Source: Isoetes taiwanensis
Lineage: Eukaryota; Streptophyta; Lycopodiopsida; Isoetales; Isoetaceae
Direction of reading: 5' to 3'
Assembly: GCA_021234155.1 (NCBI GenBank)
Contig: JAJEKV010000053.1
Coordinates: 8,509,424-8,573,423 of the forward strand
DNA length: 64,000 nucleotides
Shown here: one piece after another, positions 1 to 64,000 of the stretch
Layout: the number at the start of each line of letters is the position of its first letter
Numbering within the stretch: the stretch's first letter is position 1
The notes under the pieces: generated by a model
What the model was told of the DNA's origin: nothing
Databases searched by the model: none
Seen by the model: the letters and a program-made list of their open reading frames with translations, nothing else
Made by a program: the position numbers and the translations under genes

Positions 1-1450
1 TGTGCTTAAATTCTAATCTTTGTAAGAAGCTAACTCGAGTGCTTCATGCTTGTAAAGATCATCCCATTTTGACAACTTTCGAGGAGATTTATCGCCATTG
101 CAAACAGAACTAAGTTACGATAAACTAGCTAAATTCTATAGTTATAACATTCTTAAACAAGACTAGTAAAGAGGTGAAAATTTGACTGCAATGGAAGACG
201 ATGAGCAGTGAAGAAATCATGTAAATGATTGTGCAAAAAGCTTCTATGCTCAGTCGGATCGAACAGAATGAGACCATCCTAAATCTGAAGAGATTGATGA
301 TGCAGCTACCTTTCTTGTTTTGGCAGCTTTAAAGGAAAAATTTGCGCATCGGTCTCCCTCCTTGAACCAATGCAACCCAGCTTTGATGTGAGCAAAGTGC
401 ACTTGTTTAGATTCCAACTGTTTGAATGCTACTGCAAGTTTCCTTCTCCACATGGCCATCTGATGAAACAACAGACCTGCATGCCTCAAGTTGTTGATAA
501 AGAGCCAACAAAGGACCCGATTAGTAGAAGCTCGCTCACACCCTACCTTTTGTAAAGGATTTTACAATAGCGAGAGCATCAACAATATCTCTCATGCCTC
601 TATGCCACGAAAAAGTAGTGAACCACGTCTGTTTGCATCTCACCAAAAATTCCTCTAGGAAAGTATTTAATTTGAAATACCTCTTAGATTAAAAATATGC
701 AGTAATTTGGAAACAAAAAAACTATTGTGAATTGTGATCAGAAGTAGTATTCCACATGTTCTTATGACAGAGAGCTGGCAACAACGTTGGTACCAAAGCA
801 TTATAGTAACCTCTACCATGTCTTGCATATGCTCTACCACCTCCAAACCGGCCATTACACCAAGTAAAACCCGGGGGACCATCAATTTCTAGGAAGCCAC
901 AGTCATGCACTAAGCGATGCCATTGCTCTCGTTCAAAGACCTGTACTATCTTTGCACCTCTGCCACATCTATCCTGCTTGAGCTCAATCATATTAAAATT
1001 ATCCATCATAACCCACGCAACAGGGGTGCCTAACTTCAACAGTTTGGATCGCAAAGTCGCCCACAATGCACCTCTCTGACGTGATCGATTATGTGCATAA
1101 ACATTAACCAATCCCCACTCTGGCGCCTTATCAAACCATTTGATTATGATCCACTGACCCAATTTGTCAACCTGAGTAAATGACACTGCAATATTCTGCC
1201 TCCATGCTGTAAGGACATCAGCCTTAGCTGAGTCTAAGGTCGCAATAAGGACATTTTATTGCCTATTACCGCAGCTGCCTTATAGGCATCCTCTTTCTTG
1301 CACTTGATTGCCTGACACATTTGTTCTACTGCTAGCTACAAATAATCTCTCTTCACTCCTGCAACACTGCTTTCAAGGTTTTTAAAGTCTGCAACCAACC
1401 TGGGGGACCCATTTTGAATCTTGTCGTCGTTCAAGGGTGGACAAATTCCC
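1..1450 (-). mobile_element. LINE (non-LTR retrotransposon) fragment, family A
   Basis: This is part of a LINE read on the minus strand. Translation from about 1250 down to 722 gives an apurinic-endonuclease-like domain, with the segments WGLVNVYAHNRSRQRGALW, DNFNMIELKQDRCGRG and FTWCNG and a terminal SDHN. Around 250-489 the linker between endonuclease and reverse transcriptase appears as WFKEGDRCANFSFKAAKTRK. Reading frames are broken between the pieces, so this copy is decayed. The reverse transcriptase would lie beyond the left edge of the window. The same family recurs at about 60.9-63.1 kb with near-identical motifs. Confidence 0.85.
722..1252 (-). pseudogene. LINE family A endonuclease domain (partial)
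   Basis: This encodes an endonuclease/exonuclease/phosphatase-fold domain of the LINE replication protein, which nicks target DNA to prime reverse transcription. Visible blocks are QWIIIKWFDKAPEWGLVNVY, VMMDNFNMIE (the usual GDFN block is altered to DNFN), GFTWCNG and a C-terminal SDHN. The altered GDFN block and the loss of open frame on both sides indicate an inactive copy. Homology to the 61.7-62.3 kb copy is clear by eye, for example GRGxxIVQxFEREQW in both. Confidence 0.8.
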
Positions 1451-1545
1451 CTTTTAGGCTTCCCCTTTCACAGAAGTGTCAACAAAATTAGGTCCATTTT
1501 TAGTTGATGTCTTTACATTTTGCGCCATAGGGGTGTGTGCGCGTG

Positions 1546-1625
1546 TGCGTGCATGCGTGTTTTTGTGGGCGTGTGTGAGTGTGTGTGAGAGAGAGAGAGA
1601 GGGGGGGGGGGGGAGGGGAGGGAGG
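1546..1625. repeat. Compound microsatellite (TG/GA/G-rich)
   Basis: GTGTGTGCG-type repeats run into GAGAGA, then a G tract, then GGGAGGGGAGGG. The tract sits at the presumed 3' end of the minus-strand LINE that follows. It may therefore be the LINE's simple-repeat tail, or an independent microsatellite. Confidence 0.85.
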
Positions 1626-1674
1626 GTCTATTATGTCCATGGGAGGCCTCAAGGGCCTATTAGATAGTTATTCT

Positions 1675-4430
1675 TCAAACAACATCATAAAATAATACAT
1701 GAGTTTCTGAGTTCTCATCTAGCTCATCAGTCTTACTCCAAGTATCTACATCCTCCACATCAACAACATGTTGGGTCTCCAAGCAGGAGTCCCTATATTT
1801 GAGAAGTTCAATCACATACTTCCCTAAAATATCACCCCCCAATGTAAAAAGTGATGGAAGGTCATCATAGTGTATATCATATTCGTCTCTCAACTGCTCA
1901 TAAGCATGACATCTAAGTAAGAAATGGTCTTCATCCTCTACTTGATCTATGCCGCAGATCTTACAATATCTCAGATCCCTTGGTATGACATGTCCCCATC
2001 TCCCTACTTCTATCCCCAAATGATGTGAGCTCAAGCGGATTCTACAAATGGCATGTCTTTTTTGTATGGAGATGTTTTCCATCAAGTGTTCCACTGGTTC
2101 CAGATGAGAATTGATGTGAAACATGTGTAATATTATTTTGTTCTTTGGTTATGTCCACTTCTTCTTACGTATCTTATCTGAAATCATCCGAGTCTAATAA
2201 AATCATCTCATCCCAGGAAATGTCCCATTTGCTTAGCCATTCTCTCACATCATAGAAAATCCCTTTCCCTTGACTTGCCATTATAGCATTATATGTGATT
2301 CTTGTCTCCTTCATGAGCAATACTTTTTTGAGGTATAAGATACACCTAATAATTGCTTCCCTTTTCAAGGGCAAGAGTCCACTTTCTGTCATCATCATGG
2401 GATAACATGTTGAGTTTTTACTCCCAAATCCAACCTTAGGAATTTCTCAAGGACTTGCTCAATATCATCCCACAAGCATTGTGGGAGACTTGGCCCCCAA
2501 ATCTCACAACCATATAGCACTACATTCTGCTCCAATGAATGAAAGAGCCGTACTGAAGATCCCAAGACCAAAGGTGTCATTCCTACACATACTCTGGAGT
2601 GCATATAATGTTTTTTTGCCCCCTTCAATCCACTGCAAAATACAAGCATTCCATCTGTGATTTCTGTTGAACACAAGGCCCAAATATTTGTATGAATCAC
2701 ATAGATTTACTTGGATTCCTTTATAGCTAAAAGAGGATTCCTGTTTCAAAGTACCAACTGTCATAATATTTGTCTTCTCCAGATTTACCTGCATTCCTGT
2801 CTGGTCACAAGCAAATGCCAAGCCATCTAAATGTTTCTGCATGTGTTTCTTAGATCTTGCAAACATGACCACATCATCTGTGTATATCAATAGTTGGATC
2901 ACATATCTATGTAATTCCATGTTACCTGGACGATTCTCATGCAGCCAGTCTTCTAGACTGTCAATAAAGAGACCAAATAATGTAGAGGATAACGGGCAGC
3001 CCTGTTTAACTCCCACATTACTGTCTACACATCCCGGAACCTCTAGGGAGAACGACTGTGACAATTTCACCAATACTTTTTCATAAAGGACACAGACAGC
3101 ATCTCTAAGCTCATAAAGAACATTTAGAATATCCAGCCTCTTCCATAGTTGATCTCGTGGGACCTTATCAAAGCCTTTTTGAAATCAACAAATGCCATAA
3201 ACACTGGTTTTCTGGAACCATTCACATGATCAAATATAGTTTTTAAAACTAACAGTTGGTCTAAAGTGGACCTTGTGCAAAAACCAGCCTGAGACTCAAC
3301 TCATTTTTTATTTAGCTCTGTCTAAACATTTAACTTTTTTTCTAAAATACTAGAAAATAATTCTGAGAACAAACTGCTCACCATTATTGTTCAGTACTTG
3401 CTTGGTTCCTGTTTTGATCCGCCTTTATGCACAGGTACTACTTGATTCTAATACTAATCTTGCAATATTAAACATTCTTGCTATAATTTAGGTCGCCTTC
3501 CCATGAGAGACATGATATTTTATGTTCAACACAACTACGATATTGAGCTTTTAAACGTGGTTTAAGGAAATACTTCTGTTTCAGAATTATTGGTGGCACA
3601 ACAGGTTCTTTAATCCGCAAGCCGAAAAACAATAGAGTATGGTCTGATTCTAATGCTTCCTCCCCAACTATAAAATCGATAAGGGCCCCCAGGGATGTCT
3701 CTGACATAACCAGATAATCCACGGTACTTCTTGATTTGCATATGTTCTTCTTAGTACTAAAAAATCTGCTCAAACCATTACGTATCAAGAGGTTCGCACT
3801 GCAACAAAGGCTCAGGAAGTGCCTGACTGTTTCGGTGGTAATCGCATCTGGAGAATCCCTCTTTCTGCCACCTTTTTGTTGCTCAATTTCATCCATGGAT
3901 TCCAGCCACAACGTGTCTTTGTTCCCTACAAAGCTGGCATCCTGTGAATTACCCGTCCTCGCATTAAAATCCCCTGTTAAAATCACATCACCCTTCTCTT
4001 GAAATCTCAAGACATCCTGTTCAAATGCAAAAAATAAGTCATCACTGGAGGCATCAGTATCCGTATAAATTTGCTTATGTTTCGGAGCAAAATAACAGAC
4101 AATCAAGTAGAACAATGCATGGTAGCCCTTTATCTCTAACCATATGTATTGACAGTTTACATCTTTTCTTACTCCTTGTATTATATCTTTGAACTTCGGT
4201 CTTGTAAAGCAGGCAACATCACCATTTCCCATATCCATGTCTCTGAGCCTTTTGTTTTTGACAGAATAAATTAAATCAAAACCTTCAATCTCTGGTAGAG
4301 CGAACAGGTCATGTTCTTTTGTTTGCACAAAACATATAACATCAAAATGATCCAGAATCTCTTTCATGCTTTCTACCTTGCTGGTAGTTAGTCTGTTGAT
4401 GTTCCAGACTGCTATCTTGAGGTCTCCCAC
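1675..4430 (-). pseudogene. LINE family B ORF2: endonuclease, reverse transcriptase, C-terminal zinc segment
   Basis: The endonuclease begins MGDLKIAVWNINRLTTSK at 4430 and contains DVICFVQTKEHD, VILTGDFNARTGNS and ALESDHTLLFFG, the expected Glu/Asn/Asp/His blocks. The reverse transcriptase shows FVDFKKA (first catalytic Asp, then a 1-nt frameshift near 3175), GVKQGCPLSSTLFGLFIDSL, and YTDDVVMFA in place of the usual YADD. The C-terminal part has CKICGIDQVEDEDHFLLRC, a C-x2-C...H...C metal-binding pattern common at LINE ORF2 ends. The many frame changes show a non-functional copy. Confidence 0.85.
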
Positions 4431-4525
4431 GAATCCTTATTCAATAATTGCCTTACCTTTGTTCCATTTCACCTTCGAGTATTCCTTTGTGCCTCCTTGA
4501 ACTTTGCCATTTCTTGTTTCTTCTC

Positions 4526-5251
4526 CTACATTTGCTCTTTGGTAAGATCATCATTAAACCAGATGAATTTACCTTTCAGATTATGTCTCTGCTTAAGTAC
4601 TTGAAAGCGGTCATCTCTGTTCAAGAACATCACCAGAATGTGTCGGGTCCCTTGATCCTTCTTCCCTATTCTGAATGCATCTGCTAATGCTATGTCTTTG
4701 ACTTGCAATTCTTCTGTGAAGAACTTTGCTACAATTTCTTTGGTGTCTTCTTTCTCTTTCTCCAGCAAGCCCATAATACGAATATTGAGGGCTCTCTGCT
4801 TCCTTCTACATATTCCTCAAATGAATGTCTCAGCTAAAATCTCTGTTGTTAGATGCTCTGGTATTTCATCTTCCATCCTTGTTTCTTGCAATCCCTTAAT
4901 TTCAGATTTTATGTGCTCCCCATCTTCTTTCAATTGTTGAAAGTTTTCCCTAAGACTCTCATTCTTAGTTCTCAAATTTTGAATCTCCTGCATCAGTTTC
5001 TCCTCACGAAGAGTTGTCTCTTGTCTAAATGCTGTGATTTTTTTTCCAAATAAAATGGCCATCAGTGAGATTTCAGATTTCGCAGGTCGCTCTGAGGCTT
5101 TCCCTTTCGAGTCTTTGTCAATCGTTTTCAGGCTTCTTGGGTGCTTTTGGGCCTTTGGGAATGGCCATTGATGACCCACCTGATCTGTAACAGAGGTCAG
5201 AAAAATTGGCGAAATGGGAGGAGAGATTATGAGAGAGATGCGAGAATCCAC
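4526..5251 (-). pseudogene. LINE family B ORF1-like protein (coiled coil + RRM-like)
   Basis: The N-terminal part (5251-4817) has heptad-rich segments such as TTLREEKLMQEIQNLRTKNE and SLRENFQQLKEDGEHIKSEI, typical of a trimerising coiled coil. After a frame change, 4774-4526 gives DAFRIGKKDQGTRHILVMFL and KGKFIWFNDDLTKEQM, closely resembling the RNA-binding region of L1-type ORF1 proteins. Such proteins coat the LINE RNA. The product is split by at least one frameshift near 4800. The family call is confident; exact boundaries are not. Confidence 0.75.
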
Positions 5252-5266
5252 TTAGTGGACTCTCGC
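5240..5266. other. Perfect hairpin at LINE/Harbinger junction
   Basis: A 27-bp hairpin with stem GCGAGA...TCTCGC around TCCACTTAGTGGA lies between the LINE 5' region and the Harbinger-related sequence. Two other CTCTCG-stem hairpins lie at the far side of the Harbinger element. Whether these mark element ends is unproven. Confidence 0.5.
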
Positions 5267-5799
5267 ATTTAGAGATAATTCGCCCCTAACTGCTGTTAGG
5301 GGCTTTTCCATTAATAAAATGTCCGTTAAGGATAACGTCCCGAAAAATTTATGGAACCAATTTTTGGAGGCCGAAATTTTCGACCTTAATTCCGGCCTCT
5401 GTTCAAGGTGGGCGGGCTCCAAGAATCGAAGCTCCAAAATTCTTCCCTCCTAGCATCGCATTCAGCGCCAATTGTGAATCCGGTAAGCATTTTTTGCATT
5501 TCTTTACTTCAATTTGTCAAATGCTTTGGTAATAGCCACATTCTAAACATCTGTCTGCTTGATAAATCAGGCACAAATTGTCTCAAGAACATGACGAAGG
5601 CAACCAGATCATCTTTTCCAAATGCTAAGAAGCCCTTCGTTCCCCCCGGGACCAAGAAATTGGCTCCAAGAAGAACTAAGAGGATGATTGGATCAGTTGC
5701 ATTGAGATAAATTCCGAGCCTGCAAGGGCTTCCAATTGCAATCTAAGGGGAAGGAAGAGGGATCAGCCAGAAGATGGATTAGCTGAGGTTCAATCTGAA

Positions 5800-6768
5800 C
5801 CCCTCCCCAATGATGTAGCCTTGGTTGTGCACAAAAGCAATTCTGTTGCTCTTAACCGGGCCAAGAAAAGGAAAACTCCTGTAGATTGATCAGACAATGC
5901 AATCTCCACCATGTTTGCTTTGATGAAGGAGTACAAGGTGCATAATAATGGAAGTATCAATCTTTCTTCAAGCCAATGGAGAGAGATTATGGTGAAATTG
6001 CAACCCACAGTTCATGGCCTTGAAGATTTGAGACAATTAAGAAACAAGTGGGATAAATTGCAAATAAAATTCAGGGATGAGAAAGAAGCATCCGAAAGAA
6101 CTGGCTCTAAGCCATCTAGTTGGCCATGGTTTGAAGCTATGGAAGACCTTAAACATGGAGTGACAAATGAAAGGGACATTCCAGGTGCAAGGGATGATGG
6201 GGAATTTGGGGCCGAGGCATTTGAGGATGCTGGTATGTTCCCAAACACATTCATCTCTGATGCCTTCTATGAGACAATTGTAACAAATGCATCTTTTGTG
6301 GAAGAAGAATTCATAAACATTGCAGATGATAACCCTGTCAGCCCTGTTGCAAATGAAGGAAATGGTAGCAAAGATAATTCAAGTGCTCAGGAGAAAAATT
6401 TCAGCAAAGATACTCCAAGTACTTTCAATCCTTCTGACACGAGTCCTCAGTCTGCTGCTTGCAATCAGGCTGGGATCAGTGGTAAGCCAATAACAAAGAG
6501 ATCTCGGGTTCACATTGATGAAGAAATTGCAGCTGGGATATCCAACATGGCAAATAGCTTTGGAGAGAATGAAAAAAGGAAGCTTAATTTCATGAAGGAA
6601 GAATCTGTTAAAAAATATGAATTGATCAGGGAGTTGGAGTCCATGAGATCTGCTAATACTTTGAAGGTTGCCCAATCAATGGCTACAATGACAAAAAGCA
6701 TATGTCAAATGACAAAGGATACTCTATTGGAGATTGCTAAACTTGCTGCATCGAAGCAGACAAATTAA
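5800..6768 (+). pseudogene. Harbinger Myb/SANT-like (trihelix) DNA-binding protein
   Basis: The open segment 5911-6768 gives 285 residues with a Myb_DNA-bind_4-type domain at its start: ISTMFALMKEYKVHN, SSSQWREIMVKLQP, DLRQLRNKWDKLQIKFRDEK and SSWPWFEAMEDL. A long acidic/Ser-rich linker follows, then a C-terminal helical segment (NEKRKLNFMKEESVKKYELI). The reading frame is open upstream of 5911 apart from one TGA at 5887-5889: the context KRKTPVD-stop-SDNAIS fits the first conserved Trp of the domain (W-S-D-x-A). One point mutation therefore separates it from an intact N-terminus. The true start lies further 5' and was not determined. Confidence 0.8.
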
Positions 6769-7100
6769 TATCAAATTCAGAGGTATTCTTCTCACCTTTG
6801 TCCTGCACTGTTGTTTTCAATTTGTTTTATTTTTCTTTCTGTTATTTTTTGAGCTCCTGTAAGGTAGTTAGAACAGTAAGTTCTGTTCAAGTTCAGTTTC
6901 AAGTTTGTAAATGATTGGAACTTAGCTTTCAATGTGCTATAGGGATCTCATATTGAATTTAAATCTAGTATGATATAAAATTCTAGATCCTGACTACATA
7001 AATAGTATAATTTCATAAAGGTTTCGTACGACTTCTCTTAAAATTCCATAACGCATGTCTCGATTCTTGCGCACTCTAATTTATTGTAAGCAGCTCGAAG

Positions 7101-7418
7101 ATGGCAAGGCGCAAGGTTTTGGTCCGGCGCCATTTCCCTGTTTACCCATCTTCTAGTGAGGATTCTGCTATGGCCGTGGCAGCTAGTTCGGCTTCAAGCA
7201 ACATGACCGTGGAATCGGCCGAGATTGTGGAGCTCAAGCACAGGAGCTTCGATGCTAGTGTGAGCCAAAGAGTTATTCTTGGCTACATGTCCATGGAAGA
7301 AGTTTTTGTGGAGGCCGAGTTGATTGCATGGGCTGAGCAAGCTCCTTTCTGGCAGAGAGCACATGCGGAATTCATCCATATCAAACATCATGGAAGGTGG
7401 TATCTTTGGGAGGTCTGA
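7101..7418 (+). CDS. Hypothetical 105-residue protein inside the Harbinger element
   Basis: An ATG-initiated frame encodes a basic N-terminus (MARRKVLVRRHFPVYPSSSE), an Ala/Ser-rich stretch, and a Trp-rich C-terminus (AWAEQAPFWQRAHAEFIH, RWYLWEV). I do not recognise the family. Its position between the Myb and transposase genes, on the Myb strand, makes it either an accessory Harbinger frame, a captured gene start, or a chance frame. The non-random composition is the only support for coding. Confidence 0.35.
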   Translation: MARRKVLVRRHFPVYPSSSEDSAMAVAASSASSNMTVESAEIVELKHRSFDASVSQRVILGYMSMEEVFVEAELIAWAEQAPFWQRAHAEFIHIKHHGRWYLWEV

Positions 7419-8006
7419 ATCCCATCCGTAACTTGTGAAAACTGCCCTGAATAGCCTACTCATGTGAAGAATCCTTTTTCTTTGTGCCTACTCAAAACTC
7501 AGCCTTTTTTTTTCCTTTTTTGTTTACTATATGTTTCTATAGCAATGTATGATATAGAACTGGCCACATGCCTTTCTTTATACTCAGACCATGAAGAAAT
7601 GGTATTTTTGTAAAACCTTGACATAAAAATGAATTTTGTTTTGTCCTGACTTGAATTGTCCATTTTCACTAAAACATAGTTTAGGTTCTCATGGTTTTCT
7701 AATTACTATTCTTACAGGTTAAGGAGACGAGAAACATGAAGGTTATGATGACATGCAGTGTTTAGATCTTAATCTTTAGCATTTCAGAGACCACAGGCAT
7801 TTCTGTGACAGATTCTAGTGAACAAGTTTGTACTCTTCTATTTGAAATGAGTTCATGTAACACTTTGATATTAATAAAGAAAAAATAGTTTATTATCTTC
7901 TGCACTTCAGTACTCTGTGATGCCAGTAATCTGTGATCTGTAATGGTTGTTTATTGCTAATGTCTGCCACTGTAATGTTAATACTTGTGAGAGGAGAAAA
8001 TGTGAA

Positions 8007-8390
8007 CTGCTGTGGTTGTTCATTGTTTAGTTATTTATTCATGGTTTAGTTCATATGACCTCAAAACCTTAGTACTTAAAACCTTTGCTACGTTCTGCAA
8101 TCTCAAATCTGGATTGCTGTAGTTGTTCATTGACAGAATTAACACATTCATTGTTTAGTTATTCATTCATGGTTTAGTTCATATGACCTCAAAATCTTGG
8201 TACTTAAAACGCCACCTATGTTTAGCAATCTCAATTCAGGATTTCTGTAGTTGTTCAATGACTGTTAAAATACATTCATTGTTTAGTTACTCATTCATGG
8301 TTCAGTTCATGTGACTTCAATAAATTGATACTTAAAACTTCTGCTTTGTTTTGCAAGCTTAAAATTGAACTGCATTATGTAAAATACATC
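8007..8390. repeat. 128-bp tandem repeat, about 3 copies
   Basis: The phrase CATTGTTTAGTTA occurs at 8021, 8149 and 8277, exactly 128 bp apart, each followed by similar text (TCATTCATGG, TTCATRTGAC, CTTAAAAC). The third copy is incomplete and more diverged. The array lies just downstream of the minus-strand transposase gene. Confidence 0.9.
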
Positions 8391-8557
8391 ACTGAACCGA
8401 ACACATTACTGGACCAGAAATTGGGATGTCAGAAATCTATTAATGTCAACACATGGAACAACATTTACATTTGCTACAGATGTAAGTAATTCCTGAAATG
8501 AATAAAAGAATCAAACTAAGTTTTTACCATCTCTATTTTGGAAGATAACATGTCTTA

Positions 8558-9853
8558 TCAAGTCTCATCCTTCTTCAATTTCTTGTTCATGTCTTCAGTT
8601 TCATAATAGTTTATATCTGGCAATTCTGCTTCTAAGGGCAACATTTCCAATTCCAAGTCCTTCATAATGCAGAAATTCCACAAAATACATGCTGCATGAA
8701 TAATCTTAGCTGCCCTGCCAACATGAATAGGCAAAGCCTTGAGGATCCTGAACTTCTGTTTGACTATGCCAAATCCATTCTCTACACAAACTCTGCCCTT
8801 GCAAATCCTCTTGTTGAACCTGCCAGAAGCCCCTGTGCCATCTGGATATACCTTAATAAAAAACCTTCTGCTTGGATATGTTGAATTCCTTAAAAGCATT
8901 GGTGGAATATTAACTGTCACATCTGCATCCAGTATTTCTCCTCTCCTGTTAATCTTTTTTCCTGTCATTTGGACAGTAGGTTCCTGCAAAATCTGCTTTG
9001 ATGCTAGTCTCTTATACAATAGACTCTTCTTGAACTGATTGGAATCATGCACAGAACCTGTTCTACTAACACACACATTGATAAAAATTCTAAAGTGTGT
9101 CACTACACCTTGCATGAGGCAGGAATGCCTCTTGTGTCTGCTGTAGTAATCATCCCCTTTGTCTTTCCTCCAAGGGTTTCTGTACAAGAAAATGTGAGAA
9201 CCATCAACAACAGTAAAAATACTAGACAAACCTGTGGCATCTTCAAATTCCTTCATGATATCAAGGAGTCTTTGACCTAAGGGTAAGGCAATGAATTTTT
9301 TGTAAAGCATGGTCTAAGTCATTTTCTTTGTATATTTTTGGACTGTGGCTTTTCCAACATAAAACCTTTGACCAACATGCAATGGCATCTCACCATGAGC
9401 AAGAAAGTAGAGTACCATAGCTACTGCTTTCCTAGGATCTACAGGGGGCCTGACCTTCTGGCCTGGTCTGATCAGGTATGGCACAATAAGGCCAACCAAT
9501 TTTTCAAATGACCCTCTCTTCATTCTGTAAAACTGATGCCACATATCATCTTCGAATGAGGGAAGGCAATTCCAAGCATGATTGTCAATGTTATCCCATT
9601 GAGTGGTCTGTCTCGGACAAACCCAGAATCTTCTCGGCGGTCTTCTTAATCGAGATGTTGCAGCCAAGAGTAAGATCGAAGATGCACATGGAAAACTAGT
9701 GTTGTCTTCTTGAAAATCGTCTTCCTCCACTATTGCCATAGGATCCTCGAGCTCGTTTTCTTGGATGTGATCCAAGCAGAATTTATGCATTGCTAAACCT
9801 AGCAAAATAGCCCTAAGAGGCATTGCAATCATACCTAAAATGACCGGATCCAT
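8558..9853 (-). pseudogene. PIF/Harbinger transposase (DDE_Tnp_4), one in-frame stop
   Basis: Two segments in the same frame (9853-9317 and 9313-8558) are separated only by a TAG at 9316-9314; together they make about 431 residues, a normal Harbinger length. The N-terminal part has a helix-turn-helix-like region (YFLAHGEMPLHVGQRFYVGK). The catalytic part has FTVVDGSHIFLYRNP (first Asp), GSVHDSNQF (second Asp) and VENGFGIVKQKFRIL (Glu). The transposase would cut and paste the element. The stop context KKMT-stop-TMLYKKF fits TGG to TAG. The gene converges on the Myb-like gene. Confidence 0.9.
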
Positions 9854-10095
9854 GCTTGAATGACGCTATCGGTGATGATTTCCTGCCTCAATGGTGTAAG
9901 GAATGGATTTTTTACAGAAATCAGTTGGAAATGGGACGCGGGAAGTCTGTGTGGACGAACTCGAAATATCCCATATCATTCATTTTGAAGATTGAATGAA
10001 GAAAGAATTATCCCATATGGGATGGCCAGCCGGAATCAAATTGGAGGGAAAAAATCCGGCGGGGAGGAAAACTGCCCGAAACGGCCGCTGTTAAG

Positions 10096-10131
10096 GCTCG
10101 AGAGAAGCTCATCTCTGATCTTCTCTCGAGC
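10096..10131. other. Hairpin with GCTCGAGAGAAG stem
   Basis: GCTCGAGAGAAG...CTTCTCTCGAGC forms a near-perfect stem around a short loop beside the right side of the Harbinger element. A second hairpin (GTCTCTCG...CGAGAGAC) follows at 10149-10174. They could be remnants of element termini or of a small foldback element. Confidence 0.5.
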
Positions 10132-10195
10132 TACACGGTATAATTTTTGTCTCTCGCCGTATACGACGAGAGACAAACAAATTTCGATCATGTGG

Positions 10196-10308
<113 letters not shown>

Positions 10309-10723
10309 CCAAACACACTAAATAATCAGATATAGCATTGAAGCAATCTGTAGTGCTTGCTCTCAATGCATGACAAATGCAACAACAAGTGCTGCCTTAA
10401 GAACTAAGTAGGCAACGGAACCCACAAAATGAAATGTCTCAATCTTGATTACTCAAAATTGTTAGTTCTTGAAGGATTGCCCCACAATTGAAATAAAGGA
10501 ACACCCCTCCCCCCCTCCCCTGTCCAAAAAAACGGAAAGAAAAAGAAAAAAGAAAAAAAGCATTTGGGACTTGCGTAAGCTTCTCTTGTTCGTTTAGACT
10601 AATTGAACCACGATTTCTTACTCAATGTACAACATGATGTATTTGGGTACATGTCATTAACATCTTTGTGCATATATCGTGAATATGGTCCTTTTGACAT
10701 ATACAAGTGAGAAACAATCCTTG

Positions 10724-11130
10724 GATTGTTTGGCCAAGAGTTCATAAGTCTAATCCCATAAGGAACTAGATTTGGCAAGCTTACATGTATTTAAGGTGGC
10801 TATGCCAAATAGATGGCTAAATAGGGATAATGTAACTTGGAGATGGCACAAACGCTTCATTTCAGGCTATATGATTTTTCTTGTATATGATCCAACCATA
10901 AAAATGTATGGTGCTTTTGTGATATAGAATTACGCTACATTTCATTTCTTGCATTGTTTGGCCAAGAGTTCCAGCAAGTCTAACTAGGTGCCATATTTGG
11001 CAATGTTACATGTATCCAAGGTGGCTATGCTAGATAGATAGCTGAATTAGAGCCTTTATGCCACCTATATATGGCACAAACACTTTGTTTTGAACCATAT
11101 ATATGGTTAATATGTATAGTCCAAACCTTT
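10724..11130. repeat. Diverged 229-bp tandem duplication
   Basis: ATTGTTTGGCCAAGAGTT at 10724 recurs at 10953. Both copies continue with related text (AAGTCTAA, TTTGGCAA, TTACATGTAT, AAGGTGGCTATGC, ATGGCACAAAC). The duplication lies in intergenic DNA upstream of the BPS1-like gene. Confidence 0.8.
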
Positions 11131-11529
11131 AGGAGGCAGCCGCAACTGGAGCCGATATTTTAGAGGAGCTACTGAAGGTATAGATATTTGTTATGATTGT
11201 TGCAGAAGATCTCATCTGGAGCAATAACGGGGGATCGAACGGAATAAGTAGGAAAACAAGTTGGCAAACAAGTTGGACGAGAATGAGTAGACAAACAAGT
11301 TGATTCAACTGGGGGGTACAACGTTTGTAAGGTTGAGTACAATGGCACAAATGGGCTGTAGGGAAAGATAGGAATATAGGATTTAGCACATTATGGCAAG
11401 GCCCAATTGTCCATAAAATTTTTTGTTTACACATGGTCGAATATCTCCTACAATCATAACCCAGGCGTTTACTCCTTACGTTAGGGTTCATAAAATGGAG
11501 AGCTTTCGCTTCCATGGCTGCAGAAGAGC

Positions 11530-12606
11530 ATGGGCCGATCCTCCCTTCTGTCTCGCCTCGGCATTGCCTTCTCCAGCCCCACCAGATCGGCTAACCTTGG
11601 TGCCCTGGAGCTCGAGCTTTCTGAGCGCTTCGAATCCTTGGCTATGACCAACGATTGCTGCCTCAACCTCTCTTGGTTTCAAGACGCTATGTCCCTGGTA
11701 ACTTTTGCTCATAGTTATGTCCAGAAATTAATGCCCCAGCTGCACCTTCCTCTCACACATAGAGATTTTAAGTGGCTTGATCAGTATTTGAATGATGATG
11801 TCAGATTGCTTGATGTTTGTAAAAGCCTAGAACAGGGTATCTCAGAATTGCAGCATTATCAGATGTTGGTCCATCTCACTGTGAGAAGCTTTCAGAAAAA
11901 AGGCAGAAATGTCACCCCTGCATTGTGCTTTCGCGCCAAGAATGCTTTGAAAGAATGCATCAGTGTCATAGACGAGGGTAAGATTGGGAAAGAGGCAATG
12001 CAGCTTGAATCATGTTGTGCAATTCTTAGAAAAATGGGAGACAATTTGGGATTCTCGCCACGAGATTTAAAAAGATGTGAGTTCATAAGGTCTGTACATG
12101 GTGCAAAATTAAGCACAATTTTTATCTTAAGCCTGTTGAGTTCAGGGCTGTCAATGAAGAGAAAGAGAAGAGTGAATCCAAATGTACATATGAGTAGCCA
12201 TGATCATGAGTGGGCTTCTTCTTTGGCATTTTTGCAGCAGAAAGTGAGAGAAGAAACCAGCAAGAAGAGAATCCTCAATTTGAAGGAATTGAACGATACT
12301 CATGTTAGGGTTCTCTGTTTATATGATATGATTGACCATATGAGGTTCCCTTTGAAGCAGGAAAGAATGGATGAGATTTTTGAACTTGTTGAAGATTTGA
12401 GAAGGAGCTGTGATGAATTGGAAAAAGGGTTGATCAAACTGAAACAACAGGTTGGTCACCTGATCAAGATTTTGGTGGCCACAAGAATTGTTCTTCTAGA
12501 TATTGGAGGTCCATTCTTGAGCAGATCTGTTCAAAACAGAATGAGTTTCAGAGTCTTTCGCCCTCTAAATGTCAATATTCTGAGCGACTTCATGAGGTGT
12601 AACTAA
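11530..12606 (+). CDS. BPS1-like / DUF793-type protein
   Basis: A single uninterrupted frame of 358 residues, close to the roughly 350 of Arabidopsis BYPASS1. Family-like blocks include SWFQDAMSLVTFAHSYVQKL, KWLDQYLNDDVRLLDVCKSL, FIRSVHGAKLSTIFILSLLS (a hydrophobic segment at about residues 190-215), and a helical C-terminal region (MDEIFELVEDLRRSCDELEK). BPS1 restrains production of a mobile root-derived signal that limits shoot growth; related DUF793 proteins interact with exocyst subunits. The exact role here cannot be read from sequence. The start at 11530 is the first in-frame ATG; nearby upstream ATGs are in other frames. Lack of introns is usual for this family. It is one of the two intact-looking host genes. 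Confidence 0.85.
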   Translation: MGRSSLLSRLGIAFSSPTRSANLGALELELSERFESLAMTNDCCLNLSWFQDAMSLVTFAHSYVQKLMPQLHLPLTHRDFKWLDQYLNDDVRLLDVCKSLEQGISELQHYQMLVHLTVRSFQKKGRNVTPALCFRAKNALKECISVIDEGKIGKEAMQLESCCAILRKMGDNLGFSPRDLKRCEFIRSVHGAKLSTIFILSLLSSGLSMKRKRRVNPNVHMSSHDHEWASSLAFLQQKVREETSKKRILNLKELNDTHVRVLCLYDMIDHMRFPLKQERMDEIFELVEDLRRSCDELEKGLIKLKQQVGHLIKILVATRIVLLDIGGPFLSRSVQNRMSFRVFRPLNVNILSDFMRCN

Positions 12607-15349
12607 CATGTCTCATTTTGAAGTTTGTGAGTCTTGACTGAATTGCACAGAAAAAAGTTACCTAGCGTATGAAAGGAACTTTGTACACAAGGTAGTCTAC
12701 AATGTAAATATCAGCGTCAAACAATATACATACGGAGTAAGATTTCTGGCAAATTTTTCTTGGTTTTGGAATAGTCCAGAAACAAAATAGAAACAGCATG
12801 CCTGCCTGAACATCTTTTCTCCTTCAGAACTATTGTTGTGCTTAGTGCTGGAATGCCTTTATGATACAGTTAATTTTGCTGTGCTTCCTGTACAGTTCTA
12901 TCCTTTGGTAATAGATTCACATAATTTTTTTTTATGCTTGTGTTTTATCCCTGTACGGTTTTATCCTTGATGGATTATTAGCTGCAGCAAGCTGAAGTAT
13001 GGTGATGTTGCATCGGTATGTCCACCCATGGCAGGCCTATGTGCAATTACATCTTTGGTATGAGCCGTTGATGCCCAACAATGCAAATGATAACTTACAG
13101 CTTCCAACTAATGGTTATAACACTCTTTGAGTGTAGAAAGAGTAATTCTCATTTAAATATACAAAAATTCCAATGCATATTCCTATTGAAGTTAAATAGG
13201 AGAAACACGACAACAATTTCCAACAATATCGGATTCAACAGAGGATTTTAACAGAATAAAGTTTATTCTATTTCTCATGCCTGCTGTTTCGTGCAGAACA
13301 AGCTGACTGGCTTTTGAAATTTTGCCGTCCGCTCGCAACCATTTGATTAACCTGACCCAATTTTGAATATCAAAAATGCAATCGGTGGATTTTTCATTTC
13401 ATTTTTCTTTTTGAAAGAACGTATGTGCGTACCTTGAGGCTGTACCCTGAGGCCAAAATCGGCCATATCTGAGTTTCTGTGGCATGTCGGCATCAAAAGA
13501 GATGCAGCCACGAAATCCTCTAAAAAGATTTTGCCCAAAATTTTGCTTTTTATCTACGAGCATTATTTGCCATAACGTTTGCAAATTATCTCTTGAGTAT
13601 GATTTTGGTAATGGTTGCGCGAGAAATAGGTGTTAGGGTTTTGAAAAAAATAGTTTAGGCTCTCTTTGTGATGGTTGTCTGTTGCAGAGTCGTGGCATGC
13701 ATTGTCCGAGCATGTCGGGCGGCTGATCCTCCCTCCCATGTGCCTGAAGCATAGGAGCTCATGGATGCAGCAGAGGAAGCCGGATGCAGAGGTCTATTTC
13801 TGAGGTGGGGCGAGGCAGGGCGAGGAAGGGCAAAGAAGGGTGAGAACGGCGAAGGAAGAGCTCTATTTCTGAGGTGGGGCGAGAACGGAGAAGGGCGGCC
13901 AGATGCAGACATGCTTTAACTATCTGTTGTTGTAAACAGCTCCTTTGTGAGGCTTTTTCTGAGGCTTCTATGTGAACTTGGTTTATGAATCCAGGCTTCG
14001 AAGTTTGCAGTTTGAAACCTCTAGAACCCAGGGCAGTTTGCAATGTCAAAGCTTTAGGTGGCTGGGAGGTTCGGAGTCAGAAGAAGACTCCAACTTCTGC
14101 TGAAAATGTAGTTTTGTTCAAGCTATGTCACGTTTTCATTGAATGGCACATCTTCACTCGCATTTCTTCCTATCTGTTCTTCACTCTCGTTTGTTGTTAT
14201 CTGTGCTTTGTGAATGCACAATGGTAGTTTATGCATTTCTTATGTGTATGGATTCAAGTATATCATGTATGCATATACGTATTTAGGCGTATGGGGTGCG
14301 CAAACTTATACGTGGGTCTGATGTGTAAATTTCACGACCCTTCATTTGGCATATTCATGGAATATGCTTGGATCCAATGATTCGAAAAAAACAAATATTT
14401 GACAACAAATGCTAAAGCTTTACAAAAATAGGTTAGGATTAGTACTAAATCCATCAGCAAAAAATGTGGTTCTGGCTTACCATGAAGGGTTCACTTTTCT
14501 ATTACCATGCCATGTCCAGAAATGAGTGTATCATTATTATCCCCATTGGTATTATCAAGAACACGTATATACTAAGATAATATTCTGTAATGCTGCATAG
14601 GTTGTTATTACCTTACATTTTTCCGGGGATGGTTCACCCAATGGCGAGGCAACCTTGATTCCCATAGGATTAGTGCTAAATCCACCAGCTTAAAATGTGG
14701 TTTTGACTTATCATGAGGGGTTCACTTTTTCGTGACCATGCCATGCCCAGAATGCAGTATACGTCAATGTTATCCTCAACAATGCATTTGTTTGTTTGTT
14801 TGTTTGTGTGCGCGCGGCGTGCGTGTGTGTGTGAGGGGAGGGGGAGGCTTTTTTTTTTTATAATCCTAGCAGTAATATGCTGTGTATCCTTCCCATAGAC
14901 CAATTGGTGAGAAAAATCAAATAATTCAAACAATTCAATTCAATTTCAAAGCAGCAACATGAAGCAACTAGAAAACTTATAACATGTGTAGCCATTTAAA
15001 CAGGCTTACACTATTAAATATCCAATGGTTCATTAATTCCAATCACTCAATAAACCGTTTATCAAGAAAATAAAGCAAAAGGCCTAATGAGCATACAACT
15101 CGATGGATAATATCAATTTCAATTGCAACATAGAAAAATGACGTTGTCCACTCTAAACTCTTCAACTCTGGAATTGCCTCATGTAGTATATACTGGTAGG
15201 ATATCCACAGCTGTTGTCTTGTCTTGGACGTCCTTCAAAAAAAAATGCTAAACCCAAAAACCAAAACAAGGTACTTGTTTTATGATGAGCAAAATTGTAG
15301 CATGGATTATATGGAAAAGATGAAGAGGTTGTAATATATTGTCCTATAT
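12607..15349. other. Intergenic DNA without a recognised gene
   Basis: No convincing coding region on either strand. Contents are AT-rich sequence, a short GC-rich stretch with repeated CTATTTCTGAGGTGGGGCGA at about 13793 and 13861, a TTTG/TGTG tract near 14790-14835, and the duplication listed separately. The BPS1-like transcript probably ends within the first few hundred bases. Confidence 0.6.
14433..14780. repeat. Diverged tandem duplication (about 235-bp offset)
   Basis: GGATTAGTACTAAATCCATC near 14436 recurs as GGATTAGTGCTAAATCCACC near 14668. Both continue with AAAATGTGGTT, TTATCATGA/TTACCATGA, GGGTTCACTTTT and ACCATGCCATG. It is noncoding and of unknown origin. Confidence 0.75.
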
Positions 15350-15379
15350 AACAAGGTTTAAAATGAAACGCACTTATTT
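15350..15379 (+). repeat. Left terminal inverted repeat of the 9.4-kb transposon
   Basis: Thirty bases starting AACAAGGTTTAAAATGAAAC match the reverse complement of 24695-24724 with one mismatch. The last bases (AAACGCACTT) also pair with AAGTGCGTTT a few bases further in, so the end itself can fold. Confidence 0.9.
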
Positions 15380-15699
15380 AAGAAGTGCGTTTGAAAGATT
15401 CCTTTATAAAAATTGAAAACTTGAAAAAAACAGACAAAATAGGGAGCAAAATAGACATTCGGAATACCTCCAAAAAAGCAACATTTTTGAAGCCTTTTCA
15501 TTTTTAAAAGAGGGCAAAAAAAAAAAAAAAAGCTTGTTTTGAGGAGAGAGACATTAATTTTGATAACTCAGTGAGTATTTATTGTTGAAAATAGAAGGAA
15601 ATATAGTTTGTCTTTTTGCAAGCTTAATATAAGTACTAAGAAAATCAAACATAGGAAAGACAAAGAGTGTGAAATCATGGAGCAAGAAAGAGTTGTTCT

Positions 15700-16293
15700 G
15701 ATGCTATGGCAGATAGTGCACCGGTCCCTGAGGGTGAACACGTGGGTGCACAGGATCAATCCGCGGATCAGCGACCGGTGTCCAATGTGTGGTGCCTGTG
15801 TGGAGACCCTGGAGCATTGTATGTTTCTCTGCTCGGACATCCAGCCAGCATGGCAGTGGGTCCAGCGCCGCTTTCACACATCGCTTCAGAGTCAACAGGT
15901 TCTCTTGGGGGTGTATCCTCGGGGGTGGTCCCAGCCTCAGAGTCTGGCCTTCCATTTGTGTAAAGCGTGGTTACTGTGGCTCATTTGGAAGCGTTGGCAC
16001 ATGAAGGTGTTCAGGAATGAGGAGGTACAGCCTCGGGTTCTGATCCCGCAGTTAAGGTACAAATTATATCTCTCTTACCTGGCATCTCCTCGGAAGGAGC
16101 AGTTTAAGGCAGCTATCTGGGAAAGGACCCTTCTCATTGTAGACAGCATTGGCAGATTTATCCCGTGAGTCGTAGGTAGGTATATGTGTTATGTGGGTGC
16201 TCGCCCATGTGTGGGCAGGGGTACCCTAGTACCGCTCTTCTTGTACTTACGCTATATTAATATTATTTAGTTTCATCCTTCAAAAAAAAAAAA
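15700..16293 (+). mobile_element. 5'-truncated LINE insertion with target-site duplication
   Basis: A 594-bp insertion encodes only the C-terminal end of a LINE ORF2: LWQIVHRSLRVNTWVHRINP, then CPMCGACVETLEHCMFLCSD (zf-RVT-like Cys/His pattern), and stops at about 16168. It ends in a poly(A) run. The 13-bp sequence AAAGAGTTGTTCT flanks it exactly (15687-15699 and 16294-16306), the hallmark of target-primed reverse transcription. The insertion is nested in the left part of the 9.4-kb DNA transposon and is therefore younger than it. Confidence 0.92.
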
Positions 16294-16414
16294 AAAGAGT
16301 TGTTCTAATTAAGCATTGTTGAAGAGATAAAGCTTTCAATTTAAAAATCTTCATCAAAATATATTATAATTCTTAGCACAGAGTTTACAATGGAAGTAGT
16401 TTATAATTCTGTCT

Positions 16415-16428
16415 GTATAAATTTATAC
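16415..16428. promoter_or_regulatory. TATAAATTTATA palindrome at the methyltransferase stop codon
   Basis: The methyltransferase frame ends ...CCT CCC GTA TAA, and the GTATAA belongs to the palindrome GTATAAATTTATAC. The stop codon is therefore supplied by the same palindrome found in the introns and promoter. Confidence 0.85.
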
Positions 16429-18006
16429 GGGAGGTGGGGGAGGTGGCTCTTCCCAGTCCACCGGACTCTCGTACCCCTTAGGATCTGTCTCTTGCGAGGC
16501 CACAACAGCAGAGACGCCTCCTTCTGATTCCAATCCTACCGGCACAGGCGGTTTCTCGGGCACAGGCTGCACAGGCTCCAAGTCGACAAACTCCACCTCC
16601 TCATCTTTTCTCCCCGTAAGTGGAGGCTGGATTTCTGTATAAGTGCCTTTAACATCGCCAGCACCGTTCTTTGCTCCCAGTTCCTCGTTTTCATCAGGAA
16701 AGGATTCACAAGAGCTTATCCTAGTCCTGATGAAACTTATTTTATCCGGGTCCATGTCGACGGAGACAACATTGCGCCCCTGCTTAAGGGTGCAAACTGC
16801 TGTGGTGCCTGAGCCAGAAAATGCATCCAAGATCCAGTCTCCCGGGCGAGAAAACCACTGTATTAAATTATTAATTAGCCTCTGTGGCTTCTGATAATGG
16901 GATACCACAGCGCCTTGTCGCTGTGGATCTCTTAATTTTTGTAGAACAGCCGGAAACTGAAAAGCGTTGCAGGGAGGAGTCTTCTCATTCTGCGTATTGA
17001 AATGAACCATGTTTTTTTTGGCATCCACGCTGTAAAAACCTATATGCAAATGCTCAAAACAGCTTACTAAGCGCGGACCACCACCATGTTCCTTGACATT
17101 TGTTTTTAGCCTGCCAAACAATACAACAATTAAAAACTAGTAGAAAGAAAACAATGAAAATAAGTTAGTTCAGTGGTGTGGCGGTATAAATTTATACCAC
17201 GGTTGCCTTGCTGTATAAACTTATACCACGGTGCCGTGCCGTATGAATTTATACGAAGGTTGCCTTGCTGTATAAATTTATACCACGTTTGATCCAGCCG
17301 TATGAATTTAAACCTTGAGGCAACTGTGGTATAAATTTATACCGTGGTGTTACAGTAAATAGAAAAGCAATAAATTTAAAGCTTACCATACGCAGTTTTC
17401 GAAGCCCGCGTTACAGACAGCTCCCAATGGTTTAAGCACCGACATCATCTGCAGGTCGGAATGAAAAATGATGACCCTCCAGTTTGCAGATGTCGTGACT
17501 TTTAGGTCGTCCAAAAAAGCACGGACTTGCACGTGCGTGAAAGCCTCCTCGTCAAAAGCGTTATCCTTAATTTTAAAGCCGTATGGAATATCTGCAATGC
17601 ACAATGTAAAATTTTGCTTGTCCAAAAGAGTTCCCAGCCTCGTGCAATCTCCCTGAACAACCCTGTACAAGCAGTCCTGACCAAATGTTGTAAATCTCTC
17701 ATAGCTAGTGTCAAAACTGCTAGTGCCGACTTCTTTTCCCTGCTCAATTGCCTTCAGTCTTTGCCTCTCCTCCTTGGCCCTACGAACCAGGTTTAAAAAT
17801 CCTGTTGGTAGCCCTTAACCTGTGAGACAAAGGCACGAAAACAAAAAATATTTTCTGCAAAATATACCCAGCCACTGAAGTTAACAGCATGCTCTCTGAT
17901 AATACTATCTGTAGTACAAGTTGGATATAAAAGCTTGCACTCCTCCCAGTCCTCTAGGTTTAGTTGCTTCATTAACTCGGCCTGGCAGGTGACAATGTCT
18001 TTCTGA
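16423..18006 (-). pseudogene. DNA methyltransferase exons (motif IV then motif I)
   Basis: The exon at 18006-17387 encodes YRVVQGDCTRLGTLL, IADIPYGFKIKDNAF and NWRVIIFHSDLQMM. Its join to 17110 is exact: TG at the donor plus G at the acceptor makes Trp (NCV-W-LKTNVKEH). The last exon has VVSHYQKPQRLINNLIQWFS and DAFSGSGTTAV, then VVSVDMDPDK (acidic residue for AdoMet ribose), followed by about 100 disordered acidic/Pro-rich residues. This resembles PF01555-type methylases that modify adenine N6 or cytosine N4. A 1-nt shift in a T run near 17800 breaks the frame between QQDF and NLVRRAKEE. Confidence 0.85.
17183..17354. repeat. Palindrome cluster in methyltransferase intron (about 5-6 sites)
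   Basis: GGTATAAATTTATACC or a close variant occurs at about 17183, 17212 (degenerate), 17250 (GTATGAATTTATAC), 17269, 17308 (degenerate) and 17339. The whole cluster lies in the intron between 17386 and 17111. Confidence 0.9.
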
Positions 18007-18403
18007 CTGCAGAGGGAAAAATGTTGTAAGACAAAATGAGGGAAAAAAGAACACGGCATAGCAAACGAGGCTTATGTCTTAGCTTCCTTGGCCATTTCGT
18101 CTAGAGTGAATTCCTTGGCCACAACTTTTTCTAAGAGTCGCACAAAAATTTCTTTGCTTTTTAAACCCTGTAGCTGCGTCCAGGGTACAATGCTCATGTT
18201 TTTTTGTTTTGCTTTACTACCTTTTTTTGGTTTTATTCCTGCAGAGCTAGCTTGTTCTTTTAGCTCACCATCTTCGAACATACAAAATATTCTTTCTTGA
18301 AGATCCCACACCTGTTAATGGTCGAACTCAAGTAGTTTAGTGTTGAATGGCGTACAAGTGTTTGTTGTGCAGTCTATTGTCTAAATGCACACGGTGGAAA
18401 GGC

Positions 18404-18640
18404 ACGGTATAAATTTATACCGTGCCGAGGTAACGGTATAAATTTATACTGTGCCTGGTCACGGTATACGGTATAAATTTATACCCGTTACCTCGGCACG
18501 GTATAAATTTATACCGTGACCTGGCACGGTATAAATTTATACAGTGCCTAGTCACGGTATAAATTTATACCGCGGCCAGGCATGGTATAAATTTATATCG
18601 TGCCTGGTCATGGTATAAATTTATATCGTGACCAGGCTTC
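18404..18640. repeat. Palindrome cluster in methyltransferase intron (8 sites)
   Basis: Eight copies of GGTATAAATTTATACC-type palindromes, spaced about 27-37 bp, lie within the intron 18734-18312. Several extend into longer symmetric arms, with GGCACGG on one side and CCGTGCC on the other. Confidence 0.92.
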
Positions 18641-18734
18641 CATGGTTGATACAAATTTACAAAGTTCGAGGTTAATACACAAATTAGGCTATGTTAAGCA
18701 TACTAACGAAGACTAAATTAAAGCTTTTACTTAC

Positions 18735-19696
18735 TTGACCATCTCTGAAAGCAAGCTGGAAGTAATTGTCGTACTGCTTCACAGCCATTATGGGCTTCTT
18801 ATCTGAATCATAGCTGAGGCAGCACTCTGTTACACAGGCTTCGCAAAGTTCTTGGAGCTTGTTTTTTTTTTGTTTTTTGAAGTCTTCTCCATGCACTTTT
18901 CTGAACTCTACATATTCTCGGTGCATGAAATGAATTTTGTCGATGAGGCTCATTTTTAATCTGAAGTCATTGTCGAGATTATGGCTCACAGCAATGACCT
19001 TTGCTTCTTTGTCTGTAACCCCCACGTAGATGTGTGCTTCGACACTCTTCCAGACTTCATTCCGACTGTCTTCTTTTGATAATTCTTTTCTTGCTTTGTA
19101 GATGTGTGTGCCTCCAAGTACATAGTAGGTGTAATCTTCGAAATCTGCCTTCTTATAATCTTTTAATTGGTTGCACTGACTTCTGTCTACCATCACAACT
19201 AGTGGCGACACATGTGCATGTGGATTCCTTCTCATTCTTTGCTTGAGAATAGCCACATGTGCCGCGTACAGCTTCCTAACCTGAAGCACTCTGACCCCAT
19301 CTTCATTTTTTGGTGGCCTCTTAATCGTGCTCAGTGTCAATGAAATGGTTTGCTTGAGGAGTTTGGTCTCATTAACCCTCTTCAAAATAGCACTTGACTT
19401 ATCAGACGACCGCACAACAATGTCTGCCCCAGGAGCCTTTTGGAGAGCTTCTGCTGACTCCTCTATGGTCAAGGCCTTTGTGGTTCGTGACCTTTTTTTG
19501 GTGGGAGGTTGTGTCTCTGTTACCAATGCATGTTTCTTGCTCCTCCCTCTTGTCACCACCGGTTCCTCCTCTTCCTCTTCTTGTTCCGAAACCTCGTCCT
19601 TTTCGACATCTTCTTGAGGAAGTGGGTACCACAAAGACCCTTGACCATTTCCTTTTCTTCACAAAGTATTACTGAGGACAAAATGTCCACTATGTC
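18735..19696 (-). pseudogene. ParB-like exon
   Basis: Begins after an acceptor (CATTACAG at about 19697) and ends at a GTAAGT donor (18734-18729). An acidic, then basic, linker (EEEEEEPVVTRGRSKK, KKRSRTTK) leads into a ParB/Srx-like fold of about 110 residues, with GGTHIYKA in the position of the ParB nucleotide-binding G-E/G-x-R box. In ParB proteins this region binds CTP. The downstream exon at 18311 has LLEKVVAKEFTLDEMAKEAK, which could be the helix-turn-helix that reads a palindromic site, but that is inference. Confidence 0.7.
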
Positions 19697-19725
19697 CTGT
19701 AATGCAGGGTAAATTAGAAAGATGA

Positions 19726-19741
19726 CGGTATAAATTTATAC
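19726..19741. repeat. Single palindrome in methyltransferase intron
   Basis: One copy, CGGTATAAATTTATACG, lies in the short intron between 19765 and 19697. Confidence 0.85.
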
Positions 19742-19765
19742 GTGAAGCCACTAAGACATACTTAC

Positions 19766-20129
19766 ATAGCCATTCTTGTAATCTTCCGCCATGTAATCAT
19801 GGACGTCTTTAGGTCTGCACATGCTTATGCGGAGCATTCTACTGTTTAGAATATAGAAGACTTCACCGTTGTCATTATTGCACTTCATAAAAATCTCATC
19901 TTCATTTTCTGTTGCAGGAAGGGTTATCATTTCCCCGGCGGGGTAGTAATCATCTTTGGTAAACTTCCCCCTCCCTGACTAGTTACACAAATAAAGGTAC
20001 GCCTCTGTGGGTTTGCGCTCTCTTGCATCCCTGTGTACGTACCACGTCTGGTCTGTCAGTTCATATGTTTGTGGCTCTGGTGGATTCGCCTTTGATGATT
20101 GGCCTCTCTGTGTGAACTTGATCTTTGTG
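19766..20129 (-). pseudogene. First recognised exon of the ParB-methyltransferase gene
   Basis: Preceded on the minus strand by a strong acceptor (TTTTTGCTCCTTTTCAG) and followed by a GTAAGT donor. Translation includes PPEPQTYELTDQTWYVHRDA and DDYYPAGEMITLPATENEDE, then VFYILNSRMLRISMC. I do not recognise the domain. One TAG near 19979 interrupts the frame (context YLYLCN-stop-SGRGKF). It is an N-terminal segment ahead of the ParB-like exon. Confidence 0.6.
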
Positions 20130-20365
20130 CTGAAAAGGAGCAAAAAAACCAATTTTTACACCAAAAATACAGTTTTTCGCCACTATTTTGGACACTTTAA
20201 CTGTAAGAAAACTGGCTTAAAGGACCTAAAATGCACGCTATTTCAACCCTTTATTTGTGTCTTTTGACCTTTAAAACACAACATTAATACTAAATTTGTA
20301 AGGTTCAGGACATTTTTTTTAGACACTCGACACATTACGAGAATAGAAACCTTAAATGTTGTCTT

Positions 20366-20742
20366 CTGTATAAATTTATACCGAAATTGTTCTGGAACGG
20401 TATAAATTTATACGCCTCGAGCACGAGAGGTATAAATTTATACCGTTGCAGAACACTCGCGGTATAAATTTAAACGCGGTATCGAAGCGGTATAAATTTA
20501 TACCGTTCTGCGAGAACACGCGGTATAAATTTATAAATACTCGGCGAAGCGGTATAAATTTATACCGTTCTAGAACACATTCGGTATGTGTTCTAGAACG
20601 GTATAAATTTATACCGATCTTTCGGAGGCGTATAAATTTATACCGCGAAAGTGTTTCGCGAACGGTATAAATTTATACCTCTGCGTGCTTGAGGCTTATA
20701 AATTTATACCGATTCCGAACAATTTTGGTATAAATTTATCTG
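20366..20742. repeat. Palindrome cluster upstream of the methyltransferase gene (about 12 sites)
   Basis: About a dozen copies of the TATAAATTTATA core, spaced about 30 bp, usually with GG/CC flanks. Several are embedded in longer inverted arms (for example TTCTAGAAC / GTTCTAGAA around 20565-20600, and CGCGAA / TTCGCG near 20650). Two or three copies are degenerate. Confidence 0.92.
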
Positions 20743-20829
20743 AGAAGGACCTTAGACTCAGCAGTTAAAAGAGGCGAAACTAGAATAGTACCGGAATAGA
20801 GACTTATTGGCCATGACCGTATGGATTCG

Positions 20830-20837
20830 CTTTTATA
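20830..20837 (-). promoter_or_regulatory. TATA box candidate, minus-strand (methyltransferase) promoter
   Basis: TATAAAAG reads on the minus strand, about 40 bp from the oppositely directed TATATAAAG. The pair lies between the two divergent genes. The first methyltransferase exon was not identified, so the assignment is positional. Confidence 0.5.
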
Positions 20838-20870
20838 CGTTAGGAGAAGCAAATTGGGGGGGAGAGGGGG

Positions 20871-20879
20871 TATATAAAG
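20871..20879 (+). promoter_or_regulatory. TATA box candidate, transposase promoter
   Basis: GGGGGTATATAAAGCGC is a good TATA-box context. It lies about 330 bp before the first ATG of the transposase gene at 21208; six palindromes fall in the intervening leader. Confidence 0.6.
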
Positions 20880-21017
20880 CGCAGTATGGCCTTCGACTCC
20901 GAAAGCGGCGATATATAGAAAATAGGGTGACCGGCGCCGGGCTTAAGTACCTCTGTTAAGTGCCGTTTCGTATAGCGTTTCTCCATAAAGTTTCCAATAC
21001 AAGTGTCTGTGAGTTTT

Positions 21018-21184
21018 CATATAAATTTATACCGTTTCTGTTCTATGTTGCCCTCCTCTGTATAAATTTATACCATCTCTGTATAAATTTATACAGTCTG
21101 CCGCTTCAAGTTTCCCTTCTCTGTATAAATTTATACCATCTCTGTATAAATTTATACCGCCTTACGTAGGTATACATTTATACG
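21018..21184. repeat. Palindrome cluster in the transposase leader (about 6 sites)
   Basis: TATAAATTTATA cores lie at about 21020, 21061, 21081, 21123 and 21143, with a degenerate copy at about 21170. They are flanked by CTCTG/CATCTCTG repeats and sit just upstream of the transposase ATG. Confidence 0.9.
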
Positions 21185-21207
21185 ATTGTGACGCTTAACT
21201 TTTGAGT

Positions 21208-24200
21208 ATGGCTCGAGAGAAAATAGCGCAGAGCCTCCAACTCCTCGTTCATGAGGGCTTCCTCCCTGCAATGACTTTCACACCTCCTCCTCGACACCGT
21301 GAAGTAGCCACGAAAAATTACGCCTCCGATATTCAAACCCCGGCTACGTTGAGTTTACTCGGCCACGACCACCTCGGCTTACACCACCAGTTCAATTTAC
21401 TCCACCACACCCTGCTCCTGAACGTCGTTTGCCCCCACCAATGCGTTTTACTCCACCACAAGCTACAGAGCTCAGACTACCTCCTACAGTTCATTTTAGT
21501 ACGTCTCCCATAGTCCACCGTAGGCTGCCTCCCCAGAGGTAAATCACGCCAACTCCATCCATTTCGCTAATTGGTACTACAACAAGTGGGAGCGGTCGCC
21601 CCGCAACTCCCCGTGTTCTCACGACACTTCAGGAGCTGGTCAATTACGTCACCAACCTCGATTACTTTTTCCCAGAGAGAGGGAAAGCACCTCCCCCCCA
21701 GGACTTGCCCACACCAAACCTCTCAGCATCTACTAGTACGCCTCATGTTGATCTCTCAGACGAAGAAACACCTCATGTTGATCTCCCAGACGAGGACCTA
21801 CCAAAGCCACAAGACTCTATGTTCGAATTCAAAGCTCCGGCAAGTAAGAATCTTAAGCGAAACTTACGCAAGAAAGCATGTACAACCCAAAGAAGAAAGA
21901 AACTCATGGACGAGGCTCACTTGAGGGCAACACATACAAAGCACTGTTGTTCTCAACGTTGTTTGCTTAAGATTGGACTAAGGGAATTGAGGTTGATTCG
22001 TGATAGTCACAGTTCAATGACTCTGCTAGACCAAAGGGGCTACTTAGCCTTCAATATTAGGCCAGATTATGGTGAGAAGTTTACTTACACAGCTGGTGGC
22101 CACACCGTCTGTCAAACAGCCTTTAAATTGATTCATGCTTTAGGCAGCAGACGACTTGACCGTCTGAAGAAAAGGCTTGACAAGAATCCAGGCATTAATG
22201 ACTACTGCCATTCATGAGGTATATCCAGAATTCATGCCCTTCAATGTGTTTCCTGGATGGAAGGTTCCTTTAAGGAGTCTTGCGAGAAACTCCCTAACAA
22301 TCCTATGTACCACTTGAGTGACAACTTCACGAAACGTGAAGTCTACGATAATTATAAGGACATGTGTGTTGAGGCTGGAGAACGCCATGTCTGCTACTCT
22401 TACTTCACTGTGCTCTGGAAAAAAGAGTTTTCTCGCGTGTCCATTCCTAGAAAGCACCGGATGTCTGTTTGTGCTACATGCTCTGAATTAAAAGCTCAGA
22501 GACAAAATGCAAGGACACTTCACACTAAAAGTAAGCTTCCAAAACGTGTTCTTGCCTAGTTCTACTTAAAAGTAGGTTCTTTCCTAAACATATTTCCATT
22601 TCAGATGAATTGAAAGAGAAACTGAACAAGCACAGAGAACAACAATCTTTGGAAAGGAAAAAATTGACAAAACATAGGAAGAAAGCACTAGAACAACCAC
22701 TCAACTACACATCGGTTGTTATTGATGGAATGGACCAGAAGAAGACCACCCTACCACATTTTGTCAATGTGCCTAAGGATGCTGCTGAAGAAGATTTCAT
22801 ACACCTGCATGTTGTTGGTGCTATGGTATTTAATGGAAAACTATCTTGCAAGGCATTTTTGAACTATCCAAACATTCATGCTGATCCAAATCTCACTATC
22901 ACAATATTGAATAAGCTTCTTTCCAATCTAGAACATATACCACCGGTTCTATATCTTCAGCTAGACAACACGACAAGAGAAAATAAGAATCATGCGTTGT
23001 TTGCTTACTGTGCTATGCTAGTTGAGAAACAAATCTTCAAGAAGGTGAAGATTGGTTTCCTGCCTTGTTGGTCATACACACGATCAAATTGATCAGATGT
23101 TCAGTAGGTTCTCTAAACGTCTTGCTCGAAAAAAAGCTCTCAGCCTCCAGCAATGATTGAGGTTATCCAAGATTCCTACAATCCTCGTCCAGACATCGAG
23201 TTATTAGAAGAAACTTATGATTTCAAAGAATGGATTTTTCGGAGAGATCAACTGGGTCACTGTGCTATTGAGCCCTTGAGAAACATTACATTTCAGCATC
23301 AGATCAAAATTTCACTTGTAGATGGCAAGGCCATCTTACAAGGAAAGAAATATGCCACATCCTTGCAGTGGCAGCCAGCAGCAGGTATTCACTTCATTCG
23401 CACCATCCCCAATACTAGTTCTATGCTCTCTGCAGAGCAAATGCCTCTAAAAAGCTTGAAAGAAATCACAAAGAGTAAAAAGGAGGGAAGAGCATTTGAC
23501 TCAGACAAATCATTGGATTATATTGAGACAAGTATTGGTCGTGCTCTAACCACTTTGGGGAGGCAGATGCTTTATGGTGGCCTCGTTTTTTTTCGCGAAG
23601 CGTGACATGTTGCAAGCTTCATTACAAGGTCGAAGACCAGTTAGATTCAACTGGCCATCTAGGCAAACTCTCCCTGTGCAAGTTGAGAATCAAGAGGAAC
23701 ATGTAGAGATAATGGCTAGCTCAGATGAAGATGACAGAGTCATGTACACTGGCCCCAGACGCACGGCACAACAAGTTGCTTTCGAGTCTCGGTTCGATCT
23801 CGAGAGATTGAGAAAGGAATGCTCATAACCGTCGTCGGTGATAATGATGAATCACGGGAAGCCATTCGGCTAGCTAAAGTCTTGGAGGTAACAAGAGAGG
23901 ATGGAATTCCCACTCAATTAAAAGTGCACTGGATGAGAACAAATGCTGCCAATGCTTTCAGTGGGAGTTATACTTTGGAGATGGTAAAAACAGGAGTGGG
24001 AAAGAGAGCAAAGTCCAAAGCAAACACTGTTGTCATAGATCTAGCTGAAGTAAAGGTTCTTGCATATGACTTTGTTCTGACTGCTGCTAATAAGTTACGT
24101 ATGGTCACTCAAACTTTAATAAGGTCGGCATGTGGATTAGACAAACAACCTAGAAAGGTGGCCAAAAAAGATGATGATGAAGACTCACTTGTAGACAGTG

Positions 24201-24334
24201 AGGAAGAAGATCGTTCGAGTACATCCAGTTTTGAGAGTGAAGCTGAGGATGAAGGCTCAAATGATCAGGGATTAAATGAGTCTGAGGATGAGATGCATCC
24301 TGATATTGCTGCAAAATGTAAGTTTGTCCGATGA
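21208..24334 (+). pseudogene. DDE-like transposase of the 9.4-kb element (frameshifted)
   Basis: N-terminus MAREKIAQSLQLL at 21208, a Pro-rich region, then HCCSQRCLLKIGLRELRLIR and GGHTVCQTAFKLIHALGSRR (22140 region). A clear 74-bp intron (GTAAG at 22531, CAG at 22604) is removed in phase. The core has VVIDGMDQKKTTLPHF (about 22716-22763), LYLQLDNTTRENKNHALF (about 22951-23004) and, one frame over, VGHTHDQIDQMFSRFS (23067-23114), likely catalytic acidic positions. The C-terminus has an SH3/chromo-like segment (REAIRLAKVLEVTRE, QLKVHWMRTN) and a long acidic tail. Frame changes occur near 21320, 22215, 23065, 23147, 23590 (T8 run) and 23812. It resembles uncharacterised DUF7869-type eukaryotic proteins; that name is from memory. 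Confidence 0.75.
22531..22604 (+). other. Intron in the transposase gene
   Basis: The donor AAAA|GTAAG and acceptor TTTCCATTTCAG|ATG remove 74 bp and join LHTK to NELKEKLNKHREQQ without breaking frame. This supports a eukaryotic, spliced transposon gene. Confidence 0.8.
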
Positions 24335-24694
24335 CTCGAACATGTAAAGAACAGAAAGTGCAGGTAATGGGTGTTTGTCAAAATGTCCTATATTTTTGAC
24401 AATTTTGTTCATAATCTTGAATATATCACTTCTTTGTCAATCTATTACCCTTGCTATTTTTTTTATTGCCCTTTTTTTGCTACACTTTATATAAGTAACT
24501 ATTTTTTGTTCTAAATTAGGAGGATGAAAATTGCTATTTAAAATTTTGCTTGGAAGTTATGTTCAATGAACCCCTTAAAAAGGGTACCTAAATTACCTAA
24601 ATTGTCACACCTGTCACAAAAAAACCTTAAAATGGACTTTTTAGGGGAATTTTAGGGAATCTTTCAAAGATTCCTTTTGAATTGCGTTTGAAGC

Positions 24695-24724
24695 AAATAA
24701 GTGCGTTTCATTTTAAACTTTGTT
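24695..24724 (-). repeat. Right terminal inverted repeat of the 9.4-kb transposon
   Basis: Its reverse complement begins AACAAAGTTTAAAATGAAAC and matches the left end at 29 of 30 positions. ATAT follows at 24725-24728. Confidence 0.9.
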
Positions 24725-24728
24725 ATAT

Positions 24729-26200
24729 CTCATCAACTGTTTTCCTGTCATGGAAAAGTGATGCAAGAAAAGAAACTCAAACAAGCAATAAACCTGCACG
24801 AGTTCCTTGCATAAAATACTGGCACATGTCCCTTCTCTTGTTCTTGTCATTTGCATCTTCAATCATATTGTTATGACAAAAGAACTTGGCAAATTGCACT
24901 TTAACATCTCTTAACTCTGTCTCTATAGAAGCTTCGTATAAATCTAAATGATTATCAAATTTGCTTTTTATTCTGGGATTCCCAGTGGCAAGAACTTGGT
25001 TGTTATGATCCTTAAGGATTGGAGACCAGATGTAGCTTATCAATTTGAAGAGTATGTAAAGATAGGATAGATCTCGTTACAACATTTAATGAGATTCGTT
25101 GGAGTAGAAAGGCGATGTTCCACAATTTGCTGAAAAAAAATCTGATCTCCTTGGAGTTGTTGTATAATCATTCATGTGCCCTGGTCTTTTTGTCGAACAT
25201 ATTCAGACTGTGCTCGTCCTCAATGTTCATGTTGACTTCATTAAAGGTATCCACATTAGTGGACTTGCTGGTGTAGTGGACAATGAAGGGTCTTGGTCTC
25301 ACGTCCCAAAAGCTTGAAGGTAATGTTCTCTACTCTCAAGGATCTTTCATGTTAACTCATCCTGTCTTGGCGGTTACAAGCCCTCCATGTTGTCGCGTGG
25401 CTCCCATGTTGAGGGCTCGAGGATTTGCGACGAAGGTTTCCTTGACCTATTTGACTACCCTAAAGTGCACACACAGCTAATACTACTACAACAATTATTT
25501 ATGTCTACTGACTCTACAATCTATTTATGCCTTTATCTACTCTAATCCCAAATGACCCCCTTGGCATTTGGCACTTTACTAAGAGGTGGGAAATGTACCT
25601 ATTTACTGTCACACGGTGGCAGAGATTTATGTCTATGGGTGTACTTGGTGTATTCGGCTAAAATATCTAGGTAGAATGGATTCCTAGACAATTAATCAAA
25701 GGTATAGTGGGAGACATTTGATGATGGTGCGTCTATAGCGTCATACCAATGTGTGACAACAATTTCTAAGCCCTTGGCAACTAGCTGGGTTGCTAAGAGA
25801 AAGGTCTGATTATACTATCCTTGTATAGACAAGAAGGTACTTAGCAAGATAAGAGCGACAGCTAAGCTAAGATGAATGCAGATGCAGTCTCTATATAGCT
25901 TAAGGTCTTAGTTCTAATTCTAAAGATCTTGTATATCAATATTTTCTAATATGTTTAGTTTAGATTTAATTAAGAATTATATTGGGGAGGTGGGGCAGGG
26001 GGGAGGGCATTTGGGGGGTTTCATCCCTGTGGGTAGGAGGTTCGATTCTTTCTACTGCAGGAATTTTTTTAAGATGAGCTTCAAAATGGATTGAAAAGCT
26101 AGAATGCGTGCTAAGATAATAGAATACACGACAGATAGCTAGAATGTGTATGGGGAACTTTTTATAGTTAAGTTTTGCAAAATTTGTACACAAAACCGCA
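24729..26200. other. Intergenic DNA without a recognised gene
   Basis: A minus-strand frame at 24777-25043 (includes NHLDLYEASIETELRDVKVQ and QFAKFFCHNNM) has protein-like composition but no family I recognise; it may be a gene or transposon remnant. The rest is AT-rich with no supported feature. Confidence 0.4.
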
Positions 26201-26700
26201 TCTTTTAGTTACACCACGCATTTTGATGTTTTGAGACTCTTGGAACCCACATTGGCACGGCGTGACTGGATTGAGCTAGTTCCAGGTCTGTGCAAGTCCA
26301 ATTTTACCAATTTAACAAGCTAACAAGCTAACAGCTAAAACAAATCAAGAAACATACTGGAGTACTTTATTGAGTGATTTCTTGGTTAAATTTAGGTCAA
26401 ATGGTGCAAATCCGGTTACACTACGTGAACGGTCTTTTCGAGACTCTCAGAAATGCATTTGGCGCGGTGTAATAAAAAATTGCTTATTTTTGCCAAAAAG
26501 TTGTCGATTTGACTAACGTAAGATGTTAAGTTGAGTTATTTGATCAAAATCAATCTATCTAGCACTTTACTTCCTAAAAATATGTTCATTCAAAGCAAAT
26601 CTATGGAAAATCCGGTTACGCCGGACGAATGGCCTTTTCAAGACTCTGGAGGAAGGGTGTTTGAGGCAGTCTGATGAAAAATGGGATTTTGACCTAAATT
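26200..26700. repeat. Diverged repeat units, about 200 bp
   Basis: Three related phrases recur: TTTGAGACTCTTGGAACCC (about 26230), TTTTCGAGACTCTCAGAAATG (about 26436) and TTTTCAAGACTCTGGAGGAAG (about 26635). Each is preceded by TTACAC/TTACGCC and followed by a GGCGCGG/GGCACGG-like segment. It is probably a decayed retroelement-derived tandem repeat. Confidence 0.5.
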
Positions 26701-26829
26701 TTGACTTTTTTGAAGAAAAAACACAATACATTAATTGAAAGGTTATAATATGTTTAGAGTCAAAATTTCATACAAAAAGTTTTTAATTTTTATCTTTTCT
26801 AATCCTACATGCTAAATTTAAATCCTTGG

Positions 26830-28357
26830 GCATCAGCGTGACCCTTTTTGCATGGATCGCGCATAGATTGCCCTCTTCAAAAAGTTGTACTAGCCTCTGC
26901 ATCCTCCTACAAAGACCAGACAGTCAGGGGTGTGACTCGGTAATCCGTCCTGAATTCTTGCATGATCTCGCAGAACAGGCGTGCGAAGAGTGCATTATTG
27001 GAAATGCCTGATCTCCTGGAAGACGCGTGCATGCCTCGAATTGGGTTCTTGCTAGACTCTCTTTGGCTCTACTGGTCTTGGAGAAGGGGGTTTGGGCTGG
27101 TTTTGTGGCTTTCCTCCTTTCATGAACTGTGGGATGTGCTACCGGTAGTACCAATCATTGTACCTGCTCCACTGCCAGAGATAGACTTTGTACGTCGCCT
27201 TCTTCGTCTCAAACTCCAGATCCTTCTTGAGCTTGAAGGCCCTCTCCCCCACCTTCTGCTTCTTGGCCACCTTAGGTGGCTTAGACATCCTAGGGTAAGG
27301 CGGTCTCGCATTGGGATCTAAGGTTTCCTCTACTTCTTCTTCCGGCTTCTCTTCTTCGACTTCTTCCTCGAGCTCTTCCTCGACCTCCTCCTCCAAGTCA
27401 GCTGTTGACGGATGAGGCTTTTCGATATGGACGGTCCCCCCCAGCCTATCCTCCCTGCGCTTCGTCTTTGCCGCCTCTCCCTTCTTTCTCTCTCTTCCCT
27501 TTCATCTTCCCATTCCACCACCTTCTCCTTCCTCTTTCTTGAGGGTGCCTATTCCCTATGTTGCTGCCGCTCCTCCTTCTGCTGCTGTTGCTGCCTGCCC
27601 TCACCCCCGGAGAGTGTCCTCTGTGCGACAATCTCGTCCGTCTGCTGAGGCGCTTCCTACGAGCTGCTTAAGGCTCGCTCATTCGTGGAGTCAGAAGTGC
27701 TGGGCTCGGCACCCTCGCCATGCCTCAGCCTTAAGTGCTCGGGGATCTTCTTGCCACTCCCCGAGGCTAGCTCTGCCATGCTGGGCTTCTTCCTGGAGCT
27801 CCTAACCTTTCTCTCGGTGCATTTGGTGCACATTACATCTTATGGTTAGGGAAATTGATTAACTTAAGCTGGAGATCACCTTAGGCTGGAGAGAGAGGGC
27901 TTAGGGCGAAATTAGAGGAAGAAGGGCTAAAATGGTGTTTAAAATGGGAAAGACGCTCTTACATGCTAGGGAATATTTCATTGCCATTATTATCCCTATT
28001 AATTAGCCACCCTTATTAATGGTTATTTCTTTTCATTTCTTTTAAATTTTAAATTTTTTAATGGTTCTTGGAGTTTTAATTATGAATTTAGAGTATTTTT
28101 TATCAAGATCTCGGATCTAGACGATTCTTCGACCCATTTTGTGTGAAATTTGGTGCCAACGCATAATTTCCATTCCAAATCTACTAGAACGTTCATTGGA
28201 ATTCTATGACCCTACTACTTGGGGGAAAATTTTCTCCCACTTTCGAGGTTCGACGTTGGAATTCTTATTCCATACTTTACTAGGCCGGTTAATCTACTTA
28301 GTCAAGGTTATGGCTAGTTCTAGCTCTTGATCAACCAAGAACATTGCTTTGATACCA
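26830..28357 (-). mobile_element. LTR-retrotransposon internal remnant (primer site, leader, gag-like)
   Basis: On the minus strand, 28357-28346 reads TGGTATCAAAGC, close to the initiator-Met-tRNA primer binding site TGGTATCAGAGC, one base after an LTR end (TCACA). Downstream, after an untranslated leader, ATG near 27782 starts a Lys/Glu-rich, stop-interrupted gag-like product (MAELASGSGKKIPEHLRLR, KPPKVAKKQKVGERAFKLKK, YKVYLWQWSRYNDWYYR). No protease or polymerase remains. The poly-Glu stretch (EEEVEEELEEEVEEE) explains the repetitive GAGGAG DNA at 27340-27400. Confidence 0.6.
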
Positions 28358-28358
28358 T

Positions 28359-29080
28359 TGTGATACTCCCCACAAGTATACGACGCCCCCGTATATCCTA
28401 TGGGAAATCCCCCATCCAGCATCGACTGCTACATGGGCCCTCCGTCTGCCCCGTTCCTAGGATGGCCAGGATGCGGGTAGGGAAGCACAGAGATGTCTTT
28501 CATGCCCGACCCCTATAGGCTCCTATAATAGCGGAAGCATACTACAAGGTCAGCACTGGCAACAATATAATATAACTAACTACCACGAAGGGTAGCACAT
28601 CCATCCATCCATAGATATATCAAAGATAACAACATATTGTCAAACATATAAGCTCTTATCCAGGCTCAGACTGGTAAGGGAAAGTAGACTGATGGTTGGG
28701 TCTCAAGATAGAGTAGACCGAGGTATAACAACGGCAGAGCTGGTTATAGACAATGGCTAGGGTTGACCACTCCATCCGCCCCTCCTGTGCATACTTTACA
28801 GATGGGCTAAATCAGACTCTGGCGTGACTATAACCTGCCAGGGACGTAGGCTCATGGTATCACCCATTGGGACTACTCCGGGTTGCATCTCCCCGGTCCG
28901 ATGAGGTAGGAAAGGTTGCATCTCCCCTTCTCAGAGAATAGTGGCTCCATTGGCGGCTAGAGGATCGTGGCGATACACGTCCATACCCGACTGAACTCCC
29001 CAAAATAAGAGCTAGGCCGACGCCTGCAACTCTTGAGAGTCAGGGCCACGCCATTGACCTAGGAAGTGTCAAACTTATAC
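28359..29080 (-). repeat. Inverted, diverged LTR copy
   Basis: Read on the minus strand this matches, with divergence, the 30.0-30.8 kb and 43.3-44.1 kb LTR segments (shared blocks include GACGGAGGGCC, GGAGGGGCGGATGGAGTG and CCGGGGAGATG). The minus-strand LTR ends TCACA directly before the primer site. Its 5' limit is unclear because the next LTR starts at 29284. Confidence 0.6.
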
Positions 29081-29283
29081 CTAGTCCACACGCAGTAGCT
29101 TCTCCATAAGCAAAAGCTTATCCTTCATAAGGAATACAAAGCACCAACCATTACCCCATAAGGAATGCAATTTCATATTAACTTTCATTAAATCCTTTAG
29201 CCATGATAACTTGCCATATTTTCTACATGTGATTCCCTTGGCAAGGTTACTCATACATCCAACACCATGTCGAGGTAACAAAA

Positions 29284-30811
29284 TGTGACATTCCACGTAT
29301 TTATATGCCTTTTTAAGTATAAATACATGACACGTCACTATGAATAATTAAGGGCACATTAATTATTCATAAGCTAAGGTTAGCTATGTTAATTATTAAT
29401 TATTAAGGTGGAAACCTAACCCAAAACCCTAATTCGAATTTAGAGCTTAACGTAATATTAAAAGGGGCCAAAATATCAAATTGCCACCTGGCCCAAATCG
29501 ATTGGGCAAGGGAGAGTTGCTAACTTGGGATCCAAATTGGGGTCTTATACCCCCATTTGCCCCAATTCGAATTGGGGGAGGTTGGTGGAGGAGGAGCTGC
29601 TGTTCCACCCCGTTCTAGCCAAAAGGATGGAGAACCAGAGAGATAGTGGATCTAGCTATGATCCCAGTTAGAGATAGCTTGGATTCCTAGATAGTCATAG
29701 GACTAACCCTTGTATGCTCAGAAGGTAGCTGGGATTAACCCTTGTATGAATAGATGTATGGTTAATCTCTATTTTATGTTCTATTCGAAGCTATGGATGG
29801 ATGGATGTATAATGATAGTTCTCTTTCTGTTCCTCCTGTGTGGTATGGGTAAACGGGGGGTAGAGACCTAAAGGCCATCTAGAAGTAGAGATGTTCCTAG
29901 TTAGAACCCTTAAAACCCAATAAATGCGGCATGTGCACAAGAGCCAACCTGGCTGTGGATGCTATGATGTAGTTCAGCACCAGATAACGAGTATGATGGT
30001 GAATCGGGGGTGGGGTCTTGTCTAGCGCGACTACAGGACTCCTATAGTGTGCTAGGCTTATAGCCGGTCACTGTGTGTGGGCGGGGTATGGGTCTGACAC
30101 TCTCTGGGCCGGAGGGATGTGCCTATATGGATGCCCTGGGCTCGAACGGGCTGGTGAGCCAGCCTTTAGATTTAGGGGAGTAAGTCGGGTACGGATGCGG
30201 AGGTCACTGAGGGGACACGTAGCACACCCAGGGATCCGTCATGCTCGGGGAGGAGACGCCTCTCTGACCTGCCTCATCGGACCGGGGAGATGTAACTCGG
30301 AGTAGTCCTGTAGGGTGATTCCTTGGTGATTCCTTGGGAGGGCTACAAGCACGTCATAGCATGATTCAGCCTATCTGCAAAGTGTGCACAGGAGGGGCGG
30401 ATGGAGTGAACTATGCTAGCCCTTGTCTTATGCCAGCCAACGCCATGTTATACCTCTGTCTGCTGTTATCTTGAGGCCCTGACCGTCAGTCGCCCCCATG
30501 GAGTCTGAGCCCGGGGTAGAGCCCTTAGTTATGGTGTATTTCCTTTGTTATGTTGGTATTCTGTTGCTAGTTATATTGATGATGATGGGCCACCCTTCGT
30601 GGTGGTATATTATTTATTAGTATTGTTGCTAGGTGCTAACATGTATGTATGCTTCTGCTATATAGGATTCCCATAGAAGGCGTGGGACGAATGACACCTC
30701 TCCTTCACCCGGACACTTGGCCATCACAAGTGGTCCGAGTCAGACGGAGGGCCTTTCCGTGGTGATGGATTCACCATGGGAGGGGAATTTCTCGTATTTA
30801 TACGATGGGAG
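29284..30811 (+). repeat. 5' LTR copy of a paired LTR set
   Basis: Starts TGTGACATTCCACG and runs colinear with 42588-44128 over about 1.5 kb (same order, scattered differences, small indels). Its 3' end diverges after GATGGGAG and lacks the GTCACA terminus, so it is truncated or mutated there. No primer site follows. CAAAA precedes it. Confidence 0.75.
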
Positions 30812-31749
30812 CATCGTATGGATTCGGGGTACGGGACTTTAATCTAGGATAAACTATTCTAATTCCATAGCTAGTATGTATATTGACCTAATTATGGGAG
30901 GATTAAACTAGTTAGGAATTAAGGCGTGAGTCCTTAGAATCAAGTATGTCAAGTTTTTAGAGAGAAAGAGGTCCCTTGTTCCCACGGGCCATAACTTTCT
31001 CTAGGTAACTCGGTTTGAGGCGATGTTTGCGCCAACGCATCGGGCACGGTCCAAATACCCTAGAGACATCATTTCCCGGCAGTAAAAGGCAAAAAAATGG
31101 GTCAAAAATCAACTCGGGCGCCGCTCGGGTTTGGGCGTCTTGGAATCCTAATAGAAACACGTATAACCGGACCGATGTCCGACCGTATAAAATGCATATT
31201 TTTGCCGTATAAAAATTTTCGTATTTTTTGATATACATAAATTTATATTTTCATATTTTTTGATATACAACTCTGGTAAAGCATTACTTAATCCAATATC
31301 TTTTGTATATAAGCATATCATTATGCTGATTCTTTAAACCTTGTTAAGTAATATTTCACTCGCCTTGTACGAATATTCTACTATCTTTTAATATGACATA
31401 CATCTGAATATCACAATCGACATCCTCGATATCCTCACTACTCTAGTATTTGATACTATTAAGTCCTTCCAACATCCACCATTCCTATCGTGTAAATATG
31501 TAGCATAATAACAGGGGGTTTCTTTTGTATTTTTGTACTTTTTTTCCTAAGGTTTTTATATGATTTCATGGATGTATCTAATGAGGCATACTAATTAGTA
31601 TATCTAGAGTGCGCATACGCTTGAACTAATTTTGATGCCTAATTTTGATGGTAGACCCATATATATCATATATTTCTTTATTATATTCTATTTTCTTATT
31701 GTATCACATTCTGCTATGGAAGGCTCGAGATAACCCATTTTAGGGTTAG
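30812..31749. other. Unassigned DNA after the 5' LTR copy
   Basis: No gene or primer binding site recognised. It contains a GC-rich stretch (30990-31170) of a type often seen in retroelement leaders, then AT-rich DNA. Confidence 0.4.
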
Positions 31750-31982
31750 GAAGAATCATTTGTGGGTGGATTAAATTGATCATCTGTGCATTCCGGGGAT
31801 CTGCAAAGGGCGAATCGAAGGGCGAATCTGCAAAGGGTGTTTTTATGGTTATGTGTTGGGAACGAAAACGAAGATTTTCAGGGAAGAATCATCTGTGGGT
31901 GGATTAAATTGATCATCTGTGCATTCCGGGGATCTGCAAAGGGCAAATCGAAGGGCGAATCTGCAAAGGGTGTTTTTATTCT
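31750..31982. repeat. 133-bp tandem duplication
   Basis: GAAGAATCATTTGTGGGTGG at 31750 recurs as GAAGAATCATCTGTGGGTGG at 31883. The following 100 bp (including TTCCGGGGATCTGCAAAGGG) is repeated almost exactly. Confidence 0.9.
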
Positions 31983-32404
31983 GGAACAAAGTGCGAGGTT
32001 CTCTGATTTTCTCTCCTCCTCCTTTCGTATCTCCGGTTCCATGCCTGGGCTGTTTATATTTTTTCGATGCTTCCTTTTTGATGGACTTCCATGCAGAATT
32101 TCCCTGATTCCTTCGGGCTATGTATGTCGTTGTTAAGTTTTGTCTTGTAAAAGTGTCTTATTTCATCCTTCTGGACATTCTTTCTCTCCAGATTCATCTC
32201 AGTCTTACTTAGCTTCTAGTTGAGTATATAAAATTCCTATTCCTGGCATGGGTGAAGGAATGCTATAAGTTTTAACTTCAAACTACGATATTTGCTATTG
32301 AGGTAGTGGTCGCAAGAAGAAAATCTAAAAGGAAGAAGAAGATTTGGGGAATTGAAATGCTTTTGAATTGGAGGTCCGATTAGGCTTGTCGTTTTCCAGT
32401 GGAG

Positions 32405-32744
32405 ATGGCCGATGAGGCAAAGGCTTAGAGGTAATCTTTGCATTTTGGGCGAGGAAAATTTGATGAAGCTATTCAACATTTCACGGGCACTTAATAGGCC
32501 TTGCTCAGAATAATCATGTCGTTTTTCAAATCGAGTGCGCATCATATGCATCACTTCATAAGTACCGGGATGCATTAGTTGATGCAAAAAAACTGTGGAG
32601 TTGAAACCCGATTGGGCTAAAGGTTCTGGCGAGGCTTGGGGCTGCATACTGAGTGGTCTTAACAAATATGAAGATGCCATTGGTGCTTACAGGGAAAGGT
32701 CTTGAGCTGGAGCCCAACAATGAGGGTTTGAAGTCCGGCCTGTT
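32405..32744 (+). pseudogene. HOP/STI1 (Hsp70-Hsp90 organising protein) TPR fragment
   Basis: Starts MADEAKA at 32405. Broken frames reproduce the first TPR domain of HOP/STI1: GKFDEAIQHFT, HVLFSNR-like text, KKTVELKPDWAKG, GLNKYEDAIGAYRE and EPNNEGLKSG. HOP is a cytosolic co-chaperone linking Hsp70 and Hsp90. Multiple stops and frameshifts make it a dead fragment of the N-terminal 115 residues or so. It lies between the paired LTR copies, close to a helicase fragment. Confidence 0.8.
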
Positions 32745-33032
32745 TTGCTCCTTTGCTTTTCGCTCCTTTCTTTTTGAACGACTGCTTATAGGTCTTCTGA
32801 GCTGCCCACATAATTCAAAAAGAATCGTTTAGCCTCTTAAGCACTACGGCCGAGAGGCAGGCCATATTTCCATTTACGGGTCATTTTATCATTGATAAAC
32901 AAAGAGATTATTTCTTCTTTGCATGCAATTTGCCATACCAGCTTGTTGCTTGATGAGAGCTCTCCTATATTGGTTGATTCACGAAGATAAGAGCCACACA
33001 TTTCGATGATTAATAATGCACACGACCCCAAA

Positions 33033-33325
33033 GATATCAGTCATTTCTTCAGAAAAGGTAGCTGCAGAAAGAGGGAAAGCTATAGGAGATTCGGTAAGAG
33101 TTTTTTTTATGTTCATAAACATCTTTTTTTTTATGTTCATAAACATCTTTTGCTGTTCTGTCTAAGATTGATTACTTGCAGATAGGTTATCAAGTACGTT
33201 TAGAAGGAATGAAAGGAAGAAATACAGATTTGCTTTTCTCTATGATGGGGATTTTGTTGAGGCGGCTTTTAGGAGATCCAACCTTGAGTGGTGTAAGCCA
33301 TGTCATTGTTGATGAAAAACATTGT
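33033..33325 (+). pseudogene. DExH-box RNA helicase fragment
   Basis: The exon ending at 33093 gives ISVISSEKVAAERGKAIGDS; after an intron (GTAAGAG donor at 33094, TTGCAG acceptor at 33181) the next gives [40 protein letters not shown] and VDE. This matches the motif Ia-II region of plant DExH helicases of the DHX36 type (DEIH box). The text then degenerates after VDE. An intron is retained, so this is not a spliced retrocopy. Confidence 0.85.
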
Positions 33326-33885
33326 TTTGAAAAGCTGTGTCATTGTTTTGTCATCAGGTGGGGTCTATTTGGTACAGAGAACTATCCACAGACGGATGCT
33401 GCTGAAGCACAGATTGGCCATGCTTCTATAGACTTGGAGGCATGGCTTGAGTTCTCTCATCTTAGGAAGTTTTTGGTGATTGCCATCCAGCTTTTCTGCT
33501 GGCTCATGGGTTTTGGGCTTGGAAGACTGCAGCATCTTTGGGTTTCCCCTTTTGTTTCAAGCTTCTCTAACTGTAGCATGGGCAATGGCTTGCATGCTAA
33601 GTAATGGGGTGAACAGGAAGGGGGTGAAGATGCCTTAGGATTTCCAATTCTTATGGTTAATTGACAACTGCTTTCTTCATCTTTTGAGTTATCTTGCAAG
33701 AGAAGGCAGCGCTAAGTGGGTGCCTTGTACACATATCATGGTCTGTTGTGGAAATGGGAAGAACTGAACCATGCTTGGTTCCTGAGTGGCTACCTCATGT
33801 ATTAATATTGGTATTGGTATAATATTACATATGTCTAATTCTTTGCAATGTTTTCATTCCCATAATTTGAGCACCTCTAGTTTGG

Positions 33886-34558
33886 TAGATTTATGAGGCT
33901 ATGATATACCATCCATCATTAGAGTATTAGGTAATGTCTATATCTACACCCCTACACCATCTTAAAGGCCCCGAAGGGGCCAAAAATTTTTTTAGTTAAC
34001 ACAAACCATTAACACACAACTAACATTATTAACACAAACCATTGCATTTGACACATTTAAATTAAAATCCCCCTTAAACCCCCTTTGGTTTGGGTGCATA
34101 TTCACACGGGGGGTTACGTAGGGCAGCGAGAACCTCAAAAAATTTACAATACATGTACAAAATTAACACCATTAAGTACATTCTCTCAAACCTTATAGTA
34201 TTTTAAAAACTTTAATATACAGTATACAAAAACTTGTACATACCCCACAAACGAGGATCGCTATGTACGGTCCAGATCTTGGAATAAAGGGCAAATATGC
34301 CCATCCGACAGCTCTCGTTGCCCTACGTAACCCCCCGTGTGAATATGCACCCAAACCAAAGGGGGTTTAAGGGGGATTTTAATTTAAATGTGTCAAATGC
34401 AATGGTTTGTGTTAATAATGTTAGTTGTGTGTTAATGGTTTGTGTTAACTAAAAAAATTTTTGGCCCCTTCGGGGCCTTTAAGATGGTGTAGGGGTGTAG
34501 ATATAGACATTACCTAATACTCTAATGATGGATGGTATATCATAGCCTCATAAATCTA
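33886..34558. mobile_element. Foldback element with 245-bp inverted arms
   Basis: 33886-34130 and 34314-34558 are inverted copies of equal length with only about one or two mismatches by eye, around a 183-bp spacer. The near identity of the arms indicates recent formation or gene conversion. No coding frame. A one-armed relative lies at 52029-52275. No clear target duplication was seen. Confidence 0.9.
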
Positions 34559-34944
34559 ACACGTGTGAGCGAACTCTAAGTCACGATTCATACTGATTCT
34601 TTCACATAGCCACCTAACTATGTTCATAGTTGCCGCAAATGTATTTCTTCAACTCGTTTACTTGTAGCATATATATGTTGTGGTTTTGACCCCACACTTT
34701 TTAGAATCTCTAATCTTAGTTTGCCTTGATCCTCAAGCGCTCGTCACAAATTCCACAGGGAAAGATGCCACCCTAAGTCCTAGTGGACACGTTTAACGTC
34801 TAGTATAGGAACTCTTATCTTTCCGTATTCATATGGAATGTGAACTAAAAGTTCTATTATACACCCTTTCTCTTTTAGCCTTATGTTTTACCATTAAATG
34901 GTCCTAGTACCCATATACCAACGCGGAGCTACTCCTCGGGATAT

Positions 34945-34972
34945 GGGTGAAAGTATGCTGGTGGGTATCAAA
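34945..34972 (+). repeat. Left terminal inverted repeat, 5.9-kb transposon
   Basis: Begins GGGTGAAAGTATGCTGGTGG. Two mismatches to the right end over 28 bp. Preceded by ATAT. Confidence 0.88.
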
Positions 34973-35264
34973 TAAACGCGGTTCAGCACCCAGCACCAGC
35001 ACCCTTCATACTATTTTTTCCACCCTTCACCAATTGAAGTCTAACCTATTCTATGCCTGTCACTTCACATAGGGCGTACCCATTCTAATCATAACCTGCT
35101 TACCGCCCACCGTAACTAATGAATGTGACCCAAAGGGTAGCGAATTTTGAATTTGTAATTTGCAACCGTGTTCCCTATCTTTTGCTACTCCGGCCAAATA
35201 GCCCGCGGAGAAGAAGCTCGAGAATTTCCGCATTCACTCTAGTATTCTAAAACTCAAACGCACT

Positions 35265-37130
35265 ATGGTGAAGAAGGTTGTTAATCCGCCGGCTCAGCCA
35301 GTAATTCCAATGGATGCCATGCACATGGTAAGCAAAATGCACTGCCAATTTTGATGGCTTACGACACCCTGTTAATTTGTTTTTCTTGCTTTCTTTCTTC
35401 TTTCAGCCCAGAAGGAATGTGCCCCTAAGACCGGACCTGGCTGATTGCCGAACTGAGGAGGACTTCCATGCTTATGCGGGTCTATCAAACGAGGGTGTAC
35501 ATCCCTCTCAATTTCGAACGGATGTGATTTTTGCAGCAGAGTATAATGAGGTTTGGGACACCAATGGTGTCATTCCAAACAAGACATCCATCGACAAAGT
35601 AAGGCCAGAGCATGAAGAAGCTCTAATTGAACTGTTGAGCAAGATATACCCCGAAGGGTTGAAGAACAGAGAAGTAAGGAAGACGGTTTCCTTTTTATTT
35701 GCATTCAACAACTGCCAGAGGGCCAAGCAGGATCCAGAAGATTTCAAGGTTAATTGGGCAGCAGTGGCAGCAAAAAGTAGGGCCTATTCGAGTAAGGTCA
35801 AGAGTGAACCCAGCACCAGCGGCCCTGTGAGCATAGCAGAGCCCAGCAAATCACAGCAGATAGCAGCACCTGAAAGCATAGCAGAAAGGCCAGCCTTAGC
35901 AGGCACTGCTGTAAAATTAGAAGGGAGGTTGTCATTCAGGAGTACTGCAATGTGTCCAGCAGCATTCTCAGCTTATGGAAAAATATTTCCCGTCTGGAAA
36001 GCATGATCCAAGATATGCAGGATGCCCTAAAAATGCAGCAGAGTGACCTAGTATCAAAGAAGGAACATGCTGCACAATCTCAGGCAAAGGGCACCTTCTT
36101 CTCGGCTGCAGAGGGGAAGTTGAAGACCATAAAGGACAATATTGCACGTCTTCAAGCACTGTCAGATCCTAATGCAGGTGTCTCTGCTGAGATTCATTCT
36201 TTGGAGCGGGAGAAAGATATGGCAGAGTATATGCTGAAGTCCCTACTTGAAATGGGGGGTGGGCCAATAGATCAAACCATGGTACAAAAGGTGGCTGCAC
36301 TAACTGCTGAGATTGCCAACAACGAGTCCCTCCTTGCAAAAGCCCAGCAGCACTTACAGAATGTCACCAGGCTGAGGGAGATGACCAAAAGAAATGATCA
36401 TTTGGTCAGCATCACTCCAATACCATTCCGATTGCCAATTGGAGATGAGGAGAGATGCTCCACCTGTGGTCTTGCATTCCAGGATGATTACACCCTCAGC
36501 TTGCGGATGAAATGTGGACATCATTATCACGTTAGCTGCCTCAGTTTGCTCATGGAAAAAGGATGCTGCCTCGAGTGCACAGAGACCATTCCTACAGGGT
36601 TAGTGCAGGAAATAGGTAAGCTTAATACAGTAAAGCAGGAAGTGTTATATGCTGGAGCATCTCACAAAACCGAGAACAAGATAATTGATGTTGATGAGCA
36701 TGTAGCCACAACTCCTGATAGCAGCAGGAAAAGGAAACAGGTCAACACACCAAAAAGTAAAAGGACCCCAGGATCAGCCAAGCACAAGTCCACAAGGGTT
36801 CAAACTCCACAGCCAAGACATGGGAAAAAAGGTACATGCCTATTTTCAGGCTCTCAATTTGAATTGGCAGCATTAGAAGATTCTGTAGACATTGGACAAC
36901 AAACTACCAGCAGTCTTCAGCACACTGCAGCACCTGGCAGCACAGTGCTGGAGACACCAAAGCATGCCGAATCCAAGGGAGATTCAAGTAGTACTGATGG
37001 TGCCAACAATTATATTATAGTTCCAAATTCTGCAGCTGCCTCTACAAAGGCCTTCTCTAACACTGTTGCTGCAGGGAAGGAAAATGATGGCGAAGATGTC
37101 GACAAGCAGGTTCATACAGTCATTAAGTAG
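35265..37130 (+). CDS. Transposon-encoded coiled-coil RING-finger protein
   Basis: Exon 1 (35265-35327, MVKKVVNPPAQPVIPMDAMH) is joined to exon 2 at 35407 (TTTCTTTCAG acceptor). The N-terminal region (RPDLADCRTEEDFHAYAGLS, VRKTVSFLFAFNNCQRAKQD) is unfamiliar. After a frame change near 35925 (frameshift, or a small intron with acceptor ATTCAG at 35939) a coiled coil follows, then a RING-like zinc finger, CSTC...MKCGHHYHVSCLSLL...CCLEC (about 36454-36591), then basic stretches (SSRKRKQ, KSKRTPGSAK). RING fingers usually mark E3 ubiquitin or SUMO ligases. It converges on the transposase gene, 100 bp apart. Function in transposition is unknown. Confidence 0.65.
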
Positions 37131-37229
37131 GTCAGCAGGTTGACACGGTCAAGGGCCAGGAAGGTTGAGACAAGTAAACAAGTAACTACAGACCTGTTAA
37201 AATGATAAAACAACTAGGTCAAAGCATAT

Positions 37230-40200
37230 TCAACCTTCATATGGCAGACTGTCAAGGATCATCTGGTGAGTAGCCTGTTCAAGGGAAAATCTGTTGGTGC
37301 CAGGAATCTGATTCATCTCAAACTTGATAGCTGATACGTGATGAATGTACTGGAAGGTCAGGCCTTTGTCTTCAAGTAGCTTCCAACTACCATCGGGCTG
37401 GACATCATAGTACAAACCAGCCAACACATGTTCATCCACATTGAAGGTCTGACCCCAGCTATCCTTGACAATTCTGTCAAGGATATGCCTCGGCTTAACA
37501 CATTTGACCACATAGAAATCTGCATTCTCCTGATTTCCCTCCTCGGCTACAACAGCAAAGTTATCACCTTCCTCTATGTTTCCACTAAGCCATTCTCCAT
37601 CACCTTCAAAAAATGCCTCATCGATTTCGTCTTCAGTACCTTCACCAGTAGACTTATCTGGCTTTAGTGTAACATATTTCCAATTCTTCAACATGTGCTT
37701 GTTCATACAAGATGACCAGTTTCCTTTCAAACAGTTACCACAGAAACAACTTAAACCTCTATGAGCCACCCTTGTGTTTGATTTGGCCAAGTATGTCCGG
37801 ATGCTGTGTATTTGCTTGGTCCCTTCGATCCCGCGCGATCCGGTAGGTCTGTCCTATTAACATCATCCTTTCCAATTACCGGAAGTACGAAAGGAGACAA
37901 CAAGTATTGCGGCTCACAAAGATAATACAAAGACTACTCATCACATTACGGCTAGTTCACGTGACAAAGACTTAAAGCGGATGAAAGCACTATTCAAAGA
38001 CAAGATGGCCGGTTTACAAGGCAAAGACTACTCAACGAATACGCCGGATGAAAGCATAATACCTTTTGATGTCCCCGTTGTTGGTACCTTCATTCCAACG
38101 AGTTGCGAATTCCATTGGGCATCAGTGAGCACCCTAAATCTCACCCCATCATACTTGAGTCGCTGCTCTCTAGTGAATGCCCCTTTAAGGACTGCCCCTT
38201 GCCCATCGTGCTCTCCCTTACCATGGGCTGTCCCAAAGAAATTCCATACTATTTCCTTCCCTAGCTCATGGTGATATCTTGGTAGGAAATAGAATATATG
38301 CCTGGATTCTACACCATTTGATACAAGCCATGAATTGTGCTTTCTAATACAGTGCTGCACAAAAAGAGTGTCATGAATCTTGTCAGCACTAAAGTAAAAA
38401 TAAGTTTCCTTCAATAGCTTTCTGATCCCAGAACTGATGTCCATCCTATACGTGATGTGGACGAGAATTGTTATCTGGTCATTGTGCCAATGCTGGCTTT
38501 GAACCTCCCTTTGTATTTTTATGTTGTAATTCTCTGCAAAATTAATTACAGAAACAATGGTGCCATCTTGAATATTGTCCAGGAAACTCCTGAATTGCAT
38601 GGCCTGCCATCTAGCCCTGTAATTGTGTGGCACGAATATCTTCAATGTGGAACACAGATATGAAATGAAATCCTTCACTGCCGTTCTCTTGTAAGACAAT
38701 CTAAGGACTGGCTTTGGTCCTTTCTTTTTTTTCCCCTTGCCATTTGAGGTCTCGTCTTGTGCTGCAGCTTTAGACTGTGTCCCACCAGCTACCTTGGATT
38801 TCTTACTTTTGTTTCCCTTCTTCTCGGCTTGTGCTGCAGCTTCAGGCTGTGTCCCACCAGCTACCTTGGATTTCTTACTTTTGTTTCCCTTCTTGGTGGC
38901 ATTGGATCTTTTCTTTTCTCACGCTGCCCACGGCACTTCCTTGGTAACGCTGTGATGCGCAACTCCACCCGGCTTCTTTTTGTCATTTGGAATCTTAACA
39001 AGGTCTGTAGCATAAAACAGAAGATTAGCGCAAAGTTGAAAGCACAAAAGCAGTATTCAACGGATGACATCACATAGCAGCATGTTTCAGCATGCAATAA
39101 AGAGAGTATTACCTTTTCAAACGTTTTCCATTCAAGCAAGAACTCATGATTCTCTCTTTCTCTTGGACTTTTTATGCCACACTTCTGACATTTCTGCATC
39201 AAGCAGTCATCTTTATACCATTCTTCACCCTCGCTCTTGTTGCAAACCACGACCCTCGAGCTCATTGGGTTGAGTCATCATTATGTTGGCTGGCGGACAC
39301 TTCTCACCAGTCCACGGACCTCGCCGCAAAGACTTGCACTCTTCACCATGGAATCCGGTTTTTTGTTGACCTTAATGCATTGGGGCTATCCTGGCATACT
39401 CCAACTTCATATGGTATATGCAACAGCAGGTTTCCCTTTCTGATACTTTCTTTACATAAATAGGCTTCAACTTCTCGAAAGCCTTTAAGCAAACAGGGTG
39501 TTCAGGATGTGCCTTTTTGTATTGTTGAAATAGGTGCAGCTGAATGGTGGCCTTTGGTTAGAAATATTTATGCAATAATAGCAAGGGCCTTTTGTATGGA
39601 AACTTATACCTGTGTGACCTCCATCAGGTGCAAGGGATAAGAAATTCTAAGCCTTGACTCCCCAACAAGTGTTCACAACATCTTTCTTGCAAGGAGAGAC
39701 TCGCTATTTTGTTTCGAATTACGTTATGCTTTGCTTGCGGGGGGTGAGAGAATCGCACCTCAACCTCCTTTGGAAGCAAGACCACGGACCATTTCCAAGG
39801 ACGGCTTCCGATTTTCTTAATGCAGCAGTTGCAATTGTTGACCTCATGCAACCTATCATAAGAAAAAATTGCACATTAATCAATGAACATTTTCCAGCCA
39901 GCATCACTCAGCAGATACAAGCACTTAAAAGCATAAAGAAGCACAGGCATGAAAGCAAGAATTAGATGTACCTAACAGCCACCGCCATAGTGGAATTGCA
40001 TCCGGATTTTTGTGGAAGAAGCCATCACCCGATGTCGAGGTTACGGCTCTCCAAATATCATGGTTTCTTTGCCTCTTTGTGGCTGCCATTGTGCATTTCA
40101 AGTTGTTGAGCAAGCACCACCGCCTTGCACTCCTTTGGATTTGGCAAAATTCCGTGTTCGAGATTTCCATTTCGTGGTGATGAACCACCCTCTTCATCAC

Positions 40201-40519
40201 ATCGGCCTTGAGTTCGAAAGTGAATGCTTTTTGGTGAGCTTGTTGAAGTAATCAACTACAAGCTTGGCTATTTCTGATTTGTGTCTCATGCTCGAGATCT
40301 TCCCGTTCAACCGCTTTTCTCATCTTATTCCCTAATCGTATTCTCTCTTTCTCTCGCATCCATTTCTTGTAAATTGCGGAGGAAACTGGATCTTCACGCG
40401 ATATATTTCTGTGTTGCATTGACATCCAATAAATACGGAACATCGTATTGGAATTCATCGGTAGAAAAATCCAATGCTAAACGTGTGATTGGCTCCAGGC
40501 CGGTATCAGGGAGCGCCAT
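37230..40519 (-). pseudogene. Transposase of the 5.9-kb element (multi-exon, frameshifted)
   Basis: Starts MALPDTGLEPITRLALDFST at 40519. Later pieces: YKKWMREKERIRLGNKMRKA, a region near 39440 with CLKAFEKLKPIYVKK...ETCCCIYHMKLE, a Cys-rich block (CLMQKCQKCGIKS), then SVINFAENYNIKIQREVQSQ and DQITILVHITYR, DTLFVQHCIRKHNSWL, and FFGTAHGKGEHDGQGAVLK (38220 region). The last exon (37790-37230) has CFCGNCLKGNWSSC and GDNFAVVAEEGN. This order (DFAENY-type Asp, HGKGEHDG) is one I recall in uncharacterised plant and animal transposase-like proteins. Frame breaks near 40400, 39380 and 38920 suggest inactivity. Confidence 0.7.
38757..38900. repeat. In-frame 69-bp duplication in the transposase linker
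   Basis: The phrase KKGNKSKKSKVAGGTQ followed by AAAQ occurs twice in tandem in the minus-strand product; the DNA copies are nearly identical. It is a basic low-complexity linker before the catalytic region. Confidence 0.85.
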
Positions 40520-40814
40520 GAAATTCCTGAGAGAGGGAGAATAAGTGAATTGGAGGGAGAATTTGCGCGGGCCATGAGATCGAAGTAGTTCTGGGCTCGA
40601 TCGAATTTGCAACGTACTACCACTCGCGCGAAAATCCAGCCAAAATCCCACAATCATTTTCCTAACGGTTCGTTGGTGAGGTGGACGTGCGAGTACATGA
40701 AGGGCGTCAAAAAAATGACGGGCAGTTACGCCCACCAGCACCCAAATTAAGCAAAAGCAGGGGTGCTTTAAGCGGGCTAAAACCCTGCTATAAGCATGCG
40801 TCCGGACGCATGCT

Positions 40815-40842
40815 TTTGATACCCACCAGCATATTTTTACCC
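40815..40842 (-). repeat. Right terminal inverted repeat, 5.9-kb transposon
   Basis: Its reverse complement begins GGGTAAAAATATGCTGGTGG. ATAT follows at 40843-40846. Confidence 0.88.
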
Positions 40843-40846
40843 ATAT

Positions 40847-42574
40847 ACACATGATACCAAGTCCACAGCACATTCTCCTTAGTGAGATGTTCATTGGACA
40901 CCTACCTTGTTCATACTCCAGACTTTGATCTATTCAAAGTATCCATCCAGATTCTCTATATTTGAAACGTTGTTTACAACAACTTTCAAGCTCCTCTTGT
41001 CTCATACTTGTCATGTGGGTACACGACTTAACATACCTTGCAGCTTTTAGATGGTTGCACCTGCTCCTATCAATTGTCGTCTTCTCTTGACCTTGTGTGG
41101 AAACTACATTCCACACTATTGTCCAGTCTTTTATTCGGCATCTCGATGCTCCCAGCACACACAAGATGTGTCCATTTCTTTAATTTATACCATGCATAAT
41201 GGTCATGCATTTGACCAACGTCATTAAGCGTATCCACGTGGCTACATGGTCTTCTTACTCGTCTATAACTTTGCATCTTTATTTCACGCTTCAGGAACAG
41301 CAATCTCCTTACGAAATGCAACGTATGCGTGATTTTATAATCCGTAGTTTATGGATCTGCGTTGTTATACGCCATTCATCCTCTAGCTTATATAACATAA
41401 GCATTATATACCTACACCATCATGGTCGAAACCTACACTTCTTATGTCCCTTTCATAAGCTGAGTACGTATAATCTAGTTTCCACATTAGTATAGCACCT
41501 CTCTAACGTGGTCTATGGGAGATAATCATGTACCACTTCTTCCTCACCTCTATGGTGCAAGATCCAATCTCCTTTTACGTTAAATGGCCATATATATGTG
41601 CCGCATGATAAATCAATCCTCGTAATTATTAGGTCCAGTGCTTCAATGGGATAACAAACATCGTCATACCAAATCTCTCGACTATCCATCCAAAATAAGG
41701 ATACCTTACCACTCCTTATTCCCAACATTCAGCACTTCTACTTCAAGTAAGAGCCCAGGACCTGCTTAACCATCATTATATAACTGTCTTAAGAAGCACC
41801 AGGCATGCTTCCGATGCTTCCGCCGTATCTGTGCGATGTGAACGTACGAATATCTGGACGTCTGGTAAATGTATAGACATAACCAATGAATTAATATGTG
41901 TGCTCATGTGAGTGTAAACTATGGATCGAGAGTGTGAGTGTGTAAACATTAAAGATAGTCAAAAGGAGAAAGGTATTTAAACACATAGTCAAATATAATA
42001 GAATGAGATAAAATAACAAGACTTAGATTATGATTATAAAAACGTTATGCATAAGAAACGAGTTCTTAAAACTGTAAGAAAATAGGAAAACAAAATTTTG
42101 ATACAAAATTAATTAGGGCTGGCTGTAATAAAATGAATTGCAAAGTGAAGGGAGAATATAATAGACATATATACAGAAGTTAATATGATTAGAATGCCTT
42201 TCTACTAAACAATGCTTATATCTATACCTGTCTATAATATATAATCAATTACACGTATGTATAGAAAGAATGATTTCTAAATTACATAAACTGTGAACTC
42301 ATCACCACGAATGAAACAGCGAGACTTCCACAAACCTTGACTGCTGACCTTTGACGGTCTTAAAAGATGGTCATGTCTGACCTACCTTTTATATCTTAGA
42401 GTTATAAATTGCACATTACAAGTCATTTCAAACTTAATCACTTTGAACATGACAACGCCTGTCTAACTTATAATCTCACGCTATCTCTTTAAGGAGGGGA
42501 GACTTTCTTCCAATGTACGATGTGTTGCCCTACAACAAGAGTAGTCTTGATGCTGAGGACAGCAGCATCATTTT
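40847..42574. other. Noncoding DNA before the 3' LTR
   Basis: No recognised protein on either strand. By position it is the 3' internal part of the LTR element, ending in the polypurine tract. Confidence 0.5.
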
Positions 42575-42587
42575 AAGGTGGGGAGAA
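42575..42587 (+). other. Polypurine tract
   Basis: AAGGTGGGGAGAA lies immediately before the LTR start TGTGACG. This is the usual plus-strand priming site of an LTR retrotransposon and fixes the element orientation as +. Confidence 0.85.
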
Positions 42588-44128
42588 TGTGACGTTCCAC
42601 ATATTTATACGCCTTTTTAAGTATAAATACATGACACGTCACTATGAATAATTAAGGGCACATTAATTATTCATAAGCTAAGGTTAGCTATGTTAATTAT
42701 TAATTATTAAGGTGGAAACCTAACCCAAAACTCTAATTCGAATTTAGGGCTTAACCTAATATTAAAAGGGGCCAAAATATCAAATTAGTTAATATTAACC
42801 AATCTAGAGTTGCCACCTGGCCCAAATCGATTGGGCACCCAAGTTGGGGTTTTATAACCCCATTTGCCCTAATTCAAATTGGGGGAGGTTGGTGAAGGAG
42901 GAGCTGTTGTTCCACCCTGTTCCAGCCAAAAAGATGGAGAACTCGAGAGATAGCAGATCTAGCTATGATCCCGGTTAGTACGTAGATAGCTTGGATTCCT
43001 AGATAGTCATAGGACTGCTCAGAAGGTAGCTGGGATTAACCCTTGTATGAATAGATGTATGGTTAATCTCTATTTTATATTCTATTCGAAGCTATGGATG
43101 GATGGATGTATAATGATAGTTCTCTTTCTGTTCCTCCTGTGTGGTATGGGTAAACGGGGAGTAGAGAACTAAAGGCCATCTAGAAGTAGAGATGTTCCTA
43201 GTTAGAACCCTTAAAACCCAATAAATGCGGCCTGTGCACAAGAGCCAATCTGGCTGTGGATGCTATGATGTAGTTCAGCACCAGATAAGGAGTATGATGG
43301 TGAATCGGGGGTGGGGTCTTGCCTAGCGCGGCTACAAGACTCCTATAGTGTGCTAGACTTATAGCCGGTCACTGTGTGTGGGCCGGGTATGGGTCTGACA
43401 CTCTCTGGGCCGGAGGGATGTGCCTATATGGACGCCCTGGGCTCGAACGGGCTGGTGAGCCATCCTTTAGATTTAGGGGAGTAAGTCGGGTATGGATGCG
43501 GGGGTCACTGAGGGGGCACGTGTTCTCTAGCACACCCAGGGATCCGTCATACTCGGGGAGGAGACGCCTCTCTGACCTGCCTCATCAGACCGGGGAGATG
43601 TAACCCGGAGTAGTCCCGTAGGGTGATTCCTTGGGATTGCGTCTCCGGAGGGCTATAAGCACGTCATAGCATGATTCAGCCTATCTGCAAAGTGTGCACA
43701 GGAGGGGCGGATGGAGTGGACTACACTAGCCATTGTCTAATGCCAGCCAACGCCATGTTATACCTCTGGCTGCTGTTATCTTGAGGCCCTGACCGTCAGT
43801 CGCCCCCATGGAGTCTGAGCCCGGGGTAGAGCCCTTAGTTATGGTGTATTTCCTTTGTTATGTTGGTATTCTGTTGCTAGTTATATTGATGATGATGGGC
43901 CACCCTTCGTGGTGGTATATTATTTATTAGTATTGTTGCTAGGTGCTAACATGTACGTACGCTTCCGCTATATAGGATTCCCAAAGAAGGCGTGGGATGA
44001 ATGACACCTCCATGTCCTTCACCCGGACACTTGACCATCACAAGTGGTCCGAGTCAGACGGAGGGCCTTTTCGTGGATTCGCCATGGGAGGGGAATTTCC
44101 TGTATTTATACGATGGGAGAGCGTCACA
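42588..44128 (+). repeat. 3' LTR (1541 bp)
   Basis: Bounded by TGTGACG...GCGTCACA, a good inverted terminus. Preceded by a polypurine tract and followed by CAAAC, compared with CAAAA before the 5' copy at 29284, a possible mutated 5-bp target duplication. Colinear with 29284-30811. Together they would delimit a 14.8-kb element with no gag or pol inside. Confidence 0.85.
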
Positions 44129-44133
44129 CAAAC

Positions 44134-45446
44134 TCAGTGATGAAGGTCACGATCACAATCCAACACGTGAGGAAGTCACAAGTATGGTTGTCATATTGAT
44201 GTAAATTCGACACCAACATACTTCATCTGTTACATCAACATTGCTCCATGCCATAGCCGTACTCAAAAGCCTTCATAAGCTTCCTATGGCTCTCTTGGTC
44301 AAACTATCGTGCCTTACCTTCAAAAGTTCCATCTCAATAGTTACAATTCAATCATTAGCTATGGTTTTAACATCTTTTAATAAAGATTCCACTTTCCTTC
44401 TTAGCAAAGAGATTTATTCATGCAACTAATGAAAATCTCAAAACCCAGAACTTCTAACTTAAAAATCAATATAACCTGATAGCTCCATCTCTAGGACCCA
44501 AAACAACCCAGATGGTACAATGCTTGAGCTTCATGTTCAACTTACCAATTAGTTATCCAAATGCTCATATTCTCTTTGACTCGTGCAAGGAGGATCTATC
44601 AATTTACTTAAGATCCATCTCATATATCAATCTGTCATGTTCTCTGCCATTCTAAAATTAGTAGTCCTTAAATTTCATACTATTTTAGTTACATTGCAAT
44701 CATTTAAAACAATGCATTTCCTTACTATTACAATTCCTGTGACGATTTTAAGCAATCTGTGCAGTCTTCACTGATTCCATCCACTTGCAAGACAATTGAG
44801 TCCCATGGTTTATTCCTTAAATTAACTCATTAGATTAGCAAAAAAATATTAAATCAAAGCAAATATGAAGAAAAGTCAACCAAACAAATATAAACAACAG
44901 AAAAAGAAACATGACCAGTTAGTTCCAAAAATTGTAGACGTCCAACGAAGGAGGTTCAAGGCATGACAAATCTGGATTCAAGCCCATATCGACACTTCCT
45001 AAGCAATTTCAAACCCAATTAGCCATTCCAGATATGTTTCCACTGACTAATTACCTTCAAATTCATAATTTATCGTATTCACATGCAAAAATCATGTACA
45101 GACTAATCACGGCAGCCCATAGCACCTCAATTGATTAGTAGCAAAACCATACCTGAGAATTTCTTCATGCATAGACTTTGACCTATTGTCGTTACTTGCA
45201 CCTCAAAAGATCAGCTTCTAGCTCCAAGAATCAAACTGCAAAAGAACATAGATAGTGCAGTCAATTCTGACCCTACATTACTGAATCTGTTTCCACTTCA
45301 GTGGTCTCCCATGGGTCCATTACAATCTCACCCACTAGAATTATGCTTGTCCTCAAACATCGCAAACCACGTACCATACCATACCATACCATCCATCATA
45401 CTTGCCCCCATGGAGACTCGAACTCGAGCCCTACTTTGATACCAAA
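44134..45446. other. AT-rich DNA ending in a minus-strand primer binding site
   Basis: No gene recognised. At 45444-45433 the minus strand reads TGGTATCAAAGT, a Met-tRNA-type primer binding site, three bases from an LTR-like end (TGTAACGTTCC on + at 45447). The segment is therefore likely the start of the internal region of a minus-oriented LTR element. Confidence 0.5.
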
Positions 45447-45590
45447 TGTAACGTTCCTATACCCTTAACCAACTGGGAAAAACCGTCTAGATGTTTATGA
45501 GTCGTCGCTTCTACCCATTTATGCCGGTATCTCGGGAACGCGACACCAAAATCCACTCGAGCAGTTTTTCATGGGTTGGTTACAGTTGCG
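45447..45590 (-). repeat. LTR remnant next to the primer site
   Basis: Begins TGTAACGTTCCTATACCC on the + strand, two bases after the primer-site match. The far end was not found; it merges into the duplicated segment. Confidence 0.45.
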
Positions 45591-46954
45591 CTCTTTCATT
45601 GGTCCCATAGGCCGATTGGACTTCGTGGACAATAAAAACCATTCTATTCTATTCTATTCTTATCATATCTATCTTAGCTAGTCCTCCATGCTAATTCATC
45701 GAAATTGCATCTAGACCACTCCCCCAAGCTACTGATAATGTGCAAGATAACTTACTTCATATCATGAAAGGGTAATCTGATTGTTGCATGTCTCAAAGGG
45801 GTAGCCCGTAAATTTGAGCACTGAAGGCCACTCCACTACGCCACTTTGACTATTCTTTTCTATATACTTCCATGTAAGCCCACTCTTGTAGGCACATACA
45901 TAATTAATATTGTTGTCTTTTAATTAATGCTGGTGTGTCTTTCACGTGTCACAAATTGTAGTGTTTTACGTAGACACTACAAGGAAAGTTGGTACTTATA
46001 AAGTAAATCTACAAAAAAAGTTCGAAGTTTCTAACAGTTAAAAGCAAACATGTTGAAAATAGCCACAAAGAAAAAAGATAACAAGAGAGCCAACATGACA
46101 CAACAAGGCATCTGCATGGATGGTTGACGTGAGTTGACTTAAGATAGAGGTTGGAGCAATCCGACATGGGTAATAAGCCACACATAAAGTCAAAAGCATT
46201 GAACTACGTGATATTAATATCACAATTTGATAGTAGTCTTATTACTGTCACAGTTTTTCCCTCGAAAGCACTTTGGGGCAGGGGTTTTTTAATATGGAGA
46301 ATAATAAGTATCTTGCGTTCTTTCATTGGGTGGGCCGGTTGGTCTCTATGGACGATAAAAACCATTTACTCTATTCTATTCCTATCATATCTCAGCCTAA
46401 CTAGTCCCCCATGCTAATTCACCGAAATTAACATCCAGACCACTCCCCCAAGCTATTGATAATGTGCGAGATAACTCACTTCATATCATGAAAGTTGTAA
46501 TTTGATTTTTGCCTATCCTAGGGGTGGCCCATAAATTTGAGCATTGAAGGCCATGCCATTATGCCAGTTTGACTATTCTTTTCTATATAATTCCATGTAA
46601 GGCCGCTCTTCTTGGCACATACATAATTAATATCGTTGTCTCTTAGTTAATACTAGTGTCTTTTACGTGTCACAAATCGTAGTGTTTTATGTAGAGACCA
46701 CGAGGAAAGTTGGTACCTACAAAGTAAATCTACACAAAAAGTTGGAAGTTCCTAACAATTAAAAAGCAAATATTTTGAAAATCGCCATAAAGAAAGATAA
46801 CAAGAGGGCCAACATGACATAACAAGGCACGTGCACGGATGGTCGACGTGAGTTGACTTGAGATTGGAGCAATCCGACATGGGTAATAAGATGCACATGA
46901 AGTCAAAAGCATTGACAACAACGTGATATTAATAGCCTGATATTAATATCACGA
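45588..46954. repeat. Direct duplication of a 640-bp segment (727-bp offset)
   Basis: 45588-46225 and 46315-46954 are colinear and about 90% similar by eye. Both start GCGYTCTTTCATTGG, contain GATAAAAACC/CAATAAAAACC followed by ATTCT repeats, then CCAGACCACTCCCCCAAGCT, and end GTGATATTAATATCAC-like. The (ATTCT)n after an AATAAA-like stretch resembles the LINE tail at 53.0 kb. Confidence 0.85.
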
Positions 46955-47420
46955 GCAAGACCATCTTTATTGTAAAAAGAGGAATGGAAACATTCAAAAG
47001 ATTTAGTAACTTGTGGAGCCAAAACTTGTAGCAACTTGTTAGGAACTTGTGGATGGGGTGGGGTTCCCGTGGCTCTAGAAATCCAAGTGAGAAACATCCT
47101 CTAGATGCTTAAGAGACAGGTGAAGCTCAAATTGCAAATATTGGAAAGTGTAATCGGATCAATAGAATCAATGGCATTAAAAGAATTGTAATGATTAGAA
47201 AGGATCACGCAAGTGTCCATGGGTCAATACAATAGAAAGTAGCATTAAATCAATGGGACCATAACAAGGTCAGAATACAGCCAATTCACATGCAAAGCAT
47301 AAATGGTGGGTAAGGATAGGCTTACCATGGTTTATTGTCGTCCTCTTTCTGGATCCCACAATTGTGGTGAAAAAAAAAATGCTTACTAGACAATTTGGAG
47401 CCTTTTTTCCATTGGAATGG

Positions 47421-47720
47421 AGCTCCCTCAATTTGGATGGGCGTCTTATTTATCAACCACGGTCATGTTTGAACCACACGGGGTTTTTGTGGACTTAGCA
47501 AATTTTTTGCGATTGTCATGTTAAAGCCACATCGAGACTGTCATGTTAAAGCCACATCAAGGGAAAAACTACACGGAGTTTTTTCATGTTAAAGCCACAT
47601 CGAGACTGTCATGTTAAAGCCACATCAAGGGAAAAACTACACGGAGTTTTTTTCATTTCATGCTGGTTCAAACATGGCCATGGTTGTTAAATAAGACGCT
47701 CGTTGCAATTTGGAGGGAGC
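47421..47720. mobile_element. Foldback MITE-like element, about 300 bp
   Basis: 47421-47477 (AGCTCCCTCAATTTG ... GCGTCTTATTTATCAACCAC ... CATGTTTGAACCA) pairs with the reverse complement of 47663-47720, with a few mismatches. The interior holds a 75-bp segment repeated twice. No coding frame. It lies just upstream of the hydroxylase gene. Confidence 0.8.
47518..47657. repeat. 75-bp tandem duplication inside the MITE
   Basis: TGTCATGTTAAAGCCACATC recurs, and the longer unit ending CAAGGGAAAAACTACACGGAG is present twice, near 47573 and 47647. Confidence 0.9.
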
Positions 47721-48161
47721 TTGCTTTGCTTTGTTCTTCGCTCCCAATTGCACATCTACTCCTCCGTGTGATCGCAACCCGCATGAAAATGGAGAGATTC
47801 AATTTTTGAGGAAGAAAAAGGAACTCTAGAAATTCCAAAAAAAAAAATTGCACCGTTACTGCGCAGTAAGAGGAGGAGACTAAGAGGTTGACCGTGCAAG
47901 TGAAACTTGTGAAGAAAAATGCGAGCCCCAAGAGTCAAAATCGTATACCTAACACCTCCACAACTTTGGAAAAACTACTTACAGGGCGCCACATTAGAGT
48001 CCACGTGTTCCCATGTGACAGGCCCGAAATTCTTCTCGTTCCTAGTGCTGCCTGTCTATTTGTATTAAGTTTCGGAGCAAATCTGAAGCGGTGGCCCATA
48101 TCGATTTTAGAGAAGATTAAATCCAAAGCTTTTGGCGTTCAAGCAATCCAGTTTATCAGTC

Positions 48162-49814
48162 ATGAGCTTCTTTGCTTTGTCAAAGCTTCCATTGCTTGGT
48201 ATCATTGCAGAAATGATTGATCCTGTTCCAAAAACTTCTGATTCTCAAGTGACTAAGAGAAAAATTCAAGGGTCTGAAAACCCAGATGCAGATCAAGCTT
48301 GCGCTCTTCTTATAGATGGAGAATTTTATGATGTGGGTCCTTTTCTGGAGGCTCATCCTGGCGGTCCAGAGGTATCAGTTCTGCAAATAAGGTCCTTGTA
48401 CAGATTTTGGTTCAGAGAACTTGAGGTGCTTATTGTAAAATTTTATGCAGTTACTCTTGCAGCACATGAATGGCAAAGATGTAGGAAATTTGATGAGAGG
48501 GACTGGTGATCCAGACGCTCATGTACACAGCAAATCAGCGTTCAAAATGCTAAAGAAATTCAAAATCTCTAAATCTCAAAGCAAAGAAAGGTAATAGCTG
48601 TCCAATTTTAATGTACTTTCTGCAATTTTTTATCCTCTGCAACGTCTAAATGTTCTTGTTACAGGTCTGAAAAAGACAGTAATGATTTTGAAGTAGATTT
48701 AAACAAGCCACTGGTGTTTCAGGTATTTGAAGTGTTGATTTTATTGCAGCTCTTGCAGATTAGTGACACCAAGACTCTGTTTTCTCTTCCCAGGTTGGTC
48801 ATTTAAAAGAAAGATACCAAGACTGGGTTCATGATCCGATTGTGTGCAAGGAAATACCAAGGTTCTTTGAAAGCGACATAGCAGAGGTAATAACAGGATA
48901 ACTGGTTCATGATAGGAGCGTTAAAAATATTTTCTGCCATTTTCTGATCTGAAGTGGTAAAATGCAGAGATTCACAAGAACACCATGGTGGGTAATACCA
49001 ATAGTATGGCTACCAATTGTCGTCTGGCTGGAATCAATAGGCATCAAATATGGATATAGTGCGACATCCATGATTTTAAATATGGCTTTAGGAGCTCTGA
49101 TATGGACTCTACTAGAATACTCCATCCATAGGTTCATGTTCCACATGAAAAGCTCAAGCTACTGGTAAACAAGATCATTTCAGGATAAACCTCGTTTCAG
49201 TAGTTCTATTGCAAGAAAAAACTTAATGATAAAAAGCTAACATTTTTTCTGTTTCAAATTTTTCTAGGGCAAATACCTTGCACTATCTCATTCATGGTTT
49301 TCACCATAAACACCCCATGGATGGAAGCAGACTAGTCTTTCCCCCAGCGTTCACGGCTGTATTCTGCATAGCGGTGGGGTTTTCAATCAAATACTTTCTT
49401 TTCCTAGCAACAGTAACAGCGATTCCGGCGATTATTATAAACCAAAAAAAAAACTTATCTTTTTGCAGATCTGGTATGCATTTTCCATGTTTCCTTACCC
49501 GTTGAAAGCTACGGCGTATGGCGGAGGATTGCTGGCATATGTCTGCTACGATCTAACGCACTATTTTTTGCATTTCGGGACTCCTTTCAGCGATCGTACA
49601 CGCAGGATGAAGGCAAAGACCTAAAACCAATTTAAATTAGGGTTTCTTCATCTTTGTTAATTAAATTAATATCATCTAAAAATATTGTGTTTGTTTTTTT
49701 CAGAGATACCACCTTAACCACCATTTTAAGGTGCAAACTGATGCCTTTGGAATTACAACCACCCTTTGGGACAGAATTTTTGGAACACTTCCAGCTGCAA
49801 CGTCTTTGATGTAA
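48162..49814 (+). CDS. Fatty-acid 2-hydroxylase with N-terminal cytochrome b5 domain
   Basis: Eight exons: 48162-48371, 48463-48590, 48665-48722, 48794-48886, 48968-49164, 49268-49412, 49469-49612, 49704-49814; they join in phase to 361 residues. Exons 1-2 encode a cytochrome b5 domain: LLIDGEFYDVGPFLEAHPGG (first haem His) and DAHVHSKSAFKML (second His). Exons 3-8 encode the membrane di-iron hydroxylase: LLEYSIHRFMFHM, LHYLIHGFHHKHPMDG, YDLTHYFLHFG and YHLNHHFKVQ. It 2-hydroxylates very-long-chain acyl groups of sphingolipids in the ER. Arabidopsis FAH1/2 are about 237 residues without b5; fungal Scs7 and animal FA2H carry it. The last intron uses a GC donor (49613). A second in-frame ATG at 48213 is an alternative start. 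Confidence 0.9.
49613..49703 (+). other. GC-AG intron in the hydroxylase gene
   Basis: No GT donor allows the frame to continue; using ATGAAG|GCAAAG and TTTTTTTCAG|AGATAC joins RRMK to RYHLNHHF, restoring the conserved His box. Reading through would stop at TAA 9 bp later. Confidence 0.85.
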
Positions 49815-49852
49815 AAACATGAAATACATACAGATAATTCTATAACCCAGTG

Positions 49853-50500
49853 TGTAACACTATAACAACAATCTTCCTTTTTTTTATAAAGCGTGCATAA
49901 GGCAAGTGTTTACGCCCTCTATTGTAGAATTTGAATTGGAGTAATATGATAATATGATGTCTATTGATGATTGTGGGGACAATAAAAGCCTCAAGCTGGC
50001 ACATAGAGCTTGATTATACATTGTGTATAGGTGGTTTTGCATAGTGGATTATTCCCTCCTCTAGGTTTTGTAACACTATAACAACAATCTTCCTTTTTTT
50101 TATAAAGCGTGCATAAGGCAAGTGTTTATGCCCTCTATTGTAGAATTTGAATTGGAGTAATATGATAATATGATGTCTATTGATGATTGTGGGGACAATA
50201 AAAGCCTCAAGCTGACACATAGAGCTTGATTATACATTGTGTATAGGTGGTTTTGCATAGTGGATTATTCCCTCCTCTAGGTTTTGTAACACTATAACAA
50301 CAATCTTCCTTTTTTTTATAAAGCGTGCATAAGGCAAGTGTTTATGCCCTCTATTGTAGAATTTGAATTGGAGTAATATGATAATATGATGTCTATTGAT
50401 GATTGTGGGGACAATAAAAGCCTCAAGCTGCTTGATTATACACTGTGTATAGGTGGTTTTGCGTAGTGGATTATTCCCTCCTCTAGGTTTTGATCCTCAT
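49853..50500. repeat. 216-bp tandem repeat, 3 copies, downstream of the hydroxylase gene
   Basis: TAACACTATAACAACAATCT occurs at 49855, 50071 and 50287, exactly 216 bp apart, with almost identical units. Each unit contains GGGGACAATAAAAGCC, a potential poly(A) signal, so the gene's 3' processing region may be triplicated. Confidence 0.95.
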
Positions 50501-52028
50501 GTTACGTGTCTTTGTATGTATCTTGATTTTTTCTTTTAGTAAATTGTCATCCTTAAACAAAAATGTTTTTGAATTGGAGTAATTTAATATTGCTCGATCT
50601 ATAATTGAAAAGATATTAAGATCTTTTAATATACAACGTAACTTGCAATAACTGATGGTGTGGTCCCGTTTTTTAATCTTGGAGTAATGTTTGTCCTAAT
50701 TGCATTGCATATATGGAATTATCTTATGTCCTATGGGCAAAATTGCTCTTACGAAAGTTAAAATTCAATTATTGTATTCAATTCATCTTAGCATGAATCA
50801 ACATTGTATATACACTAGAAGGTTGTATCTAATATGTTATGTTACGATCATTAAAAAGGTAAAGAGAAACTAGTTATGTAACAACTCTTTGCAATGTGAT
50901 GAACTTGGCAATTCTTACAGAAACACATGATTAATTGTCTTTGAAGGTAGGTATGGCTTCAAAGGAATTGTGTGCATTGTCCTGAACATCAACTGCATGT
51001 TTCATACCCTAATCATGCTTTAAAACATGCCAATTCACAAGCTCTATTCTATTCTACAACAAGATAATGTGTAATGCATAGAAGCCCTAAAGGCAATGCT
51101 AGCATCCCCCCTTCACAACAAGATAATGTGTAATGCATAGAAGCCCTAAAGGGAATGCTAGCATCCTCCACTCCCCAAAAAAGAAAAAAGTCAGCTGGCG
51201 TAACAAGCATGCAAATCTCAAGGGAAAAAAAGGTCAAAATAATACAACAGATGAACCTTGGGTTTGGTTTTGAGCCAGTTGTGTCCATAAAGAATATAAG
51301 ATTTGATCATTAAGCTTTCATTTGTGGTTGTGGTGCTCACATAGGAAACTTCTGATAGATTTTTTCTTTCCCATGTCTTATAGTTATTATTGTAGACCTC
51401 TTTGAGTATCAAATTGGACGACCCATATCTTTCTCAATTGACAATCTTTAAATTCCCATAAAGAAGAAAGATGTAGACCATTATGACAAATCATTTTCAT
51501 TTTGACAATATGACCATTTGTGTAGAGGATATAGTGAAACTCAAACTTATCAAGACTAATAGGCTCATTGATTGAGCTACGAAATTGTCTTTATTTTTTG
51601 TCCATATTAAATTGATGACCATTATATGGATTGTACCGTGTGCCTATTTTTTTTGTTGTTTTGCTCACAATTTAGAGAAGTAATATATATCATTTTATTT
51701 TTTTTTAAAACTATACTCCTCTTATTCAATATACATAGCTATTGACGATATGAATAAAGTCTTGATACAAATTGCACATGATCATTTATGAATTTGCGTG
51801 TTCCATACACGCACACAATCATTTAATGGCTTCCATAAGCAACTTAAAATTCTAGAAAAGACATTTTGCCCTTTTAGCCTAGTTGCTTTCCTCCAACAAC
51901 TATTTAATGTGCTCTCAATTTGGTCAAGGAGACATGGGAGACATGAATCCCATGCCGGTTATTTCAGTTAAGACATTGAAGAAGCTACTAATACATCCAA
52001 CATAGACCATTACGATAAGCATAATTAA
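50501..52028. other. AT-rich intergenic DNA
   Basis: No gene recognised. It includes a 64-bp tandem duplication at about 51055-51178 (ACAAGATAATGTGTAATGCA twice). Confidence 0.6.
51055..51178. repeat. 64-bp tandem duplication
   Basis: ACAAGATAATGTGTAATGCATAGAAGCC...GCTAGCATCC is repeated in direct orientation with two or three differences. Confidence 0.92.
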
Positions 52029-52275
52029 TTAACACAAACCATTACATCCAACACATTTAAATTCAATTCTCCCTGAAACCCCCTTTGGTTTATGTGCATA
52101 TTCACACGAGGGATAAAGCCGAGCATCAAGAGCTGTTAGATGGCCATATTTGCCAGTATTTCTCGATCTGCACCATACATAGCGATCCTCATTTATGGGT
52201 ATGCTCGTACAAGTTTTGGTATAATGTATAACGAGATTTGCAAAATACTATAAGGCTTGTGACAATGTACATATG
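52029..52275 (-). mobile_element. One-armed relative of the 33.9-kb foldback element
   Basis: Read on +, it matches the outer arm (TAACACAAACCATTACATCC, CCCCCTTTGGTTTATGTGCA) and continues into the reverse complement of the foldback spacer (CATACATAGCGATCCTC). It thus corresponds to a single right arm plus spacer, more diverged. Confidence 0.75.
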
Positions 52276-53005
52276 GTGTTGGTTTTATACATGTGTCTTT
52301 ATTTGGCTTCTTGGATAAGCCTTTTCAATGCCATAATGTCCATCCAATCTAATCCAGTATAAGTGGTAACTACAAGCAAACGTATGCTTTTGAGTAATTC
52401 ATATTGAGAACATAATTATAGAACAAACCTTGTATTTTGCAAAAGATAGGGGCTCTAAAACATGATAAATGACCTTTTTCTTCTCGCGGGTCATCACTAG
52501 CATCGTAAACCAAATTCATATATCTGGCCTTAGACCTTGTGCTAAAGGTTCTGCATGACTTTTCACATACAACAGCCAGTTCTACTGTCACAAAGAAAAA
52601 GGATAGAGTTATTAACTCCTTGCTTCGTCCATCTCAAAAATCGTTCCAGGGCAAATAATGGAGAATTAGAACTAGGAAGAATTTGAAACCCAGTTATGGC
52701 ATTGAGAATTCAAGATCTGAGAAGCAGATAAAGCAGAGCATGAAAAATAGGCATTTTGTTGCGTCCGGCAATGCAGAGGCATCCTCCTTTGGTTGAGATT
52801 AAAAGGGATGAAAACTAACGATGCTTGGGGCCAAAGATTGTATGGGATCAAATGAGAAGAGTGACGAAAAAGAAGCAAGATGAACAAAAACAACAAGGTG
52901 TTGTAATTAGAAGGGTGCCTTTCTTGGAATGGTGACTTGAGAAGTAGTTATTATCACAGTAACAATGTTTAGTATAGCAAATATATATCAAAGCAAGCAT
53001 GTATC
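52276..53005. other. Intergenic DNA without a recognised gene
   Basis: Only short frames without recognisable domains. Confidence 0.5.
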
Positions 53006-53260
53006 TTAGGAATAGAATAGAATAGAATAGAATATGATTTTTATCAGCATAGCGTATCCGAATGTTATCATATGCCAGACAACTCTGAAGGGTGTGGCAT
53101 TCATCTTCCACAGCTCCAACCTGGCAGCGTGACAAAGCCTCTCCTGACGCAGCTCCCTAACCCATCTCCCTATCTCAATCCGGAGATGGTGTGCACCTGT
53201 GCAGATAGAGGCAATGGATCTGCGTTTTTTTATGAAAGTCAATTTGCCTAACACAGTAAT
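53006..53260 (-). mobile_element. LINE 3' end with (ATTCT)n tail
   Basis: Minus-strand text encodes HHLRIEIGRWVRELRQERLC, a LINE ORF2 C-terminal block like HHLGIEVGRWGHVIPRDLRY in the LINE at 2.0 kb. It ends in GATAAAAATC followed by four ATTCT units. It is 5'-truncated. Confidence 0.75.
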
Positions 53261-53484
53261 AGGAGTCTATGGATAGCATACATGGAAAGGTCAAATTTTC
53301 TAGGTGATTAGGCTTGGCGTCATTAGATTGTGGTAGTTGTGGATGTATGGATAGATAGCCGCGCTTAAAAAGAATAGTCTTGTTTGGTTTGGGATTCATG
53401 TTTGGATCCCAATCCCAATCCAATAGGATTGTTTGGATTGGGTTTAGGGTTTGGATTGGGTTCAGGCATGTGCAACATAAACAT

Positions 53485-54090
53485 CTAGTTCTGTGCCTTC
53501 ACATGAACAAAGTTCTTGACTGCTTCCTTGTTGTCCCCATTCTGAACATATCTTGCAACCATAGTATTCCATGAGACCACACTTCTTTCAAACATTAGAT
53601 CAAACAATGTTCGAGCATTATGCATGGACTTATCATCCTGGATAAAGACCCATATATAAACCATATCTTGAGTAAGCATTCTGTTATACAATTTCATATC
53701 TGTTGTTGATGTTTGCACATTTACATACTTATCTACCAATGCTTGTTATGGAATGTACCTTAGCCCAAGGCAGCAATATTAGCGCATGCATTCATGGCAC
53801 AAACGAAGCTTACTTTATCTGGTCTTATTCCTTCCATGTGCATCCATTTCCTTAGCATTTTCATGGCTTCTTGAATACATCAAAATCATCGAAGTTCATG
53901 CAAAAAGGTTCTTCTCTCGCATCTGGTAGAACACCCCTGCAAGCATCCACAGTGGCACAACACTTGACATACATGTTGATAAGGATATTGGATAAAATAG
54001 CATTATGTCCATATGAGCTCTTCTTAATATGAGCATCAACATGCCTTCCTATGTGTAAAGCTCTCAGTTTGGTGCATGTCTTAAAATGAT
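53485..54090 (-). pseudogene. Pentatricopeptide-repeat (PPR) protein fragment
   Basis: Broken frames give LRALHIGRHVDAHIKKSSYG, ILSNILINMYVKCC and ARTLFDLMFERSVVSWNTMV followed by ARYVQNGDNKEAVK, typical PLS-class PPR repeats. PPR proteins bind organelle RNAs; this copy has several stops and is a relic. Confidence 0.8.
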
Positions 54091-55468
54091 AAATACATCT
54101 CAGGGGTAGATTTTTGGATCTTTTATAAGAATTGTGTGTAATATCCTAATTGCTCCTACTGAAAACCAAGCAAAGAGCAATGAAGAACATGTGAAGCACA
54201 CATATCCACCACTAAAAGTAGACTTGGACTATTGAGAAAGTCTAGGAACGACATATGGTGTATGCGAGAATCAATATGAGAGATTAGTCTAGGAACGTAA
54301 TAGCTACAAATGAGAGTAAATTTGCTCAAGGACAAATAGTTTATGGGCATATACAATATACTTTTAACAACATGGTATGAGGATTAGAAAATGGCAACTA
54401 TTCTAGCGAAACTCTGTCTAAACTGATCCCTTTTACTATGAATGTTATTTTTAATATCAGATCAAAACACGACGAGGACAACAAAGGAATAATAGTTGCT
54501 AGTAAATATTGCCTTTCATGAAAGTCCTTTTATTTGTTGCGTTTCTGAAACATGAATTCCCTAGTATTACAACCAAACTAGACATGCCAAGATGAAGAAC
54601 TTGTGTAGTAATGGTGAAAGGTGCTATTAACCGGGTTAAAAAGGGTGCAGGTGCTGCATTCCCACATCCCAACTTCCTGCACATTGCCTGCATTGCTTCT
54701 CTAGTTGTCCCACCATCAAGTTTCTTTTCACCAATGCTTGTGGCATGTTCCTCCTCTATACATGTGCTTCCACAGGGATCACTTCATGAGTTTTTTTCTT
54801 GCTGCAATTAATTTATTGCTTTCTTCAGATGCTCTTGTGCATATATCCTCACTGGAAGCAGTCATTGAACCACACTATATATCATCTTGTTGCATCCTCT
54901 CAGCAGTAGCCGTGGCTGCTTCTTGAATGGGTGTCAATGCTTTCATAAATATGGCGATCTTCCAAGGCAATGAGGGCCTGAGGTCATCAGCATCCCTGCA
55001 GCAGAGGCAATAGTACTCCGCAAACTAACAAGAGAAGGATTGTGATAATGCCCACCAAGTCGTAATAATTAGGAAAGGGGGGAGCCAATCTGAAAGATCT
55101 TTTATCTTGGACCTCTGGAGACAACAAATAGGGGTTTAGAGCATTTATTTCCATTTGCGCCTTCTTCCAGAACTCTCATAAATTACCTCTTCTTAAACCC
55201 AAATCCAGCCTCACTAGTTCTTTTTAGCAGCTCCTTTACCATTCCTTATCATTTCCAGTTCTTTCACTACCGTTGCTTCCCATCCAAGAGGTTTCTAACT
55301 TACTAACTCAGAAATCACAGCTAGAGTACTGGTCAAAAGAGCCAGCTACAAGATCAAGAAGGGGGCGGGCAGAAATATTGAAATACAAAAAATACATTGA
55401 AATATTGGCTAGGGATCTTCCTCATCCTCTAACTGAAGCCTTAAAGCTACTTTCTTGTCCTCCACAAC
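54091..55468. other. Unassigned DNA
   Basis: A minus-strand stretch around 54590-54760 translates to EEHATSIGEKKLDGGTTREA and MQAMCRKLGCGNAAPAPFL, protein-like but unrecognised and surrounded by stops. No other feature supported. Confidence 0.35.
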
Positions 55469-55792
55469 TCAGAGCTTCCTCTCCATTTCCTCTAGGGCCA
55501 AAGAAACATTGTGGGCAGTTTCAACTGCCTCGGCCCTGCGCCGATTTGCCTCTTGGTACAAGGCAAAGGTTTCTGCGAGCTCGACGTCTCGCTCATGGAG
55601 AAGCCCCCTCGTGAAGGACAATCTGTCCGCCGCCTCGATATTCTCAGTTGCTAGATGGTTGTTCTCTTCATGAATTTCTTTGAATTTCTTCATCACCACG
55701 GCAAGAGTGATGTCTAGGGGGAGTTCAGGGCGGGCCGGAGGGGTTTCTTGGCATGGCCGCTTGCTAGAAGATGATGGAGATGCTGATGCCAT
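55469..55792 (-). CDS. Hypothetical coiled-coil protein
   Basis: ATG at 55792 starts MASASPSSSSKRPCQETPPA; residues 30-107 are highly helical (VVMKKFKEIHEENNHLATEN, ALYQEANRRRAEAVETAHNV). Family unknown; it may be the first part of a longer, truncated transposon-related protein. Confidence 0.4.
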   Translation of the reverse strand: MASASPSSSSKRPCQETPPARPELPLDITLAVVMKKFKEIHEENNHLATENIEAADRLSFTRGLLHERDVELAETFALYQEANRRRAEAVETAHNVSLALEEMERKL

Positions 55793-55944
55793 CGTGAGCA
55801 GGAGGCGGAAGAGGAGCGCAAGTGGAAGGGAGGAAGTGGAAGATTGGAATAGGAGCGGAAGCGGAAGTGCTACATGATTCTTATTTATAAGAGAAATTTC
55901 ATAGGGAATGCCGTTGGTCAGACAGATGGACCGTCACGTCTCGG

Positions 55945-57530
55945 TCGTGTGAAGAAATGATTTTTTTTTCCATTAATGTTTTATTTTTACAAGATAAAAT
56001 ACAAATAAAATTTTTCCTATAAATAATTTCAATGATACATAACGTAATTTTATTGATACATAACGTAATGTTATTGCTACATAACTTACAAGTCATCACT
56101 CCCATGTTATCGAGCCCAGCTTCCAACCTCGGGTGATTCAAACCAGCTGCTAAGAAATTTAATATATTACTCGCACCAAGACCGGCTTGGTCATCAAAAT
56201 ATTCTAACACGACATCCCTCTGAATTGCCAAACAGGAATGCTTGTCGAACATGCACGATGCACGAATGTAATACACAAATTCTGCCCCTTTTGAACTGAA
56301 AGTTCTACTGAAGACGATAATCTCTCCATTCCTTAATCTTGAAAAATATCGCAGCAGAGTCGAGTCCTTTAATCTTTCATGCCCGCCTCGTGCATGTCGG
56401 CAAGAAAAGTCATTGACTTCCCACAAATAAGTCACCTCAAGGTTATCTTCTTCAAATTTCTCAAAATCCATGAGGCTTATGCTATCGCGATTGACTGAAG
56501 GCCCTTCCAAGCCTGTACATATTGTTGACAGCTTTGAATGAAGACGCTGAAATTCTTCTTCTGTTGGCAGATTCTGCTCCTCTTTAGCACAACGAGTCTG
56601 TAACTATAGCATTACCAGTATAAGATGACACTTCAAATATTTCTTTGTTGAGGTCCTCTACAAAGTCTACGCCTAGTTGTACCCATTCCGCCAAGGTACT
56701 GATAACATCGTCTTCCCTAGCACACATACATAGCAAAGACGGGTTCCTAAGTATATCACTTAACAATAAATATTCCTTTCCTTCCACTAAAATTGGCGTT
56801 ATGTCAGACAACCTCTCTTCATCCTCATCCTCTTCAGATTCTTCCTCGTCATCATCTTCCTTGTCTGGTTCACATAAGGCCAATGTGTCCAGGTCAATTT
56901 TTCTAGATTCTTGCTCTTCTTCCTGTAGATCTATCACCATTTCTATCTCATCGTCTTCATCGTCACACATAACTGGCCTACCTTGACTTAATGATTTCAT
57001 TGTTTCCATTTTTTCATTGGCTTGGCCGAGCAAAATGTAATAACTAGCAAATGCAAACGGCAAAGAGATATAAGTTACCTTCTTAAGTATAAGCATGCAG
57101 CCTGGCGGAGCCCGTTGCGCCGCATTCCTGAAGAAAGTCTTAGATCCTTGCAAATGGGAAGCCGCTTCCTCTAAAGCTGGTTTTGGAATCCACAACCCAG
57201 AAACATTTGCAATGCACATCCGTTGAGCTAACGCACTCTGGCTAAAACCTAAAGCAACATCGCGGTAGCATACGAGTTCGCCACTGTTTCCCATGATGTC
57301 GATTTCCTTGCAGTAGAAAGGATAAATCTCAATCTCTGCAACTTCCTCGTTGGCATGTGGGGAAGATGCATACCATTCCAAAAACTTGACAAAACAATCC
57401 ATGGTGAAGTAGATGCAGAAGGCAAAAAAGATGTGGAGGAGCGATAAGGCGCTATAACTGCAGACTGAGGTCGCTGTTGTCCATTCTGAAAGGATACATA
57501 GAGCCGTTATGGAGATTCGTCCGTACATTT
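55945..57530 (-). pseudogene. Unknown acidic protein, first gene of the H3-like island (X1)
   Basis: Likely start MYGRISITALCILSEW near 57528, or MDCFVKFLEWYASSPH at 57402. It continues LVCYRDVALGFSQSALAQRM and GLWIPKPALEEAASHLQG, then a strongly acidic region (DKEDDDEEESEEDEDEE), then ITPILVEGKEYLLLSDILR. After a 1-nt shift near 56590 it resumes (MDFEKFEEDNLEVTYLWEVN, RLRNGEIIVFSRTFSSKGAE) and reaches a GTAAGT donor near 56088. No downstream exon was found. I do not recognise the family. A (CCCTAA)4 tract lies just upstream of the start. Confidence 0.5.
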
Positions 57531-57535
57531 TAGGG

Positions 57536-57562
57536 TTAGGGTTAGGGTTAGGGTTGGGGTGA
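57536..57562. repeat. Telomere-type hexamers (TTAGGG)4
   Basis: TTTAGGGTTAGGGTTAGGG and one more unit read on +. On the coding strand this is AACCCTAA directly before the X1 start, like a plant telo-box promoter element. Too short to call an interstitial telomere. Confidence 0.8.
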
Positions 57563-57569
57563 GGGATTG

Positions 57570-57586
57570 GATCACACGACGTGAAA
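57570..57586. promoter_or_regulatory. 17-bp element GATCACACGACGTGAAA (copy 1)
   Basis: Exact 17-bp match to 59689-59705. Located just upstream of gene X1. Contains the core TCACACGA found five times in 55.9-60.1 kb. Confidence 0.7.
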
Positions 57587-57767
57587 ACTAGTCTGTGCAA
57601 AAAAAGACACAATGCTTGGTGCGCCCGAGTGATCCCGATGTAACATAAGCTAAAAAAAAGGGGGAAAAAAAGAAGACGCGAAGCTAACTTTCTAAGAAAG
57701 AAGTCGACTAAGAAAATAGAGTATATTTATAACAGATATCAACATATCAATAAAATACAAAGGCACT

Positions 57768-58604
57768 TTACGCCTTAGGATCTGGCAAGTCTTTCTTCTT
57801 GTTGTATGCAAATTCAAAATTACAACCATAGTACTCAGGATCCCTAATGCGTAAGACCAGGCGCATGTCCTTCGGCGTGACAGTCACCCACCTGGCATGT
57901 ATGGCTGCAAGTTAAGAGTCCTCGAACAGACCAACGCCAACTGCTTCCGCTGCCATTTGAAGAGCATTCAAGGCAATTGCTTGAATCCTGTAAGTGGTGT
58001 TATATATGGCACCACATTCTTGCAACAGCTCTTTCACAAACCTAGAAAATGGGAGACGTGGAATAATCAGGTTAGTACTCTTCTGATACTTCCTTATCTC
58101 GCGTATGCTTCAATGCCCTGGTTCGTCTTCTGCTTCCTTTTTTCTTGCTCTGCTGGCTGTTGCTGCGGCTGCTCTACGCCTGCACCTTGGCCACTACCCT
58201 CACCCACCTCATTTCCGGGCTTGGCCATCTCTTCTGACCGTCCCTCACATTTCTGGTCGTCTTTCCCTTTCTTGGATGAGCTCTCCTTCTTTGATTAGAA
58301 GATTCTGCCGCATTCACAGGAGGAGCAGAAATAGTCAATCTGGCGTCATATTCTACTCGCTGATCTGTCATATTTTCATCTTCTGTCTCCGAACCAGAAT
58401 GCACCTCCCTAGTTACTCGAGAGCTGCTTCCCCCACCATCTATCATGCGGAGTTCTTTTCCTGGCCTTCTGTTAGGCATAGTCGGAGACGGAGAGAAGAA
58501 TCTCTATCAAAGACTTCAGAAGCGGGTGAAGGAGGCGGAATAACGTAATCACCCGACCTTACACCTTCTGGATGAATTCTTGTGGTTTGCTTAGTTCTAG
58601 CCAT
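57768..58604 (-). pseudogene. Divergent histone H3-like gene
   Basis: ATG at 58604 begins MARTKQTTRIHPEG, the canonical H3 tail start (MARTKQTAR). A long tail region follows, with a frame change near 58490 (MPNRRPGKELRMIDGGG). The histone fold follows in a third frame: REIRKYQKSTNLIIPRLPFS, RFVKELLQECG, ALNALQMAAEAVGVGLFEDS, LAAIHARWVTVTPKDMRLVL and RIRDPEYYG. A TAA at 57914-57912 replaces the residue after FEDS (Asn in H3). Loop 1 is about four residues longer than in H3, and a C-terminal extension runs to 57770. STNLIIP resembles CENH3 (STNLLIP). Frame changes suggest a pseudogene or missed introns. Confidence 0.75.
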
Positions 58605-58768
58605 GGCTTCTCAACAGATGGCGCTTTATACTACGCAGACTGACAAGAAAGAGACAACTGGCAAGAGAAAATAGACGTTAAACGTAAAAATATACTGATA
58701 ACTTTTTTAAATAATTGTACATATAAGAAAATTTCACATAAACGAGAAAATAAACGAAATTCAAATCG

Positions 58769-59632
58769 CTAAGCAATAGACAATTTCTTATTGATCGCGA
58801 ACTCACTAAACTTTATATTACACTCTTGCCTATAGCCAACCCTAATGCCATCAATGGAATAATGAAAGTCCAATGCAATCTTTTCCATCTCCATTAGCAC
58901 TCTTAGTTCTGATAATGGCCATTTGGCTTCCATTTGTATCTGTATAAATGACTTCCTCCCCTCGCCATACTCGAATATCTAGCACATCAGTCAGAGTGTT
59001 TGTTATGGTCCTCAAATGGCTCCTAATAAGATGTGGACCCTCTCTTTTTCTGTTTCCTGCATTCTAATTGACAATTAACATATAAATACTATTTTGGAAG
59101 AAAGTATCTGAACTTAAAAGAGGACTTAACTATGCGGCACTCTGTAAGTTGACCGGATGATTCGTGGAATCGAACGCCCCACGAGGAACCGAAAAATAGG
59201 CCATCCACAAACTCAGCAGGGGGCAAAAAGCACGTATATGTCTTCAGGGCTTTTCAAACTTCCTGGGCCATCTGGAATATGTTAGCAAATACCTCAAATG
59301 GTGTGAAGACTTTGGAACTCATTATCACACCTTCGTTTTCAGACATCCCCGCTTGTACCTCGTCCGCCAGGCATTTCTTCATTGCAATTACATTGTTCTC
59401 ATTAGTTTGTGGCTTACACAGTTCACTTAAAGGGGGCAATTCAACCAGCCTCAAGCTAGGTCTCCTAACCTTTACAGTGTAATCATGCTCGTAAAACCAG
59501 ATGCCCATATCTTGCAATGTCACAGCATCCATACTTGGAAAAGGACATGCCCAATGTCTATGTGGTAGACGACAGGGATACTAATAATGCTTTCGGCCGG
59601 AACGACATCCTCGAAGTCTGATAAACATAAAC
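58769..59632 (-). pseudogene. Unknown protein, gene X3 of the H3-like island
   Basis: Exon 59632-59131 starts after an acceptor (TTTTTGTGCAG) and gives SMDAVTLQDMGIWFYEHDYT and VKVRRPSLRLVELPPLSELC, then FVDGLFFGSSWGVRFHESSG. A second exon from about 59056 gives DVLDIRVWRGEEVIYTDTNG and, after a shift, FHYSIDGIRVGYRQECNIKF, stopping at 58771. One TGA (near 59258) and frame shifts break it. Family not recognised. Confidence 0.45.
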
Positions 59633-59688
59633 CTGCACAAAAATTATGTTTGTAAAGACGAGGCCACAAAATAAACGAAAGATAAGAA

Positions 59689-59753
59689 GATCACACGACG
59701 TGAAATTGGTCGTACCCGCTTACATAGCTGACAGTCAGCTTCGCATCGTGTGA
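59689..59753. promoter_or_regulatory. Paired TCACACGA elements upstream of gene X3
   Basis: GATCACACGACGTGAAA (59689-59705) faces an inverted TCGTGTGA (59746-59753). They lie 60-120 bp upstream of the first X3 exon. Further copies are at 57572-57579, 55945-55952 (inverted) and 60023-60030. Confidence 0.65.
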
Positions 59754-60509
59754 TCCACTTAAGGTGGTTACCATTTGAGCGTAATTTTAGAAAACTATTT
59801 TTGGTGGAGATAGACTCTTTTGCCACATCAGAAGGGGTGTATGCATGTCATATTATCATACTTTCCACTTTCCGGCCGCTAGAATCCAACTTGAACTCTT
59901 TTACCCTCCCTATCCAATGGGTCCGCACGTCTGCTCGCCATTGCCGCTTAACTCTATGCTTGCCCCTCGTTGATGGCAGCATACTCACTCACAAACCTAT
60001 AGAGACAAAACTTTCCACTTCTTCACACGATGGGAAAAATAAAACAGTGCTAGTGTGCACAAGATGGTGAAAATGAAACAGAGATTGTACAGTCTACTAT
60101 GCAACTAGCAATCCTCAAAGAAATGGACAAGCATTAGGGTATGCAGTCAGTGGATAAAACAGAACCCAGGGGAAAAGTAGTCTAACAGATGGAGACCCAA
60201 AAGAAATGCACATTTGCAAAGACTGATAAACAAGACCTGGGGACTCATTTACATTATTCAAAATTCTCCAAATAAACATAGAAATCATCACTTTGCTTTG
60301 CAAAAGAACTCCATAGGATTTTTTTTTCTTTTTTATTTTGAAGGCACGGTGGGTTTTTTATGTTTTATTTAAAAAAGATACATAAAGTAAATTAGTGAAT
60401 AAATCACTTGGAGGCATGTCCAACAATTGACATAACCTCTATGCTGCAGATAATAGCTCATTAGCAGCATTACTAGAAAAAAATTAAGCATTCAATACTT
60501 ATGAAAAAA

Positions 60510-60913
60510 TGTTAAGAAGATGTATACACAAAAGACCAGATAAGTTCAGATGATTTCCTACAACCTCAAACGTCATTCAACAGCATCAATCAGATCTTGC
60601 ATAATTAAGTCAGCAACTGCAGTGTTTCCAAATATACAAAGCATCTGAGGAAAAGGAGGTGAAGTCAAGGAATAAGAGTATGCGAGCCTCTCTGCTGCCA
60701 TTTGTGAAATAACTGTATGAAAAAGGGCAAAAGGGCTTCAAATTATTGAACATCCATACTTCCTTTCTGTTTAGCATTTTCTGTAAGGCCATAGCATGAA
60801 CCACCTCATGTTTCAGAATAATCATAGTTTCTGCTACCTCACACCTTGTCATCATGTCTTGTCCCCATCTAGATGGAGCTCCAGCCTCAATCAGTCTCTT
60901 CATTTGTTCTGTG
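60510..60913 (-). pseudogene. Last two exons of an unrecognised gene
   Basis: Exon A starts after an acceptor (TTTGCTTCACAG, near 60914): QMKRLIEAGAPSRWGQDMMT, RCEVAETMIILKHEVVHAMA, LQKMLNRKE, then a GTATGG donor. Exon B follows CCTTTTCCTCAG: MLCIFGNTAVADLIMQDLID and AVE-stop. The pieces look like a conserved helical plant protein, but I cannot name it. Upstream exons are absent; a LINE begins 30 bp away, so this is either a fragment or a gene whose intron hosts the LINEs. Confidence 0.5.
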
Positions 60914-60944
60914 AAGCAAACCATTTGTGTCAGTTAGCAATCAA

Positions 60945-63105
60945 AAGAAGAAATTAAAATTTCCAATGAATTTCCCAATTCGATATATCCCACTCCTTAT
61001 CATAACTTTTTCCATAGGAATACCATTAACTCCAGGACACGTTTTCTTCAAAAGGAAGGTAGCATCTGCGAAATCATTCACTATAATCTCTACTTCTAGA
61101 GTAGCTCTTTGCTCCACAGATATAATAGGATGTATCTTTGCAAGTAATGCCTCCTGAAAATCTGATTGAAAGGAAAGGCGACGAGAAGAAAAAAAAGGAA
61201 GAAAAATGGCCATGCAGAAAGAACCTAAGTTGCTCAGGATTAGAGATTAGAGACCCATCTTGAACTTGAAGAGACACCATCGCAGAAGCTTGTCTCCAAA
61301 TTTTTGCAGCCCTGAAAAAGAAGCATGTGCAGCGATCCCCCTCTTTGAACCGTTGCAGGCCCACTTTAACTCGAGCATGATGAACTTACTCAGCTTCCAT
61401 CTGTCTAATGCTAGGAAGAATCTGCTTTTCCTCCTGGGAATCTGATGGTACAACAGACCTGCAAGCCATTAACTATTGGTACAAAGCAATCAGAATCCCT
61501 CGATTAGCAACAACTCGCTGACGACTCTAGTTCTTAGCGAAGGATTTCACGGCAGCCAGAACATCAACAATCTCAGCCATTCCTTTCCTTCTCACAAATG
61601 CAGAGGACCAGGCTTGTCTGCATCCATTCTTAAACTCTTCATCCTTCAAGTATGAAGTGTTTAACTTTAAATACATCTTGGTCCTGCTATGCGCCCCATC
61701 CTGAGATATTGCGGATTGTGATCTGAAATAAAGCTATCAAGCATGTTTTGGCGAGAGAAATTATGCAAATATGTAGCTGCCAATGCATTATAATATCCCC
61801 TGTCATGACGTGCATATGCTCTACCAGCTCCAAGCCAGCCATTGCACCAAGTGAAGGTTCCATCGCCATCTATCTCTATCAAACCACAGTTATGCATCAA
61901 GTGCTGCCACTGTTCACGTTCAAAGCCTTGGACGATCCTTGATCCTCTACCGCACCGATCAACTTCCAACTCCACTATATTGAAGTCACCCACCAACAAC
62001 CATGATATATGAGCCCCCAATCAAACTAGTTTGGATCTCAAAGCAGCCCAGAGTGCACCTCTCTGATGAGGTCTATTGTGCGCATATACATTCACTAGTC
62101 CCCACTCTTATCTCTTATCAAAACACTTGATAATGATCCACTGAACAAATCTGTCAGCATGAGTGAATGTGACGGCTATATCATGTAAGGAACCCCGATT
62201 TTGCCGAGTCTGCTGCACCCACCAAGACGTTATATTGCCTACCTACCACAGAAGCTACCTTTTGCACATCCTCCTTTTTGCATTTGTGCTCTTGTAAATA
62301 ATAGAAATCTGAATTCAACCTAGCAAGAGCGATGGAAAGTCTGCTCCTTTTGGTTGGGGAAGAAGTAACACCCCGAACATTCTAGGAAACCAGCTTCATA
62401 ATGCAGGGGGGTCTGGTGGCCGGTGTTCCAAATCCATGGAGTCACTATTAGCACATGATGCTTCCACCTGATTAGTCCAGATGATGCAGGAAGGGTTATA
62501 ACAATGGTAGCCACTGCTAGTTCAGTAGGAGTAGCACACTCAGCAAGAAGAGATTGTGGTGCAATAGTGTTTCTCCAACGGGCAACTCTTTTCATATGAG
62601 GGATGGACCACTCACCACGAGATGCTTCTAATCGTTCTTGTTTGCGAGCAATGACTATAAGCCTCTCACATTGCTCATCAGAAAGTATCTTGGGACGCAG
62701 AGGAGGAGGAAGGAGAGGGAGGAAGAGGAGCAGGAATGGACACAGGAGCAGGGGCAGGCTGGCTAGAATCTGAAGTTGCCAAGACTAGAGAGGGAGCAGA
62801 AAAAGATGGAGAAACCTGACCATGGATTGTAGATAGCAAAGAAAGGTGTTCTTCTAATGCGAAAACTAGAGAATGCCTCAACATCAGGAAATGTCTGCAA
62901 GCTCAGGACCATTAAGTAACGACAAACCATATTTGAAGAACAGTGGACTACTTTTGACAACAACAGATTTTGGGAGAGATGCATCAGCTGGAAGAGAGAC
63001 ACAAATACGAGGACCATTCACAATAGAATGAGCAAGATGGAGACCCAACTGTATCTCATGGGAATTGCGCTCTTGTTGGCTAGCTGCCAAAGCAGCTGCT
63101 CGATT
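60945..63105 (-). mobile_element. LINE family A fragment (ORF1 end, endonuclease, start of RT)
   Basis: Read right to left: an ORF1-like segment (HLAHSIVNGPRICVSLPADA, SPLFFKYGLSLLNGPE), then endonuclease WNVRGVTSSPTKRSR, SWLLVGDFNIVELEVDRCGR, GTFTWCNGWLGAGRAY and SDHNPQ, then MGLQRFKEGDRCTCFFFRAA, then the start of reverse transcriptase (ALLAKIHPIISVEQ, KKTCPGVNGIPMEKV). It stops abruptly near 60945, before the catalytic RT motifs. Same family as 1-1450, but with GDFN preserved. Frame breaks throughout. Confidence 0.85.
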
Positions 63106-64000
63106 TTAGCATGGCCACCCATTTTGCCAAATAAGTTTCACCAACCTTTTTCTCTGTAAGTCATTCTCAATGCCCCAAGATTCCGCTTTTCTAAACAATT
63201 TGGACACTTTATTTCCAGCAATTGCTAGCATGATTCTCCTTATTTTACGGGTAAAAGCAAAGGAGTCATATTGCCCCGAGTCACCAAATCTCCAGCTCCA
63301 TTGGAGGGGGTCCCATTCTAATTGCTCTGAGTTGCAATTTCTGAAGACAAACAGATTAACATTCTGCCCCTTTTTCACTTCTGGGTCTGTGTGCATGTAT
63401 TTTCCTTGCAGATCGATGATTCTGACTTTTCTTTGGGTGCTTACTGCTAATGGCAGCACTTGGATCTCAGGAACCACTTTCTGGTCAATGATGCCTTGCT
63501 CATCAGCTGTAAATCTGAAGCCCCTGTTGTCTACACTTTCAGGTATGAACTATACTTCTCTTTTGTTGTTATTGTCTAATTCTGGATTTTAGCTCCATTT
63601 TTCAAAATCCATGGCATTCTGTGTGGCTATTTCAGCCCACCCATCTGTTACTGCCTCCATCCGGATTTCAATATCATTTATGATTCTTTTTCTTGGGCAC
63701 TGTCCCAGAAGTTGTGTGGTCCTTTGAAGGATCTGCTCCCTGGTTGGCCTTATCAGCTTGTCCAAGTCCTCCAATAGTCTTATCCCTTTCTTGTGCAGCC
63801 ATCTCCATCCCCTTTTAAATATGTCTTCCCCTAATTGCTGACCTTTGAATTTAATTCGAGGGTTATGGTATAATAGCTGTTTTCTGAGCTTATTAGGAGT
63901 GATTTGCTCCTTCTGCTGAAGCAAGGGCTTGAACTCCTCCCAAAGGTTGAAGATTCCTCTGGAGAACCCTTGTAGCCCCTTATCTTTTAATGGGCAATTA
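63106..64000 (-). mobile_element. LINE ORF2 C-terminal fragment, continuing past the window
   Basis: Minus-strand frames 63924-63589 (KQLLYHNPRIKFKGQQLGED, GWRWLHKKGIRLLEDLDKLI) and 63477-63106 (EWDPLQWSWRFGDSGQYDSF, FTRKIRRIMLAIAGNKV) resemble the region after the reverse transcriptase in plant LINE ORF2 proteins. The frame ends QNGWPC-stop at 63106. The rest would lie to the right of the window. The assignment rests on general pattern, not on a catalytic motif. Confidence 0.55.

What the first reader, a model, noticed from the sequence alone, without database searches (positions are those of the whole stretch)
15350..24724. A 9.4-kb DNA transposon carrying a ParB-like/DNA-methyltransferase gene
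Seen: 30-bp inverted ends (29/30), ATAT on both flanks, a spliced DDE-like transposase gene and a divergent spliced gene joining a ParB-like domain to an N6/N4 methylase. Known: bacterial-type methylases occur in some eukaryotic mobile elements and in bdelloid rotifers and liverworts, but I do not recall a TIR transposon with a ParB-methylase cargo. Inferred: the methylase may mark the element's own DNA.
Basis: partly seen in the sequence, partly recalled or inferred. Interest (0 to 1): 0.93.

Follow-up and report, generated by a model that had tools for sequence, protein, structure and literature searches.

The report
Transposon with methylase and palindrome arrays
A jumping gene, very numerous in what appears to be a quillwort genome, carries a bacterial-type DNA-methylating enzyme together with arrays of a short palindrome that occurs far more often than chance and, where checked, in such elements only; this suggests that the element recognises and tags its own DNA, possibly to escape silencing.

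Summary
Window 15350-24724 is a DNA transposon with 30-bp inverted ends (29/30) and a 4-bp target-site duplication (ATAT). It has a DUF7869 transposase gene and a divergent gene joining a ParB-like region to a beta-class N6/N4 methylase. The family is large in the host genome (probably Isoetes taiwanensis): 1,956 end matches at up to 2 mismatches, reversed-pattern control 0. All nine end pairs seen have perfect 4-bp duplications of varied sequence. Three other copies hold both genes between both ends.

The cargo is not new. ParB-methylase accessory proteins are in print for brown, green and red algal transposons, with the same self-marking idea.

The genome has 12,556 exact sites, control 17. 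Sites are more conserved than their spacers. A second family with the same gene arrangement has arrays of another palindrome, GTATTCCGGAATAC (3,720 sites, control 0). The layout resembles VANDAL/VANC anti-silencing. I propose that the methylase binds family-specific arrays and marks its own element. Binding and methylation are inferred.

The parts
15346..15349 (.). 4-bp target-site duplication (ATAT), left
   Evidence: 4-bp duplications of other sequence at 8 further end pairs
15350..15379 (+). left terminal inverted repeat, 30 bp
   Evidence: 975+981 genome matches at up to 2 mismatches, control 0
16415..16428 (.). palindrome site GTATAAATTTATAC that supplies the last codon and the stop codon of the methylase gene
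   Evidence: exact, with the same overlap, in 6 of 7 other left-end loci; none found at that distance in L006
16423..17129 (-). methylase last coding exon (motif I FSGSGTT; N6_N4_Mtase) and proline-rich tail
   Evidence: PF01555 E 1.6e-14; codon-position diversity .048/.038/.098 in 21 copies; exon edges inferred by reading
17184..17342 (.). palindrome array in a methylase intron (6 sites at up to 2 mismatches)
17383..17790 (-). methylase exon with motif IV DIPYG; splice or frame relation to the next exon upstream unclear in this copy
   Evidence: DIPYG in 23 of 26 readable copies, 5 more unreadable
17862..18005 (-). linker exon of the methylase gene (edges approximate)
   Evidence.042/.021/.132 in 27 copies
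18072..18314 (-). linker exon of the methylase gene
   Evidence.057/.033/.134 in 28 copies
18407..18626 (.). palindrome array in a methylase intron (8 sites at up to 1 mismatch, mostly 28-30 bp apart)
18735..19658 (-). ParB-like exon
   Evidence.040/.025/.137 in 30 copies; 123 scored copies, 56 without an inside stop
19728..19741 (.). single palindrome site in a methylase intron
   Evidence: exact in 22 of 29 copies; 4 of 131 neighbouring 14-bp windows equally or more conserved
19763..20128 (-). methylase gene 5' exon(s); one in-frame stop in this copy
   Evidence.062/.061/.150 in 30 copies
20368..20741 (.). palindrome array in the intergenic region (12 sites at up to 2 mismatches)
21019..21183 (.). 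palindrome array just upstream of the transposase gene (6 sites, several 21 or 42 bp apart)
21543..24334 (+). transposase gene in ORF pieces, with DUF7869 core about 22775-23359
24695..24724 (-). right terminal inverted repeat, 30 bp
24725..24728 (.). 4-bp target-site duplication (ATAT), right

Best explanation
This is a decayed copy of a high-copy, two-gene, probably cut-and-paste DNA transposon family with 4-bp target duplications. The host is probably the lycophyte Isoetes taiwanensis. (1) Shown: the transposon, its ends and duplications, the divergent transposase and ParB-like/beta-class methylase genes, the arrays, and a second family with a different palindrome. (2) Inferred, likely: the ParB-like/methylase protein (or a partner encoded by the element) binds its family's palindrome as a dimer and is concentrated on the element by the arrays. 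(3) Inferred, less sure: once there it methylates nearby DNA, probably adenine N6. The closest curated methylase models are adenine-specific (CcrM and PRK11524), and motif IV begins with D (rule recalled). (4) Inferred, least sure: the mark or the bound protein keeps the promoters and introns of the element active against host silencing, as VANC does for VANDAL elements, and lets the protein act only on its own family. Autoregulation of the divergent promoters would use the same sites.
For: Site specificity: 32 sites at up to 1 mismatch in the window against 0.02 expected, all inside the element. 12,556 exact sites in the genome against 17 for the reversed pattern. The listing shows the first sites only, on 8 contigs (C1, C2, C4, C5, C7, C8, C9, C13); on 8 of 8 they tie to this family by an end or by coding homology. 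Placement in the window: introns, stop codon and intergenic region of the gene pair; none in the exons as drawn apart from the stop-codon overlap, none in the right 3.5 kb. Constraint: in 29 copies the palindrome columns have a minor-allele fraction of 0.133, spacers within 20 bp 0.265, other noncoding 0.225. In 14 loci, overlap removed, sites are 152 exact, 52 with one and 28 with two mismatches, 3.3% per base. Methylase under selection: third codon positions vary about 2 to 6 times more than first and second in all six exons (21-31 copies). Against lineage B (L042, L044, L045, L046) the window differs by .05-.065/.044-.053/.19-.20. Co-evolution: L072, from another divergent methylase/DUF7869 pair, has no first-type site within 4 mismatches but an array of GTATTCCGGAATAC. 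That palindrome occurs 3,720 times, control 0. Of 40 distinct places matching L072, its source included, 12 lie within 6 kb of one of the 150 scored methylase hits, 5 within 6 kb of one of the 150 scored DUF7869 hits, 13 in all, counted by eye. Both palindromes read GTAT-N6-ATAC. Gene pairing: 24 of 150 methylase hits have one of 150 DUF7869 hits within 15 kb, 22 of 24 divergent. Analogy: VANC motifs sit in tandem arrays in introns and upstream regions and differ between families (PMC5735166, PMC10398659, passages).
Against: No binding, methylation or expression data. The second family's proteins were not read, so protein-site co-evolution rests on two palindromes and gene linkage only; 27 of the 40 L072-like places had no listed methylase or DUF7869 hit within 6 kb, though only the best 150 of 1,443 and of 9,902 candidates were listed. 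Part of the excess conservation of array sites could be an alignment effect; the array-free site gave a milder result (4 of 131 windows at least as conserved). The transposase could be the binder. Among the copies compared the transposase shows little or no codon-position bias, so selection on it is not shown here. Motif I was readable in only 6 of 21 copies and is kept in 5 of them. A generic search for GTATN6ATAC arrays showed no third palindrome among the rows whose letters were visible.
Confidence: 0.55

Rival explanations
1. The palindromes are binding sites of the element's transposase (or a DNA-binding partner of it), used for transposition or for repression of the transposase, and the methylase is an unrelated passenger.
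For: Derivatives without matching coding sequence keep palindromes as well as ends (L063, both ends 3.4 kb apart, 8 sites at up to 1 mismatch; L064 and L065, one end seen each). Arrays lie upstream of the transposase gene in both families.
Against: The sites are not subterminal in the window: the first is about 470 bp from the left end without the nested LINE and none lies in the right 3.5 kb. Nearly half lie in methylase introns or over its stop codon. The six methylase exons show purifying selection, which a passenger would not.
Confidence: 0.2
2. The arrays are promoter or replication elements read by host factors (the core TATAAATTTATA is a two-way TATA-like sequence), amplified because they boost expression.
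For: The core is AT-rich and TATA-like; arrays lie at the divergent promoters.
Against: A second family in the same genome uses a core of different sequence, TCCGGA, in the same place. A shared host factor should select the same site. Arrays of the first family also sit in introns and over the stop codon.
Confidence: 0.12
3. The protein binds and methylates the element to repress it (autoregulation or copy-number control), not to protect it from silencing.
For: Sites lie between the two genes, where both promoters should be. CcrM-like methylases are regulatory in bacteria (recalled).
Against: Nothing here separates it from anti-silencing. High copy number and sites deep in introns fit anti-silencing somewhat better, by analogy with VANC.
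Confidence: 0.13

Closest known systems
Sola1-1_Ec32 of Ectocarpus and ParB-methylase accessory genes of green and red algal transposons (PMC12477816, passages; its references Iyer 2011 and Petroll 2025 not held)
   Same: A DNA transposon with one protein joining a ParB-like domain to an N4/N6 methylase, on the strand opposite to the transposase; self-modification proposed.
   Different: Probable land-plant host; 8.5-8.8 kb without the nested LINE instead of 21.5 kb. Palindrome arrays and family-specific palindromes are not mentioned in that paper ('palindrom' 0 hits in its main text). Whether the transposases are related was not tested.
VANDAL elements and their VANC anti-silencing proteins (PMC5735166, PMC10398659, passages)
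   Same: Short motif arrays in introns and upstream noncoding regions, family-specific motifs, a dedicated element-encoded protein besides the transposase.
   Different: VANC is not a methylase and VANDALs are MULEs (recalled). Here the site is a perfect palindrome, the protein is a bacterial-type ParB-like methylase, and no loss of silencing has been shown.
CcrM and PRK11524 beta-class adenine methylases (NCBIfam; class recalled)
   Same: Best curated models for the catalytic exon (E 3.1e-11 and 9.7e-10, far below family cut-offs); motif order IV then I.
   Different: In ORF pieces that imply introns, joined to a ParB-like region, part of a eukaryotic transposon.
Phage ParB-like proteins (mycobacterium and gordonia phages)
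   Same: A conserved core (LxGxHxxxAxxEL ... N) aligned at E 2.7e-4.
   Different: Phage genes annotated as ParB-like only; the five were not scanned for a methylase domain.

Membership tests
Sola-1 with ParB-methylase cargo | 4-bp target-site duplication (for Sola-1 recalled; the passage states it for Sola2) | tested here: met
   9 of 9 end pairs perfect
Sola-1 with ParB-methylase cargo | transposase homologous to Sola-1 | not testable with these tools
   no Sola protein or Repbase held; only DUF7869 match
Sola-1 with ParB-methylase cargo | ParB-methylase gene on the strand opposite to the transposase | tested here: met
   window anatomy; 22 of 24 methylase/DUF7869 pairs; 17 of 17 ParB/DUF7869 pairs with 49 of 150 DUF7869 hits used
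Sola2 | AT-rich target duplications (AWWT), as in the amoebozoan Sola2 elements of PMC3627910 (passage) | tested here: not met
   CAGC, ACCC, TTCC and others
beta-class N6/N4 DNA methylase | PF01555 over cut-off, motif IV before motif I | tested here: met
   54.9 bits against cut-off 26.7; DIPYG in 17383-17790, FSGSGTT in 16423-17129
ParB family | match to a ParB profile over a curated cut-off | tested here: not met
   no Pfam ParB hit; PHROG ParB E 0.014-0.09
ParB family | ParB-like core by profile-profile comparison | tested here: inconclusive
   E 2.7e-4, probability 42%, 51 columns
ParB family | fold and helix-turn-helix | not testable with these tools
   structure prediction switched off
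VANC/VANDAL anti-silencing | dense motif arrays in introns and upstream noncoding regions | tested here: met
VANC/VANDAL anti-silencing | different motifs in different families | tested here: met
   AAATTT and TCCGGA cores; two families only
VANC/VANDAL anti-silencing | protein of the VANC family in a MULE | tested here: not met
   Pfam scan of 9 element ORFs shows DUF7869 and N6_N4_Mtase, no MULE or VANC domain; exon 1 and the last transposase piece were not scanned
VANC/VANDAL anti-silencing | binding to the motif and loss of DNA methylation | not testable with these tools
   needs experiments
restriction-modification system | restriction nuclease beside the methylase | tested here: inconclusive
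   no restriction nuclease among Pfam hits of the 9 element ORFs scanned; exon 1 and the last transposase piece were not scanned

The most novel reading that the evidence does not exclude
Several transposon families in one plant genome each carry their own sequence-specific DNA methylase and their own palindromic operator arrays (GTAT-N6-ATAC with a family-specific core). They form orthogonal self-recognition systems: each family marks only its own members with a base modification that the host does not use for silencing, and so keeps itself active. Methylase modules recombine onto a common transposase backbone.
Probability: 0.4. Interest if true: 0.92.

Novelty: new variant of a known kind. 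Interest (0 to 1): 0.76.

Why it matters
Transposon-borne ParB-methylases have been a curiosity with a guessed role. The palindrome arrays give the guess a concrete target: thousands of candidate recognition sites, two palindromes that can serve as each other's control, and a probable host whose assembly used Nanopore reads. Whether a transposon tags itself with a bacterial-type DNA mark could then be tested on existing data, if the raw signal is kept. If true it would be a further sequence-specific anti-silencing system in plants, built from other parts than VANC, and a source of DNA methylases that act at long sites.

Tried and rejected
Rejected: ATAT as part of the end (other copies have other flanks). 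Rejected: the finding as a one-off. Rejected: L060/L062 as a family with a far diverged transposase; the low protein identities came, as I read it, from frame shifts, since the DNA is about 93% identical.

Led nowhere: the ParB exon against IMG/VR (205 pattern hits, none confirmed), against plasmids (no match) and against solved structures (unrelated chains). DUF7869 in papers: 0 in the library. Other paper searches. Of the papers listed, only PMC12477816 was seen to speak of ParB-methylase cargo; of it I saw passages and part of the reference list. Of PMC3627910, PMC5735166, PMC8566536, PMC10398659 and PMC12695648 (not used) I saw passages.

Method flaws found: the best-match option used for site counts undercounts one-mismatch sites; counts were redone. 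One search counted 12 sites at up to 1 mismatch twice, because L060 and L062 overlap by 891 bases; one search gives the mended totals. Its spacing counts also include stretches held under two locus numbers. The averages use the union of two site lists and were not redone. One search aligned loci without turning those on the minus strand and was replaced. The script failed on its second site (16415), which was checked by reading.

Results against my reading: see the Against line. Also, of the 8 full stretches fetched, 6 gave transposase pieces, and an end of the main copy was seen at the left in 3 and at the right in 4, plus a short nested element in L046. No site was found at the stop-codon distance in L006.


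Full report
What is there. The window lies in a genome of 1,658,258,908 bases in 1,110 contigs. The published Isoetes taiwanensis assembly has 1,658.30 Mb in 204 scaffolds and 909 unplaced contigs (PMC8566536, passages), and the window holds an ORF matching the plant ROH1-like and BPS1 families. The host is therefore very probably this quillwort; that is an inference. Window 15350-24724 is a DNA transposon with 30-bp inverted ends (1 mismatch) and an ATAT duplication. In six further copies whose two ends I paired, the duplications are perfect, 4 bp long and all different. A short element nested in L046 (CTTT) and a 3.4-kb derivative (TTGA) agree. From the end positions the six paired copies are 8.5-8.8 kb long. 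The window copy is longer because of a nested LINE.

Copy number. The 30-bp end matches 975 forward and 981 reverse places at up to 2 mismatches, control 0. The left 300 bp has 1,193 first-look candidates, of which 40 were scored, all at 90% identity or more. The ParB-like exon has 679 DNA candidates (40 scored). As a protein it has 3,475 candidates; 123 were scored, 71-100% identical, 56 of 123 with no stop inside the match. DUF7869 has 9,902 candidates (150 scored) and matches in 0 of the 14 control genomes. N6_N4_Mtase has 1,443 (150 scored; 11 of the 14 controls, all 11 of them prokaryotes, also match).

Both genes belong to the element. C922, C1078 and C1018 (34.38 Mb) have left end, ParB-like exon, DUF7869 and right end in order with a duplication. 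Of 150 scored methylase hits, 24 have one of the 150 scored DUF7869 hits within 15 kb, and 22 of 24 are divergent. By my estimate about 0.4 would be expected by chance. With 49 of the 150 DUF7869 hits typed in, 17 pairs with ParB exons were found, 17 of 17 divergent.

The arrays. GTATAAATTTATAC occurs 32 times at up to 1 mismatch in 64 kb, 0.02 expected, all between 16415 and 21183. In the genome there are 12,556 exact sites; the same letters read backwards give 17. In the window, sites lie in methylase introns, over the methylase stop codon and in the intergenic region; none lies in the right 3.5 kb. The stop-codon site is exact in 6 of 7 other left-end loci. Flanks extend the preferred site to CGGTATAAATTTATACCG; the outer CG steps are often TG or CA, as expected from decay of methylated CG (the reading is inference). 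Spacings cluster at 21, 28-32 and 41-42 bp. Eight of the eight contigs in the first listing tie to this family. Shortened copies keep sites (L063, L064, L065).

Constraint. Across 29 copies, palindrome columns have a minor-allele fraction of 0.133, spacers within 20 bp 0.265 and other noncoding columns 0.225; random AT-rich 14-bp blocks reached the observed value in 0.0002 of 5,000 draws. Alignment on repeated sites may exaggerate this. In 14 loci, 152 of 232 sites at up to 2 mismatches are exact, while 300-bp stretches around the arrays differ by roughly 9-20% between lineages A and B. The isolated site at 19728 is exact in 22 of 29 copies, and 4 of 131 nearby windows are as conserved or more.

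The methylase is selected, the copies are mosaic. All six methylase exons vary about 2 to 6 times more at the third codon position than at the first and second (21-31 copies). DIPYG is kept in 23 of 26 readable copies; motif I was readable in 6 of 21 and kept in 5. Copies fall into lineages: A (window, L039, L040, L041) and B (L042, L044, L045, L046). A (window) and B differ by 0.19-0.20 at third positions in the methylase, but only by about 0.03-0.06 at each position in the transposase of L042, L044 and L045 (L046 has no transposase piece). Fixed A/B differences in six copies are 4.5% over 16.4-17.4 kb, 9-11% over the parts of 17.4-19.19 kb compared (the array at 18.34-18.64 kb left out), at most 1% in the segments compared between 19.19 and 22.5 kb, and 0 of 1,065 columns over 22.5-23.6 kb. 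I read this as methylase modules exchanged onto a common transposase backbone. L059 is a further methylase lineage (0.31 at third positions), with the same palindrome.

A second family, a second palindrome. An 801-bp stretch between another divergent methylase/DUF7869 pair (L072) has no first-type site within 4 mismatches. It has nine sites of GTATTCCGGAATAC (up to 1 mismatch) 41-42 bp apart and three more, 20 bp apart, at up to 2 mismatches. That 14-mer has 3,720 exact sites, control 0. On C23 such sites lie 1 and 3.5 kb from a methylase hit, and on C46 one lies 2.3 kb upstream of a DUF7869 hit. Of 40 distinct places matching L072, its source included, 12 have a listed methylase hit within 6 kb (2.2-3.3 kb away in 11, 1.0 kb in one), 5 a listed DUF7869 hit, 13 in all; 27 have neither in the capped lists. 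In the window the intergenic array lies about 3.5 kb from the catalytic exon's motif I. Both palindromes are GTAT-N6-ATAC, so the core may carry family specificity; with two families this is a suggestion. A generic search gave 5,136 forward matches against 2,049 in the control, and the arrays whose letters were visible were of the first type.

ParB-like identity. Pfam gives no ParB match and NCBIfam none at all for this exon. PHROGs gives ParB-like partition proteins at E 0.014-0.09. tblastn against phages gives 50 records at E 0.3 or worse; of the 20 listed, 14 are annotated ParB-like. A profile of five such proteins aligns with the exon at E 2.7e-4, probability 42%. ParB-like is therefore probable, not proven.

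How it probably works, and novelty. The layout is that of VANDAL21, where VANC binds short motifs in tandem arrays in introns and upstream regions and removes silencing only from its own family (PMC5735166, PMC10398659, passages). Here the dedicated protein is a bacterial-type methylase. I propose that it is concentrated by the palindromes and marks the element, most likely with N6-methyladenine, to keep it active. Binding, mark and effect are inferred. The cargo and the self-marking idea are in print (PMC12477816). The arrays, the second palindrome and the mosaic methylase lineages were not in anything I saw, which is limited to the searches and passages of the papers named; the two source papers on algal elements were not held.

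Noticed in passing
window 15687-16306: A 5'-truncated LINE (zf-RVT domain, poly-A tail) inserted inside the transposon, flanked by a 13-bp duplication AAAGAGTTGTTCT.
   Followed up: yes
window 8558-9865 (-) and 5890-6768 (+): DDE_Tnp_4 transposase in a frame with one stop and a Myb/SANT-like protein nearby, looking like a PIF/Harbinger pair (the name is recalled).
   Followed up: no
genome, C1034:11587087, C1018:2451208, C1081:6389563: DUF7869 hits in long open frames (784, 987 and 857 aa), perhaps from more intact families than the window's.
   Followed up: no
L063 (C8:315638-319066), L064, L065: Shortened or reshuffled derivatives that keep ends (both seen in L063, one each in L064 and L065) and several palindromes but gave no match to the element's proteins.
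   Followed up: partly
L066-L070 (mycobacterium and gordonia phages): The ParB-like gene is the first gene of the record, followed by a queuine tRNA-ribosyltransferase (2 of 5), GTP cyclohydrolase I, oxidoreductase or Tet-like J-binding protein gene: ParB-like proteins may target DNA modification more widely (inference).
   Followed up: no
window 49853-50492: Three tandem copies of a 216-bp unit, 96% matches.
   Followed up: no
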